Of a stretch of 64,000 bases of DNA, positions 1 to 64,000 are shown piece after piece (the stretch's first letter is position 1; every line of letters begins with the position of its first letter). Below the pieces are notes generated by a model that was not told the origin of the DNA, searched no databases, and saw only the letters and a list, made by a program, of their open reading frames with translations. Both the position numbers and the translations under genes were made by a program. The DNA is from Pseudoips prasinana (taxonomy: Eukaryota > Arthropoda > Insecta > Lepidoptera > Nolidae): assembly GCA_951640165.1 (NCBI GenBank), contig OX621244.1, positions 15,456,001 through 15,520,000 of the forward strand, read 5' to 3'.

Positions 1-1065
1 AGATTGTATATCCCACGGAAGTGTGGGGGTCGAGGCTTCCTCAATGCCAAGAACCTACACAACCGTGAGGTGTGCAATCTCAGGGAATATTTCCTTGGTG
101 TTGAGTGTGGGATGCATCGAGGCGTCGCCGCCGTTGACAACGGACTCACGCCGCTCTCCTTGGCTAAAGAAGACTGGAGAAAGCCCGTCGTACTTAGCAC
201 TCGGGATCGAATTGACGTATGGAAGAGCAAGGTGCTTCATGGTAGGTTCCACCAGGCCCTACATAGTGCTCATGTGGACTTACAAGCATCTGTGGCCTGG
301 CTACGTTTTCGTGACCTATTTGGTTAAACTGAAGGTTTTGCTTGTGCAATTGCTGATGAAGTTGTCAAGACGAGGAATTATCGGAAGCACATCTTCAAGG
401 ACGGTACCATCGACATTTGTCGGGCGTGTCATCGTCCCGGAGAGTCCATCAGACACATTGTTTCCGGTTGTTCCTATCTTGCCAACGGCGAGTACTTGCA
501 CAGGCATAACCAAGTTGCCAGGATTATCCACCAGCAGCTTGCTCTTCGGTATGGTCTTGTAGACTCCGAAGTGCCGTATTACAAGTACGTACCGGAACCA
601 GTTCTCGAAAGCGGTTATGCCAAACTTTACTGGGACCGGTCTATCATTACAGACAGGACTATTGTTGCCAATAAGCCTGATATCGTTTTGGTAGACCGGT
701 TGGAACGCCGGGCATTTATTGTTGATATCACTGTCCCATTTGACGATAACCTCGTAAAAGCCGAGACTGACAAGTTGTCAAAATACTTAGATTTGGTTCA
801 CGAGGTTACCGCCATGTGGGATGTGGACTCAACAATAATTGTCCCGATAGTCGTCTCCGTAACGGTCTCATAGCGAAGAGCCTCGACCAACATCTTAAGA
901 GGCTTTCGCTAGATCACTGGGTCAAGGGTCGGATACAAAAGGTGGCAATAATGGGAACGGCACGCATTGTGAGAAGGTTCCTTACTCTGTCGCCCTGACC
1001 ACCGGCGGCCTAGGGCATCAAACCTCGCCGCTGGAGGACCTCTATTTTTTTCATATTTATTTATA
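1..1065 (+). pseudogene. 3' end of an RLE-type non-LTR retrotransposon (R2/R4/CRE-like)
   Basis: This is the C-terminal part of a LINE polyprotein whose restriction-like endonuclease would nick target DNA. One frame runs from position 4 to about 860. It contains a zinc motif CRACHRPGESIRHIVSGC (CX2CX8HX4C, about 445-498) followed by a PD-(D/E)XK-like core with KPDIVLVDR and FIVDITVP (about 675-740). It is broken by an in-frame TAA at 325-327 and by a frameshift near 858-864; the C-terminal tail (NGLIAKSLDQHL to the stop at 996-998) lies in another frame. The reverse transcriptase part is missing because the window starts inside the gene. A short 3' untranslated stretch follows to about 1065. 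The exact clade within the RLE group cannot be resolved from this fragment. Confidence 0.75.
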
Positions 1066-4000
1066 TATTATTGTTTTCTTTTTTATTTCAATTTTATAGA
1101 TATAAATATGTAAAAAATAAGAACTTTAAATAAATAATTTGGAATAATAATATTTTTGAAGTGCCCTTCAACTTAAGATAAACATATCAGATAATAATCA
1201 ATTGGGGCTGAAGAAGCTTATATTAACGAAGTCAGTCACAAATAAGTGTCCCATTTATCTCAACGATGCCTAAAGTTTGGTTTTAGATGCGTTCCATTTA
1301 TCCCATGTATCCATACAGCAATAGAGAGGATACGACAGGAATAGGACAAAAAATTTACTGAATATTTAATACATTTCCTTTCAGTAGGACGTCTAAAAAT
1401 ATTGGTATAAAAAATCTTGTACTTATCACTGATTTGACGACAAACATCTGACATGAAGTGATGTGGGTCTTCCCAAATTTATGTCAACCGAGTCGAGATA
1501 TTGATTACAGTTTAGAGATTTTCAACTCGTAAGTTATAAATTTAATTGATTTAATGACGAGATTTATCAACACCAGGCTCATTTGCGGCAAATTAATGGT
1601 GGCATTTATGTTAATTCTCTTTCTGCTGCCCATTTATTATCTGATTTTGAAACTGCAGAGATTTTTTGTCATCAAATCTTCATCATGATAAAAACTGTAT
1701 GGTAAATAATTACGTACAATTTATGTGTTTGTTTTTCTAGAGCATCTGCACGAGCGATGTTTTATTCTTGAAACCAATATATATTGAAAATTTATTATTA
1801 GAAAATAGTGCGGAACAAAATGAATATAAGAACGTATGATTATACTTTATTTATAATGTATGATCACTAAATTCTTAGTAATAAAATTATAGGACATAAA
1901 AGCGCTTATTGACAATGATTATGTTTCCACTCAAATAAAAATAAAAAATGGTGCATGACTATTGAAGACTTAAGAAAAACATTTGAACTACAAAAAGGTC
2001 CTGGCATGGTAATAGTCATATGAGGTAGCTTTTAAAACAATTTTTTTCTATAACTGTACATAATTATTTCTGGGTATATGTAGATATTAAGATCCGCGGT
2101 TTGTATCAAATAATTTAGAGATACCATTGAATTTATGATAGGATCTTATAACTTAGTTACTTAGCTAGTTTATTTCAGTTATTGTCAATTTGGTTATTTA
2201 TAGGTTTAAAAATACATTTAACAGTTGGAATTTATAGTTTTAGATATATTGAACAAATCGTGTCTGAATGATTCTATCTATATATTGAGGTGAAAATTCC
2301 ATATTTTTTTATATTTTTCATACAATTTATGTGAAAAATGTAGAATTAGAATAGCATATGGTGGTCAAACAAACTAAATTCATTATATTATCATCCTTTG
2401 ACCAGTCTATCACATTTTATCGGATAAGCAATCGGAAACACGTTTTAATTACACATGTCTAACCTCTCCAGGAGAAAAATAATTTATATTAAACGAGCAA
2501 TGATTCCCAGCACTCTGGCTTCCTTAATTTGACACTGGACATTATAACCTATAACCAAAATGACGGCGCCAAGACGATATCATATTATCTGGTACCAACA
2601 ATCTCGAAAATATCGAATGACAAAGAATGGACTGTTTATTACGAAATAACGATCTATCGGCGGCTGTAGGCGAAGCACCCGAAAATAAAACGATCACCAA
2701 CCAGACATATAAAATATCAGAGAAAAAAATACAGATTAGAATCAGGAGTATTTATGTAGAGGAAACGACGAAGGCGCGCGTTTAAAGGTTAACGATTTCT
2801 ATCAATTAAGGTTATGGGTCGAGTCAACAGCGCCCGGTAGACCCCCGCTGCGCAAGGATTTCGCACCTGTCCTTTTCGGTTTAGTTTTTCACATCAACGG
2901 CACCCAAAAATTATTACAGGTGCAAACTTGGAGTAGGGCGACCGGTAACCATGCATCGTGTCCCGTCAATAAAAATTGGATATCGTCAATAAATATTGGT
3001 ATTCAAAATAAATACGAAGTGTTGTTTTGGCAAACATTTGATGGAAAATTGCTATGTAAGTTTTCCGATTACTTTCCCATATTAGCTCAATTTGCAAAAA
3101 CAATAAAAGTATTTTGTAGAATCCCTATTTTAATAACGCCAATGTTTGAAAGGTAAAAAATTTGCGTATATACACCATTTTTTTTCCTTTCAAACATAAA
3201 ACCTTAAAAATACATTGCTGAAAGACTATCCTATAAACGTAAAATCCATGGTTACCCTAGTATCACAGGTTTTTGTTATTACATTAAAACAAGATCCTTA
3301 TTTATGGATATGATAATTTTAATAGAAAGTGCCAATGCCCTACTGCGCAAGAGTGGAACAAATTGTCTGCGTGATAGGGAAGTTCTCGAAAACAATTCAT
3401 TCTCTATACAATATTAATAAAATATACATTTTGTACGGTTACGGAGGAATGTGATTTTTATGTTTATACTGGTAACGGGTGAAGATTTTAAATTTTAATC
3501 CATGGTAATTTTACGGATATTAATGGAAGTTTGTTTTTCTTTTGTACAATGTCGAATGCTATCGTGTAGTTTGTACGTAAATAAATTGACAATAGTATTT
3601 ATCAGCATGGGTCTAATAGAAATGTTTAAATTTATATTAGTGTATAAACATTGTCGTTGTTGTTTAAGAAAATCAATTGATATACCAATTGTAAATAAAT
3701 AAACGAAACTAATAAAAGGTATTCATAATAATGTAGATTCCTCTACAAGTACAATATAATCTCATTTGTTATTCAAATTATGTGAAAATTAACTTACAAA
3801 TACAGTACAGAACACATATTCATATAAAGAGAAAACGAGATGAATAACCGCATTAGAATACTTAGTTATCTTAAAACAATAATTTTCCAAGTATTTGCAA
3901 GTATGAAGACTGTGAATTGAATTTGAAATTTGAGGATTGAAATAAAGAATTGAGATCCGAAGAACGTCTCACACGTCATGCACGGTAGGGTAAAAATTTA

Positions 4001-4284
4001 TGATTTTACACAAATCTATTATTTTAACGGAATAAATTAATTTTGAATTTTGAGAACAAACTCTTTCTATACAAAGCATTTATAATTAGGAAATTATCAA
4101 AATAGACTGAAAAGAAAAAAGCCAAAGAAAACATCAAATACTAAAATTGGATTGTTGGATTTGTTGATTTTTGTGTTCACTAAAGCATTACAAATAAAAT
4201 AAAAGTGATTCAAGTTAATATAGGTACGTGCTAAAATATATTTTATTACATCTTGAGACAATTACCACTCTGCCATTTGATCTC
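1066..4284. other. AT-rich DNA without a recognised gene
   Basis: No convincing coding region or repeat was recognised. The sequence is AT-rich with stops in all frames. A slightly more GC-rich patch at about 2470-2910 includes a 29-codon ORF (2560-2649, ATG start) listed separately. Confidence 0.5.
2560..2649 (+). other. very short ORF (29 aa), function unknown
   Basis: An ATG in the context CCAAAATGA opens a 29-codon frame rich in Arg, Lys, Tyr and Trp (starts MTAPRRYHIIWYQQSRKYRM), ending at TAA. It lies in the most GC-rich patch of an otherwise AT-rich gap. I do not recognise the product, and at this length it may be chance. Confidence 0.12.
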
Positions 4285-4625
4285 AAACTTGGCAGAACCT
4301 TACTATTATAGCAGACAGGCAACTGATAAACATACTTAACTACTATCTTTCATTCTCGTATGGGCAGTGGTTACGCTGGCCTCAGAGTTGTTAAACCCGC
4401 CTAGTAGGCCTCTGATATATCGACTGTTGTCTAATGACAACAACCGGGACCGACAGCTTAATGTGCAAAGGGTACGTTAAGCACAGAGACGCTCCGAAAT
4501 TTTAACACTTTAATGGTAATTATCTAGGGGCTTATAATCTTGCTCATCACACACTTGACCTGGGTGGGGATAGAACCCAGCACTATCTAAGCACTTATTG
4601 CCACTAACCACTAGCCCAACAGCTC
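4285..4625 (-). repeat. tRNA-headed SINE (family A) interrupted by a family E repeat
   Basis: The right end (about 4530-4625) reads on the minus strand as a tRNA-like head with a degenerate B-box around 'ggatagaacccag'. The left end (4285-4340, 'gatctcaaacttggcagaa...aactgataaac') matches the body of the family A copies at 21633, 22797, 27060 and 46355. Between them (about 4345-4520) lies a plus-strand fragment of family E, also seen at 55930, so one short repeat seems to have inserted into another. Confidence 0.5.
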
Positions 4626-4671
4626 ATTCATATATGAGAATGGTACAAAGAATGATTCAGAATATGATAAA

Positions 4672-4860
4672 AATTGTTACACTAACTATGCCAACAAATA
4701 CCCCAGTATTATTTCTTCGATCCTGGTACATCTATTTGTTGCCTGTAAGAGATTACACCTAGCGATGAGGCCGCCTTACACAAACATACAATCTTGTTAG
4801 ACATATTTAGCATGTTATGAAATTGTGGTGTATAATTTGGAGGTGTAAGGTTGTTGATCT
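4672..4860 (+). repeat. LINE 3'-tail-type dispersed repeat, copy 1
   Basis: It shares 'ttgcctgtaagagattacacc' style sequence with 9115-9240 (cctggt..., ttgcctggaagagatt, aaggc.gcc). Both look like the 3' end of a dispersed lepidopteran LINE or SINE. There is no coding potential. Family assignment is from memory of the motif. Confidence 0.45.
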
Positions 4861-4899
4861 CGTGACGATTTCTACCTGGCAAGATGCACGAATGATCTT

Positions 4900-4985
4900 T
4901 ATAAATACAAGGACGTTCGGAAATTTGAGAATTGAAATAGACCACATCGGCGGTTACCCATCTAAAGACTGGGTACGTACTTTTG
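4900..4985 (+). repeat. Family E short repeat fragment
   Basis: The stretch 'ggttacccatctaaagactg' resembles the end of the family E copy at 55930-56160 ('ggttacccatctagggactg'). It is a truncated copy. Confidence 0.45.
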
Positions 4986-4989
4986 TACC

Positions 4990-5840
4990 TTTGCACCACG
5001 CAAACTTGCCATCACTAGAACTAGAGTGCACCTCGTACTTTAAAAGTTTGCGTTAAGAATAAGATTTTAACTTAGTTTTAAAGTTAAGTCGAACAAACTT
5101 CTAAGTATGATTATTACGTATAGTCTTCTAAGTTACGGTTTTATAAAATAGTAAACTTAGTAAAATTATTTTACAAAAGCGTAGATACAAAAGAGTACTA
5201 AACTTTGGATGGTCCATCTAGCAGTAATTTATGACCTATTAACGACATTAATTTAGATGGTCTTATATTTTTATAAGATGTTTATGTCCTTCTGTAGGTT
5301 AAATCGAATTCATCGTCGTATCTTAATTTAAGTAAGCACTCCAGCTAAATGAAGAGACACTAAATAAGAGGATCGTGATGGCGGCTAGGTATCCATTTGA
5401 CTTAGTATAATTGTGTTTGGTTAATAGAACCGATCTCAGAGAAAAGATGGGCTTCGTTTGAGTTCTCATTAATTGATTTTTGTTCTAATTAAATATTGTA
5501 TACTTAGAATTTTGGTCTGCAATTCAATGACACAGATTAACTTGAGGTCACTGTTATTGGTGGACTTAAATACCAGTACCTACCCTCAAAATAATCTGTG
5601 CTTCAGTGATTTTGCTTGAAAGTCTTCTCTTTTTGTAATTGTATATGTTAACACGTTTTTCTGTTGCTGGTAAGCCTACTTTCATAATTCTTCGATAGAA
5701 AGTCCTTTTGAGATAATCTCATTTTAATTTTATTTAATACATCCATATCATGCTAGTATGACTGTATGGTCGGTGGTAACTGTGAATGGCTAAAATAACA
5801 TACATAATCTCTTTGCAGGTTTGTATACTTGAGTGCCTCA
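4990..5840. other. AT-rich spacer, nothing recognised
   Basis: No ORF, RNA gene or repeat shared with the rest of the window was seen. Confidence 0.5.
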
Positions 5841-6260
5841 AGTCAAAAATTTTCGTCTGGTGTGTGTTGCCAGAAGACTTACGAAACAGAGACGTGTTCA
5901 CTTACTATGGGCCTCATAAGAAGGATCAAGGTCACCTAAAGAGCAATAAAAATGGTTATCCTCGGAGTATTTCTGCGCGATCGAATCAGATATGCCGAAA
6001 CCTGCAGGCGAACCAAATTAACCGACATAGTCCGAAAATTGCCTAACAGAAATGACGGTGCACGTGGCATTTAACTTATACAACCGATGATCGTTGGGCA
6101 GAAAAGTTCTCCAGTAACGGCCACAAACCTCTCCACAAGGAGGACTTAATCTTGCAATGGCTGCGAAAAGTTACTGGATGCGGGCAGCGGAAGCTTGCCA
6201 TTATGGAGTTCCTTAGGTTTGTCCAGCAGTAAACGTTTTTCGGTAGATACATATGTCGTT
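5841..6260 (+). pseudogene. RTE-type LINE, degraded C-terminal fragment
   Basis: Read in the frame starting at 5880 the translation contains YETETCSLTMGLIRRIKV and, after a stop, LGVFLRDRIRYAETCRRTK followed by LTDIVRK. This is the region that links the reverse transcriptase to the C-terminus in RTE-like elements. Further right, in another frame, 'actggatgcgggcagcgga' and 'ggtttgtccagcagt' correspond to the RTE C-terminus seen intact at 55151-55402. At least one stop and one frameshift break it, and it has no start. Confidence 0.6.
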
Positions 6261-6737
6261 TGAGAGTTTTTGCAGAAGCAGCAGCAATGCCGGCACATAT
6301 CATTGTCCTAGTAGGGTGTGATACCGCTAAGGTATCGATTTTAATTTATTGACCACTTTTTCTGTCATAAACTTCTATCATTACAGTCAGCTCTAACTAA
6401 GTAATCAAATCTCGTGTGAAGTGAGCCGGCAAATGAGTAACCACATCTTAAAGGTACTTCAACTCAATCGCTTGGTATTGACTCGGTAACAAGGAGTCAT
6501 CATTCATAATTTTATAGACTGTGGTTACTATATCATTGGCGTGTCAACTCTGATATGATATGTTACTAGCTTTCTATTCGCGGCTTCACTTGTGTTATCC
6601 CTTGGGAATAGTGCCTTGAACTGGATGAATTTCGCGGTTATTTGCTAACAATCGTTAAACCATGACAGCATTTTATGCGGTCTGAACACTGATAACCACT
6701 CTAGAACGAAAGAAGAACAAATACTGATATATGATGT

Positions 6738-7103
6738 GATGTCTTCCCGGCCGAATTTCGGCCATGGCGGCCATTCTCAATGGAGATTAGCCAATTGCGC
6801 AGGACATATTATAATGCACAAGAGTGTGCGCAAACACAGGGGCACTTTCTATTCCATCACTCTCATATTCCGATGGGACGACTAGCGACACGACCGGAAA
6901 GAGGTCAGGTACAGGACCGATGGCTTTACGTGCTCTCTGAGGCATGGGGATGTAGTACCGCGAACTTCCAGACTTCGGGCTGATACCGAGAAATTTATTT
7001 TTTCGGAAAATCCCAATTACATTTTTGGCCTGACCCGAGATTTGGACCCAGAACCTCATTTTCTGCGGTTGAACACGTTACCGCTAGACCAACGAGGCAG
7101 TCA
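6738..7103 (-). repeat. tRNA-headed SINE, family B, near full length
   Basis: On the minus strand the element begins at about 7103 with a tRNA-like head (A-box around 'cgttggtctagcggtaacg', B-box 'gggtccaaatctc') and runs to 6738 ('ggccgaaattcggcc' region). Copies occur at 21800-22100 and 36266-36560, and in pieces at 9265, 10585 and 47280. It is transcribed by RNA polymerase III in intact form and depends on a LINE for mobility (family knowledge). The head begins 'gactgcctcgttggtc'. Confidence 0.6.
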
Positions 7104-7208
7104 TATTACACATTCACAGTATAACTGTAAAATCATTATAGTGTAATAAGCCCACCCATAATCTATCTATCTAATCCTAGTGTTTTACATTATTTTTGTA
7201 TTCTTTGA

Positions 7209-7526
7209 TAGCTGTGCGCGGTTTTACCCGCGTTAAATATTTATAATTTATCACAGCTCCCGTAGGTGATAGCATAATATGTAGCCTATATGTTGACCCG
7301 ACCTCTTAGTAATATTCAGGCAAAATTTTAAGTAAATCCATGCAGTACTTTTTGAGTTTTGCCCGGACATAATATAATATAGTTTTTCGAATTTTTGACC
7401 ACACAAAAATTAGAAAAATTATATTTTTGGCTTCGATATCAATTGTAGATCACGCCCCAAGTATCCTTTTTAACAAATATGCAATGGACAATTTTGACTT
7501 TTTCACGATTTTATTATATGTATAGA
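7209..7526 (-). mobile_element. Short non-autonomous Helitron, copy 1
   Basis: On the minus strand it starts TCTATACATATAATAAAATC after an A (7527) and ends at about 7209 after a GC-rich stem, visible on the plus strand as CGCGG-ttttac-CCGCG. The expected terminal CTAG is degenerate here. A second copy lies at 47631-47940 in the same orientation. It has no coding capacity and would need a Rep/helicase supplied in trans. Confidence 0.55.
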
Positions 7527-7529
7527 TAG

Positions 7530-8838
7530 ATCCCATGCACATGAATTTAATATTTGCCGCTGGTAATATTTGGTGTCTTTGGTGCCGTGAATTGCATGTT
7601 GGATACACAGATCATCACTAAAATATCGTTAAAATTAATATTTATAAAAACATTAAATTAAAGATATTCCATCATGATAAAGTTCTTCCACTCTTTCCTT
7701 CTCTATTAGTTTCTAAATTAGCAATCATGTCCTTAGTAATAGATTTGAAATTTGTAACTGAACCTGTTTTCGAGTTAAAGACCTTTGACATACGGATTGA
7801 TGGCTAGACAGATAGGATGACAGAAGTACTTCAATTGCGTAAAGTTTATTTATGACTGCCTGAGCCCTTTCGATTATACACTCGACGAGGCAGTAAATGT
7901 GTATGACACATTACAATTCCAATGGATAGATTACCACCTTCAGATATCAAAACTAAAGCTCTGTGATTAGCAAAATTCATCACGCTATAACGACAGTAAC
8001 CAATCAAATCGCTGAATGCCGTCGAGAGCTCGAACGCTCGTTCAGGTTTTTTGCAAACTCATGCTGAACCCTTAGGTTTAAACTTTGACTTTTGACTTGA
8101 GTACAAACCACGTGAGGTCAATCGCAGTCACTAGATTCATTCTGTTAACTAGCCCATATAGTTTAGATTACTTGCTGATAAGATTTTAAATGGTGAACAT
8201 TAAAAAAGGTTGAAAACTAATTCAATATTTCTAAAGCATTTTTCACAAGTTTTCCGATCTTGGCTGCAATTATTCCGTAACAAATTCTTTAAAAGTATTT
8301 GTATCATTAATTTACTCTATTGATAATCACGCTTGTGAATCTTTGACCAGAGCTTTTAGTCTTGAACCAATTAATTATTATTTAAATTAATATCCCAAAC
8401 AACGTTAAGCCAGCGAAGTTTACAATTTCAATTAAGCTCTTTTTTTTCGTTATCCCCTTGGGTTTTAAACTTCTAGTCGGTTGCTTGAAAGCTCAAACTT
8501 CGTTATTTACCCACTCATAGTTGCAATAAGCTTGACCCAACTTCTTCAAACTTTAATTAATTTTGTAAGGGTTTATAATCTTTCTTTAATGGTAAATTTA
8601 AAGCAGTAACTCTTTAATATAAACTCCTTTGTGGCGAGAGGTTTTATGCAAAGCTAAATTTTTATGAAAAGGTCTGATATGAACATGGATTTATGGATAT
8701 CCATAATAAATTTTGTCAACAATATTAAAGCAATTCTTTATAGACTGTGTTTTATAGACATGTCAAAATGGTACGTATTAATATGGGGTCAACAGCCATT
8801 ACTGTATACAATAAAGGACACTTTCAATATCGTTTAGT
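7530..8838. other. AT-rich spacer, nothing recognised
   Basis: Only short ORFs with no recognisable product; no shared repeat was seen. Confidence 0.5.
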
Positions 8839-8839
8839 C

Positions 8840-9057
8840 TGCCGAATTATGCCCACTGCTGGACAAGATTTGTCAAAGAATGGGGTACATGCCATAACCA
8901 TCACGCTTGACAGACGGGTTGGCAAACGTAGTATGACGGCCTTAGTTCACAAAGAGATAGATTTTCTTGTTCTCTGGCAGATATTCCCTCGAGGCGACTT
9001 CAACGGTCCCCACCCAATGAGCTGGGGTGTTAATATTTGGCGCCATCACCAACATTT
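8840..9057 (-). repeat. RTE-tailed short element (family C), copy 1
   Basis: The left end 'cccactgctggac' is the reverse complement of the RTE 3' end, and the body ('cgcttgacagacgggttggc', 'gatattccctcgaggc') matches the copies at 10312-10572 and 16170-16440. The element therefore reads on the minus strand. It probably moves with an RTE enzyme that recognises the shared tail (inference). Confidence 0.55.
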
Positions 9058-9114
9058 ATAGAAGAAATTTATAATTATTTGCCTTGTCAGTACAAAAATA
9101 AAGTTTTTTCATTA

Positions 9115-9240
9115 AATATACCAATAAATACCCAACTACTTTTTCTTCAACCCTGGTCCATTGAACAGTTGCCTGGAAGAGATTGGCACCTAACGTTAAG
9201 GCTGCCGTTTGTACAATCTCGTCGAAAACATTAATATCTA
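9115..9240 (+). repeat. LINE 3'-tail-type dispersed repeat, copy 2
   Basis: Same family as 4672-4860: 'ccctggtccattgaacagtt' followed by 'gcctggaagagattggcacc'. Non-coding. Confidence 0.45.
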
Positions 9241-9264
9241 ATTTTTATTATTAAAATTTGTGCT

Positions 9265-9340
9265 CTTAGTCGAATTTCGGTTACGGTGGCGAATAACAAA
9301 GGAAGCTAGCCACACAACTTACAATTATAGATCGAAGATA
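9265..9340 (-). repeat. SINE family B fragment
   Basis: 'gtcgaatttcggttacggtg' resembles the distal end of the family B copies at 6738 and 36266. Only a short piece remains. Confidence 0.35.
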
Positions 9341-9344
9341 GCTT

Positions 9345-10311
9345 CACATTATATTATATTGTTTCCCTCAATCTCTTAATCTGATTGACCGAATTTCTGG
9401 CATCAGTGGGAAGAGACAAGGCGAGGCTGACAGCATTAGGTTCTAGAGACATCTGCATAATTATGTACGCGCTTAGTGCATTGCACTGACACTGTAATTA
9501 TTATTTAGATATTAATAAATAAGTAGTATTATAGCGCTCGGGCGACTACCACGTAGAGTATCTATCAATACTAATCTATATATAAAACCATTTCCATTCA
9601 CCTCAGTAGTCTAGTGTTCTGAGAAAATAAAATTAAAGTTTTACAATAAAACCATCACCAGACACATAAGATTATACAGCTTATAACAACATCAACTTCC
9701 AGATACAGGCCAGATACCAAGGGTTTCCTTGCCAGAAAATCTAAATACTTATTAATACAATCCGAAATTTCAACCCAAGACATTATTATCAGCGTCTTAC
9801 ATCGCTGCCACTAGATCAATAAATCACCGTGTATGTATATAGAAAATGTCTACGATTATATTACGAGTACCTAACCTTAGTACACTGTTAGGAAGACTGT
9901 GAAAACTATGTTAAACGTTAACCCCAACTAGTTTTGCTCTAAGCGTATATGCATGGATTATTTTAATTCCAGATAAACGAAATAGTTTCTTAGAAACTTA
10001 ACAAGTTATAGGGGTTGGTAGTAAATTATCATAATATACTATAACATTCCTTAGAACATTTCAAATATTCACAGCCCCGGACAACGGTTCCGTCTAAAGA
10101 ATGTAAGATATTGGAAAACCCATAACGAGACCTTTAATAAAGGATAAGCTGAATAACTTTAGCGTTGTTCCCAATAAATTCTTAATATTTGTAACTTCTG
10201 ACTAGGGTTACCATTTCAATAAAAAAGTACTTATCCAAAAATGTGGAATATTGCTATATTTAAATAGGCATACAGCGTTACGCCCAGTTTATACTCAAAT
10301 TTATTTTTTGT
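9345..10311. other. AT-rich spacer, nothing recognised
   Basis: No gene or repeat recognised on either strand. Confidence 0.5.
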
Positions 10312-10572
10312 TCATCATGATAGCCTACTGACGTCCACTGCTGGACAAAAAAGACCTTCTCAAAAGATTTCCACAATGTAGTTGTGTCCATAATTTGGAG
10401 AGATATGCCACAAATTCGACGCTTGGCAGACGGGTTGGCGATCGCAGTATGATGGTTATAGTCCACAAAAAAACGCTGCTGCTCGTTCTTTGGGAGGTAT
10501 GTCCTCGGGTCGACTTCTACGTCCCCCATGTGATGAAATGGGATGGCGATATTCTATGCCGTCACCACACAG
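10312..10572 (-). repeat. RTE-tailed short element (family C), copy 2
   Basis: Runs from 'ccgtcaccacacagc' (right, head) to 'gtccactgctggacaa' (left, RTE-type tail). The minus translation of the tail gives FVQQWTSVGYHDE, matching the RTE C-terminus FVQRWATFG at 55151-55402. Confidence 0.6.
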
Positions 10573-10584
10573 CAATTTTTTTTC

Positions 10585-10690
10585 ACAAGACATATTATAG
10601 TCCACTAGTATCTGCATAAACACAGGAGTAATTTCTATTCTACACTCGCATGATCCGAAATTTTTTTTGGCACTACCTGGGATTTGAATG
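10585..10690 (-). repeat. SINE family B fragment
   Basis: 'acatattatagtccactagt', 'aaacacagga' and 'cctgggatttgaat' are pieces of the family B body and B-box. Internal parts are deleted. Confidence 0.45.
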
Positions 10691-10694
10691 AGTC

Positions 10695-11290
10695 AATCAA
10701 GGTGAAAGAAGTAAATGAGACAGAGAATAGAGGCAAGTGTTAGCTTAAGATAATCTAACCATAAAGATCACACACATTTATTTATTGTAAATATAATAAT
10801 ATTCATCGTAAAATATGATACTGCGTAAGTTCGTACCTTCATAACACTTACAGCCGCCGCAGATAGGAAGCTCGCTATAAAAGTAAACAGGAAAATAACT
10901 GAAACATTAGTTTTCATACAAATGGAAATATAACGTGGTATAATAAGCATTTCAACTTCACGTCGCAATTGCTTTTTTTACGAATAGACATTGTTCAGGG
11001 GAATTGAGTTTATTTACGACATTATTCTTATAATGGTCCCGTAGTACGACCCTGGGGCACCGTTTTAGCTCGAAACATTGGCATTGCAGCTACGGGACGC
11101 ATTAATTTTTTAACTTCAAATACAAATATCTATACAGTACTTTTAACTTCTTTGGTTTTTTATTAGCTTATTTATTTTTAGAGTTCCGTACAGTGGGTCC
11201 ATTTTACTTTATTTATTTGATATTGTTGCTAAACAAGGTAACAGTTATGGGTGCTATTATGTAAATTCAAAATTAAAAATAATTTTACAG
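10695..11290. other. AT-rich spacer, nothing recognised
   Basis: Short ORFs only; no recognisable product or repeat. Confidence 0.5.
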
Positions 11291-12577
11291 TTTTCTTATG
11301 CTATATGCAGCAACACCCACCCAGGCTACAAAATTGAGCACAGGTTTGTGTTTAGAGCGGGTGTATGTGAGAGATGATATCTGTGTCCGCCGCCTAGGCA
11401 ATTTTGAAGGCAGGGACCTCTCCTCCATCTGGCTGCGTGTTGATTGCGACGACCACCCTCGCATATATGCATGCCTCTATAGATCCCACAGCGGTGATGC
11501 AGAAACAGACCGACTCTTTGAGCACGTCGAAATGGCCATCGACTCCGTGCTAGAACAGACTCCGTCAGCCTCGATTGTGGTGCTCGGTGACTTCAACGCC
11601 CACCACATTGAATGGCTTGGTTCACAGAAAACTGACCATGCGGGTAGATCTGCTCATGCCCTTGCCATGGCCTATGGTTTAACACAGATGGTTCCCTCGT
11701 TCACACGTGTGTCATATGTGGAAAACCATATGCCTTCACTGTTGAATCTTCTGCTGACCTCTCATCCAGACGGCCTACAAGTTACCGTTGGTGCTCAGCT
11801 CGGCTCGTCGGATCACTGCCTGATTCGAAGTGTGATGCCACTCACGCGCCGACTGCATACTCGCACTGCGGGCTGTCGCCGTGTCTGGCACTACAGGTCA
11901 GCAGATTGGGATGAAATGCGGACCTTTTTTTCATCATACCCATGGGGAAAAGTTTGCTTCTCGCTGGAAGACCCTAGTGCTATTGCTGACTCCATCGCGG
12001 ATGTGGTACTGCAGGGTATGGAACTTTTCATTCCAAACTCTTCAGTGCCCATCGGCGGCAAGTCCCAGCCCTGGTTTTCCTCCTCTTGCAAGCTGGCATC
12101 TAGCCAAAAGCAAGAAAAATTTCGAGCCTGGGCCGATGCAAAGCTACTAAGGATGCGAAAGCTTGTCAATTGAAAAAGGAGTACAACTTTTCCTCCAGAT
12201 CCCTCAAAAGAGCGCTGGCCATGGCAAAGGCAAAGCATATCGGCATAATTGGCGAGAGACTTGCTCGTTTATCTTCAGGAACACGCGCCTTTTGGTCTCT
12301 CGCCAAAGCTGTTGAAGGGAATTTTTGTTGGCCTTCTTTTCCACCTCTGCGCAAGGGGAACGATGCACTGGCTCACGACGCAAAGGAGAAAGCCGATCTT
12401 CTGGGTTCTCGTTTTGCGTCGAACTCCACTTTGGACGACGGGGAGAAACCACCGCCATCGATCCCACGGTGTGACAGCACTTTAGTGGACATTAAGTTCA
12501 CTCAAAAATCCGTGCGAAGTGTACTTCTCTCCCTTAACATCCACAAGTCCAGTGGGCCTGACACTATCCCCCCTATT
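11291..12577 (+). pseudogene. Jockey/BMC1-like LINE ORF2, 5' part (endonuclease to start of RT)
   Basis: This is the apurinic-endonuclease part of a LINE ORF2, which nicks DNA to prime reverse transcription. The frame from ATG 11298 shows VVLGDFNAHHIEW (catalytic D, N) and SSDHCLI (SDH motif). The expected D in the SLLDL motif is replaced by N (SLLNLLLTSHP). The 5' end is truncated: the usual N-terminal endonuclease strands and ORF1 are absent. A frameshift near 12140 moves the reading from the frame of 11298 to that ending at 12577, where KSSGPDTIPP marks the start of the reverse transcriptase. The frame stops abruptly because a DNA element is inserted at 12578. The rest of the same gene resumes at 17573. 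Confidence 0.8.
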
Positions 12578-12608
12578 CGGCTGTGCAATTTCAAAACCTA
12601 GTAAGGGA
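12578..12608 (+). repeat. Left terminal inverted repeat
   Basis: Thirty of 31 positions match the reverse complement of 17538-17568; the mismatch is at the eighth base. Confidence 0.85.
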
Positions 12609-13269
12609 GTCGGGACAAATTTTACAGGAGAGCCAAAAAACGAGTAGGTCACCTTGAGACATTGCTGCGCCGAGACTAGAAGACATACAGAGATGAGAGT
12701 TAGATCAAAAGATGTGGTATATCTTTGGCTTTAAACAGAATTTAACTATTTTTGCGTAGAAATAATAGATCACGTTTTATAGCACTTACTAATGATTAAA
12801 TTGTTTTTTTAATTTAGAGTTAACCTGTTGATCAATTTCATAACATAGTAAGTACCGTTACTAGGATTTTAATATTGTTGAATAAATTCACCTATCGCCA
12901 CCATGACCATTTAATAAAGCTAGTAAGTTCGAATTTTAAATGATACTCATGGTTTTTGCAGTAATTATTTATTTATGTCTTAAAGTAGGCACAATTTAGT
13001 ATATAATAAAGACTCATGAAACGTGAAAAAAGAAACCCAAAACCGTATTAGTCTGTAATCATCTGACCCCCTGAAACTAAATCTTCGGATGAGTCACAAA
13101 CCGGTAAATTTATCCAAAATTGTCTTAGGTTTGAAGGCATGAGCGGCACAAGTTTGGACAGAATACCATCTTTTAATTTTAGGTAGGTAATAGAACCGAC
13201 TTTAATTTTTAGCGTACTTAGGATTTGGATTTTTTCCGCAACTTTGCGTATTTTTATAGATTGAATTTA

Positions 13270-14040
13270 TGTGCACTTATTTAAAAAGCTTTTGCTGTTT
13301 TCGTTATTCATGGCCCAGTAATTGTTACATATAAATTTTCGTCCTCTAATTTAAAAAAAATCACACTGTCTCTTGCATTTGTTTCCACAGGTTTCCTCAA
13401 TAAATGGATATTTAAGTTTCTTTTTTTCAGCCATCTCTGTACTATTTTCAGACATCCCTGGATTCTCATCAGAAATCTGCTGATTCTCAGTCTGAAAGTA
13501 TGGCGTTTCATTTGTAACTTGATAGAAATATATGGGTTCTGTGTACATTGCGTCAAAATCTACCATCTTTGAGTTCTCTCTGAAATAGTCTGCCTGGTTT
13601 TGGATTATAAATAAAATCGTGTCCGGATAAGTTGCAATATATACATATACAGTTGGGGGTGGCAGTAAGCTGGGAAGTAGGGTACTTTTAGAAACTCTTT
13701 CTACCGGTGCAGAAATATCTAAAACAAAATCGATGTCATCTCCATGTGTGAAATTAAACCAACGTTTTTAATTTCTAAGTAAATCAGATATAAAATCAGG
13801 ATCCCTTACGGAGTTGTCGCTGTTATTCGCTTTATTTGAATCATCTTTTGACGTACTTGGTGCAGGATTGTCATAAATATTTTGTGGTTGAATCGGTAGT
13901 GTTAAGTTTTGGGTTTGCTTTAAGGGTTCAATGCTGGCATCTGGACCTGTTGATTCATCATTATGGTTTGAGTTTGAAGTTTTTGTAGTGCTTGACTTAT
14001 TTGGAGTATTGACAACAGACAAGAAAAAGTAGCTACGCAT
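13270..14040 (-). pseudogene. Degraded transposase-like ORF with Cys-rich N-terminal module
   Basis: An ATG at 14040 opens a minus-strand frame that is Asn/Ser/Thr-rich and low in complexity, stops at TAA (13768-13770), then continues in the same frame to 13351. It ends in a Cys cluster CGNKCKRQC. Just past that stop, in the same frame again, CNNYWAMN resembles the YW motif that follows the Cys cluster in a widespread group of uncharacterised insect transposon proteins (from memory). The rest of the protein, including any DDE core, is not visible down to the left TIR. Location inside the TIR element makes a transposase origin likely. No function can be claimed now. Confidence 0.4.
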
Positions 14041-14059
14041 AAATCCATAAACCTTATTG

Positions 14060-14410
14060 TTTCATTCAATCGAACAGCCTATAGGTCAGAGCACATATAT
14101 CAACTCGGAAACGGATCGTAGCCGTATAAACTCAAGCCGTTTAGTATTCTTTCCGGAAACGTAACGTAAACGACTAGCTTCAGGACCGCGCTGTGCGGCG
14201 GCGACGCGCGTGGTCAACCAGCGGTCCTCGCGCTTACGGCTCGCCGTCCACGTGCTGAAGCTCACCGTTCACGCATTTAGGTACGGCTTGTCATTCACGC
14301 GCTTACGCCTCACCGTCGCCGCGCTAACATCTGTTAGTCTACACTTGCCCCTCTCACCCCTTCCGTGGCCTGCCTGCAGCACACTGTTGCTAGTAGCATA
14401 ATGCGAAAAA
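14060..14410. repeat. GC-rich degenerate short tandem repeats inside the TIR element
   Basis: Variants of 'acgcgcttacg.ctcaccgt' recur between 14215 and 14320 in otherwise AT-rich DNA. This lies upstream of the minus-strand ORF starting at 14040, so it may be its old promoter or a subterminal repeat block. Non-coding as far as can be seen. Confidence 0.4.
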
Positions 14411-14463
14411 GCAAATAATTATAACAAACTAAGTTTATGTGGCGCTACTTTCAACCAAACTTA

Positions 14464-16701
14464 TCTATATAAATAAAAAGAGAAGTCCTGACTGACTGAC
14501 TGACTCATCAACGCCCAGCCCAAACCCTTGGCCCTAGAAAGCTGAAATTTTGCACAGATGTTTTCTTTATAATGTAGACAAGGAATAAGGAAGGATTTTT
14601 CGAAATTCAACCCCTAAGGGGGTAAAACGGGGGTGTCAAGTTAGTATGAAACTTTGCCATTTTTGAAGTTAGAGGCATGAAAGTTGCTATTTGGCCTTGC
14701 AGTTAAAAATAAAAAATATGTGTTTCAGGATTTTTGGAAAGTACACCCCCAAGGGCGAAAAATAGGGCATGTAAGTTTGTACGAAAAAAGTTTCCATTTT
14801 TAAGTTAAACGCATGAAAATTAGCATTTGGCTTTTTAGTTAAAAATAAAAAAAATATATTTCAGGATTTTAAAAAAATCCTCCCCTAAGGTCATAAAATA
14901 GGGGATGTAAGTTTGTATGAAAAATGCGATATTTTTGAAGTTAAACGCATGAAAATGAGTATTTGGCCTTTATGTTAAATATATATAGCATTTATTTCAG
15001 AATTTTTGGAAATTACATCCCTAAGGGCGGAAAATAGGGGATATAATTTTATACTGCCTGACTGCCATATCAACGCACAGTCTAAACGGCTGGAGTTATG
15101 TACTTGAATTTTGACAGTAGGTACCTTTTATGACGTAAGCATCCACCGAAGAAGGGTTTTTGAAAATACCACCCCTAAGGGAGTAAAATAAGGGATAAAA
15201 TATTTTATGATAGTCCTTAATTTTGATGTTAAAGGCATGTATATAGACTTGCAGTTAAAAATTATAATATATATTTCAGGATTTTTGAAAATTCACCCCC
15301 AAGGGCGTAAAATTGGGGATGTAATTTATACGAAAAAAGTGCCAACAAGTTTTAAGTTAAACGCATGAAAATTGGTATTTAGCATTACAGTTAAAAATTA
15401 AAAGAATACGTTTCCGGGATTCCGAGAATTCTACCACGAAGGGTGACAAATAGGGGATGTTTGTATGAAAATTGGTATTTCAGTTAAAAATAAAGCAATC
15501 AAGGGAATAATTTGTTGTTAAAAGGTAATCCATAACTGATTCAATAGGTCAACACCAAAAATTTACACCAACTTAAGAAATTCGTTTCTTATTGCTTAAA
15601 AAGTCGTGTTTGTTGTCGTCTAAGTAAAGATTTAGCGTTAAGATTTGTAACTTCTTTTTTTGGTATTTTTATAACATATTAAGAAAACGTCAATTTAATA
15701 AAATTGGGATAAAAAAGTAATTTACCCAAAATTCGAGTTAGCATAGTATAAATTGTTCGTGTCGAGATGATCGCACCCAAAAAAAATCACCTTAATTTTA
15801 CTGATCTACAAGTTCAAAATTTTGTAACTAGATGGTGTTTATATCGTTTCAGATCGCAGAACTCATTTGACATATCGGTTAAAATAAATAAATGCTTGAA
15901 GTAAAAGGTAGTCCAAAACTGAATCAAAAGATAATCCCCTAAATCTCACCCAAAATATATGCCCACATCTTAATTTTACCGCTTTACAAGTTTATATTTT
16001 TGTTAGTAGATGGTGTAATCATCGTTTTAGATCGCGCTAGGATTTCGTTCACAAAATGTGTTGTATATTAGACCTATCAATGCCGTGGTCGCAACCTAAG
16101 CTAATGGGTGTTACCTTTGTGATTAATGCATCGTTGATTATTATATTACTTTATTGGACTTACTGACTTTCATCATCATCATCATCATCATCATTACAGC
16201 TAAATAAGTCCACTGCTGGACAAGCCTCCCTCAAGAATCGTCTTGGGGGGATATGCCATAATCGCCACGCTTGGCAGGCGGGTTGGCGATCGCAGTAAGA
16301 TGGTCATAGTAATCAGAAGGAAGCTGCTGCCTATCCTCTGGTAGATATTCCCTAGGGCCGACTTCTACGCCCCCCACGGGATGAGATGGGGTGATGATAT
16401 TCTGATTCTGATATTTGTCGCCGTCACCACACAGCACTACTTACTGACTTTACTTAAGGACAATTATTGATATGTATTCTTTGATGTTTTTGGGTTTATG
16501 ATATCGGGTCTTTTTTTTAAATAACAGTAGTAAAGTAGTCTTTAGTTTATTTCTTAGCTAGGTTATTTATAGGTTAGGTTTTCTTAAATTTATATTGCTT
16601 ATTTCTTTTAAAAGTTATATTTTTTAGATTAAGCTAGAAGTAAGTAGTTACATTGGTAATCATTCAAAATTGTCGCGGATAAAGTCGCGGGCACCAGCTA
16701 G
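14464..16701 (+). mobile_element. Non-autonomous Helitron with internal tandem array, copy 1
   Basis: It starts TCTATATAAATAAAAAGAG after an A (14463) and ends CACCAGCTAG before a T (16702), the TC...CTAG layout and A/T insertion of Helitrons. A short GC-rich stem (GTCGCGG, aaa, GTCGCGG region) precedes the end. There is no Rep/helicase ORF. Seven units of about 125-155 bp, each with a 'ccctaaggg..aaaataggg' core, repeat at about 14608, 14744, 14880, 15016, 15170, 15295 and 15430. The inverted relative at 23628-25036 shares both ends and the array. A family C short element is inserted near its right end. Confidence 0.7.
16170..16440 (-). repeat. RTE-tailed short element (family C), copy 3, with (ATC)n
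   Basis: The left end carries (CAT)n at 16171-16193, which on the minus strand is the (GAT)n-type tail typical of RTE elements, followed by 'gtccactgctggac'. The body matches copies 1 and 2, and the head 'gccgtcaccacacagc' is at the right. It lies within the Helitron. Confidence 0.65.
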
Positions 16702-16959
16702 TTATATATATATTAATTGAACCGGCTTTTTCTTATTTTCTATGTTGGGTTTGTAATAACTTCTCATAAGTTATTACAACAATAAAAAAGTGAACAACTG
16801 CAAATCTCCTGAGGTCATGAGTTAATAAAATGGCCATAGCAAAATGGATTCCGAATCTGAAAATAACTTATGTGTTCATAGTAGTAATTAACTATTAGAT
16901 TATTAGTAAGGAATTGAGGAGTTATTTTGGGCCAGCTAGCTTGTTTTAAACGAACCAGA

Positions 16960-17120
16960 CTATCGGTGATCCGTAAGCGCGGCGTCGCCTAGTCGTAGCC
17001 GGGGCATCAGCTAGCCGTATATAGCCGAGGCGTCACCGAGCCGTAGCTGAGTTGACGTATTGGAGCTGCTGATTCGTGTTGGTTACGTGTTTACGTTGAG
17101 TCGACGCGACGCCCATCTGC
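16960..17120. repeat. GC-rich short repeats, right half of the TIR element
   Basis: Imperfect repeats of 'ccgtagccgaggcgtc' type (for example near 16992, 17013 and 17030) stand out against AT-rich flanks. They resemble in composition the block at 14060-14410, on the other side of the Helitron. Confidence 0.35.
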
Positions 17121-17283
17121 ATTTTCTAGGGCCCTCAACATTAACTTTGAACTATAAAACTGTTATTTAGACATGTTTCACGATTTAAATTTAACAAAAA
17201 CAAACGAACGATGCGGACGCGACGATGGTTTGTCATTTACTGACGTTAGCGCGCGAAATTCAACCGCCGTCGACCACTTCAAA

Positions 17284-17426
17284 AACCTAGCAAGTCGCAC
17301 GACAACTTTAAAAACCTAGCAAGGGACATCCCTTGCTAGGTTTAAAAATTGTCAATGTCATTTGCTAGGTTTTTGAAATGGTATTTTGCGTTTGGCTGAA
17401 TAACGGATGTGTACTTGCTAGGGTTT
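17284..17426. promoter_or_regulatory. Cluster of TIR-like subterminal motifs (aacctagcaaggga)
   Basis: Five copies, in both orientations, of a motif that differs by one base from the inner TIR ('cctagtaaggga'): 17284-17294, 17313-17326, 17329-17342 (inverted, 2 bases after the previous), 17362-17371 (inverted) and 17414-17426 (inverted). Repeated subterminal motifs are usual transposase-binding sites; that role is inferred. Confidence 0.5.
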
Positions 17427-17537
17427 TTAATTATAAAAATCCTATAACTAAGGTCATTTTAGACTTTTTGTCAATATGAATCGTTGCATATGGCCTAGTA
17501 AGCAGAAAAACGCAAAAACCCGTTTTCCATGGTAGTG

Positions 17538-17568
17538 TCCCTTACTAGGTTTTGAAATTGAACAGCCG
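17538..17568 (-). repeat. Right terminal inverted repeat
   Basis: Reverse complement of 12578-12608 with one mismatch; followed by the TATT duplication. Confidence 0.85.
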
Positions 17569-17572
17569 TATT

Positions 17573-19138
17573 GTGCTGAAGACATGTGCTCCGGAGTTGG
17601 CTCCTGTTATAACGCGTCTTCTCCGACTCTCCTACGAAAAGGGCGTAGTCCCGAAGTCATGGAAGACGGCCTTAGTGCACCCCATTCCCAAAAAAGGCGA
17701 TCGCTCTGATCCAGGTAACTACCGTCCTATTGCCATTACTTCCTTGCTCTCAAAAATAATGGAAACCATTATCAATCGCCAACTTCTACGGTATCTTGAG
17801 GATCATCACCTTATTAGTGACCGCCAATACGGATTTCGTCAGGGTCGGTCTGCTGGTGATCTTCTTGTCTACCTGACCCATCGTTGGGCGTTGGCGATTG
17901 AAAGCAAGGGGGAGGCCATGGCGGTAAGTCTGGACATTGCAAAAGCCTTCGATAGGGTGTGGCACAAGGCGCTACTTTCAAAGCTTCCTTCCTATGGGCT
18001 GCCCGAGAAACTCTGCAAATGGGTTGCCAGCTTCCTCACGGAGCACAGCATCAAGGTCGTTGTCGACGGTACATGCTCAAACTCCAAGCCCGTGAACGCT
18101 GGTGTCCCACAAGGCTGTGTGCTTTCACCAACCCTGTTTCTTCTGCATATCAATGATATGTTACAATTCCATGACATTCATTGCTATGCAGATGACAGTA
18201 CGGTGGATGCCTCTTACTTTGGCCACTGCAATATTTCTTGGGCACACGTCATTGAGAGTCGGAGCAATCTTGTGTCTAAAATTGCGACAACACTTGACCA
18301 AGTCTCAAACTGGGGGCATATCAACCTAGTTCAATTCAACCCCCTAAAGACACAAGTTTGTGCGTTCACTGCCAAAAAAGCTCCCATTGCCATACCTTCT
18401 CAATTTCAGGGCACTCCTCTGGATATCAAGCCGAAAGTAGGGATTCTCGGCGTCGACATCGAGAGTGGCGTCAAATTTCGCGGTCATCTGGAAGACAAGG
18501 CCAAATTGGCCTCCAAAAAGCTGGGTGTCCTTCGCAGAGCTAGGCGATATTTCACATGGGTCCATCGCCTCCAATTATATAAAGCGCAAGTTCGGCCACA
18601 TATGGAATACTGCTGCCATCTCTGGGCCGGGGCACCACAGTATCAACTTCTTCCTTTTGATCGCATACAACATCGTGCAGCTCGAATGGTCGTCGACGAC
18701 GGGAGTCCCACTATTTGGCTTGATACTCTTACCCTGCGGAGAGACGTGGCGTCTCTATATGTCCTTTACCGCATTTACCACGGGGAGTGTTCAGAGGAAT
18801 TGTTCGAGCTTATACCTGCAGCCACATTCCGCCACAGACCCTCTCGCCAAAAGTGGAAATTTCATCCTTATCACCTGGATGAATGGTCATCTACCACTGT
18901 GCGTTTCTCAAGAAACTTTTTGCCACGCACTACCGCTCTGTGGAATCAATTAGCTGCGGAGGTATTTCCGATCCGGTATGACATGGCAACCTTCAAGAAG
19001 CGAGCCTATTCTTTTCTTAAAGGCCGGCAACGCACTTGCAGCTCCTCAGGTGTTGCGAGTGTCCATGGGCGGCGGTGATCACTTACCATCAGGTGACCCA
19101 CTTGCTCGTTTGCCAACCTATTATATATAAAAAAAAAA
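17573..19138 (+). pseudogene. Jockey/BMC1-like LINE ORF2, 3' part (reverse transcriptase) and tail
   Basis: This continues the gene broken at 12577. The open frame (to TGA/stop at 19078) holds the reverse transcriptase motifs [24 protein letters not shown] and [10 protein letters not shown], then the usual C-terminal region. No stop or frameshift is seen in this half, so the RT domain itself looks well preserved. The 3' untranslated part contains 'ggcggtgatcacttaccatc', a common end of lepidopteran Jockey-type LINEs, and an A-run at about 19129-19138. The gene cannot be expressed whole because of the inserted element and the frameshift in its first half. Its first codon here is the shared Val after the restored Ile. 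Confidence 0.85.
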
Positions 19139-19139
19139 A

Positions 19140-19257
19140 CACATATCAAGCTATACATTTCCTGTGTAAACTAATCTCGCGTTGTATAGGATATCCATAC
19201 AATGACAGGTCAGCTTATATTAGAAATGTATAGCTTAATATGTAGCCTTGTGTACAC
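19140..19257. mobile_element. Foldback MITE 1, copy A
   Basis: Long inverted arms ('atatcaagctatacatttcc' left, complementary sequence right) surround a short centre. The full copy at 27912-28036 has about 12 more terminal bases (gtacac.cggctac); here the left terminus is missing and the arm abuts the LINE A-run. Confidence 0.65.
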
Positions 19258-20040
19258 TCTTTTTTTTATTAATTAACTTATTATAATTTTTTATGGTTTT
19301 ATGGTCGACTTCTAAAATAGTTATTATTTTTTTTTCGATGTACGATGAACGATCGTACTAAGAATAGACTGTTTGACACACTCAACTGCTAAGGCAAAAA
19401 CATAAAAGACGTTTTAGGCACACAAAAGGGTATACTTATATATACTTATACCAAAGATTTCACAAGCATGACACCTACAATTTATAATATATAAGGGTCT
19501 GATACAGTTTTGGCATATAAGGTTCACTATTACATTAATGACTACCTGTTAAATGAATTCAAGTAATCGAATATAACATTTATATTTATTATGTGTAAAG
19601 TATTTGTTTTGCTCTTGACCTGTGTAAGTGTGTATTTTAATTTTTGTAAAATTGTTGTATTGAATTCATCATAATTATAATATGTTTAAGTTTATAATTG
19701 TGGCATTTTTATTTATGTAGTGAAATTACGTGTCATATTTGTTAAATCCAGATGCATATCTTAACAGACTGGACCTGGCGACACAAACATTTCCCTAACA
19801 CCTTCAAATAAATCTGTATTTTAATGTTACTATGTTCGCAATAAATAAATTGAACTGAAACCCTTCGTGTAGAAGTCCAACTTGCTCTTGGCCGGTTACT
19901 TATTAATAAGTGTTACAGTAGAGGAAGTTTGCCTTGCAGCGGTGTATAATTTGTTTAAATTGTTTGTTTACTACACCGTTAATTATTATTAAGAAGTGTG
20001 TTTAATTTCAGGAATTTATTTTGTTCTGTTCGTTTTAATT
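19258..20040. other. AT-rich DNA; possible LINE 3' end at 19480-19860
   Basis: No ORF is recognised. The stretch ending 'gcaataaataaattgaact' near 19840 resembles the 3' tail of a dispersed LINE, but there is no coding part to confirm it. Confidence 0.3.
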
Positions 20041-20223
20041 CAGCCTGCCTTTGTTTGACACAAAGGTAGGCTGGTTGTTTTACTAATTATTTTAATGCAT
20101 GAATTATCATGCATTAAAATAATTAGTAAAACAACCAGCCTACCTTTGTGTCAAACAAACTCTAGGGTGTATGAAAAATCACTAAAACATAATTGTTTTA
20201 GTGATTTTTCATACACCCTAGAG
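20041..20223. repeat. Three overlapping or abutting palindromes
   Basis: First, an imperfect hairpin with 14-bp arms (20041-20054/20060-20073, one mismatch). Second, overlapping it, a perfect palindrome with 53-bp arms (20050-20102/20107-20159) and a 4-base spacer ATTA. Third, starting at the next base, a perfect palindrome with 30-bp arms (20160-20189/20194-20223) and spacer TAAT. None matches the MITEs in this window. Repeated snap-back template switching, an unknown foldback element or an assembly artefact could explain it. Confidence 0.9.
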
Positions 20224-20573
20224 GTAAAATAACATCTAATATTTTTTTTCGTAACTAACCGTATATTTTTAGGCTACAGAAACTTAAACTTAAGGTAGTT
20301 TCAATTGGATGGTGTATTCTGTCATCTACGTTAATAACTAATCTGAGAAGAGGTTTGAGCCCCAAATGAGGTGCCCTCTCTTTCCTGTTATGGGCTTAAG
20401 CACCCGCTCGGTTCGAAGCAATGAAAGACTAACTATAAACATAATGTACCAAAAAGTTTACTCTGATCTTAACTTCAACAAAATTAAACAGACCGATAAA
20501 TATGATTTTAGTCACTGGAGTTTTAGATTTTTAGATTAATACCCATTAAAGCCGTAAAAAGCATTACCGGCTA

Positions 20574-20645
20574 TTGTGGAGATCTTGGGAGAGGCCTTTG
20601 TCCAGCAGTGGAGGTCTTTTGGCTTATATGATGATGATGAAATTT
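20574..20645 (+). repeat. RTE-type LINE, extreme 3' end
   Basis: In frame the sequence reads LGEAFVQQWRSFG and then runs into (GAT)n, matching the RTE C-terminus at 55151-55402. Only about 70 bp remain. Confidence 0.6.
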
Positions 20646-20649
20646 TATG

Positions 20650-21630
20650 GAATAACAGAAATTATTTAGATTCTTATGGAAACTCACTTCCCAAAGTAGA
20701 TTCATTTTAAAATTTAGTAGATTATTCTAAAAAGCTAATAACTATTCCATAAACTATTGATATTTTTATTAATATTTTATAGAACGTTCCGAACTTAGTA
20801 ACGAATTTGAAAGTTTCGTCTTTGTGAGGCATCTTTGTGTTTCACTTATTTCATAAAAAGGATAGTGATAAAAAATGTAATGGTTACAAAATAATTAATA
20901 AAATTATAAGTACAATCAGCTAAACTGAATCTTAATTGAATCCGATCTAATGAAATTTCAATAATTTTTAATTATTTGTATTTTTTAATACTGTACTTAT
21001 AAAATTATGAGCAGTTTGTTATGAAAAATATCATAAATAACTTCTTGTTTCTTGTATGTAAGATCCCTGAAATATTTATTTTATTCATTTTTTTAGTATT
21101 AATCGTTATAAGACCAATAGAAATATATCATGTGTGAAAATTTCAACTTCGTTACTATCACGCTTCATGTAATACAGCCTGGTGACAGACCGACAGACAG
21201 ACATCGCAGTCTTAGTAATATGGTCTCGTCTTACCCTTTAGGTACGGAACCCTTAAAATGCTAGAACAAGAGAGTGACTAAATGAATTTACGTGAAACAA
21301 ATTTTACATTTACTTTAATATTGAAATACCTCACTAAAGCAGCCATTTTCTCTTTGCATTTTTGTCAACACCCGTGCTAGAGAATAGAATTCCTGTGTCA
21401 CAACGGATTTTACTTAGATATAATTAACGGACATAAAGCATACTCAGAGTCAGAACAACTTCTTTTGGGTCACACAAATAGTTCTTCCGGGATAAGAAAT
21501 AGCGAAACGACTGTCACAACCACTGTGCCACACACACACACGTTTACAACTAAAATGAGTCCTTATAAATATGTTAAAGTAGGCACATTCATATAAATTG
21601 TATACACAGTTATATAATAATAATAATATC
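20650..21630. other. AT-rich DNA with a dispersed repeat at 21170-21260
   Basis: Mostly featureless. The piece 'cagcctggtgacagaccg' to 'taggtacggaaccctt' (21175-21257) looks like a common lepidopteran dispersed repeat; no other copy is clear in this window. Confidence 0.35.
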
Positions 21631-21632
21631 TG

Positions 21633-21790
21633 GAGACAATGTCACGCAGATCATCCTAGCCCCAAACTAAGCAAAGCTTGTACTATGGGTACCAGGCGAC
21701 GATATACATTACGTACTTATATAGATAGATAAATACTTATATACATATAAAATGATTTATAAAAATATTAGGCATACTTAAGATTATAAT
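21633..21790 (-). repeat. SINE family A, truncated copy
   Basis: Nearly identical to 22797-22910 over 'gacaatgtcac...tcatcc', 'aagcttgtactatgggtacc' and 'aggcgacgatatacat', but it lacks the tRNA-like head. Confidence 0.6.
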
Positions 21791-21799
21791 CCATTCCAA

Positions 21800-22100
21800 C
21801 AGCCATCAGCGCGGCACATACTACATATAGTGCAAGCAAACACAGGTGTTACCTCAATTCCTACCCTCACAAGATCTGATAGAACAGCTAACTAACACGA
21901 CCGGAGAGAGTTCAGCTACAGAACCGGTGGCATTACGTGCTATCTGAGGCATTGGTAATCCACCAACTTCCAGACTCACAGGTGAAAATGTTCCTTAGCA
22001 AAAAAATCCCAATATCACGTCTTTTGGATTTGAACCCAAGACCTCTTTATCTGCGCCACCACTTGAATACACTAACGCTGGACCAACGAGGCAGTCAATT
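21800..22100 (-). repeat. SINE family B, near full length
   Basis: Shares 'gcaaacacaggtg', 'acacgaccggagag', 'cttttggatttgaaccc' and the terminal 'ggaccaacgaggcagtc' with 6738-7103 and 36266-36560. The tRNA-like head is at the right end, so it reads on the minus strand. Confidence 0.6.
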
Positions 22101-22167
22101 ACAAATGGAAGGCACTGTTTCTGTAATATACTCTTAGTTCAGATAATTGCATAACTTAAATAATCAT

Positions 22168-22309
22168 GTACAGACGCCAGCACATAAAGCTACCCCAATC
22201 TGTCAAATTTCCCCAATTAAAAGTGAACCTTATGCTTTTGTGATAAAGTTGAAAATCTATACAACAAATTTGACAGATTGGGGTAGCTGGATGTGCTGGC
22301 TTCTGTACA
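22168..22309. mobile_element. Foldback MITE 2, copy 1 (inverted)
   Basis: The ends GTACAGACGCCAGCACAT and its complement enclose arms reaching 'accccaatctgtcaaattt'. The centre is the reverse of that in copies 28321-28460 and 48857-48998. No ORF; probably mobilised by a Tc1-like or other TIR transposase (inference). Confidence 0.7.
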
Positions 22310-22514
22310 CTGGGCTGTGTTAACTATTGTTACTGACATATGGAAATAAATAAGTTTAAACATCAATTCATTAAACATGAAATCATAAAATTCATTTTAA
22401 ACATCAATGAATAAAATGTTGAATCAAACTTAAAAATCCCTGACGCCCATTAAGGTCAAAGCCTCAAAATAATGTAAGTAAAATATCACAATACCAAATT
22501 TTTTAAATAAAACA

Positions 22515-22676
22515 ATGGTTTACAGGGCTACAGCTTCAGCCGAAATAATTCCAGTGATAAATTTATACACTGGCACAACCGCAGCAGAAACATTTGCCCA
22601 CTGTGCCAAATCCGGAGCGTATCTGACAAAACCATGTCCAAACGGCAGTTGCATGGACGGCGAAATTACTGTATAA
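22515..22676 (+). CDS. Small ORF (53 aa), hypothetical
   Basis: ATG in the good context AAACAATGG opens a 53-codon frame ending in TAA. The codon mix (Ala, Thr, Pro, Gly) is far less AT-driven than the flanks. The protein starts MVYRATASAEIIPV and has three cysteines near its end, in AHCAK, KPCPN and GSCMD. There is no signal peptide or membrane segment. Because 'tttacagg' at 22519 looks like a splice acceptor, it may instead be the last exon of a gene. I do not recognise the product and a chance ORF is possible. Confidence 0.28.
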   Translation: MVYRATASAEIIPVINLYTGTTAAETFAHCAKSGAYLTKPCPNGSCMDGEITV

Positions 22677-22796
22677 ATCCCAACTACGATCCAGCTTAGA
22701 TTAGCGTTTGTGATACTACTACGAATGCGGATTTTAGATGAAGAAAGTTACGTAGTGGGATTAAAAGTTTAATATATTATCTATATCTAGTATCTA

Positions 22797-23034
22797 GGGA
22801 CAATGTCACAGATCATCCTAGCCCCAAACTAACCAAAGCTTGTACTATGGGTACCAGGCGACGATATACATACTTATATAGATAGATAAATACTTATATA
22901 CATAGAAAACATCCATGACTCAGAAACAAATATTCATGCTCATCACACAAATATTTGCACTTACCGGGATTCGAATCCAGGACCACCAGCTTCGTAGGCA
23001 GGAGCACTACCAACTAAGCTATGTGACCGTCAAA
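22797..23034 (-). repeat. SINE family A, full copy with tRNA-like head
   Basis: On the minus strand it starts at 23034 with 'acatagcttagttggtagtg' (A-box) and then GGATTCGAATCC (perfect B-box), followed by the family A body down to 22797. It is the best preserved copy of this family here. Confidence 0.75.
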
Positions 23035-23627
23035 CCGTAGCTTTATCTCTTTTCAAATATTAAACGTATGTAGAACATATTTTGTAATATTTACATATTC
23101 AAATGTAAAATCCAAATAGTTCATATTTGTATCTCAGTGGTGCATGCCACGTCAAGTTGATGCTTTGTGCCCGAGCGCGGATGAAATGACTTTGGTGTGA
23201 TAAAAGAAAGGTTTGTTTCGAGACCTGCTTCGTTGTTAGATTACACTCTTGCCTTGGAGAGCACTTTACTCCATCGATTGTAGTTCACATGCAAATATTT
23301 ATTACATATATTTTATAGGTAGGTAGCCTAATAGAATCTGGCACTTGGTCAAACCTACTTGGTTACTGGTTCTCTATGGGTTCTAAGTCAGACAGTGTCC
23401 TAAAAAATTCCGGTAGCAACACAAACTAGGATGAACTGCTTTATAGCAATCTTCTATAAAAATAAGAATAGGTAACCAAAAGCCGACTTCAGTAATAGAG
23501 AATGTCGGTATTCTATATAGAAATTGGACTGGAAAGTCATTAAATTACCCACGTCTACACATTTGAGAGTAGTCGTGCTGTAATCCGTGTAAGTATTACC
23601 GTACAGATTAATTATATTTATATTCCA
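23035..23627. other. Spacer, nothing recognised
   Basis: No ORF or shared repeat recognised. Confidence 0.45.
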
Positions 23628-25036
23628 CTAGCTGGTGCCCGCGACTTTGTCCGCGACAATTTTGAATGATGACCAATGTAACTACTTATTACTTAAGCTT
23701 AATCTAAAAAATATAACTTTTAAAACAAATAAGCAATATAAATTGAATAAAACCTAACCTATAAATAACCTTGCTAAGAAATAAATAAAAGACTACTTTG
23801 CTACTGTTATTCACAAAAAGGACCCGATATCATCACGCAAAAATCAAAGAATACATATCAATTGTCCTTAAGTATAGTCAGTAAGTTAAATAAAGTAAAA
23901 TAAAATAACTACCCAAAAATCCTGAAATATATATTTTTAATTTTTAACTGAAATGCTAAGTACCAAGTTTCATGCGTTTAACTTCAAGTCGCAGTTTACA
24001 TAGTAACTTCCGTACCCTACTTTACGCCCTTAGGGGGGGGGGGATTCTCAAATATTCAGAAAATTATATATTTTAAATTTTTAACTGAAATGCCAAATAA
24101 CAATTTTCATGCGTTTAACTTAAAACGTTTCACATTTTTCATACAAACTTACATCCCCAGTTTTACACCCTTGGGGGTGGAATTTTCAAAAACCCTTCTT
24201 TAGATGCCTACGTCATAAAAGTTACCGTATGCCAAAATTTCAAGTCTTTAACTCCAGCCGTTTAGGCTGTGCGTTAATATGTCAGTCAGTATAAACTTAC
24301 ATCACCTATTTTTTGCCCTTCGGGGTGGAATTTTCAAAAATCCTGGAATACATATTTTTATTTTTAACTGAAAGGCCAAATACCAATTTTCATGGGTTTA
24401 ACTTCAAAAAAGTCGCATTTTTCATACAAACTTACATGCCCTATTTTACGCCCTAAGGGGTGGAATTCCCAAAAATCCTGAAATATATATTTTTAATTTT
24501 TAACTGAAATGCTTAATACTAATTTTCGTGCGTTTAACTTATAAATTGTCACATTTTTCATACAAACTTACACCCCCTATTTTACGCTCTTGGGGCTGGA
24601 ATTTCCAAAAATGCTGAAATATATATTTTTTATTTTTAACTAAAAGGCCAAATACCAATTTTCAAGCGTTTAACTTAAAAATTGTCACATTTTCCATACA
24701 AACTTACATCCCCTATTTTTCGCCCTTGGGGGTGGAATTTCCAAAAACCCTGAAATACTTGATTTTTATTTTTAACTGAAAGGCCAAATACCTATTATAA
24801 AAATTGGTAGTTTAAGGTATAAAACCTTAAACTTCAAAAACGGCAAAGTTTCATACTAACTTAGCGCCCCTGTTTTACCCCCTTAGGGGTTGAATTTAAA
24901 AAAATCCTTCCTTATTCCTTGTCTACATTATAAGGCAAACATTTGTGCAATATTTCAGCTTTCTAGGTCCAAGGGTTTGGGCTGGGCGTTGATGAGTCAG
25001 TCAGTCAGTCAGGACTTGTCTTTTTATTTATATAGA
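23628..25036 (-). mobile_element. Non-autonomous Helitron with internal tandem array, copy 2
   Basis: Minus-strand copy of the element at 14464-16701. It starts TCTATATAAATAAAAAGA at 25036 (after A) and ends GGGCACCAGCTAG at 23628 (before T). Before the end, CGCG(G)AC-aaa-GTCGCG can form the expected stem. Seven units share a 'ttttacgcccttgggggtgg' type core (about 24025, 24155, 24308, 24435, 24575, 24712 and 24870). It lacks an inserted short element, which explains most of its shorter length (1.4 versus 2.2 kb). No ORF. Confidence 0.7.
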
Positions 25037-27055
25037 TTGCCTCGTTAGCTTGGTGGTTCAACTATTAGTAACCACCCAGAATGAAGAAGATAAGACTTAA
25101 TAGAGGTAGACTTACGTCCCCTTGCTTTGAAGATTACGTAAAACCTAATATATTTCTGGATATTTTGGACTGCCGTCCTATCAGATTATCAAGAGGCGAA
25201 CAGAGTCTACACATGTACTTTAATATGTCGTGTGTAGTTAATAGCTTAGAGTTGTGATTAACTGCTGAAGTTAAAATTCAACCAGGAACTAGTATTTAGT
25301 ATACATGCCATACAAACACATATCTCACCTAATATATTTACACAAATATATTAGGCAAATAATTGGTCATTAAATAACTTAGTTATTGCACGCTTTTATT
25401 ATAAATACCTACAATTTTGGGCTGACTATTAAGTTATATTGAGGATAAATAAAATTAACGCCAAAATAGCTGTGTCATACGAACATTGTACAAAGTATCA
25501 TTTACTTATTTTAAGCTAACGGAAAATTTATTTATGGTAATAATCGTTAATGTATACCTAACAGCGTTAGGGGTGTGTAGTTTTACCTAAAGGTTAACTT
25601 CACAGTCTATTCTGGTGAAATGGACTAAAATATTAACATGGACGTCGCTTAATGTAGTGCCTGTACCAGATTCTCATATCTCTCTCGTTATTATCAATTA
25701 ACGTAATAGCCCACTGGAATAATAGACATTTGCGGTAATGATTATCTATGCCAAGTTTACGGACGGCCGAACATTATAGAGATTTGTAGATACCTACGTA
25801 TAAAACTAGTTCATATGGTATTAAAGTACATAAGGCGAGAATTTTGTATGAATGTTCTTCGATTAGGAATTATAACGTTACTTAGATTTATATATATACA
25901 ATATATTATTATATATTTTATATATATATATATATATAATAACTGCACCCTTGAGCCTTTAATCTGGAAGTAAGTAAACTTATGTTGACGTTAATCTTAT
26001 TATGACTAGATCCTTGAATTGAACCGCATTCTGCAGGGATTGGACTGTACTGAACCAATCGAAAATTTCCAATCCAACTGCAAACTTACTGGCCATTCAA
26101 ATCAGTTTAATCTTAAAATTTAAATGTATTTATACTTAAATTTTCTCTTGTGCAAAAGCTTTATGCCATGCGGCTTATTACTGATGTATAGGTATTTCAG
26201 TTGTAGAAAAAAAAACACTTATTTTGCTTGCCTAATACGTAAAAAATCTAGTTTAATCCAGTAACAATATTGACAATACTACTACTCTCTTCTCAATAGG
26301 TACTCGATAATAAAAAATAGAAGTGTAAAAATCTTTATTTTCAAAATAATCGTGCTCAACTCTTACCTAATCGTGATTAATTACGAACCCTTCCATACAA
26401 TTGAACAATAACACAACATCTATTTTCAAAATACGCCCAACTATTCTGAGTCTTCATATGCATTACGTAAACTGATCCACTTATCAGGTATTTTCTACAA
26501 GTTGTTCAGTGTCACGTGTATTATGTTGCAAGTTATATGAATCATATAATTCATTAAAATTCACTAAGTTATAATTCAATTTGTGGTTCACATTGTTTTC
26601 AATTGGTGTCTACTGGCCGTCACCATAATAAAACCTCAATAAGAACCGCATTAAATTTGAGTCAAATAAGTGGTTTAATTAAAATCTCGATCAAAATATT
26701 TCAAGTTAATATTCAAACAATTGGACAGTGCAACTTTTACAAAAGCTATTTATTGTAGATAGCGCAGATATTCCTGGTTGCCCGGACATGTCACGCAGTG
26801 GACAGCCTGCGCTGTCCGCATTTCCACAGCCCCGAGGCGGGAAATGCTGCTATTGTGTGTTTATTTTAGGTTACGCCTTTTGAATTATTCGAACCACTGG
26901 GCAAAATGATGTAGACCTATATTTAAATTTCGTAATTATTGAACTTCCAATTATGCAACCCATTGTTTTACCAACATAAGAAAGAGACAGCGTATTCATT
27001 TGCGTACTGCTTCCTTTAATGGTGACGGTGTCATGAGAATATGAATTAATCGATA
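25037..27055. other. AT-rich DNA; (TA)n at about 25918-25942
   Basis: A SINE B head remnant ('gattgcctcgttagcttggt', 25036-25060) lies next to the Helitron. Otherwise only a TA microsatellite and short ORFs are seen. Confidence 0.4.
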
Positions 27056-27059
27056 AATT

Positions 27060-27300
27060 AGATAATAATAATATCTTGGGTAAACTAACACGCTGCTATC
27101 TGATCCCAAACTAAGCAGAGACTGTACTATGGCAACCAGACAACTGATAAACATAGTTATAAATGTATTTCTAAATACATACCTACATATTATAGATACG
27201 TTACAACCAGACACAATCGTGGTCATGACACAAAGATCAGTCTCGCTTCGAACACACGATCTCTGGCGTATTAGTTAAGGACACTATCCACTAGACAAAC
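27060..27300 (-). repeat. SINE family A, diverged copy
   Basis: 'gatcccaaactaagcagaga', 'ctgtactatggcaaccagac' and a decayed tRNA-like head near 27260-27300 ('cactagacaaacaggct') match the family. More diverged than 22797-23034. Confidence 0.5.
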
Positions 27301-27911
27301 AGGCTAGGAGTTGCATTTTAATGTAGAAGAAACATTAATGTTCTATAAATATACTTTTTGTAGATAGATAAAAGATAAGAAAACTTTATCCCATAAATTT
27401 GAGCGGTGATTTGCAATGGCGGTGTATACATACTGATGTGTATGGGTGGTGACTTGAATGGGTTGGAATACACACACTGTATACTGTAAAGAAATGGCTA
27501 TTTTAAAAATATAAGATCTCACCATCCTTGATGGTAAAATCTAGGGCTTCATCTGGGTACCTACTACCGTATAACTTAAGTTCGGCGATAAACAATTTTT
27601 ATCTTGTAATCCCTAAAGCGACACGAGAACCAGAGGCTGAAAGAACATTGACTTGAATTAGTACTCCATCCTCTTACGTAGAATTTAACTTCTATCGCAC
27701 TAGATGCAAAATGTATCTATTTGCGAACAGATCTAAACATTCAAACTGATACAGCGGCAGTTTACTCACCAATATCCGGTAGAGTTGTAGTTTCCGGCAA
27801 CCGAGCGGCCGTCCTTCGCATCTGGCACCCGTTGCACTAACCAATATTATAGATTTTGTGATACAATAACATTACTTGGCTGAACTTTTGTTAAGTTGTA
27901 AAAGTGCTTAT

Positions 27912-28036
27912 GTACACACGGCTACATATCAAGCTATACATTTCCAGTATAAGCTGATCCCACGTTGTATAGCACTTCCATACAATGGTAGTCAGCTTAT
28001 ATTGGAAATGTATAGCTTGATATGTAGCCCAGTGTA
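27912..28036. mobile_element. Foldback MITE 1, copy B (most complete)
   Basis: Arms of about 45 bp: left 'gtacac.cggctacatatcaa' onward to 'tataagctga', right its near-perfect complement ending 'gtagcccagtgtac'. The centre (about 30 bp) holds 'ttgtatagcacttccataca'. No ORF. Copies at 19140 and 47338. Confidence 0.75.
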
Positions 28037-28320
28037 CCTCCTTCCTGTAGAACGCTTTTATTTATTTATTTTCTAAACGTTTGAACTAAAACGGAATTAT
28101 TAAAATCTTTTGATTGCAATTTTCTCACTTTTCTATAGAAATTGTCAATATTCATATCAACATCAGAAGCGTTAGGACGGTGTTCAAAGAACTCCTTCAC
28201 ATTCAAAGGCTCCGGTCAATTCAAAAGAATGTCGAATTTTCATTTGAAATTTATAAAATCCATTGCACCGTAATTCAGAAACGAAGAATTTATTGGATAT
28301 TGAAGGCTAGTCTTTGATTT

Positions 28321-28460
28321 GTACAGACGCCAGCACATCTGGCTACCCTAGTCTGTCAAATTTCTTTAATAGATTCTCAACTTTATCACAAAAGTTTAGA
28401 GTTCACTTTCAATTGGGAAATTTGACAGATTGGGGTAGCTTGATATGCTGGCGTCTGCAC
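28321..28460. mobile_element. Foldback MITE 2, copy 2
   Basis: Ends GTACAGACGCCAGCACAT and complementary 'atgctggcgtctgcac', with arms including 'gacagattggggtagct'. Same orientation as 48857-48998. Confidence 0.7.
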
Positions 28461-28464
28461 AAGG

Positions 28465-29348
28465 AATTAAGTTTACTTCATTTTTAATAGTTAATTAAAA
28501 TGTCAACATTTTGTATACAGGAGTTGAGTTTCGATTTGTACTAAGCTTCGCCAGTTAAAAGGGTATCTAATTTCTTGCCTATAATGGAAAATATTGGTAC
28601 AGTTATTATAATCTGACAGCGTTTTGAGTACCCACTTATATTTTTTTTATTGTCAGATAATTATAAGTTGTTTATGAACCTTAGACTCTAAGTATGCTCT
28701 GTTACGGCTTTTTATAGAATTGTTCAAAAAGTTTCTTTCGAATCAGAATACGGTACATGTACATGGTTTGTAAACTATGGTTTATATTAAGTTGATATTA
28801 AATGTATTAAGAGAAGACAATTTTTGTAAACTTTAATCTACGCACATTTCATATCCATTGTCCCTATTTAATTTATTTGACGCGTCTAGCACTCAAAATA
28901 ATAAAAAGTGCAAAAAACACTTGGAACCAATGGAACCTTCGTGTTATTCATATTGCAGAAATCCATTTCACACCAACTTTTATATCCAGATTTAAAACAG
29001 CAGTACTTGTCTGTAGTAATTTTTAACCCATTTTGCGTTTGCTGTAGCGAAATATTATTTGGACGTTATTCTGTGACGTCACGTGCATCTGATTTGGGAT
29101 GTCCCGCCCCGCTGCCCCTTGGGCCATTAATCATTGGAGTCTCTACGTGTCGACCTGACTGGCTCACACTTCGCTAATACATATTCCCAACGTTTGGATA
29201 CATAGATTGTTTTGTGTAATCAATTAGCAGTGATTATTTTGTTTTTGCCACTTGGGAGAGCTATTGTACCCACGATCCCACGTGCAGTAAACGGGTTAGC
29301 AAAGGGTTTACAACTGATATGTTACGTTTTGTGTAGTTAAGGCGACGT
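28465..29348. other. AT-rich DNA with a GC-rich patch at 29040-29180
   Basis: No gene recognised. The GC-rich patch carries an overlapping CRE-like TGACGTCA (29074-29081) and CACGTG (29080-29085), and 'cccgccccgc' at about 29103. It could be an orphan promoter, but nothing downstream supports a transcript. Confidence 0.35.
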
Positions 29349-29885
29349 GTGTATAGACAAAAATTGCACCGACTAAACCTACCTGCCGTGGACTTCTCTT
29401 GGCGCCTGATGGGGGAGCCCCGGGAACGCGGTTATGCGGTTATACCGGCCTTTTGCGCCATGTTAAAGATGGTCGGGACACGTGCCCCTGGGAGGGCTCC
29501 TTTGGATTGCCCTCCCCTATGCCGACTCCTGCCAGTACGGCACAGTGACTGCGCCACAGGCAGATCGCTGTCATCCCGGACCTGCTTTTACGTGGCGGCA
29601 GTAGAGGACACTTCTCACATTGCCGCCGCGGCCCCGAGGGGAGTAATTGGGATAACGTTTGCCACCGCCGCCCCAACGCCTCCTCCGGATCGGCTCGTTC
29701 CCAATCCCACTCGGCGCCTTCCTTCTGCAGCAAGACTGCCTCACAGAAGGAGACCACGGCGTCCCACTTGGTGGAGTCGCCAGCCAGCATTGCATACACG
29801 ACTGCTGGCGGTGAAAGATTCCGTCCGATCTCAGCGACCAGGACCCGCCTCTCGGCCTCCCAGGCCGGGCACTTCTCCAGCGTAT
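29349..29885 (-). pseudogene. Older R1-clade LINE, 3' half (C-terminus and 3' UTR)
   Basis: Minus-strand translation gives AMLAGDSTKWDAVVSFCEAV, the same C-terminal region as the copy at 49142-50012. The 3' untranslated part ('ggtaggtttagtcggtgcaa' on the minus strand) also matches. The sequence is cut at 'tctccagcgta(t)', exactly where the younger R1 element begins, and resumes at 34943. Frameshifted and 5' truncated. Confidence 0.75.
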
Positions 29886-30217
29886 TTAAAATTATTACGG
29901 GACTAGTCCCTCCCTCTTACCCACCACTGCAACTCCTGTAAGCCAGGATCAACAGTGGCACACAATGAAATGACACAGAGCGGTGAAGCTCAGGCATGTC
30001 CCGGGGAATCGCTTTAACTGTCTTGGATCCCGCAACGAATTTAATCAGAAACAGAAAAAAGGAGGAGTTAGAAAATGAATAGTTCCACTTCCCTCCAGAG
30101 CAAAGCGGGAGACAGAATAATGTAAAGAGGCTATAGCCTCATAAAATGAGAGATTTGCAACTAGAGAAGCCAGCTGCAAAAGCACCGAGCATCAATTTAA
30201 GGGTCCTAAGTGAGCTG

Positions 30218-33200
30218 TTATATTTGATTCCAATAGTAGGTATGGCAAAAACGCTTAAACGCACGGAAGTTGTTCCTTGTTGCTACAAGATCCGTATAAT
30301 AAACTACTCCAGATATTGGTTGCAAGCTGTTTAACATAATATCACGCTGATTTTGCCAGAGATCACACTCCCACAGGATGTGGTGAGCAGTTTGTTCATA
30401 TTCGTTACTGGATGTTGAGCACAGACAGATTGGTGAAGATACTAATTTGAAACTATACAATTTACTTTTAAAATTGCCGTGTCCGGTAAGAAATTGTGCA
30501 ACACAATGGTCTATGATTAGCCAAGTTTTATTTAACCGTTCGCGTACGTCCGGAAAGAACTGGTGCAGATGGCGACCCTTGGTTGACGTATTCCATCTAC
30601 ATTGCCATTCATTTAGTAGTTCGTTATTTAAGTCAGCTATTGGCATAAATAGCCTGGTTATTTTCGCACGGTCGCGTAATGATAAGAAATCATTTTCTAA
30701 ATTATCGCGCGTAGAATAATACATTGCTGCTCGTCTTTGTACTTCAAGATCAACCGGTAGTACACCCGCTAGGACAGGTAGGGCCTCTGGGCTCACTGTT
30801 CTATAGGCTTTACACAGAAATATCAACGCCAACCTCTGGCTTTGTAGTAATTTACGGCGAGCAGCTCCGATGGTAGCCCTATCAGCCCACACAGGCGAGC
30901 CGTAGCATATACACCCAAGATAGGTTGCCCCGTAAATGATTTTAAGAGTATTAAAAGAGAGGCCCCAGGTTGCCGTCGATATCCTTGTAAGTGCAAAAAA
31001 GTTTCGCTTAGCTTTTTCCCCAACTGATTTAATATGTTCTATAAACGAGAAATTCTTTTCTAAAACTAAACCCAAATAACAGGTTGATATTTTGCGTTTT
31101 ACAGTAACATTATTAAGTTTTACGCCCGGGGGGGATTTTAGTTCACCTTTAAGAAGGAGTTGGTAGGTTTTATGAGGAGCAAATGTAAGGCGATTTCTTT
31201 TACCCCATTCACTTATCATACTTAAGCAAGTTTGAGCCAGATTTTCCAACTCTCTCCTGGAGTTACCCTGTATAAGTAAGAGGCCATCGTCAGCATATGC
31301 CGTTAGAGAGCAGCGTGATGGCAAGGGTAATGTCAAGAAGTCATCAAAACCCAAGTTCCAGAGATACGGCGCGAGCACTGAGCCCTGGGGGCAACCCATG
31401 GTTAACGATTTAGTGACTCTGAAGTGACCAAGCTTAAGAGTTGCAGAGCCATGTACGAAGTAAGATGTGATTATCGAATATATATTACTGTAACAACCGC
31501 GTAACTTAAGTTTTTGTAACAAAATTGGCCACCAAGTATTATCAAACGCCCCTGAAATATCTAGGAATATGGCCAAAACGTATTTACATTCGGACGAGTT
31601 TACAGCTTTCCTCACTGAGATACTCGTAGCTGCGTCCACTGTCGATTTACCCGCAGTAAAACCAAATTGATTTCCGTGAAATTTTGGTCCTCCCGGCAGC
31701 AATCGCGGTACAATAAGTCGTTCTAGAAGCTTGCCTAAGGAAGGCAGTAACGTTATTGGTCGGTATGACTTAGGGTCTTCAGGCAGTTTATCGCCATTTT
31801 TTGGTATAATACGAATAAAACCGCTGCGCCAAGAACGCGGAAAAGTCCCTTCAGATATGCAACGATTAAAAACTTTTAGTATTGAATCACCGGATTGTTT
31901 TGTGGCTTCTATTATCATTTTGTTGGATATTTTATCTTCACCTGAAGCTTTGTTAACAGGTAGCGATTTCACAGTATTCATAAACTCATTAATTGTAGGA
32001 AGACTAGACATATAGGTAGCGGGTGGATTGTTTGCCCACTGTCTAATCTGCTTATGGTAGTCATTATCGTTCAAGGAACTATCATCAGGTATGAGCGAAT
32101 TAAGTAAGGATTCCGTGGTCTCCCCTATGCCACTGGTGTAGGTATTATTGATTTTTATGTTTTGAATATAAGCTAAATCTATAGACATATTTGCTTTAAA
32201 CTCATGGTATAGGGGCAACCACGGGCCTTCTTTATCTAATTTATCGACTATTTTTCTAATAAGATTGCCTTTGGATTTCTCTATTGACGAGCGGTAACGT
32301 GAACGAGTTATTTTGAGATTTATATATGCATTATTTAAAACATCGCCTACAATTTTACGTTTTTTTAGTTTATTATATTTTTTACGTGCTCTCCGAAATT
32401 CACATCGAACTTTAATTAAGTAGTTATTCCACCAATCGCATCTTCGAATATTAGTGATAGGGACGCGGCCTATGGCAATATCGGCACAGTAGGTAAAAGT
32501 GTCCGACATCATTACAGCACATTCCTCTGTTGTTAGTTCATCCCGGGTGAAATCCCTGGCATGCGCGGCAAAAAGAGCTCTGAAAAAATCCCAATCGGCC
32601 CCTTTGAGCCGATATCTATAGTTACCGTAAATAGCCGTAGGTCTTTGTGCCAACCGAGGAACAAACTCGTACACGATTAAGCGGTGATCACTGGATGAAG
32701 CGTCAGGCAAAACACGCCATCCATCTATTCGGACGTCTGAGCTTGAAAAAGTGACGTCAATAAAAGATTCGCCAGTAGGGCTACAATAAGTAGGCGGTGC
32801 ATCAGGAGTGTTATGTATTGATAGATTCATCTCAGCGACGAAATCTTCGACGGCGTTCCGCCGTTCTGTATCGCTTGAACGGTATTTGCCATACCATAAC
32901 GTAGAGGATGCGTTAACATCTGCGCCAATAATAATTTTGTGTCCTTTGAGGGACATCAAAACATGGCGCAAGTGATGTAAATGGGGACCGACAGGATCTG
33001 AATACTGAAAATAACAGCTCACTACGTAAACTTTCCAGGATGGGGATGATATTTCAGCGACAGCACAGTGTGACGTCATGAGGTTTCGCATAGCGCTTAC
33101 CGTAAAATTAGTACGCGTTACGTAAATAGCAGCCCGTGATTTGTTGTCTAGCTGCACCAATTTATTTTTTAAACGCGCATATTGATATTGTTCTTGTACA

Positions 33201-33301
33201 AGCACTATATCTAAGTTGTATTCATTGACTAAAGTTTCCAACTCTGATGTCGCAACCCTATCGTTGTGAAGATTTAGCTGCCCTATTTTTAAGTAAGCCA
33301 T
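30218..33301 (-). CDS. R1-clade ORF2: endonuclease-reverse transcriptase (1,027 aa)
   Basis: The enzyme nicks target DNA and reverse-transcribes the element RNA there. An APE-type endonuclease spans about residues 1-215: E in VLVQEQY (37), GADVNASS (126-133, variant of GDFNAH with D128 and N130) and SDH (204-206). The reverse transcriptase spans about 450-720: LDISGAFDNTWW (from 580), MGCPQGSVLAP (635-645) and YADD (669-672), wording typical of R1-clade elements. A C-terminal CLC...H...C motif lies at about 959-979. The length is usual for the clade. The ATG lies one base after the ORF1 stop (TAA-T-ATG), so translation probably depends on termination-reinitiation (inference). All key RT residues are present; activity is untested. 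Confidence 0.9.
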   Translation of the reverse strand: MAYLKIGQLNLHNDRVATSELETLVNEYNLDIVLVQEQYQYARLKNKLVQLDNKSRAAIYVTRTNFTVSAMRNLMTSHCAVAEISSPSWKVYVVSCYFQYSDPVGPHLHHLRHVLMSLKGHKIIIGADVNASSTLWYGKYRSSDTERRNAVEDFVAEMNLSIHNTPDAPPTYCSPTGESFIDVTFSSSDVRIDGWRVLPDASSSDHRLIVYEFVPRLAQRPTAIYGNYRYRLKGADWDFFRALFAAHARDFTRDELTTEECAVMMSDTFTYCADIAIGRVPITNIRRCDWWNNYLIKVRCEFRRARKKYNKLKKRKIVGDVLNNAYINLKITRSRYRSSIEKSKGNLIRKIVDKLDKEGPWLPLYHEFKANMSIDLAYIQNIKINNTYTSGIGETTESLLNSLIPDDSSLNDNDYHKQIRQWANNPPATYMSSLPTINEFMNTVKSLPVNKASGEDKISNKMIIEATKQSGDSILKVFNRCISEGTFPRSWRSGFIRIIPKNGDKLPEDPKSYRPITLLPSLGKLLERLIVPRLLPGGPKFHGNQFGFTAGKSTVDAATSISVRKAVNSSECKYVLAIFLDISGAFDNTWWPILLQKLKLRGCYSNIYSIITSYFVHGSATLKLGHFRVTKSLTMGCPQGSVLAPYLWNLGFDDFLTLPLPSRCSLTAYADDGLLLIQGNSRRELENLAQTCLSMISEWGKRNRLTFAPHKTYQLLLKGELKSPPGVKLNNVTVKRKISTCYLGLVLEKNFSFIEHIKSVGEKAKRNFFALTRISTATWGLSFNTLKIIYGATYLGCICYGSPVWADRATIGAARRKLLQSQRLALIFLCKAYRTVSPEALPVLAGVLPVDLEVQRRAAMYYSTRDNLENDFLSLRDRAKITRLFMPIADLNNELLNEWQCRWNTSTKGRHLHQFFPDVRERLNKTWLIIDHCVAQFLTGHGNFKSKLYSFKLVSSPICLCSTSSNEYEQTAHHILWECDLWQNQRDIMLNSLQPISGVVYYTDLVATRNNFRAFKRFCHTYYWNQI

Positions 33302-33302
33302 A

Positions 33303-34622
33303 TTAATATTTGGTATTTAGCACTAACTGCTCAAGTTTATGCTTAAATGTGGGGCAGTTGTCCGAGCCGCATTTGTGGTCGTGAGGTTTTTTATATGTTT
33401 TACACGATGCACAAACTGGTTTAAATTCTGGGTCATTGTGGTGCTTACATGATTTTGTGGGATGTGCTTCTGCGCATAAGGCACAGGTAGGTAATTTATT
33501 ACTACAGTACTTGAAAACATGCCCATATTGCTGGCAGTTTAAACACCGAACTACCTCTAAATCATCAATAAAGCGGCATGTAGCCCAGTCGATGAAAAGT
33601 TTTTCTTTAGTGCTGACTAAATGTTTTCTAATCTCCGGTTCGAGCTCAATTCCCACCCACTTGCGCCCATTAGCTACGTTACGCTTGCGCACAATTTTAG
33701 TTTTAGACGTAAAATCGTCTTCGCTGACTTTAAGATCACTATCTTTGATATTTTGCCTGTATAACGCCGTTAAAAAGACCTGGTCGTCCATTGACGACGG
33801 TATATCTTTTATAAGTATGCGCGGTCGTCGCCCGGATGGAGTTTGAAGTTTTAAACCCGCCGAACGAATGGCCTCGACAGAGCGAATTTTATTGAGTTGG
33901 GTTTCATTTGCCACTCGGAGTACAACGCCAGAATTGGAAGTTTTTTTAACGCCTACTATTTGAAAACCGTCGTCCGCGGGTTTTATAGCCTTCATAAGCG
34001 CTTCCTTGGTCGCCGACGTTGTCGCGTACTCCGCTGATCGCTCAGCGGTGGGATACGCAATAATTGAAGGAACCGGTTTTCGCGTCTGTACTATGGGGGC
34101 GGCGGTTTTTTTCGGTAAACGCAGTTTTAATTGTTCCGCGTACGTAGGAATCTCAGAATTGGTTTTATTTACGCAAAGATCTAACTGACGTTCTGCGTTC
34201 GCCAATTTAGTTTCATTGCATGAAGATTTAAGCGCAAGTAATGAAATAATACTGGTAAGCCGCTGCGTAAAATCCATCACCGATAGCTTATTCGCGATAT
34301 TCATACCCGAGTTGGAATCACTGACTAATTCGTTAATCTTTGACAGATAAACGGAAGCTTGTGTCACAAGATCGCAATAATTATATTCCGCACTGTTTGT
34401 ATCGCTAATATTTAATGAAGACGAATAATCGGATTGAGATCCCCGAAAACGTTTTATGTCCGATTCCTGTTGACCATCGGGAGTACAAAACGTCGGTGAC
34501 GCATCGTCTAACACTCGTTTGTTGAAGCCTGAAGGGGGCGTTCTGGGAGTCTGTTTACTTCTCCCAAATGCGTTTCGCCCTCTATCGGGGGGGACATCAT
34601 TCATTTTTGACATCTTATTCAC
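33303..34622 (-). CDS. R1-clade ORF1: Gag-like nucleic-acid-binding protein (439 aa)
   Basis: ORF1 proteins coat the element RNA and form the particle with ORF2. A low-complexity basic N-terminus (residues 1-80) is followed by a central region and, at the C-terminus, three zinc knuckles: CLNCQQYGHVFKYC (360-373), CALCAEAHPTKSC (380-392) and CASCKTYKKPHDHKC (404-418). Three knuckles in a row are usual for R1/Jockey-type ORF1. The start ATG at 34622 is preceded by a 309-bp leader within the element. It ends in TAA at 33303, one base before the ORF2 ATG, with no overlap. No disruption is seen. Confidence 0.88.
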   Translation of the reverse strand: MNKMSKMNDVPPDRGRNAFGRSKQTPRTPPSGFNKRVLDDASPTFCTPDGQQESDIKRFRGSQSDYSSSLNISDTNSAEYNYCDLVTQASVYLSKINELVSDSNSGMNIANKLSVMDFTQRLTSIISLLALKSSCNETKLANAERQLDLCVNKTNSEIPTYAEQLKLRLPKKTAAPIVQTRKPVPSIIAYPTAERSAEYATTSATKEALMKAIKPADDGFQIVGVKKTSNSGVVLRVANETQLNKIRSVEAIRSAGLKLQTPSGRRPRILIKDIPSSMDDQVFLTALYRQNIKDSDLKVSEDDFTSKTKIVRKRNVANGRKWVGIELEPEIRKHLVSTKEKLFIDWATCRFIDDLEVVRCLNCQQYGHVFKYCSNKLPTCALCAEAHPTKSCKHHNDPEFKPVCASCKTYKKPHDHKCGSDNCPTFKHKLEQLVLNTKY

Positions 34623-34942
34623 ACGAAATAAGCAAGCGCTTTAATGTAAACAGCACGATAACTAATTTAGCACGATAACAAGTAACTGTGACTATGACGC
34701 GGTACCCTCACAAGAAAAAAGTTAAACTTACTCACCGAACGATAATTTGAACTAAAATCCAGATATTACTAATTAAAACTCTTAAAAAACTTACAGATTG
34801 TAGTATTTAGCACTAACACTAAAGCTAGAAACAAAACACAGGTCACAAAACAATCACGAAATAGCAGAAAAATAATATTATTTCACAGCGAACCTCCGAC
34901 GCACTGAGCCGTAGCGTAGCGGGAAGGGAAGTCTCCAGCGTA

Positions 34943-35172
34943 TGCTGGGCAGAGTCCATGTCGCTCCCGCAATGGTGACAATGTGTCGTCACTTCTCGGT
35001 CGATGCGGCTTAGATACTCACCGAAACACCCGTTGTCCGGTGAGTATCTAAATCAGTCTGTAGGTGTCGTAACCGCCCTTCCTACCCACCCAGGCCTCGA
35101 GGTGAGGCAGTATAGCACCGACGTCACGTTGGCGCGCGTTTAGTCGCAACTCAAGCCGTGCGCGCCACTGAA
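34943..35172 (-). pseudogene. Older R1-clade LINE, 5' half of the interrupted copy
   Basis: Minus-strand reading gives LNARQRDVGAILPHLEAWVG RKGG-type sequence with frameshifts, matching 49142-50012. It carries on from the break at 29885 and ends abruptly at about 35172, the 5' truncation point of the old copy. Confidence 0.7.
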
Positions 35173-35275
35173 CTCATGAGACTCTGTGCCCTACCTCACT
35201 AAGCGCTATTTCAAAAATCAGGTTCATCGTGTAAGAAAATCGATTAGGTGCAACGAAATAAGTCTCACTGCTTAA

Positions 35276-35880
35276 GAATAGAATAGAATAGAATATAGTT
35301 TATTTGTAAGAATATAGTACAATAAAGGAATATACCAAGGTGTTTTAATGCAAAAGTCTCATATATTCTACCATTTCTGGTGTACAAATATTATCTTATA
35401 ACTAAAAATCTATAAACAATTTAAAATTACTTATCATCTAAATACTCTTTTGTAGAATAATAACATTTATTAATAAAAAATTCAAATAATTTGTGTTTAA
35501 ACATATTTGAATTAAGGCTTTTCAAATAATTTGGCAATTTGTTGTAAATTCGAATAGCCATACAATAACAGTTCCTACTATACATCGAAGTACGTTGACA
35601 GGGGATCTGAAGTTTGTTGGGGAATCTAGTATTCCTATAGTTTACGTTTAATTGTTTTTCAAATAATTTTGGATGTTTGTAGACAAAAATGCTAATTTCA
35701 TATATGTACAAACTAGGTAGTGGTAAAATTCGGTGTTTCTTAAATAAGGGTACACAGCTGTCCAAAAAATCGGCGCTAACAATAGCCCTAACACATTTTT
35801 TTTGTGCTCTGAAAGCTCTCGCTCTCTATTCCGTAACGCAAAATTGCAGAAACATATCCATGATTATGCGCTTAGGGTAG
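35276..35880 (-). pseudogene. 5'-truncated LINE with pentanucleotide tail
   Basis: The minus-strand frame to the stop at 35427 reads RAFRAQKKCVRAIVSADF, then PLFKKHRILPLPSLYIYE and later TSMYSRNCYCMAIRIYNKLP, the C-terminus of a lepidopteran LINE (Jockey/CR1-like group, clade not settled). A stop and a frameshift lie upstream of about 35815. After a 130-bp 3' UTR the element ends in repeats of TATTC ((GAATA)n on the plus strand, 35276-35296). Confidence 0.55.
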
Positions 35881-35884
35881 CGTT

Positions 35885-36262
35885 GGCTGTTGTTACTTGT
35901 CGCAACCTATTCAATACGTATCAAAGCTATCTAACTTAGAACATATTTTATCAATGTGTGTTTATAACAAAACGCTATCTGTAAGCAGAATCCTAGAATG
36001 AGCTTATCTAACACAACGATTCGAAATAATAGCACTTAGCATGCAAACTTGTCACAATCCTAATGAAGATGGATGCTCGTGCACTACTCTTTGCACAACA
36101 CATTGCACTTTACGATACGTGCTCCTAGCGACAATACTAGTTTGGCTTTTAGTAGTTACTAGACAGTTTTCTTAACCTCCTAATTGTTATGCTTGAAGTC
36201 TGGCCGAAGCCAAGATTATTTAGTCATGTTCTGTTGTATGCTGTATATTCTACAATAATAAT
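35885..36262. other. Spacer, nothing recognised
   Basis: No ORF or shared repeat recognised. Confidence 0.4.
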
Positions 36263-36265
36263 AAT

Positions 36266-36562
36266 CGTCCAGGCCGAATTTCGATCACAGCTGCCAGTCT
36301 CAATGGAGACTACCCAACTGCACAGGACACTTTCTATTCCATCAATCTCATGATCCGATGGGACGACTATCGATACAACTGGAAAGAGGTCAGGTTCAGG
36401 AACGTCCGTCGGCTTAACGTGAGGCACGGGAGTGTAATAATATAATATACAATAAATAAAAAGAAAAATCCCAAACTTACTTTTTGGCTCGACCCGGGAT
36501 TTGAACCCAGGAACGCATTATCTACGATTGAACACGCTACTGCTAGACTAACGAGGCAGTCT
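36266..36562 (-). repeat. SINE family B, well preserved
   Basis: The minus-strand head at 36562 reads 'actgcctcgttagtctagca' and contains the B-box GGGTTCAAATCCC. The body matches 6738-7103, including 'gatgggacgactatcg'. The other end is 'ggccgaatttcgatcacagc'. Confidence 0.65.
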
Positions 36563-36564
36563 AC

Positions 36565-37715
36565 AATATGGCTACGTTAGCATAATCCTTTAACTCATAA
36601 ATTTTAGAGACCCAAAAACTGCATAACAAATATTTATAACGAGTAACATCATACGCACACTTTGTATTGGTATAACTTTTTCATAATGGAACGCTTTTGT
36701 TATAAAAGCGACCCAAATACAGGATTATCGTTAAATAGGATAGCTTACCAACAGTTTTTGAGAGGTGCCGAACACTTTTTGAAACTATGTCCTTAAACTT
36801 TTTAGGGTACCGTAGTCAAAGGTCAGAACAGAAAATATTTCCATTGACACTGTGCTTTGTACACTGTGCCCAGCATCTTCATCAGAGCTGATAATCTTAC
36901 ACTGCGACCGATATTAACCAAACATAACTAAGAACAATCGCAAGGAAACTGGCTTCCGAATAAAAAAACCGTATCGAAATTGGTTTTTTCGTTTGAGAGC
37001 TACGATACCACAAACAGACACACCCTCTTTTTGCGTTTGGTGTTAAAGACACCGATTATAAATAATTATTTCGCGAATTGCTCAGATATCATATATTCGG
37101 AGCTCTAATGGAATGAGGTAGACTCGCGCTTGGTTGGTTTTTAATAATCGTTTAGTTGGTGATGAATATTGGACCACGCCTTTCCTGCTGATGACTTGAG
37201 CCAATTATGACGTCACGAACTTACACTACAAACAGTAGCTGTCTATCGGGTAACATAAGTTTAATGGATTTTCGCACTGGGCGGAGATTTGAAGGTAATT
37301 AAATAGATATTTAACGAGGGTTAAAAATATTGTCTTGTAAATGAAGAAAATTTTGTGAGATAATTAAATCTAAATGCCCAATAACTCGCATTTAAGTTTA
37401 CGTTGAAATAAGAACGAACTAACCTCACCCAGAAAATGGAAAGAGACCATGGATTATTTTTTATTACTTGTTATTTTTGCTTTTTGTAAACAGGTAAATG
37501 AGTATTTGAAACTGGTACTTTAAATTAACACCGGTTATTTTTCCTGCCTTTAATGTATATAAACTGGGGGTGGGGTAGAGTTTTAAAGAAAAAAACTTAG
37601 AATCTTTTCTTACTGATAAATATAACAAAAATGGAATTATTAAAGTATGTATAAAGATAATCTATTTACAAGTATAAGTAAAAAAAATAATGACATGACG
37701 CTTTATACATTAAAC
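36565..37715. other. AT-rich DNA, no gene recognised
   Basis: A TGACGTCA octamer (about 37208) and scattered short ORFs are the only features. Confidence 0.4.
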
Positions 37716-37832
37716 CTATGAGCTCTGGTGACCTTACTACACACGTAGAAACACAACATAAGGAATCTCTTCTGTAAGGTGGAGGTACTTCCCCAGTCAG
37801 GCTGCTCTTTGAGCGAATGAACGCTGGGCTTA
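37716..37832 (-). repeat. Family F short element, partial copy
   Basis: 'gagctctggtgaccttacta', 'ttctgtaaggtggagg' and 'ttccccagtcaggctgct' match 46170-46325, the head half of the family F element. Confidence 0.55.
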
Positions 37833-37834
37833 TC

Positions 37835-38978
37835 AGTAACATATTTTGTTACATCAAATATAGTACTTAATGTCGTAATTGTTCGTTTTAAGATAATATA
37901 TAATATCTATTTCTAAATATTTCGTTCTTGTTTACAATTTTATTACAAACCGATGGCTCTTAACGAATTCATTAGGAAGGTTAAATACTTCAATGTCAAC
38001 AAATGGTAAAAGAATATCGATGGCAACTTCTGTTGTTTATTATTAAAGTAGCCATCTTTTTAGAATAAAATTTGTGTAAAGTTAAACTGCACTTTAGGTG
38101 GATGGTATAAAGTTTTATTTAGAATGAATATTTAAAGTGTTTCACAGGCGGAAAGAACATTAATTAATTAAGCAAAGAAAAGTGAAGTTAAAGAATGTTG
38201 AAAGTGAGGACATCCTTATAAAGTTATTTAAAAGAACCAATACCTTATCTTTTCAAAAGATGGCACAATTTATTTAAGCTATATATAGGTTATATTCCTT
38301 TAGAATTTGTCCGAAATGGAATCTTAGGGGTTTGATTTTCGCATGAAAAGGATGTAAAGCTAATTAATATTATTACATTTAGGTATCTTAATCAATTAGT
38401 GAAGTGACATCAAAATACGTGGAGTAACATCATTCAAAGCGCAAAAGATTCAATACAGAAAGTAATTTTACCCTTTCAAAGGTTTAAATTAAATCAAAAA
38501 CATGTATAAAGGATACAATTGATTTAACAAAACTTGATTATTTTTAAAAGCTTTTTGGACATCGGGTTTCTATAATATTAGTTTATCGCAGTACAATCAG
38601 ATAAGATTATACTGCTTCTGTTTAACTAGGCAAGCAAATACTTAATCGTAATCTGTAGTCTTACGCGTAAGTGTAGAAACTATGGTTCAATATACGAATA
38701 ATTTATTGAATACTAGTGTTCTTTGAGCACTTTTTTGTGTTCAATAGTTTAATATGAAACCCATAGGATTACATTGTTATACTCTACTTATATGTCTGTT
38801 GGTCAACATTATTTACGAAACATATATTAATACTTGCAATACGCCAAAAAACCTATATATCCATACTTCATTACCTAAACTCTTGTTGAAGATTTTTCCC
38901 TTTACTTGTTGTAAAGGGAATAATACGGATATCATTCATTTGTGTTTTACTATTCGCAACAACGAATGATATACAGAA
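37835..38978. other. AT-rich DNA, no gene recognised
   Basis: Only short ORFs without recognisable product. Confidence 0.4.
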
Positions 38979-39246
38979 CTAGCGGCCCGGTACGTGCTTC
39001 GCTACGTATAAGCATAGTAATTAAAAAAATGATTATAAAGTTCATTTATTCAAACAAAAAAATATTTTAAATTGCTAAAAGATGTAGATTTTACACTTTT
39101 TCAAAACTTTTTTTAAATTTTCTCTACGTACAAACTTTCCCTGGACTTCCACGAATAATTCAAGACCAAAATTAGCCAAATCGGTAAAGGTGTTGTTGAG
39201 TTATAACATTACAACGAAAAGTGGCATTGATTTTTATATATATAGA
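38979..39246 (-). mobile_element. 268-bp non-autonomous Helitron
   Basis: On the minus strand it starts TCTATATATATAAAAATCAA after A (39247) and ends GGGCCGCTAG before T (38978). A stem ACGTaGC-gaa-GCACGT sits just before the end, as in Helitrons. No ORF. It is a different family from 14464 and 7209. Confidence 0.65.
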
Positions 39247-39249
39247 TAC

Positions 39250-41200
39250 AGTTATACTTTTTTATTGACTTGTTTACATTACAAACCTACGTTTGTAACA
39301 GGAAAATTGACCGTGACGTCTTCGAAAAAAAAAGAATTTTTTTTGAACTAACTACTAGGAAAAAATCTGCAAGACTCATTTACCGTTATGGAAGATCTAT
39401 CTGCATACAAAGTTATACGCAGTGACAAGCCATGATATTCTTGCCAAGCAAGCCCCACACGAGAACAGAAGCGTTTGCAAACAGTATATTTGTGTAACAG
39501 TACATCATGTTCTGTTCATATAGAACCTTCACAAAATTGGTCTACATGTATTCTTGTGTAAGGTGGAAGAAGTTACATTTTCATTACACTTCCTTACTAT
39601 TACAGTGGTAGTTTTGTTTCATAAGCATCCCACTCTTGAAATCGAACTAACACTGTCAACAAATGCATGACTACTTTCTAAAATTTGTATTTTACTCTAG
39701 TAATTTATTAGGCGTGAAAGATTTTATTTTTAGATATTTGTTCCTCAATCACAAATAAATCACCGAACGGATTTCAATGCAATTTAGCTCACACATAGTA
39801 TTTTCCATAATAATATTTTCGATGAATGGTAGAAGGACGCCTTTAGTCGAAATGTGTTAAAGTTGTCTTACGGAGCGTTATTCCAGGATATAAAATACGA
39901 TTTATTTTATTCTCAAGTCTAAGCGGGTGAAGTCGCAAACAGAATCTAGTAAAATTAAAATGCGTATTAGAAATTCTTGCGGCAGGTTAGCCTCGTAGTT
40001 TTCTGCCTCCATAGCTACTACATAAAATAAGTTATATTTATCAACTTTTAACACGACGCCTTGTTAGGAACGTTCACAAAATCATTGTGCGATTTTTTAT
40101 TTTACCTTCCTGATTTTACTTCATTTTTCTCCGACAGCAAAACCAAATCCAATTATCAGTCTTCCATTGCATGACGTGAACACGACCAGCAGCGCAGCGG
40201 TACAAACGCTGAGCCAAAGTCGGCTAATTGGCGACACAGTCCGTACTACCTTAATCCCCAAAACTAAACCTTACTGAATTGTTCGTCCATGATGAACAAT
40301 TTTCTCCGAATTCACGTCGAGAACTGAATTTGCCATATTGACTGAACATAGTTACATCGTGTTTTGGGGAAATCTTTTCGACAAACGGCTTAGGAAGTGA
40401 CTTTGGTGAATTTTGGGCCAGTTACCTCAACTAATGAGGCTGACATCCACCATGACTACCCTAAACAAGAATAGCAAAGGCATGGAATATTGTTGTGGTT
40501 TATTTTTGATGTCAACAAAATAGTCCGGATGTTCAGTGAAATTAGCACCGCCGGAGGTGAAGGATTTGATTTCCGCACCAAACAACTCGTTAAATTATTA
40601 CTTGAATACAATGAAGCGAAATTTGAAAAAAATAGATCATTTTCTTTTCTACGTGGAATATTAAGATAGAAGAAAATTTGTTTTGTACAATTACTTTGAG
40701 CATTACTTTAAATAATAACCGACTGATTTTGTACAAGATGTTCAATTTAATTTAAAGATGGATCTCATTAAGTATACTCAAAACTATATTTGCAGAACCA
40801 TTTTTTGCAGAATCAACAACAGAAATAATTTACATATATGTTGGAAACAAAACAACGCAAAATAGGGTTACCATACCCATAATGTACGTATGTAAAAAAA
40901 ATACACTTATCGCTTATGGGCACTTTTCCCATAAGCGATGCGGAGGGATTATTGGACGCCTTTTAGGGTAAATAGTGTATCTGTAGTTTATCTAATTTTT
41001 AGCTTATAATTTCATTTTATTTAATTTAAAAATTATTAGAAAATTCAAAACATACCTACTTTAAAATTTAGATCATCACAAAATATAATTATATGCGTAA
41101 ATGCAACAAAATATATTTAATTACGTTTTAAACAAAGCAATTATGCTATCAAATTTTACATTGAAAATAATTTACAGACTAAGGCGACTCTATGACACCC
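39250..41200. other. AT-rich DNA; hairpin at 40909-40939
   Basis: No gene was recognised. A perfect 12-bp inverted repeat ATCGCTTATGGG/CCCATAAGCGAT with a 7-base loop lies at 40909-40920/40928-40939; it could be a terminator-like or snap-back structure. Confidence 0.4.
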
Positions 41201-41219
41201 CTAGGCAGTGATGCAAAAG

Positions 41220-41444
41220 TTAACACAACAGCCCCGTGATAAACGATTGACTCAATGACTTGAAAAAGTAACGCCCCAAAACGACGATCGTGGTCCGACT
41301 AACGACGTCCATTATCCGACGATCTGGAATACGGTAGTGAGCGGCTTGATCGGTACTTTTCAGTTGCTGCGATTTCGTCAGGGCCGCACCTAGAACTGAT
41401 GTCAAGGTAGGATCAATATTGTAGGAAATATCAATAAGTCCTTG
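41220..41444 (-). other. Short open frame (about 75 codons), unrecognised
   Basis: A minus-strand frame without ATG contains AAHYRIPDRRIMDVVSRTTI and ends in TAA at 41220. Composition is less AT-rich than its surroundings, so an exon or old element is possible, but no family is recognised. Confidence 0.15.
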
Positions 41445-41449
41445 CTAGA

Positions 41450-44340
41450 GTGCTCAGGCAAGGACTGGCAACAAAAGAAAACCGTGATAACGAATATTTT
41501 ATTAAATCACTCTTTTTTTTGTTATTGGAGATAGATGGAATATTCATTACTATATTATTATGTATTTAACCCATACTTATCTACTAACTGTTGATTGAAG
41601 TATTTCCTCCTCTTTACCACCCCATCTATCTTTATTCTGTGTGTAATCCATTAAATCCCAGCTAAATTTGTATTGAGATTTGACATCTTCCTTCTAACTG
41701 CCTTACCTTGTAAATAACATGGTTTTAACTATGGAGCACAGAAGATATACTTCACGGCAAAGCTAGGGGAAGCCCTAACCTTACTGTTTTGCTACAAATA
41801 TCAAAGACTTTGGTTGGGCGTTGAATTTCATACTCAGATTTGGTCTCTCTCTCTCTCTCTTATAGAAAGCAAGCAAGATATTTTCATTTCTATTTCGCAT
41901 TGAACAGTGTGGTGTCGCGACGATTATTTTTGTTGAGTGTATACAGGTTTTTTGTACATAATAAATAATAAGAAATAACTTCGTTCCATCCGGGTGTTCC
42001 GTTGACACCTCTCAAGTTTTTTTATCTTATTTTATTACTAAAAATAGAACATTTACTTTTGAACAAAACTTTAATAATACACTTTTTCAATTTTAAACGC
42101 ACTGCCATAATATAGTCGTATGGCATAATATATTCTCCTATATTTGCGTTTTCTGGCATACTTTGCAAGCTAACGGGGTGTCCAAGCCGTGCTCGCCTAA
42201 CCATAGCCGTACGAACTTACCAAGACAACGCGACTTAATACCACTAAGTCCCTGACTCCGGCTGCTAATGAATATTCTTGGTACTAAAATCCCGAAAGGT
42301 ATTTTGTTGAATATACTACCTCGAAGCCAATGAAGCAGTCATCTTAATTTACAAACGAAATAAAATATCATTTGTGACGGCCCTGGATTATATCATTTTG
42401 CCATCGCGCTGAAGTGGGCAAATGAGTCTAATTTGAACGAATTGGTCGCTTCATGTCAAAGCTACGTAACTATTGTATGCTATGACGTGCGGAAAGTCAG
42501 CATCGAATTTGTGACGAAATTATATAAACTTTTCGGGAAGAAGTACGTTCATTCATATCAGTAAAGTATTTTCGGAAATATACGTTTAATATAGAAAATA
42601 TTTATAAAATAAATATATTATATTTATGTGATTTGTACATATTCTACTTCACACCCTACTACTCTATAGTATTAATTATACAATTCTGGAATGAATACAT
42701 TGGACAGACAAACCACATCACAGTGTAACTTCTCTCTCTTCTTCTACTTAAAATGTTTCATGGTAGAATATAGCTAAGGGAAGTTTTACTGTAATGTTGG
42801 CAATGGTTGGTGCTTGACAAGGAAATACTTCAAACCAAGTGTGGTTTATGAATATAGAAACAATTATTCTAATAATTATGGCCTAAAATATTAGCTTGGG
42901 TATTTGCTTTAAGTACAGCCATTAAATAGGATCTAATCATAAGCTACGTTATTATAAATATTGATAATAATTATACCTTATTATTATACAATTAAGTACT
43001 TATACATTACGTTATAATCATTAAACGTTGTAACAGTTTTAATAAATCAGGCAATAAATTTGAAGATTCAGAACACACGTGTCAAAATAAAACTTATATA
43101 GTGCCAGCGCAGAGGTGGCGTATGAAACACATAGATTACGTCCCTTGTTTGACAATCAATCACCCTGCTTTAAGTGAAGGCAGAAGCTCGTCTATATCAA
43201 TTGTAACCTTTATCTCTGTATATTTGTAAGGAAGTTGCCAAATAAATAAATCATATTGCTTTCGACCATTCATCAAACAAAACTCAATCTTGGTTATTTA
43301 TAGACTTTTCATGTTTGTTCCTCTTTTGATATTAATTGGGGTTCTGATCGCTTATTATTTCAAATACATTTTGATGAAACGAAATATTATGTACGGTTGG
43401 GTGACGTTGCATTTGTAAGCGGATTGATTTCAATTCGTCGACTAGTCGGTGATAAAACTTAATCACGGTAGATTAAAAAGTCGTTCAAATATCAGCTTAC
43501 ATAGTAAAAATGTTGTCAACGTGTGTAGTCCTTCACCCAGATATTACTAACATCAAGACTCTCACTAGTCTGTTGTTCTAAATATGTTATAAAGTTCTGA
43601 ATTAAAAAGTGGACGATCTTCATACAGGTGCTACGTTTAAAATATCCACTTTTGGCGTGACTCGTGAGGGTCTTGGCCGAACTTAGCGGCAGGTATAACC
43701 TTCATGCTCTGACCTGTTTTTTAACATAAGATAGTTTGCATAAGATACTACATATAAAGAATTGTAATACGACTAATTCAAATCTAGGAAATAAGCATAG
43801 ACATTTGTTTTCCTGGCTAGAAAAACTATAAAGTACTACTTTTTAGTTTTCTTTTTATAAAATATAGCTAGGCTAGCGGTTGCTAGCTTAATTTATATTT
43901 AAACATTCTTGATTTGTGGTGGTTCATTGATATTTCAATTATTTTTAGCAACATATTGGTCGATGGTAAGCAACATGTGAAACATTTATATTTTTCAACA
44001 ATCGATTTCATTAAATCGGCATTACAAACTTATTTAACAAGCGCACCATAAAATTTAAGAAAATTGTTGAATTCTGTTTCCGTAATACCTATAAAGAATC
44101 TTTAAATTGATTTGATTTGGGTGTTGGCTCTTTACACATCAGCAGATCGCCCTGTTGGTAAACTAATTTTAGATGATGTAAAGTTGTTCAGTGTCATAAT
44201 GTGTGCCCAATACACGCTTCTTTTGAAGTTGCTCGTTATATCATACTTATTCAATAAAAAGTACAATAAGAAAGCATATTAGTATCATCGGCTTTTGTAA
44301 ATGAAGGCGGTATTTTGTTCTTAATTTAACTAACATAATG
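41450..44340. other. AT-rich DNA; (CT)n at about 41841-41859
   Basis: A CT microsatellite and a SINE B head remnant at 42310-42340 are seen. Otherwise there are no recognisable genes. Confidence 0.4.
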
Positions 44341-44404
44341 ATTTTATAGGAGCGAGAAGCTTGTCGAGATCGATTTCCGAAACATAATTTCTCAGTGGCA
44401 CAGA

Positions 44405-44614
44405 ATGGTGGGAGCACAAACGACGAACCTCGTTAGTGCAAAGACGCCGCTCATTGGATTAATTAGTTCCCCGTTCGAGATGCCGACATACTTTCGTAGC
44501 CAGTATATCGCAGCCGACTCCAATAATACCCTTATTGCCCCAGACGCCTCACATTTTCATGTATATTTTAATTTAGCCGCGCAGCTTCTTCGCAAGTTTC
44601 TTGTTACCCCTTAA
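44405..44614 (+). other. Short ORF (69 aa), unrecognised
   Basis: ATG-initiated frame in a locally GC-richer patch, starting MVGAQTTNLVSAKTPLIG. In another frame, a possible splice acceptor 'ttttatag' at 44345 leads into 28 open codons. Neither product is recognised; both are weak candidates. Confidence 0.15.
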
Positions 44615-44619
44615 TCCTT

Positions 44620-46020
44620 TAACAATGTAAGGATGAAAGTATTCATCATCCAATTTGTTTAATATGAATAGTTAATTAAGAAATAATTGAAATTTAGAGT
44701 AAATTATGTTATTGTTGTTAATCAAATTTAGTATAAGGCTTGTTAAGATGTAGGTAAGTTACTTTTACAAAGTTATGTACTAAACTTTCGCTCCATATAA
44801 AATGGCTGAGTATATTATTATTATGAAGTTTATTTCTTCCTATCTTGGGAATAAAAGAAAAATGTAGTGTATTAACTGTTCTTTATATCTTGCGAAGTTT
44901 GTGAGAACCAACTAAAAGGATGGTTACTTTGTACTTTTACACAACAAAATGGCAATTTGTCACTTTTTGTCACTGGCACTTCAAAGGTTCTCGGGCACCA
45001 AATGTATATTAATAAAGCTGAGTTCTATGTTTTAAAAGGCTTCTAAGTGGCAAGTTAGTTGCTTAACGTTGTTTTATATTGTTTATTTCTTTGTCTTTTT
45101 TGGTTAGAGGTAGGTAGATATGGTCTGTGGTGTGACAGTAATGTGTTCTACTTTGGGTATATCTACCATATACTACAGTGTCAAATGTTGGATGCAATAA
45201 AAACACGGCTCCCAATTTCCGGTAGGTTTTGTGACAGTTTCGGTAACAGTGGGGCAGGAGATGCTAAGAATCTCCAGCAGATACTGTGGTACTAACACCA
45301 ATGACCACTGGCTCTGGCACCATACCACGCTCGTGCACTGTGTGACAGAGGTCATGATTCGTGTTTCTAACTTAGGATTCAACTGGTATTCTATACAAAT
45401 AAATCAGATTATTACGAATCCTGCTTGATTTAAATATTTCTCTAAACACTTACTGATTACAGTTACTTAAATGTTTAGAATTAGCTTTAGGTATTTCAAT
45501 CAAAACCATCATCAAATTTACATTTAAAAACTGTAATTTTATCTTTTTTACTCTACTTCTTTGGGTAATAAAGAAGTGGTTGGTTCGAGTCTGGGTGAGC
45601 TTTTCTGGCCGTGGTTTCATGTTAGTAATAATACAAGTATCATAATAATCATTCCAGATGAATTACATTCACTACTGGACTAAGGCTAAAAAAAATCGGG
45701 TACGTGTGGCTGATGTATGCATTCGGAGGCTAGACAGCCATAGGCTAGTATGCTGACATTCAGAACATTTTACATCAAACTTTACTTAAAATGCTCTAAA
45801 CCGACGGGTTGGTATCACAAAGGAAATAAAGCTACAGCAGATTAGTAAAAATATAGACAACTAACACGCTGTCATCTGTACCTCTACCACGACTCCATAT
45901 AGTTAAATTACTTGATGAAACTTACCGTTATTTAGTATAGACATTTTAAGTCCATTGAAGTTTCCGCTAGGGGTCGTGCTAGTTAACATACTGGACAAAA
46001 CTGCAAGTGTCATCGAGCAA
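44620..46020. other. AT-rich DNA with small repeat remnants
   Basis: A tRNA-like B-box piece 'ggttcgagtctgggtg' (about 45580-45596) and an RTE-tail-like 'cactactggactaaggc' (about 45670) are the only recognisable remains. Confidence 0.35.
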
Positions 46021-46021
46021 T

Positions 46022-46325
46022 TTAACTAAATTTTTTTATATAAGACAAACGAGGAAGTGGGTCACCTGATGGTAAATGATCACCGCCGCCCATGAACACT
46101 CGCAACACCAGAGGAGTCGCGGGTGCTGGCCTACATAAGAGTCAGCAAACCAGTTCCAGACCCTTCTCCCCACCCCGATGAGCTCTGGCAACCTTACTCA
46201 CAAGCAGAAACACAACATTAAGTTATTAATGTTATTATTAAATAATGTCTTCTGTAAGGTGGAGCTACTTCCCCAGTCGGACTGCTTGCATTTTGAGCGA
46301 ATAAACGCTGTGCCCTACCTCTCTT
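46022..46325 (-). repeat. Family F: LINE-tailed short element, full copy
   Basis: On the minus strand it runs from 'agggcacagcgtttattcgc' (right) through 'gtaaggttgccagagctc' to a 3' end 'ggcggtgatcatttaccatc' plus an A-run (T-run at 46029-46036). That 3' end matches the BMC1-like LINE at 17573-19138, so it probably borrows that LINE's machinery (inference). Confidence 0.6.
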
Positions 46326-46354
46326 AAACATCAAACTCAACTACATGCTCTTGT

Positions 46355-46485
46355 GGTAGTCATGCTGATCCCAAACTAGGCAGATCCTGTACTATGGCAA
46401 CATAAATTACATCCAGACACTGAACACAAAATCGTACTCATCTGTCAAAGTCAGGGTCATTAACCACTAGACCAACAAACCATCT
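46355..46485 (-). repeat. SINE family A, diverged fragment
   Basis: 'gatcccaaactaggcagatc', 'ctgtactatggcaac' and the decayed head 'cactagaccaacaaaccatc' match the family. Confidence 0.45.
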
Positions 46486-46489
46486 GCAC

Positions 46490-47279
46490 TTACTTATATT
46501 ATTTTGTTTAATATTTCTTCCGTAATACGAGAAAATACACGTTCCCTAAAACGCTGTGGAATTCCGCACAGATCCTATGACATTCAAAACTATTCGGCAA
46601 TCTTCAAAGCGTGTTAACAGAGAGGGTAACATGATTCGCTCTCATTTTTTATCATGCCATATGTGGACGTCACAAGTCTTTGTCGTCGTCTTTGTCCCAA
46701 GTGTGAAGCTATTTGCACGCTTTGATTCCTTTGGCGGCCTATTTTCGTCATACAAAGTATTAATTTCAATACTAGTAAGAAGAAAGAAGAAAGAATATAT
46801 ATTTATTAGACACAAAGTACATCAGTATAAATTAAGTAAAAGTAATAGCAATAAGAGTACAACACACAGAAGAATACATAAAAAAAAGTGATACTTATAA
46901 ATAACAATGAATACATTTTTCTATAACATAATTTTACGCACCTCTTCGATGTAGTACCCATACTAAGCACCTTTGTGACTAAAAGGCCACAGTTCAGCAT
47001 TCTGCCACAGATGACTGTATCGCTGATTTTCAACTGTGGCCAACGGCCATCCATATAAAAATAAATATAAATATGACGGTGTAATAGAACATATTAAATA
47101 ATGCAAGGAGTTGAAAAATAAAATAAATACATCCAGGAAATAAAAACAGGTGGTAATAAAAAAACGTACACTATTGTCACAGAATAGTAATAGTAGTAAT
47201 AGTAGCAGTACTCCATTAAATAGTTTTACTAATAATATTGACCTGATTTTATTTATGGAATCTTTGACTTTATTGCAAA
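46490..47279. other. AT-rich DNA, no gene recognised
   Basis: A 111-codon plus-strand frame at 46556-46891 has no recognisable motif and is Lys/Asn-rich at its end, as expected by chance. Confidence 0.35.
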
Positions 47280-47283
47280 TTGT

Positions 47284-47630
47284 TTTAAAGCCTCATTGGT
47301 CTAGCGCCAGCGTGTCCAACCGCTTATAATGTGGTAAACACGGCTACATATCAAGCTATATATTTCCAGTAGAAGCTGATCTCGCGTTTTGTAGGACAAT
47401 TTTAATGGTATTTTTTGTTTTGCAAGTAATTAACAATCCAGAGTAGGGAAGTGGGTGGTGTTACAACCCCATGCCTCCCCGTCTTCGAAGAACAAGAGAA
47501 TAAGAGAATGGAGACTTCACCTGTGTTTGCGTACATAGGTGTTCATTATAATATTTTCCTCACAAATGACTATTCTCCTATGTAATGGTATCCATGGTCG
47601 ATGTTGGTTCACGAAGACATTATTTATTTA
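47284..47630 (+). repeat. SINE family B, plus strand, split by MITE 1
   Basis: The head 'cctcattggtctagcgccag' lies at 47284-47303 and later body sequence ('cacctgtgtttgcgtacata', 47519-47540) is separated from it by the MITE 1 arm at 47338-47412. It is diverged but in opposite orientation to the other B copies. Confidence 0.45.
47338..47412. mobile_element. Foldback MITE 1, copy C (one arm)
   Basis: 'acacggctacatatcaagct' and 'agaagctgatctcgcgtttt' match the left arm and centre of 27912-28036; the right arm is missing. Confidence 0.6.
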
Positions 47631-47940
47631 CCAGCCGTGCCCTGCGGTTTTACGAGCGTTAAATTTTATAAATTATCATAGCTCGTGATAGCGTGATAAT
47701 ATGTAGCCTATATGTTGACCCGACCTCTTAGTAATATTCATGAAAAATTTGAAGTAAATCCATGCAGTACTTTTTGAGTTTAGCCCGGACATGCATACAG
47801 ACAAACAGACATACAGACAAAAATTCTAAAAACTATATTTTTGGCTTCAATATCGATTGTAGATCACGCCTCAAGTATCCTATTTAAAAAATATTCAATG
47901 TACAGTTTTGACTTTCCTACGATTTTATTATATGTATAGA
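47631..47940 (-). mobile_element. Short non-autonomous Helitron, copy 2
   Basis: Same family as 7209-7526. On the minus strand it starts TCTATACATATAATAAAATC at 47940 and ends 'ggcacggctgg' (CTGG fits CTRR) at 47631, before a T. No ORF. Internal 'gcatacagacaaacagacat' is absent from copy 1. Confidence 0.6.
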
Positions 47941-48014
47941 TATGGATTTGTTTCTGGCTGATTCCAATGAATGAATTCCAAGAAACTTCTTTCTTCTTTT
48001 AAATTCCTTCTGAA

Positions 48015-48215
48015 ATTATGTCTTAAATCAAGCAACCCAAGTAACATTTTTATTAATAGACTCATTTAAAAGCTCACAATTCATATATTTCATTACTATT
48101 CATCTAAATAACCTTGATCTTAATTGTTTTTAAAAGAAGTTAACTCTTCTTAAACAAGGCAAATGAGCGGCATTGGTTCAACCTGTGACCCACAAAAAAT
48201 TGCTGACACATGGAC
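48015..48215. repeat. Dispersed repeat G, copy 1
   Basis: Shares 'aaatcaagcaaccca', 'aataaccttgatct', 'caaatgagcggcattggttc' and 'ttgctgacac' with 51625-51820, same orientation, about 3.6 kb apart. Type unknown. Confidence 0.55.
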
Positions 48216-48339
48216 ATGACCCACACCCGTAATTTAAACCATAATTGATGCCATGTGTTTAACTGAGTATAATTTCATGTTTCATTATCTTTAGTATATT
48301 GTGTTTATCTTAAGTCTAGGAAGCTTTCACTGCTTCACT

Positions 48340-48480
48340 GAGCAATAGGGGCGAGGGAGGGCTGAAGCCGTCTATCAAATAAAAATACAAACTAAATAAC
48401 TCGGTCGAAAGTGACTACACCCTATTTGGTGTTCGAATTTCGGTCCGAGGAGGTCAATGATATGGAGAGTTATTGGGTTA
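48340..48480. repeat. Dispersed repeat H, copy 1
   Basis: 'gagggctgaagccgt' followed by 'aataaaaatacaaactaaat' resembles 57560-57655 ('gagggcttaagccgt', 'acaaactaagtattttg'). It looks like the 3' region of a LINE. Weakly supported. Confidence 0.35.
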
Positions 48481-48690
48481 ATTTTTTGGGGCGTTTAGTC
48501 CAACTGTCATTTGTTAATGCGCGAAAACAAAATGCATCTACTCGTCTTATTTAGATCCGATGAGGTGATTTCATCGATACTTCTTCAAATAAATCTATGA
48601 CGAGTCCGTAAATAGTGAGTTATCATAATATCGTAACTTTAAATCTACAAAAATACTTTAAAGTAAATTCAGATGTGAAAAAAACACTTA

Positions 48691-48807
48691 GTGCCGATTT
48701 CACCGTTAAAATTGAACGCGATCAATGGACGCTAAAATCAGTTACAGGAAGCGGAACTGACTTTAGCGCCCATTGATCGCGTTTAATTTTAACGGTGAAA
48801 TTGGCTC
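48691..48807. mobile_element. Foldback MITE 3 (Harbinger-like), TSD TTA
   Basis: Two arms of about 52 bp ('gatttcaccgttaaaatt.aa' and 'cgcgatcaatgg.cgctaaa' and their complement) enclose a centre 'acaggaagcgg'. TTA stands on both sides (48688-48690 and 48808-48810), the target usually used by PIF/Harbinger elements. No ORF. Confidence 0.6.
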
Positions 48808-48856
48808 TTAATATGGAGTAACAACCACCGTTTTGTCGTGTTTTAACGTACATAAT

Positions 48857-48998
48857 GTACAGACGCCAGCACATCCAGCTACCCCAATCTGTCAAATTAC
48901 TTTTAAAGATTTTTATTTTTATCACAAAAGCACAAGGTTCACTTTCGATTGGGGAAATTTGACAGATTTAAGTAGCTTGATGTGCTGGCGTCTTTACC
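48857..48998. mobile_element. Foldback MITE 2, copy 3
   Basis: Starts GTACAGACGCCAGCACAT and ends in the complementary 'gatgtgctggcgtct'. Centre 'atttttatcacaaaagcaca' is as in copy 2. Confidence 0.7.
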
Positions 48999-49141
48999 AA
49001 ACATTGTACACATTTGTCTGTATATTATTGCACAAAATAAACTTATATATTATTTTCCTTCCACTGCACTGATACTGCAATATTGTACTTTTATATGTTC
49101 GTACCTAATCTTAACAGAATGGGGCCCAAATAGCCATAAAC

Positions 49142-50012
49142 TTTTTTTTTATTAGGCAGGGGGAAAGCTTCCGCATGCCACCCGCAAAAAGTGTCTGCAT
49201 GTGGGTATGTCGGACTTGCACCGACTAAACCTACCTGCCATGGACTTCTCTTGGCGCCTAATGGGGGAGCCCCGGGAACGCGGATATGCTGCTCCGGTGC
49301 CCCCCTTTTGCGCTTTGTCCCAGATGGTCGGGACACGAACCCTGGGAGAGCTCGGGATTGCCCTCCCCTATTGCCGACTTTTGCCAGTCCGGGACAGCGA
49401 CTGTGCCACAAACCGATCGCTGTCTTCCCTAAGCTGCTTGCACGTGGCGGCAGTAGAGGACCATTCTCCCACTGCCACCGCAGACTCGAGGGGAGTTGGA
49501 CTACCGTCTGCCGCCGCCGCCTCCTCCGTCTACGAGCGGGATCAGCTCGTTCCCGATCCCGCTCGGCGGCCTCCTTCTGGAGCAAGACTGCCTCACAGAA
49601 GGAGACCAAGGCGTCCCATTTGGTGGAGTTACCCGCCAGCATCGCGCCTACGATTGCTGGTGGCGACAGATCCCGTCCGATCTCAGCAACCAGTACTCGC
49701 CTTTCGGCCTCCCAGGCCGGGCACTCCTCCAGCGTATGCTGGGCCGAGTCCATGTCGCTTCCGCAGTGGTGACAATGTGTCGTCACTTCTCGGCCGATGC
49801 GGCTCAGATACTCACCGAAACACCCGTGTTCGGTGAGTATCTGAGTCAGCCTGTAGGTGACGTAACCACCCTTCCTTCCCACCCAAGCCTCGAGGTGAGG
49901 CAGGATAGCACCGATGGCACGTTGGCGCGCGTTCAGGCGCAACTCAAGCCGTGCGCGCCACTGCGTTAGTACGCGCCGGTGTGCATCCCGTCTATAAGCA
50001 ATGAGCGTCTGT
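49142..50012 (-). pseudogene. 5'-truncated R1-clade LINE, C-terminus and 3' UTR
   Basis: The minus-strand frame is open from about 50010 down through 49091. It contains TQWRARLELRLNARQRAIGA, the zinc motif CHHCGSDMDSAQHTLEEC and the tail WDALVSFCEAVLLQKEAAER, the region after the reverse transcriptase in R1-clade ORF2. The open frame runs on into what is 3' UTR in sister copies, so the original stop seems lost. The 3' end reads 'ggtttagtcggtgcaagtcc' and closes with an A-run (T-run at 49142-49150). No target duplication was found. It is closely related to the host copy of the nested insertion (29349/34943) but is a different family from the intact element. Confidence 0.75.
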
Positions 50013-50014
50013 TA

Positions 50015-51620
50015 TGAAAATTGGCAAGTTAATTACTAAGCACAATAATTAGATAAACTGCAGCAATACAATTTGTCATTAGACACTCGAAGTGGTTACC
50101 CAGGTAGATAAGACGAGCAAGGTTTGATCTACTTTTAGTATGCGCATTTGATTTTCGAGCACGAAAAAGAGATTGACGAACTCGTTGACTTACGTGTTTA
50201 GTAAGTATCCACATGTTTATTATGTAACTCCATGGAATTATCACTGTTTGTGAAGAGAAATAAATAATTTTTGTATTGTATTTTGTATTGTATAGTAAAA
50301 TAAAACACATTGCATGACCCCAGTCACAATTCATGGCTGGTTGCGTACTGTTACATCCCTATTTCCGCTGGTTACTGCTGAGTTGCAATAATCGCCGATT
50401 GACACAAATGCCAACCAGCAAATCAGTAAATACTGTATATAAACTCGCGTTTTTACTGTTTCCTACAGTGTATTATTCTCTGGTGAAATTGCTGCCCAGC
50501 TACGGAATGCTCATAGATCTGCCGGCTGGCTTTCAGCAAGGAAACTAGAAGTAATATATTCCGGGTCGTCACTCTGCCCTCCACTAGGGCAATCGCACAA
50601 GTCCAAATAACAAAGTTATTATTAGTGATTCCTATTTAAAAAACAGTCTAGTGTTAAAAATAAAATAAAAGTAGTGCTATTCACTCATGTAGTTTTTTTT
50701 TTAAACTACCGAGTCGCACAAACTAACAGTACGTTTGGCCTTAAGTACTAAGACTCACCCTTAACTTGCAAAAGCAGCGTGATGGCTTTGCCTATCAAAA
50801 ATAATAATGATGTAGGTATTAATTTTCAAATTATTGTTATTAAATTAATACCAATTAGGTCTTCCACACAATTGTTATATGAGATCCTTCATAGAATAGA
50901 GTTTTGGAAAATTAAATACTACGAAGGGTTACGAACATGAGAAAATCTATATTTACGAAAGCAAGCTATGATTATGATTAGTCACTTGTTCACTTTGACT
51001 TGGACAACCTTCAGGTTTATAAATGAATGCCACGATTTAAATTATAGTTAAAAATGACTTCTGCTGTGAACACTATCTTCTTCTTGGTTTGTTCATGTTT
51101 TATTGTGTAATAGGTGTTCATAATAAGTCAAGACTATTATATAGTGACTTTGCAAAAAATAATAGATATCCAGGTCATAGCAATTTTCATATAACAAAAG
51201 GCCCAGTGACGTAAAAGACCATAATTAATCTCAGCTGTCATAAAACGGTTCTTTATCTTTCATTGGGGACACGTTTTATAAGTAGCTTATTATATTTCTA
51301 CTTCTTAAAGTCTCAGTTTGGTTTGTTGCCAAGATCAAACTTGTATTGCTTTGTTTCTACATCATTGTTAGTTTATATTTTAATAACTAATAAACAATCT
51401 AGGCACACGACAGTATGTCAGTCAAGTTTCTTTTATTCTATATATTTTTACAAATCATTTAGGGCTACTTTCGCCAATCCGGTTTAATCAGAATTTATCA
51501 GACTATTTAATAATAATTAAGAACGTAACACATTTTCCTTGAAAATCCATTGCAGGTATTAATTGATCATTTTTATTCATGCAGCTAACTCAACCTTTAC
51601 CTTGATATTTATTGTTATTT
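50015..51620. other. AT-rich DNA, no gene recognised
   Basis: A GC-richer patch at 50330-50600 has a 71-codon frame without recognisable motif. Nothing else is seen. Confidence 0.4.
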
Positions 51621-51624
51621 TTTT

Positions 51625-51820
51625 TAATTTATTAAATCAAGCAACCCATGAATCTTTATTGTAAATACTTATTTAAAAGGTGACTATTCATATATGCCAT
51701 CAATATTCGTCTGAATAACCTTGATCTCAATTGTTTAACAAGTCTTTGTCAAACAAGTCAAATGAGCAGGATTGGTTCAACCGGTCAACTACAAAAAGTT
51801 GCTGACACAATCATGGACAC
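51625..51820. repeat. Dispersed repeat G, copy 2
   Basis: Second copy of 48015-48215, same orientation, sharing the motifs given there. Confidence 0.55.
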
Positions 51821-51824
51821 AGCA

Positions 51825-53311
51825 ATAAATAGATTAAAAGAACTACTATAAGACTTGGCACCCGATATTCTCAACTCTTTTATTGGGGACTTCTTCTACC
51901 TTAGAAGTGGTTTATACTGAACTTGGCTAATGTTCCACTTTTATGCTAAAATAAATGATAACAGTTTTATTTTTTTATGGAATTCCCAAAAATAAGACTT
52001 GCACACAAATCCAAGCAGTGTTGTTTGGACTTGCGTGCCATCAATGAATCGAATCGGACAAATCAATGTTTATAATGCAGGCCTCACCGACGACTGATGT
52101 ATGTTAGTCTGTTGGAATGATCGTAGAAGGAAAAGGAAGCTCTTGTCATTTGTCTGTCTGGTGCTTAGGACGGCACGACATATAGTACAAAAATACTCAA
52201 GGACCAAATTCTCCTATGATTGTCAAACGCTGTAGAATGAGATATTTCTTCTCGGTATGTGATTGGCTGGATTTATTGATGGATTGGCTTGGAAATAAAC
52301 AATAAGTTCAAAGGTTCATTCTCATTAAAGGGTTTGACGGGTATGTTCAGTTGTAAGGAGATTGGCGGGTGTAACACACAGACGGAAAAATGGTTTCAGT
52401 ACATCAAAAAGAGTACGGAAATAATAGTAATAATTGAATTTTCCGTTTCGTATACCATTTGTTAATAGTGTCGATAGAAGTCTGAATTGGGAAAGGCTTG
52501 TTAAGGATTTTACAGAAGTACAGGTAACAGTTTATTCTGAAAAAAGGGAAAGTTATGTTTTCGCGGGCGTAAAACTAATATAGAGTAGGTAAGAACATGT
52601 GGAGACAAAATAAAGACCTAGCATTACTCTTTATTGGATCGGATAAATAGAAATTCACTTTTGGCACGGTATCTTATGCTCTTATTTGAGAGAAGTTCCC
52701 TTGCGACGAGCAAGACGTTTATTTTTTGACTTTGTTCACTTTTTACGTAAATCACGCTATTGACTGCAGCTTTATTGAAAGCTCTAGACACGTTGAGATG
52801 CTCCAGAATTAAAGCGCCAATAGCGTAGCTATGGAAACCAGTAATCACACAAATAAATTAATTTAAATGTAGTTATTTTTATTATTCAACGACATACGGA
52901 AATGCCAGTGGTCCTTGACTTGGGTAACGGAAGGGTTAGAGTCAGTCCCAGCTATCTCATTTGCGTGTATCTAATACATATAAATTAGATCAAACAAAAT
53001 GTGCACGCATAAAATAGCAGAAATAACGTAAGGGTACTTGCACCCTTTTGTTATTTTTAACTTATAATTTAAGACTAATCTAATACATATACACCGCATA
53101 ATAAAATATATGTGCTCATGTTTCTTGATTCAGCGGACATTTTCTTCATTATGTATTTAAACATAATTAAGATAATGTTTATTGAAATATACAAAAAGGT
53201 AGAAAACTTTTCTTTGTATTATATAATATCTACTACAATAACGAATATTTTGCTAACACTTTATTTTTACATACCAAACCTACAAGTACTCGTATTATTA
53301 AAATTAAAACT
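51825..53311. other. AT-rich DNA, no gene recognised
   Basis: Only short ORFs; no shared repeats. Confidence 0.4.
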
Positions 53312-53320
53312 CATACAATG

Positions 53321-53838
53321 GGGTCCACGACAATTCGTCGACAAATATTTGATCGACATGACAATTAGTCGACAAATGTTTAGTCGACATTTATTTTGGT
53401 CGAAATTCATAATTCGTGACAAATCAATTGGACGACAAATCTATCCAAGGTAACGATCTACTATCTACCTTCATGGATCCTATGGACTGTAATACTGTAT
53501 TTTGAAGTTCAAAATAACGATGAACTGTAGCCCTAAAGTACTGAAACGCGACTCACGTTAGTGCGAAGGCAAGGCAAGGCATGCCATTATGGAGATATCC
53601 ATGGTTAATGTTTTTCTAGCGCTCGGCGGCCGCTGCCGCGGCACGCTCGCTACGCTCGCTCGCCTTCGCGCGCCAAATAGTCACCGTTCTAACCTAACCT
53701 AACCCAAACGATGTGGAATACTTTTCGCACTAACGTGCATCGACTAAATATCAATGTTGATGAATTTACTGTCGACCAACCGATTGTCGACTAATTGTCA
53801 TGTCGACCAATTGTCGTTCGATCAGTTGTCTAGGTCCG
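53321..53838. mobile_element. 518-bp TIR element with 9-bp TSD (MULE-like)
   Basis: CATACAATG stands directly on both sides (53312-53320 and 53839-53847). The ends GGGTCCACGACAA and CGGACCTAGACAA are imperfect inverted repeats, and both arms are filled with variants of 'attagtcgacaaat' in opposite orientations. An internal inverted pair CACGTTAGTGCGAA/TTCGCACTAACGTG (about 53552-53565 and 53718-53731) surrounds a GC-rich centre with three CCTAA units. A 9-bp TSD is typical of Mutator-like elements; no transposase is present, so the family is inferred. Confidence 0.7.
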
Positions 53839-53849
53839 CATACAATGTG

Positions 53850-54868
53850 TCCATTGCATTATGTTTATTTCGTTAAAAAAGGCTAACCAAGTAAAATAGT
53901 TTACGAACCTATGCTTTTCAAAAATTCGCGTTATTAAATTCCGCGTATTTGCCAATGAATGTTAACAATATTACTCAAGTTTTTTGTAAACTTTATCTAC
54001 ATTTATGAAAAACTATATGATTACATTTCCTGAAGAATTTATAATACATATTATATTTTGTAAACGGCGATATGGTGATAATAATATGTTAATTGTTAAA
54101 ATTGAAATATTAAAAAAATATATTTATAAAACAAGCATAATCGGCAGAAAAATAATTTTAAATTGAAAAAGTATAATACTTACACAATTTAAAATTGTTT
54201 GAAGTTTTTGTTAGCCGTTTGTGAATGATTTCTATCCATCATAAGACTTTGACTTAAGTTTAAAAACTTTATAAATAAAAACACGAATAATCTATAAGAC
54301 GTAAAAAATACAACTTTAGCAGCCTAGTAAACGACGTCTAATTGTTAAATAGTCTGTGTACAACCATATTGACATAATACTACTTCGTATTTATAACTAT
54401 TTTAAACAAAACATACACGTCCTTTAAAAGTATAATAGTTTTTAAATGTCGAACAAAAAACATGGAAGACAATAGACTATAATCAAACGACATAATGTTC
54501 TTTTAAAAGAATGTCACCATATGGCCGACGGAGACAATAAAACGCGATAATATCAGTGACAGTTGGTCTACCAAGATTACACTGTTAATTACTGCTTTAA
54601 GCTCATTTTATTTTTAACTTTGTGTGAATATAGGGGGTTTACTTTGAGATAAATATGCTTAATGGCTATGTTATATAGGCTTTTAAACTTTAAGGTAAGC
54701 CAAGCAAGACTATAAGCTCTTAGAGTAACGATAATGTTCTTTTGTAACAGAAATACGTTTTGCTAAATTAAGCCCTTGTAAAACAATAAGATATAGATAA
54801 CTGATAGGTATACTATATATATTACTTTTCTTTTATAAATACATACTTCTACTACTACTATATATATA
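53850..54868. other. AT-rich DNA, no gene recognised
   Basis: Stops in all frames; nothing recognised. Confidence 0.45.
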
Positions 54869-54869
54869 A

Positions 54870-54990
54870 TCACACCCAAACTCAGGACAAACAGATAAGT
54901 TCATGGACACATAAGATCTGTCCTGGGTGGGAATTTAACCCACGACCAGCGGCGTGAAAGGCAGGCATATACCAACCACGCCTCTAGTAA
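54870..54990 (-). repeat. SINE family D, copy 1
   Basis: 'ctcaggacaaacagataagt', 'tctgtcctgggtgggaattt' and 'aacccacgacc' match 59445-59560. The degenerate B-box lies on the minus strand. Confidence 0.5.
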
Positions 54991-55150
54991 TAAATAGAAA
55001 TGCCGATGGAAACATTGAAAGGAGCAGTTGTCGGTGTCCAGATACATTGTAAATTCCGAGGGTGCGCCCATAGGTTACACCCTGAATTTAGACTACAATA
55101 TATTGGTATATCCTCAGGCTAAAAAGTTGCATAGCCATTGACCTATATGA

Positions 55151-55420
55151 TATAAGTCTAGAGCCGTAAGAATTGCTAGGCTCAAGTGGCAGTGGGCAGG
55201 GCACATAGCTCGTAGAACCGACGGCCGCTGGGGCAGAAAGGTTTACGAGTGGCAACCACGAACCGGAAGACGCAGCGTGGGCAGGCCTCCTACAAGATGG
55301 ACCGATGATCTTGGAAATCGCTGGATACGGAGAGTGCAAGACCGGCAAATGTGGAGATCTTTGGGGGAGGCCTTTGTCCAGCGGTGGGCGACTTTTGGCT
55401 GATATGATGATGATAATATT
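55151..55420 (+). pseudogene. RTE-type LINE, intact C-terminus and (GAT)n tail
   Basis: An 83-codon open frame without start (55151-55402) reads KSRAVRIARLKWQWAGHIAR, then SVGRPPTRWTDDL and finally LGEAFVQRWATFG before TGA. This is the C-terminal end of RTE-like endonuclease-reverse transcriptases. It is followed by a short GATGAT tail to about 55420. The element is 5' truncated, as LINE copies usually are. The region matches the broken copy at 5841-6260 and the tails of family C elements. Confidence 0.7.
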
Positions 55421-55424
55421 GGTA

Positions 55425-55925
55425 TACCGTGGGTAACACCCCGGTAAGCAGTAAACTATATAACTTGCTTCTCCATAAAATGAAACATGATTTTGAGAAA
55501 ACTGCCTGTTAATTTATATGCGCAAATTGCTTTATATTTTAAAACTGTGTCATTTAGTCTCGAACATAATCCATTGTCCTAAGTGTATATCCATGTTTCA
55601 ATAATGTTTCAATAACCTTATGGTACTAACAGCTTTCCGAAGTACTAAACATTAGGGTATTGACGTGTCACCGTAACATATTCCATTAGGCTTGTTCAAC
55701 GTAGAGAAATATCAGGAGTCCTAGTTTTTTACTTGGAGTATTCTTACCGCTGCCATAAGAATACTTCAAGTGCAAATTCAAATTCATTAATCAAGTGTAG
55801 GTGCTCATAGCTAGTTGCAGTCACCAGTATTTAAGTGATAGGTGGTAGCAACTAAGCCCGCGGTCAGACTATAGATGGGTGACTGGCAAAGTGGTTTAAT
55901 TGGTGATTATCTCAATGCTTTCTTA
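55425..55925. other. Spacer, nothing recognised
   Basis: No ORF or shared repeat recognised. Confidence 0.4.
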
Positions 55926-55929
55926 CTTA

Positions 55930-56160
55930 CTTATCTTACGTATCGTATGGGTAGTGGTTGCCCTAGTCAGAGTCAGAGTTGTTCATGCCGCCCAGTAGGC
56001 CTATCACATGGCTTAACGACTACAAACGGAACCGACAGCTTATCGTGCTCTCCGAAGCACGGAGACGCTCAGAAATTAAACCACATTGGTTACCCATCTA
56101 GGGACTGACCGCGAGCCTAGTTGCTTAACCTCTTCAATCACTTACGGACCGGTGAGAGCA
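55930..56160 (+). repeat. Family E short repeat, longest copy
   Basis: 'gtatgggtagtggttgccct', 'cccagtaggcctatcacatg', 'ggaaccgacagcttatcg' and 'cacggagacgctcagaaatt' match the copy inside 4285-4625. The end 'ggttacccatctagggactg' also occurs at 4940. Non-coding; probably a LINE-derived or SINE family. Confidence 0.55.
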
Positions 56161-56164
56161 TCTA

Positions 56165-56920
56165 GCTATGAAGCGCTTATTTAGCCATCGGTCTCAGTGG
56201 TTTTCGTTAGATAGAGTCTACCCAGGTGTCTTGAACAAATCTGACACCTAGTCAAACATGACTATACGGTAAAGAACAAGATCAAGTATAATTATTTCAG
56301 TATTAAATATTGAATTCGGCAGCACATATATCACAGGGTTTAAAGTATTCGCTTCTAGGGTAAGCGCCTCAGAGCTCTCTCGTTTCGGATTTGATCCCTA
56401 CACAGATAAAATATTTATGTGACCTATAAATACCAACTATGTATGAGCCTCTCTAATACCTAAATCTGTGAGCTCTTTCACGCGTTTTAGTTGTCTTTAA
56501 ACAAACACAGAATATAATTAACGACTCAAGGGCGTATAAAAACGGACCGTAAACCAGACCTTGGCAACATCTGTGTAATAAAGGTGTGTAACGACTTCAG
56601 TAGTTCAAGTCTGGATACACTTTATCCTATTACAGTAGAAAGACTGTACTGGTGTACTTCTAGTAATGCTTTACTGTCATGCTCGTTGAATAAATACACA
56701 CAGCTAACACTGCCGGACATAATCAAAATTTCAATCGAAGCTTATGATTACGACGTCATCAACAGACTTAATTACGCAGCGAATAAACTATTATCTCCAT
56801 CTATTGATATACGACTCAAAATAGATTATCAATAAAACGTCAAAGGACGTAAATACCTTTTGTTGATAGTAGTAAGTCTCAAAATAGTAAAGCTGATAAC
56901 TGTTTAGTACTTCCATCGAT
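56165..56920. other. AT-rich DNA; SINE-like remnant at 56330-56420
   Basis: 'cggatttgatccc' resembles a B-box. An 83-codon frame at 56584-56835 (GTG start) has no recognisable motif. Confidence 0.3.
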
Positions 56921-57024
56921 ACATCACACACCTGGGCGTCTCTCTAGACAGTCGATGGGGCTTCGAGGAGAACTTTGAGCTTCAGGCCCCGACGAGTGCG
57001 CCGGTTAACCGTACGTTACATCTT

Positions 57025-57056
57025 TTTTTTTTTTTTGCCTCCTATTATGGAGCAAC
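57025..57056 (-). mobile_element. 32-bp poly(A)-tailed micro-insertion with 12-bp TSD
   Basis: The direct repeat 'acgttacatctt' (57013-57024 and 57057-57068) brackets a T-run plus 'gcctcctattatggagcaac'. On the minus strand that is 20 bases of a 3' end and a poly(A) tail, i.e. an extremely 5'-truncated LINE insertion. The source family is not identified. Confidence 0.65.
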
Positions 57057-57104
57057 ACGTTACATCTTCTTTTGCCGTGTGATGTCCATACGGATCGCAA
57101 CCTG

Positions 57105-57212
57105 CACAAAGGAGACCACGGCGTCCCATGTGGTGTAGCCCGCCAGCATCGCATAAACATTATGCGATGCTTGCGGGCTACACCACATGGGACGCCGTGG
57201 TCTCCTTTTGTG
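57105..57212. repeat. Near-perfect palindrome within the R1 fragment
   Basis: Arms 57105-57156 and 57160-57212 are complementary with one mismatch and one extra T, separated by ACA. Each arm is the same R1-clade coding segment, so one arm is an inverted duplicate of the other. Confidence 0.85.
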
Positions 57213-57559
57213 AGGCACTCATGCTCTAGAAGAAGGTCGCCGAGTGAGATCGGAAGCGATTCAATTTTGCTCTCAGACGAAAAAAGCGTCGGGGTGGCAG
57301 TGGCAGCTGGTAGCCCGACTCCTCTCGGGACTTTAGGGGCAGTATGAGAAGTGTCCTTTACTGCCGGCATATGCAATTAGCTCCGAAAAGAGAGTGAACT
57401 TGCTATAGTGCAGTCGCTGTGCCGAACTGGCAGAAGTTGCTAATTCGGAAGGGCAATCCAAAACCCTCCCGGAGTACGGGACCACACCATCTGGGTAGGC
57501 ATTTCCCCTGCCTTATCAACAAAAAATAATAAAAAGGAGGCTATTACTATTTCACAGGA

Positions 57560-57655
57560 CGATAGAGACGAATGAGGGCTTAAGCCGTATAGGTAAATAC
57601 AACCACAAACTAAGTATTTTGCGTCAGAGACCTCCCTTTTGGGCATCGACTCTGA
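57560..57655. repeat. Dispersed repeat H, copy 2
   Basis: See 48340-48480. Shares 'gagggct.aagccgt' and 'acaaactaa'. Confidence 0.35.
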
Positions 57656-57767
57656 GTGGTTACAAATACATGAGTCAGTTTATACGTCTTGCGTAACTGT
57701 TAATTTTGAGCAGTTACCGTAGCCTGTGAGGTTGAAAAAAGCGAACTATTTTAACTCCTTGATGATT

Positions 57768-58928
57768 TCAGGAAATTTTAATCATGCCCATGACCACAAA
57801 ATTAACATAATGATGCAGATATATAATATCCTGGAACATTATAATCATACGGCCATCAGAGAGCCATCTGGTTAGTTTAAGTGGCGCTTGTACCATAGAA
57901 ACGAGATAACTAATATAGTACGTAGTGCTTACAGGTTTCATGAACCCAACATCCAGCGGTTGGAGTCTTTGTGTGCAGTGAGGTGGAAAGCACAATAATA
58001 TAACACCATTTTCGCGAGCCAAATCAATGACCTCTAGAGATTTAACGTGTGTTGCATGACCGTCTAGCAATAAAAGGGCTGGATTATCTTTAGTGGAATG
58101 CGACCACTCAATGAATCTCTTGAGCCAGAGGACAAACAAGGGACCCTGGATCCACCCAGATTCGTGACATTCTCCCCAAGACCCAGTTGGTGCCCCATCA
58201 AGTAACTCCGGTTTCATACGCTTCCTTGGAAATATGAACATTGGCGGCATATAGTTGCCAACTGCGCTGAAGCAGAGAATTGTGGTCATTAGTTTTTCCC
58301 TTTCTGCGGAGGTCAGTGTTCCTACTTGTCTTTTGCCACAGGTAGCAAGGACTTTAGATTGACTTTTGGGCACTGTAGACACACCTGTCTCGTCAACATT
58401 GAAAATTCTTTGTGGAGTAAACTTATGTTCATCGTAAACTTTTTCTAAAAGTTGAAAAAAACTGCTACTCTATTGAACCCCATAGCGCTAGCTGCTGATG
58501 TTGGTTCAGGTTTTCTGTAACTAATATCTGGATGTCTTTTAAGAAATCCTTTTAACCAATCTATACCAGCCAAACCGCTCTCTGAATCAAATTTATGAGG
58601 AATTCCATTTTTTTGGGCCGCTTCAAACGCAAGTTTCCGCAGGTCACGTGAAGTCAGTCCATGAAACCGTGCTTCCATCAGTTTTATGTAATCAATTAAT
58701 TCTCTCTCTTGATCGGGAGAAAATACTCTTTGGAAATGGCCCAGTTTCTTTCGAAAGATGCTGTCGTCTGTCTTGAACGTATCGTTCTAATGTTGTTTGT
58801 GGTACGTTGTGCATATTTGCTGCTTTCCTGTAGCCCATTTCTCCGGACACCACACTGTGTACAGCTTGTTTCATGGCTTCCATAGACCATGAATGTTGTT
58901 CAGTCTTTCTCTTGTATGTGCGGACCAT
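57768..58928 (-). pseudogene. pogo/Tigger-type (Tc1/mariner superfamily) transposase, broken
   Basis: The enzyme would cut and paste its own DNA element. From ATG 58928 an HTH of the Psq type (AANMHNVPQTTLERYVQ) opens the protein. After a one-base frameshift near 58710, the CENP-B-like second HTH region (FDSESGLAGIDWLKGFLKRH) follows. After a second frameshift in a T-run near 58445 comes the DDE domain: FNVDETGVSTVP, LLLLDGHATHVKSLEVI and HCTQRLQPLDVGF give the three acidic residues. The sequence after PLDVGFMKPVS departs from the family and ends at TGA near 57768. Two frameshifts make it inactive. The left terminal repeat was not found, so the element may be truncated there. Confidence 0.8.
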
Positions 58929-58982
58929 AGTGGCTAAAAAGGTAAAAAAATAAATAGATTACAACTTAAAAATCTTTAAAAC

Positions 58983-59440
58983 GGGGCAAAGTGGGGCACT
59001 TTTATTGAATCTAAAATTGGGGCATAGTGGTGTACCTCACTTTGCCCCAGGTGCCATACCCCACTATGTCCCACCGGCTCGTTCAAAATTAAACACAAAC
59101 TAACGGCATCCTACCTTTGATTCAATGACCTTGTGCTTTTTGATTAAGAAATCCGGAAGGATACTGATTCAAAATAAACAATAACACACGACAGTATACG
59201 AGTACGTTTTAGAAAGAATTGCTGTTCAATTTCACAAAAAAATTTAAGAAAAACACTGGTTTTGATATTTTTGTTTATATCATACAAACACTTGACGAAA
59301 TTGCGTCGTTCACCCACGATGGTCACGCGTCGTCTAACGACCAATCAAAGCGAGCCATTTAACCGTTTATTTCGAGCTGCGTAGGGCTCACCCCGCTATA
59401 CCCCGTGACCCCGCTATGCCCCCCCCCCCTCCCCTATATA
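58983..59440. promoter_or_regulatory. Iterated GGGGCATAGTGG-type motifs flanking the pogo gene
   Basis: Variants of 'ggggcaaagtggggca' occur at 58983-58998, 59019-59035, 59038-59049 (inverted), 59056-59073 (inverted), 59389-59404 (inverted) and 59409-59425 (inverted). They lie upstream of the transposase start and end in a C-run. Probably subterminal transposase-binding sites, with the right terminus near 59425-59440 (inference). Confidence 0.45.
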
Positions 59441-59444
59441 GATA

Positions 59445-59560
59445 ATTACATCCAGACTCAGGGCAAACAGACACGTTCATGCACACAAATATCTGTCCTG
59501 GGTAGGAATCGAACCCACGCACGACCTGCGGCGTAAAAGCAAACATTTATCAACCAGTAG
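59445..59560 (-). repeat. SINE family D, copy 2
   Basis: On the minus strand the B-box GGGTTCGATTCCTACCC follows 'gcgtgcgtg...'. The body 'ctgtttgccctgagtctgga' matches 54870-54990. Confidence 0.55.
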
Positions 59561-59564
59561 GAGA

Positions 59565-62430
59565 GTGCAGGGGACGTGAAGTACTTTTCCATAGAGCAAA
59601 AAATTCTGTATCATACTTCGGTGAAAATTTAAAAATATTTTTTTATCTCAAATCTAGTTTAATAACGTTTGTGCTCAAATCAATTTTAATAAAATTTTCT
59701 CAGCCCTTGAAAAGTAACAGACAGGTCTTTTAACTAGACTGGGGATCTTGTAATATTGAATTTACTAAAGATTTCAGATTTCATATTAAATTGGCACAAA
59801 TAACGTAAGAAAGCAAAACTATTAAAAAACGGTTATTAAAGTTTTGGGATAAAAGTAATTTAAGTTCTTAGCAGGGAAAATGTGAGAATGCTCTTTCCTT
59901 TTCTCGAAAAATGACGTCATATATTAGTATGAATTTTATATTAGGTCGCGGTCTTTATCGAACATGATTTTTAAATCCGTACTATTTCGTTAGTTTTGAT
60001 GCAATTAGATTATAAGGCTTTATATGTGGCCAGTTTTAATTAGTATTAAAACTGGGTATTTACTATTAGGTGGTATACTGAAGAATATGAATAATGAGTT
60101 TTATAAAAAAATATTTCAGGATCAAACAATTGAAACAACAGAATGGAAAAAGGATTTTTAGAATTAAATCGAAAGAGTTAATGAAGAATATTGCTTCCGG
60201 CGGGTCAATTCCTTTCAATTTAACAGTAGAACCGTGATCCTGCTAATCGGAATATTATGTTTCAATTCCTTTTCAGATAAGCGGAAACATTTTTAAACTT
60301 CTATCGCTTTTGTATCGTTATTCTCGCAGTAAGTATTGGGAAAATGTTTACTCGTAATCGGGCATATTTTTATAACAAGCATATCTTACTCATTTCGTAA
60401 TTATACCTGTTATTCCACTTATTTTTTAAAGTTAGTTTATAATCTCTTTGTGAATTACTTGTCAACTTCATATTTCAATAACCTGTTAAACTGATGATAG
60501 TGTCTAAAATATTCCGTGGTGACATGTTGAGATTTTGGATTTGCCTTCACTTTGCATGCAAGTGCTATTGATCTGCTAGTGTTCAAGGTTTATGATGTAC
60601 TTGCAATATGGCTACAGAAATACATCAGTGACTCCACGTAAGCTCGATATATTTGTTCAAATACAAATATTTAAATTACTTAATTTAATATCCTTTGAAA
60701 CATACACATTTCAAAATAATTAAATGATTATTAAAATTTTAGATATACTTATAAGTGACTAAAATACCAAACTTGCCCTTGAACTGTAATTCTATCAAAA
60801 TTTGAAAATATAATTCAAAACTATATTCACCGTATAGAAGCGGTACCAAAGTAAAGTTTAAGTTAACCTATAGTTAACCATTGCCGAGCTGTAGCCTATA
60901 TATGCGTTCAACAGCCTATTTTGAAATCCTCCATTTATATACTTCCGCGTTCCATAAAGAACCCTTAAAGTTTTAAGGTTCCGGAGTTTAAAAGGGTGCA
61001 GGTACTGCCCTTTGGGCAATATATTTTATTTCCCCAAAAATTTAGTTATATCTTAGTATTACGTATCGAATGAAAATGTCGCATATCTTCATTTTGAATT
61101 TCATCCACATGGCCCAATCACTGTTTAATCATTTTACTTTGACAAGTGTTATTTGTTATTATTACTATAATTGTTTTATCAATATGTACAGGTTGCATTA
61201 ATTCCTAAATTTAAGCCTTCACCGTGTATATAGTTGTCTTTTTTATTTACGGTTCAAATTAAAAGTGTATCTAAGTAAAAACATAGTAAGATGTAGTTGG
61301 AAACCTAAACTAAAAATAAATGAAAACTGCAAACACTTCTGCCGCGACTAGCAAATTATAAAATTAGTATTAACAGTATTCTAATTATATTATATTATAT
61401 TAATATACATCGCACAAAAAGAAGTTTTTCTGAATTACTCGGATATAAGATGATTTTTCCAAGGAGGGTTTCCTTGTATCCTATTCCTATAAATACGAGT
61501 AAAACGGTTTTTAAACAGATTTATCTCATCCACTGGTTATATTCATTGTGTGAAAGTAACTTTTTACTGCATTGACTAGTTTGAAACCCAAAGTTCAACA
61601 ATAACTCTAGAAAACATGAATTCTGCTAGAAATCACTATGATCAAGCTTTATTTAATCTATTTTTCTTTTACCTACATAGAGACGTACAGTAAATTAAAA
61701 AACTTGAACATTTAAAATTAAATTTTCAGTCGTATTCACTTTGAAATGCACACGACTATATTTCTTTATATCTTGTACGTTCTATTTTTAAATCTCTTTT
61801 GGGAAATTATTAACTAAAAAATAACAACAAAACTGTGTGTTTCATGGTTTGTTTTGATTTATTTGGATTTATTTGCATTAAATGGGAACGGGCATTTTTT
61901 ATAGTGTACCTAAATCCACTATTGCAACGTTGCTTGTACAACAGATCGCTAAAAGACATTCTAAGCTTCAAGTTTTCTCTAGAACCATGTAAACAGCTCT
62001 AAGTGTTTTCCCATCTCTCTTTGACATTAGTCGACAAACCCAAACGACGCTCCCTCATGCATATACTCTATGTACTGATGGAATGTTTAATTTATTTAGA
62101 TAGTCTCCAGTTCCGTAAACCTGAAGGCACAAACCTAATTACGTTTGTAATAAATATTCACTAGCGATAAACTTTGTGAATAATTTACGATGGTGTAAAC
62201 GTTTAATTTTACCACGGTTTCGGGTAATGCGTAGGAGGGTTCATTTTGAGGCACTGATATTATAGTCCTTCTATTTCTGAGATTTATATCTAATCTTTAA
62301 AATAACCTTGCGTTGCGGGACTCAGTTAAGAGCGAAGCTCTTTACGCTATTTCTTCAATTTTATTTGCAATTCCATAGGGAGCTCTAGATGAACGTACAT
62401 ACGTTTTAACGCAATTTCATTATTTTTCTT
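59565..62430. other. AT-rich DNA, no gene recognised
   Basis: Nearly 2.9 kb with only short, AT-driven ORFs and no shared repeats. Confidence 0.45.
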
Positions 62431-62432
62431 TG

Positions 62433-62510
62433 TTTCATTATTAAGGTATGCCTTAATAATGAAAGCGCATTGTGCGCGACTGGTTGTATGCAACCAGTTG
62501 CGCACAATGC
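62433..62510. repeat. Two adjacent hairpins, both with TATG loops
   Basis: First hairpin: TTTCATTATTAAGG (62433-62446) and its exact complement (62451-62464). Second: 20-bp arms (62467-62486 and 62491-62510) with one G-T pair. Each has a 4-base TATG spacer and only 2 bases separate the pair. Confidence 0.8.
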
Positions 62511-62579
62511 TCTTTTGCTTGAATTTTGATTCTTGCATGCACATTCGTGAGAAAAAGAAAGAAAATTGTTTGAAGGGGG

Positions 62580-62754
62580 TGTGAGCGATAATTATATGAA
62601 AATAAAATATTTTCTCGTCACATTATAATTTTTTATTACATTTTGTTTTACATTTTTTTGTATCCTAGCAACCAAAAATCAACGACAATAAAAACTATGA
62701 AAAGTCATAAAACGTTGTATAAGAGAAAAGAGTATTTAATGGCAGTCGGCCACA
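62580..62754 (-). repeat. Candidate 3' LTR of the BEL/Pao element
   Basis: On the minus strand it begins TGTGGCCGACTGCC right after the purine tract and may end 'cgctcaca' at 62580. TG...CA ends fit LTR elements. The second LTR is outside the window, so the length (175 bp, short for this group) and the left border are uncertain. Confidence 0.4.
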
Positions 62755-62766
62755 TCCTCCCCTTTT
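62755..62766 (-). promoter_or_regulatory. Polypurine tract
   Basis: AAAGGGGAGGA on the minus strand, between the pol stop codon and the TG of the LTR; it would prime plus-strand DNA synthesis. Confidence 0.6.
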
Positions 62767-64000
62767 TATAATAAGATGATTTTCTTAAGAGGTCGTCGCA
62801 ACGTCCCCGCCATAGTCCTTACATCCACCACTCTCGTAATACCATCTCTGCCGGGATATGTAGCAGTTATTACGCCTCGTGGCCAGGTTCCCCTAGGCAA
62901 ATCTCCGTCGGCTATGAGTACAGGATCTCCAATGTTGACCGGACTCGACACGCCTCGAACACGTCGTGGGGCCAAAGTCGGCAAGTATTCTAAAACCCAC
63001 CTTCGCCAAAAGTGATCGGCTAATCGTACTGCTTTTCGCCACCCACTTCTGCTGCACAGGTCAGAATCGGTAAGTTTGGCTGGCAATGGACGACCAGATG
63101 ATGAACCGAGCAGAAAATGTGTCGGTGTCAGGGCTTCTGGGTCAGTTGGGTCAGACGAGACGTGAGTAATGGGCCGCGCGTTGACTAATGCCTCTGCCTC
63201 GAGCAAAAGCGTCGCGAGGACTTCATCAGTTGGGGTGCGTTCTCGAAGTGTTACTCGTAGAGCTGTCTTCACACTTTTCACTAATCGTTCCCATGCTCCT
63301 CCCATGAACGGAGCTGAAGGTGGAATGAAAACCCACTCAATTTTTATATTTGAGGCGTAGTCTGTAACTGCTTGACCATAAAGCGCACGCAGTTGCCGGT
63401 TCGCGCCGACAAAGGCCGTTCCGTTGTCAGAAAATATTTGGCTTGGCGTACCTCTTCGTGATATAAAACGGCGTAGGCACATTATAGCCGCATCAGCTGA
63501 CAGGCTGTGTACCATTTCAAGGTGTACAGCCCTGGTAGTTAAGCATGTAAACAGAGCAATCCATCGTTTTTCTTGTTTACGACGCACCATCACTTGTAAC
63601 GGGCCAAAGTAGTCGACTCCAACAAATGTAAAAGGTCGTTTGTGATGCGAGAGCCGAGCTTCAGGCAAATCGCCCATAGGTGGTTGTAAAGGCTTTCCGC
63701 GTAGCAACTTACATTTTTGGCAGTTATATACGATCGATCTGACTGTATTTCTCAGACTCAATATCCAAAATTCTTGCCGAAGTTCATTTATCACGGTCTC
63801 CGTGTTAGCATGTGCGAATTTCTCATGGAAATGACTGACAAGTAGGCGCACGGCTTGGTCTTTTCCGTCTAGTAAGATTGGATGTTTGGTATGTTGTTGA
63901 ATGTTTTTGACAGCGCTTATACGTCCTTGCAGATACATCAATCCATCTTTGTTTATAGATGGGGACAGGCCCACGAGACGACTTTTAGGTGAAATGGGGA
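62766..64000 (-). CDS. pol: BEL/Pao pol, integrase and C-terminal domain (partial)
   Basis: Minus-strand frame open from the window edge to TAA at 62766, about 411 codons. Integrase inserts the DNA copy into the genome. An H2C2 zinc-binding region (HFHEKFAHANTE... ending in CQKC) is followed by the catalytic core with D in FVGVDYFGPL, D in FSDNGTAFVGA and E in GGAWERLVKSVK. After it comes the C-terminal region usual in Pao-type elements (WRKAVRLADHFWRRWV, then GDPVLIADGDLPRGTWP). Protease, RT and RNase H lie beyond 64000. No stop or frameshift is seen, so the element may be fairly young. The start at GTG 63974 is not real; the frame enters from outside. Confidence 0.85.
   Translation of the reverse strand, partial: PISPKSRLVGLSPSINKDGLMYLQGRISAVKNIQQHTKHPILLDGKDQAVRLLVSHFHEKFAHANTETVINELRQEFWILSLRNTVRSIVYNCQKCKLLRGKPLQPPMGDLPEARLSHHKRPFTFVGVDYFGPLQVMVRRKQEKRWIALFTCLTTRAVHLEMVHSLSADAAIMCLRRFISRRGTPSQIFSDNGTAFVGANRQLRALYGQAVTDYASNIKIEWVFIPPSAPFMGGAWERLVKSVKTALRVTLRERTPTDEVLATLLLEAEALVNARPITHVSSDPTDPEALTPTHFLLGSSSGRPLPAKLTDSDLCSRSGWRKAVRLADHFWRRWVLEYLPTLAPRRVRGVSSPVNIGDPVLIADGDLPRGTWPRGVITATYPGRDGITRVVDVRTMAGTLRRPLKKIILL

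Follow-up and report, generated by a model that had tools for sequence, protein, structure and literature searches.

Abutting palindromes with a shared four-nucleotide loop in the genome of Pseudoips prasinana, and their possible origin at single broken sites

How do two perfect palindromes come to stand end to end at one site of a moth genome? Between positions 20041 and 20223 of a 64,000-nucleotide stretch of the Pseudoips prasinana genome (contig OX621244.1; hereafter the window), the initial annotation described a palindrome with 53-bp arms and spacer ATTA abutting another with 30-bp arms and spacer TAAT, and we confirm that both are perfect and that no base separates them. The parts of this chain are as follows.

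20041..20073, plus strand: older imperfect hairpin, 14-nt arms of which 13 nt are paired, loop TTGAC; it straddles the left edge of palindrome 1
20050..20102, plus strand: arm A of palindrome 1 (P1), presumed original from the straddling hairpin, which points to contiguity with the left flank
20103..20106, plus strand: loop 1 (N4), ATTA
20107..20159, plus strand: arm A', reverse complement of A at 53/53 positions, putative new copy
20160..20189, plus strand: arm B of palindrome 2 (P2), no gap to A', putative new copy
20190..20193, plus strand: loop 2, TAAT, the reverse complement of loop 1
20194..20223, plus strand: arm B', reverse complement of B at 30/30 positions, presumed original solely by analogy with the second twin described below

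Structure of the chain and the case against a transposon

Inverted copies of adjacent sequence thus make up both P1 (20050-20159; 53/53) and P2 (20160-20223; 30/30), and the junction between them falls exactly between 20159 and 20160. As single-stranded DNA, the chain folds into two adjacent hairpins at −93.9 kcal/mol, against a shuffle mean of −17.1 (z = −23.55). The hairpin on the left had been annotated as a 14-bp stem overlapping P1; the overlap holds, but the stem is not perfect, since its arms (20041-20054 and 20060-20073) carry one mismatch (G against A). Similarly, a 24-base piece said to be read forward, reverse and forward again has exact copies at 20050-20073 (minus strand) and 20136-20159 (plus strand), but the first forward copy, at 20041, has three mismatches because it runs into the palindrome. 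The pattern would be explained more simply by an old imperfect hairpin at the edge of P1, its right arm lying inside the left arm of P1. Because this hairpin crosses the left edge of P1, arm A looks original, which suggests that arm A already adjoined the left flank before P1 arose. Perfect arms had also been taken to imply a very recent origin, which does not follow: at a mutation rate of 2.9e-9 per site per generation, zero mismatches in 166 paired nucleotides give only an upper bound on age, of about 6 million generations.

The chain is a real structure, beyond chance. Excluding simple sequence, the window holds 14 exact-arm hairpins of at least 11 bp with spacers of 0-20 nt, where 0.6 were expected and no more than 3 appeared in any of 150 runs of an order-4 Markov model; those of the same class with a 4-nt spacer number 5, against 0.027 expected under that order-4 model. 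A looser scan gave 38 hairpins (8.9 expected; order-3 Markov, 8 runs). Among the 15 strong hairpins of the window there are two abutting pairs, and random placement yields two or more with P = 0.0002. The preference for 4 nt is notable because eukaryotic inverted repeats mostly lack a spacer, according to a survey of 118,019 genomes (PMC13155455).

Two palindromic MITEs inserted side by side might be considered, as palindromic MITE-like families are present in the window and P1 is of their size. However, no other copy of the chain, or of a twin found in another stretch (L012, below), was detected in the 1.126-Gb, 56-contig genome by a search that skips very common words and so gives a lower bound; no direct repeat of at least 6 bp frames the chain, even with its edges moved by up to 14 nt; and two MITEs would leave the shared loops described below unaccounted for. 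We regard this reading as scarcely credible. The test that the initial annotation had proposed for a transposon, namely further copies of the block with a target duplication, accordingly turned up neither across 1.126 Gb and at 6 bp or more; with no second copy detected, a transposon family is unlikely, and the chain is probably not a transposon. An assembly or library artefact is very improbable. Sequencing perfect palindromes is difficult, but mutations have since accumulated in two other twins of this design (the 25-nt arms of the second twin hold 2 mismatches, and another twin has 1 in 18), and twins are found on three different contigs of the 56-contig assembly, in which the window maps to contig C10. 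A nicked dumbbell arriving from elsewhere was set aside, no other copy of the arms of the chain having been found. The arms matched nothing in viral contigs, a phage BLAST gave no more than weak matches, none longer than 43 bases, Rfam returned nothing at gathering score, and a protein search with the open frame running through the chain yielded no candidate.

Other palindromic sequences occur in the window. A family of about 143 bp, MITE-like and with ends like TGTACAGACGCCAGCACAT, has three copies (22167-22309, 28319-28462 and 48856-48997). A second MITE-like palindromic family (ACATATCAAGCTATA...) lies at 27912-28037, 19141-19259 and 47333-47396, one copy being short, and a related 136-bp unit forms tandem arrays in opposite orientation at 14592-15054 and 23913-24796. 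One further palindrome is single:

57101..57215, plus strand: near-perfect palindrome from a piece of an R1-like retrotransposon, 49-nt arms with 1 mismatch, loop ACA

Its right arm continues into R1-like sequence and its left arm does not, the R1-like similarity ending there; because only one arm continues, this palindrome, too, consists of one original and one copied arm. In a protein search, the named relatives of the retrotransposon protein in the window came from Spodoptera, Arctia and Trichoplusia.

A second twin and the shared loop

The other abutting pair of the window is an older pair built to the same design.

62433..62464, plus strand: left palindrome of the second twin, arms 14/14, loop TATG at 62447-62450
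62462-62515, plus strand: right palindrome, 25-nt arms with 2 mismatches, spacer TATG
62465..62490, plus strand: middle of the twin, comprising a 2-nt gap GC (in the fold), arm B at 62467-62486 (new copy) and loop TATG at 62487-62490
62491..62515, plus strand: arm B' (original), which runs on into the right flank in relatives from a repeat family

Its halves are separated by 2 nt in the fold and overlap by 3 nt when delimited by scoring, and its mismatches would date it, at the same rate as above, to the order of 9 million generations. Within each twin of the window the loops consist of one 4-mer, allowing for inversion (ATTA/TAAT in the chain, TATG/TATG in the second twin), which a random pair of hairpins would show with a chance of about 0.014.

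This rule was formed post hoc on the two window twins and then tested on twenty 10-kb stretches, taken at one fixed coordinate on contigs C1-C20, and later on 5 more (250 kb in all). Three strong abutting pairs were found there.

L005, 6571-6652: twin with loops CAAT/CAAT; halves overlap by 2; 1 mismatch in 18
L012, 2105-2201: twin with loops TAAT/TAAT; 1-nt gap
L030, 443-528: strong abutting pair with differing loops of 11 and 2 nt, breaking the rule

In the first 20 stretches both strong twins (L005 and L012) obey the rule, and a weak pair in L018, with a 7-bp arm, has differing loops. Over the full 250 kb, two of the three strong twins outside the window share their loop, so that with the window included the count is 4 of 5 strong abutting pairs over 314 kb. 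When loops were permuted over 57 strong hairpins, sharing never exceeded 2 of 5 pairs in 200,000 trials, and only 1 of 147 non-abutting hairpin pairs from the same stretch shared a loop. A scan for equal loops of 2-10 nt with inner arms of at least 6, criteria that miss the second twin, found three abutting pairs, all with 4-nt loops, six null runs yielding none; when inner arms of 5 were allowed, three short pairs with 2-nt loops were added, where 0.83 were expected. Apart from the twins, no hairpin scoring at least 11 had a same-loop partner beside it. The chain probably belongs to a class of twins that share a 4-nt loop; among the members found here, it alone has loops that are reverse complements rather than identical.

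The other stretches also contain single perfect hairpins, whose arms reach 48 bp and whose loops measure 1-12 nt; these may be ordinary template switches or MITEs; examples are L010 2347-2425 (38 bp, TGG), L011 8330-8430 (48 bp, AGGGG) and L031 3957-4051 (45 bp, TAGCC). The L005 twin (6571-6662 region) ends 4-9 bp before a young repeat copy, from which point 34 other places match at 91-100% identity; no target duplication of more than 6 bp was found at this repeat copy.

One broken site or a replication accident

The recurrence of one 4-mer in the two loops of a twin suggests an origin at one site. Our preferred reading, which we consider somewhat more likely than not, is that the chain is the scar of a single broken site, in which an ancestor A.N4.B' broke at N4 and each side was inverted onto the break. 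The ancestor would have read left flank, A, N4, B', right flank, where N4 stands for one 4-bp sequence, either ATTA or TAAT. A break whose ends are staggered by 4 nt would fall on N4, and each end would close into a hairpin with its 4-nt overhang as the loop. The hairpins would then reopen away from the tip, 53 and 30 bp inside, whereupon unrolling of the folded strand would lengthen each side by an inverted stretch (A' at the left end, B at the right end), and joining of the lengthened ends would give A.N4.A' followed directly by B.N4.B'. The net outcome would be a doubled 4-mer whose two copies enclose the left and the right flank in reverse complement. The exact abutment is accommodated because a join of opened hairpins yields it by itself. 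Because the loops of the chain are reverse complements, either unequal handling of the ends or a flip of one loop must be added, and a later flip would be the simplest addition. Inversion of the spacer within inverted repeats has been reported (PMC8604942 and PMC8794818).

The initial annotation instead preferred serial template switching within one replication event to a transposon, and of this a rearrangement other than transposition stands, no other copy of the block and no framing repeat of at least 6 bp having been found. A single excursion with four switch points would be insufficient, as two abutting inverted pieces need at least two. In the serial version, a nascent strand copies A and 4 nt, folds back and copies A', returns, copies B and 4 nt, folds again and stops at the first hairpin, starting from an ancestor A.ATTA.B.TAAT that lacks B'. 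A halt at the first stem would account for the exact abutment, and single short-loop hairpins are common in this genome. Published work describes palindromic insertions made by fold-back in rad27 mutant yeast, where a second fold-back may follow (PMC5677150), an enrichment of 4-nt loops in rRNA hairpins with template-switch-like compensatory changes (PMC8794818) and template-switch pieces of up to 128 nt in apes (PMC7954356). Such a serial snap-back was the explanation we favoured at first; it fell to second place after the shared loops and the continuity of B' with its flank in the second twin had come to light. It leaves the equal loops in 4 of 5 twins to chance, since the ancestor needed is A.N4.B.N4, and, if run left to right, it gets the original arm of the second twin wrong, predicting B where relatives show B' continuous with the right flank. 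We therefore consider serial switching less well supported and rather unlikely, although it is the strongest of the rivals.

The evidence from the second twin comes from its position inside a dispersed repeat. Positions 62491-62544 match L034 (C28:15360895-15360948) at 45 of 54 positions, and this match of B' and the right flank runs on across the palindrome's edge, so that B' is the original arm and B the copied one. The 54-bp unit (L034 1501-1554) belongs to a dispersed repeat family with at least 41 other matches, a lower bound given that 40 of 116 candidates were scored; at C20:4611754-4612101, three copies of the unit follow one another at intervals of about 145 bp. In 25 of the 41 L034 matches, similarity starts at base 1 or 2 of the unit, and L034 departs from the repeat family at the exact base of the break in the second twin.

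For an empty-site test we used five fetched copies of the 41 (L036-L040), which are diverged and mutually related. To the left of the unit, L036, L037, L039 and L040 are related to one another (pairwise anchored scores 32-45), L038 less so (10-25.5), and L034 is unrelated (5.5-15.5). In the four alignments printed (L036, L037, L039 and L040), the window sequence freed of the insert aligns across the join; TATG stands opposite TTATA, or opposite TGATT in L040, and L036 and L040 show a 9-nt gap further left. The score of the joined left side was reached in 5, 249, 443, 56 and 61 of 2000 cases for L036-L040 in a 40-nt anchored test, and in 1701 of 2000 for L034. In a 66-nt test, the insert-free sequence outscored the sequence as it stands in all five copies, though for L037 only by 88.5 to 88.0, and random left parts reached the joined score in 9, 349, 286, 8 and 82 of 2000, so that, copy by copy, two results fall short of significance (349/2000 and 286/2000) and a third is weak (82/2000). 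Taken jointly, the five copies score 427 without the insert and 371.5 with it, and 427 was attained with 11 of 4000 left parts drawn at random from the genome and with 7 of 2000 shuffles (P about 0.003); with L034 added as a sixth copy, the figure is 23 of 2000. L034 itself has a different left side (joined score 1.0) and slightly favours the sequence as it stands, so that five of six copies favour an uninterrupted ancestor. The serial fold-back ancestor without B' scored lowest of the three sequences tested in all five copies, and never above the piece consisting of B' and right flank alone. These comparisons lend moderate support to an uninterrupted A.N4.B' as the ancestor of the second twin. 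For the chain, of which the 1.126-Gb search detected no second copy, no empty site came to light.

The same ancestor would be expected from a replication accident at one site, in which two converging forks, or both nascent strands of a single fork, reverse direction within one and the same 4 nt and become sealed there, giving a dog-bone as in ODIRA but of tens of bp, with no initial double-strand break. Published inverted triplications of the ODIRA type are large in scale. Hairpin-capped extrachromosomal intermediates formed by template switching have been proposed in yeast (PMC10766183), and the geometry of one site is common to this reading and the break model; the published events, however, as that account presents them, use short inverted repeats and give inverted triplications. 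We consider such an accident improbable.

Extended to the chain, the one-site history would include the staggered break, hairpin closure, opening away from the tip and the enzyme responsible. A 4-nt stagger fits topoisomerase II, or a transposase or integrase that staggers by 4 bp, and opening a hairpin 14-53 nt from its tip is unusual. Some hAT-type transposases, Kat1 and Hermes among them, are known to leave breaks capped by hairpins (described in PMC4763223).

Relation to known systems and implications

The twins share with short-range template-switch mutations, as passages in PMC7954356, PMC8794818 and PMC5677150 describe them, locally templated perfect inverted repeats of tens of bp and a preference for 4-nt loops, but there one event gives one inverted piece, whereas here two palindromes abut and have one 4-nt loop in common. 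They also differ in that the right outer arm of the second twin is shown to be original and the left outer arm is supported as original.

Known P nucleotide additions amount to a few nucleotides, and hAT duplications are 8 bp long, a mismatch with 4. In V(D)J recombination, in hAT transposition and with Kat1 of Kluyveromyces lactis, ends are closed as hairpins, and opening away from the tip would leave palindromic additions (PMC4763223, in part). The geometry of the twins fits palindromic additions on both sides of one break of the hAT or RAG type, the break itself being hypothetical; unlike those P additions, however, the additions here span 14-53 nt around a 4-nt loop, and no transposon end is known at the chain. 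Topoisomerase II damage has a 4-nt 5' stagger and leaves 4-bp duplications, and the twins resemble it in a 4-nt stagger at a non-specific site; we know of no inverted flank copies from such damage. With ODIRA and hairpin-capped extrachromosomal DNA (PMC10766183, in part) the twins have in common two closed loops and inverted copies, but ODIRA is much larger, needs an origin and leaves a triplication. Among the titles, abstract openings and passages of the literature that we searched, we recognised no description of abutting palindromes with a shared loop.

A broader proposal, which we put forward tentatively and hold to be possible at odds well short of even, is that the twins belong to an undescribed class of germline scar, left where an enzyme cuts with a 4-nt stagger and seals the ends as hairpins, putatively through misjoining by topoisomerase II or a domesticated transposase; this would have happened thousands of times in this moth genome, a figure extrapolated from 2 twins in 250 kb of stretches picked regardless of twins. 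Were this so, the loop would be a record of the break site and the arms a record of the points at which the hairpins reopened. If the shared-loop rule holds, each twin would be a base-resolution fossil of one break, its 4-mer giving the stagger and the site and its arm lengths the opening points; the closure of germline breaks as hairpins outside V(D)J recombination, which is rarely seen, would become testable from genome sequence alone; and long perfect hairpins, the raw material for hairpin RNAs, would have a route of origin other than template switching.
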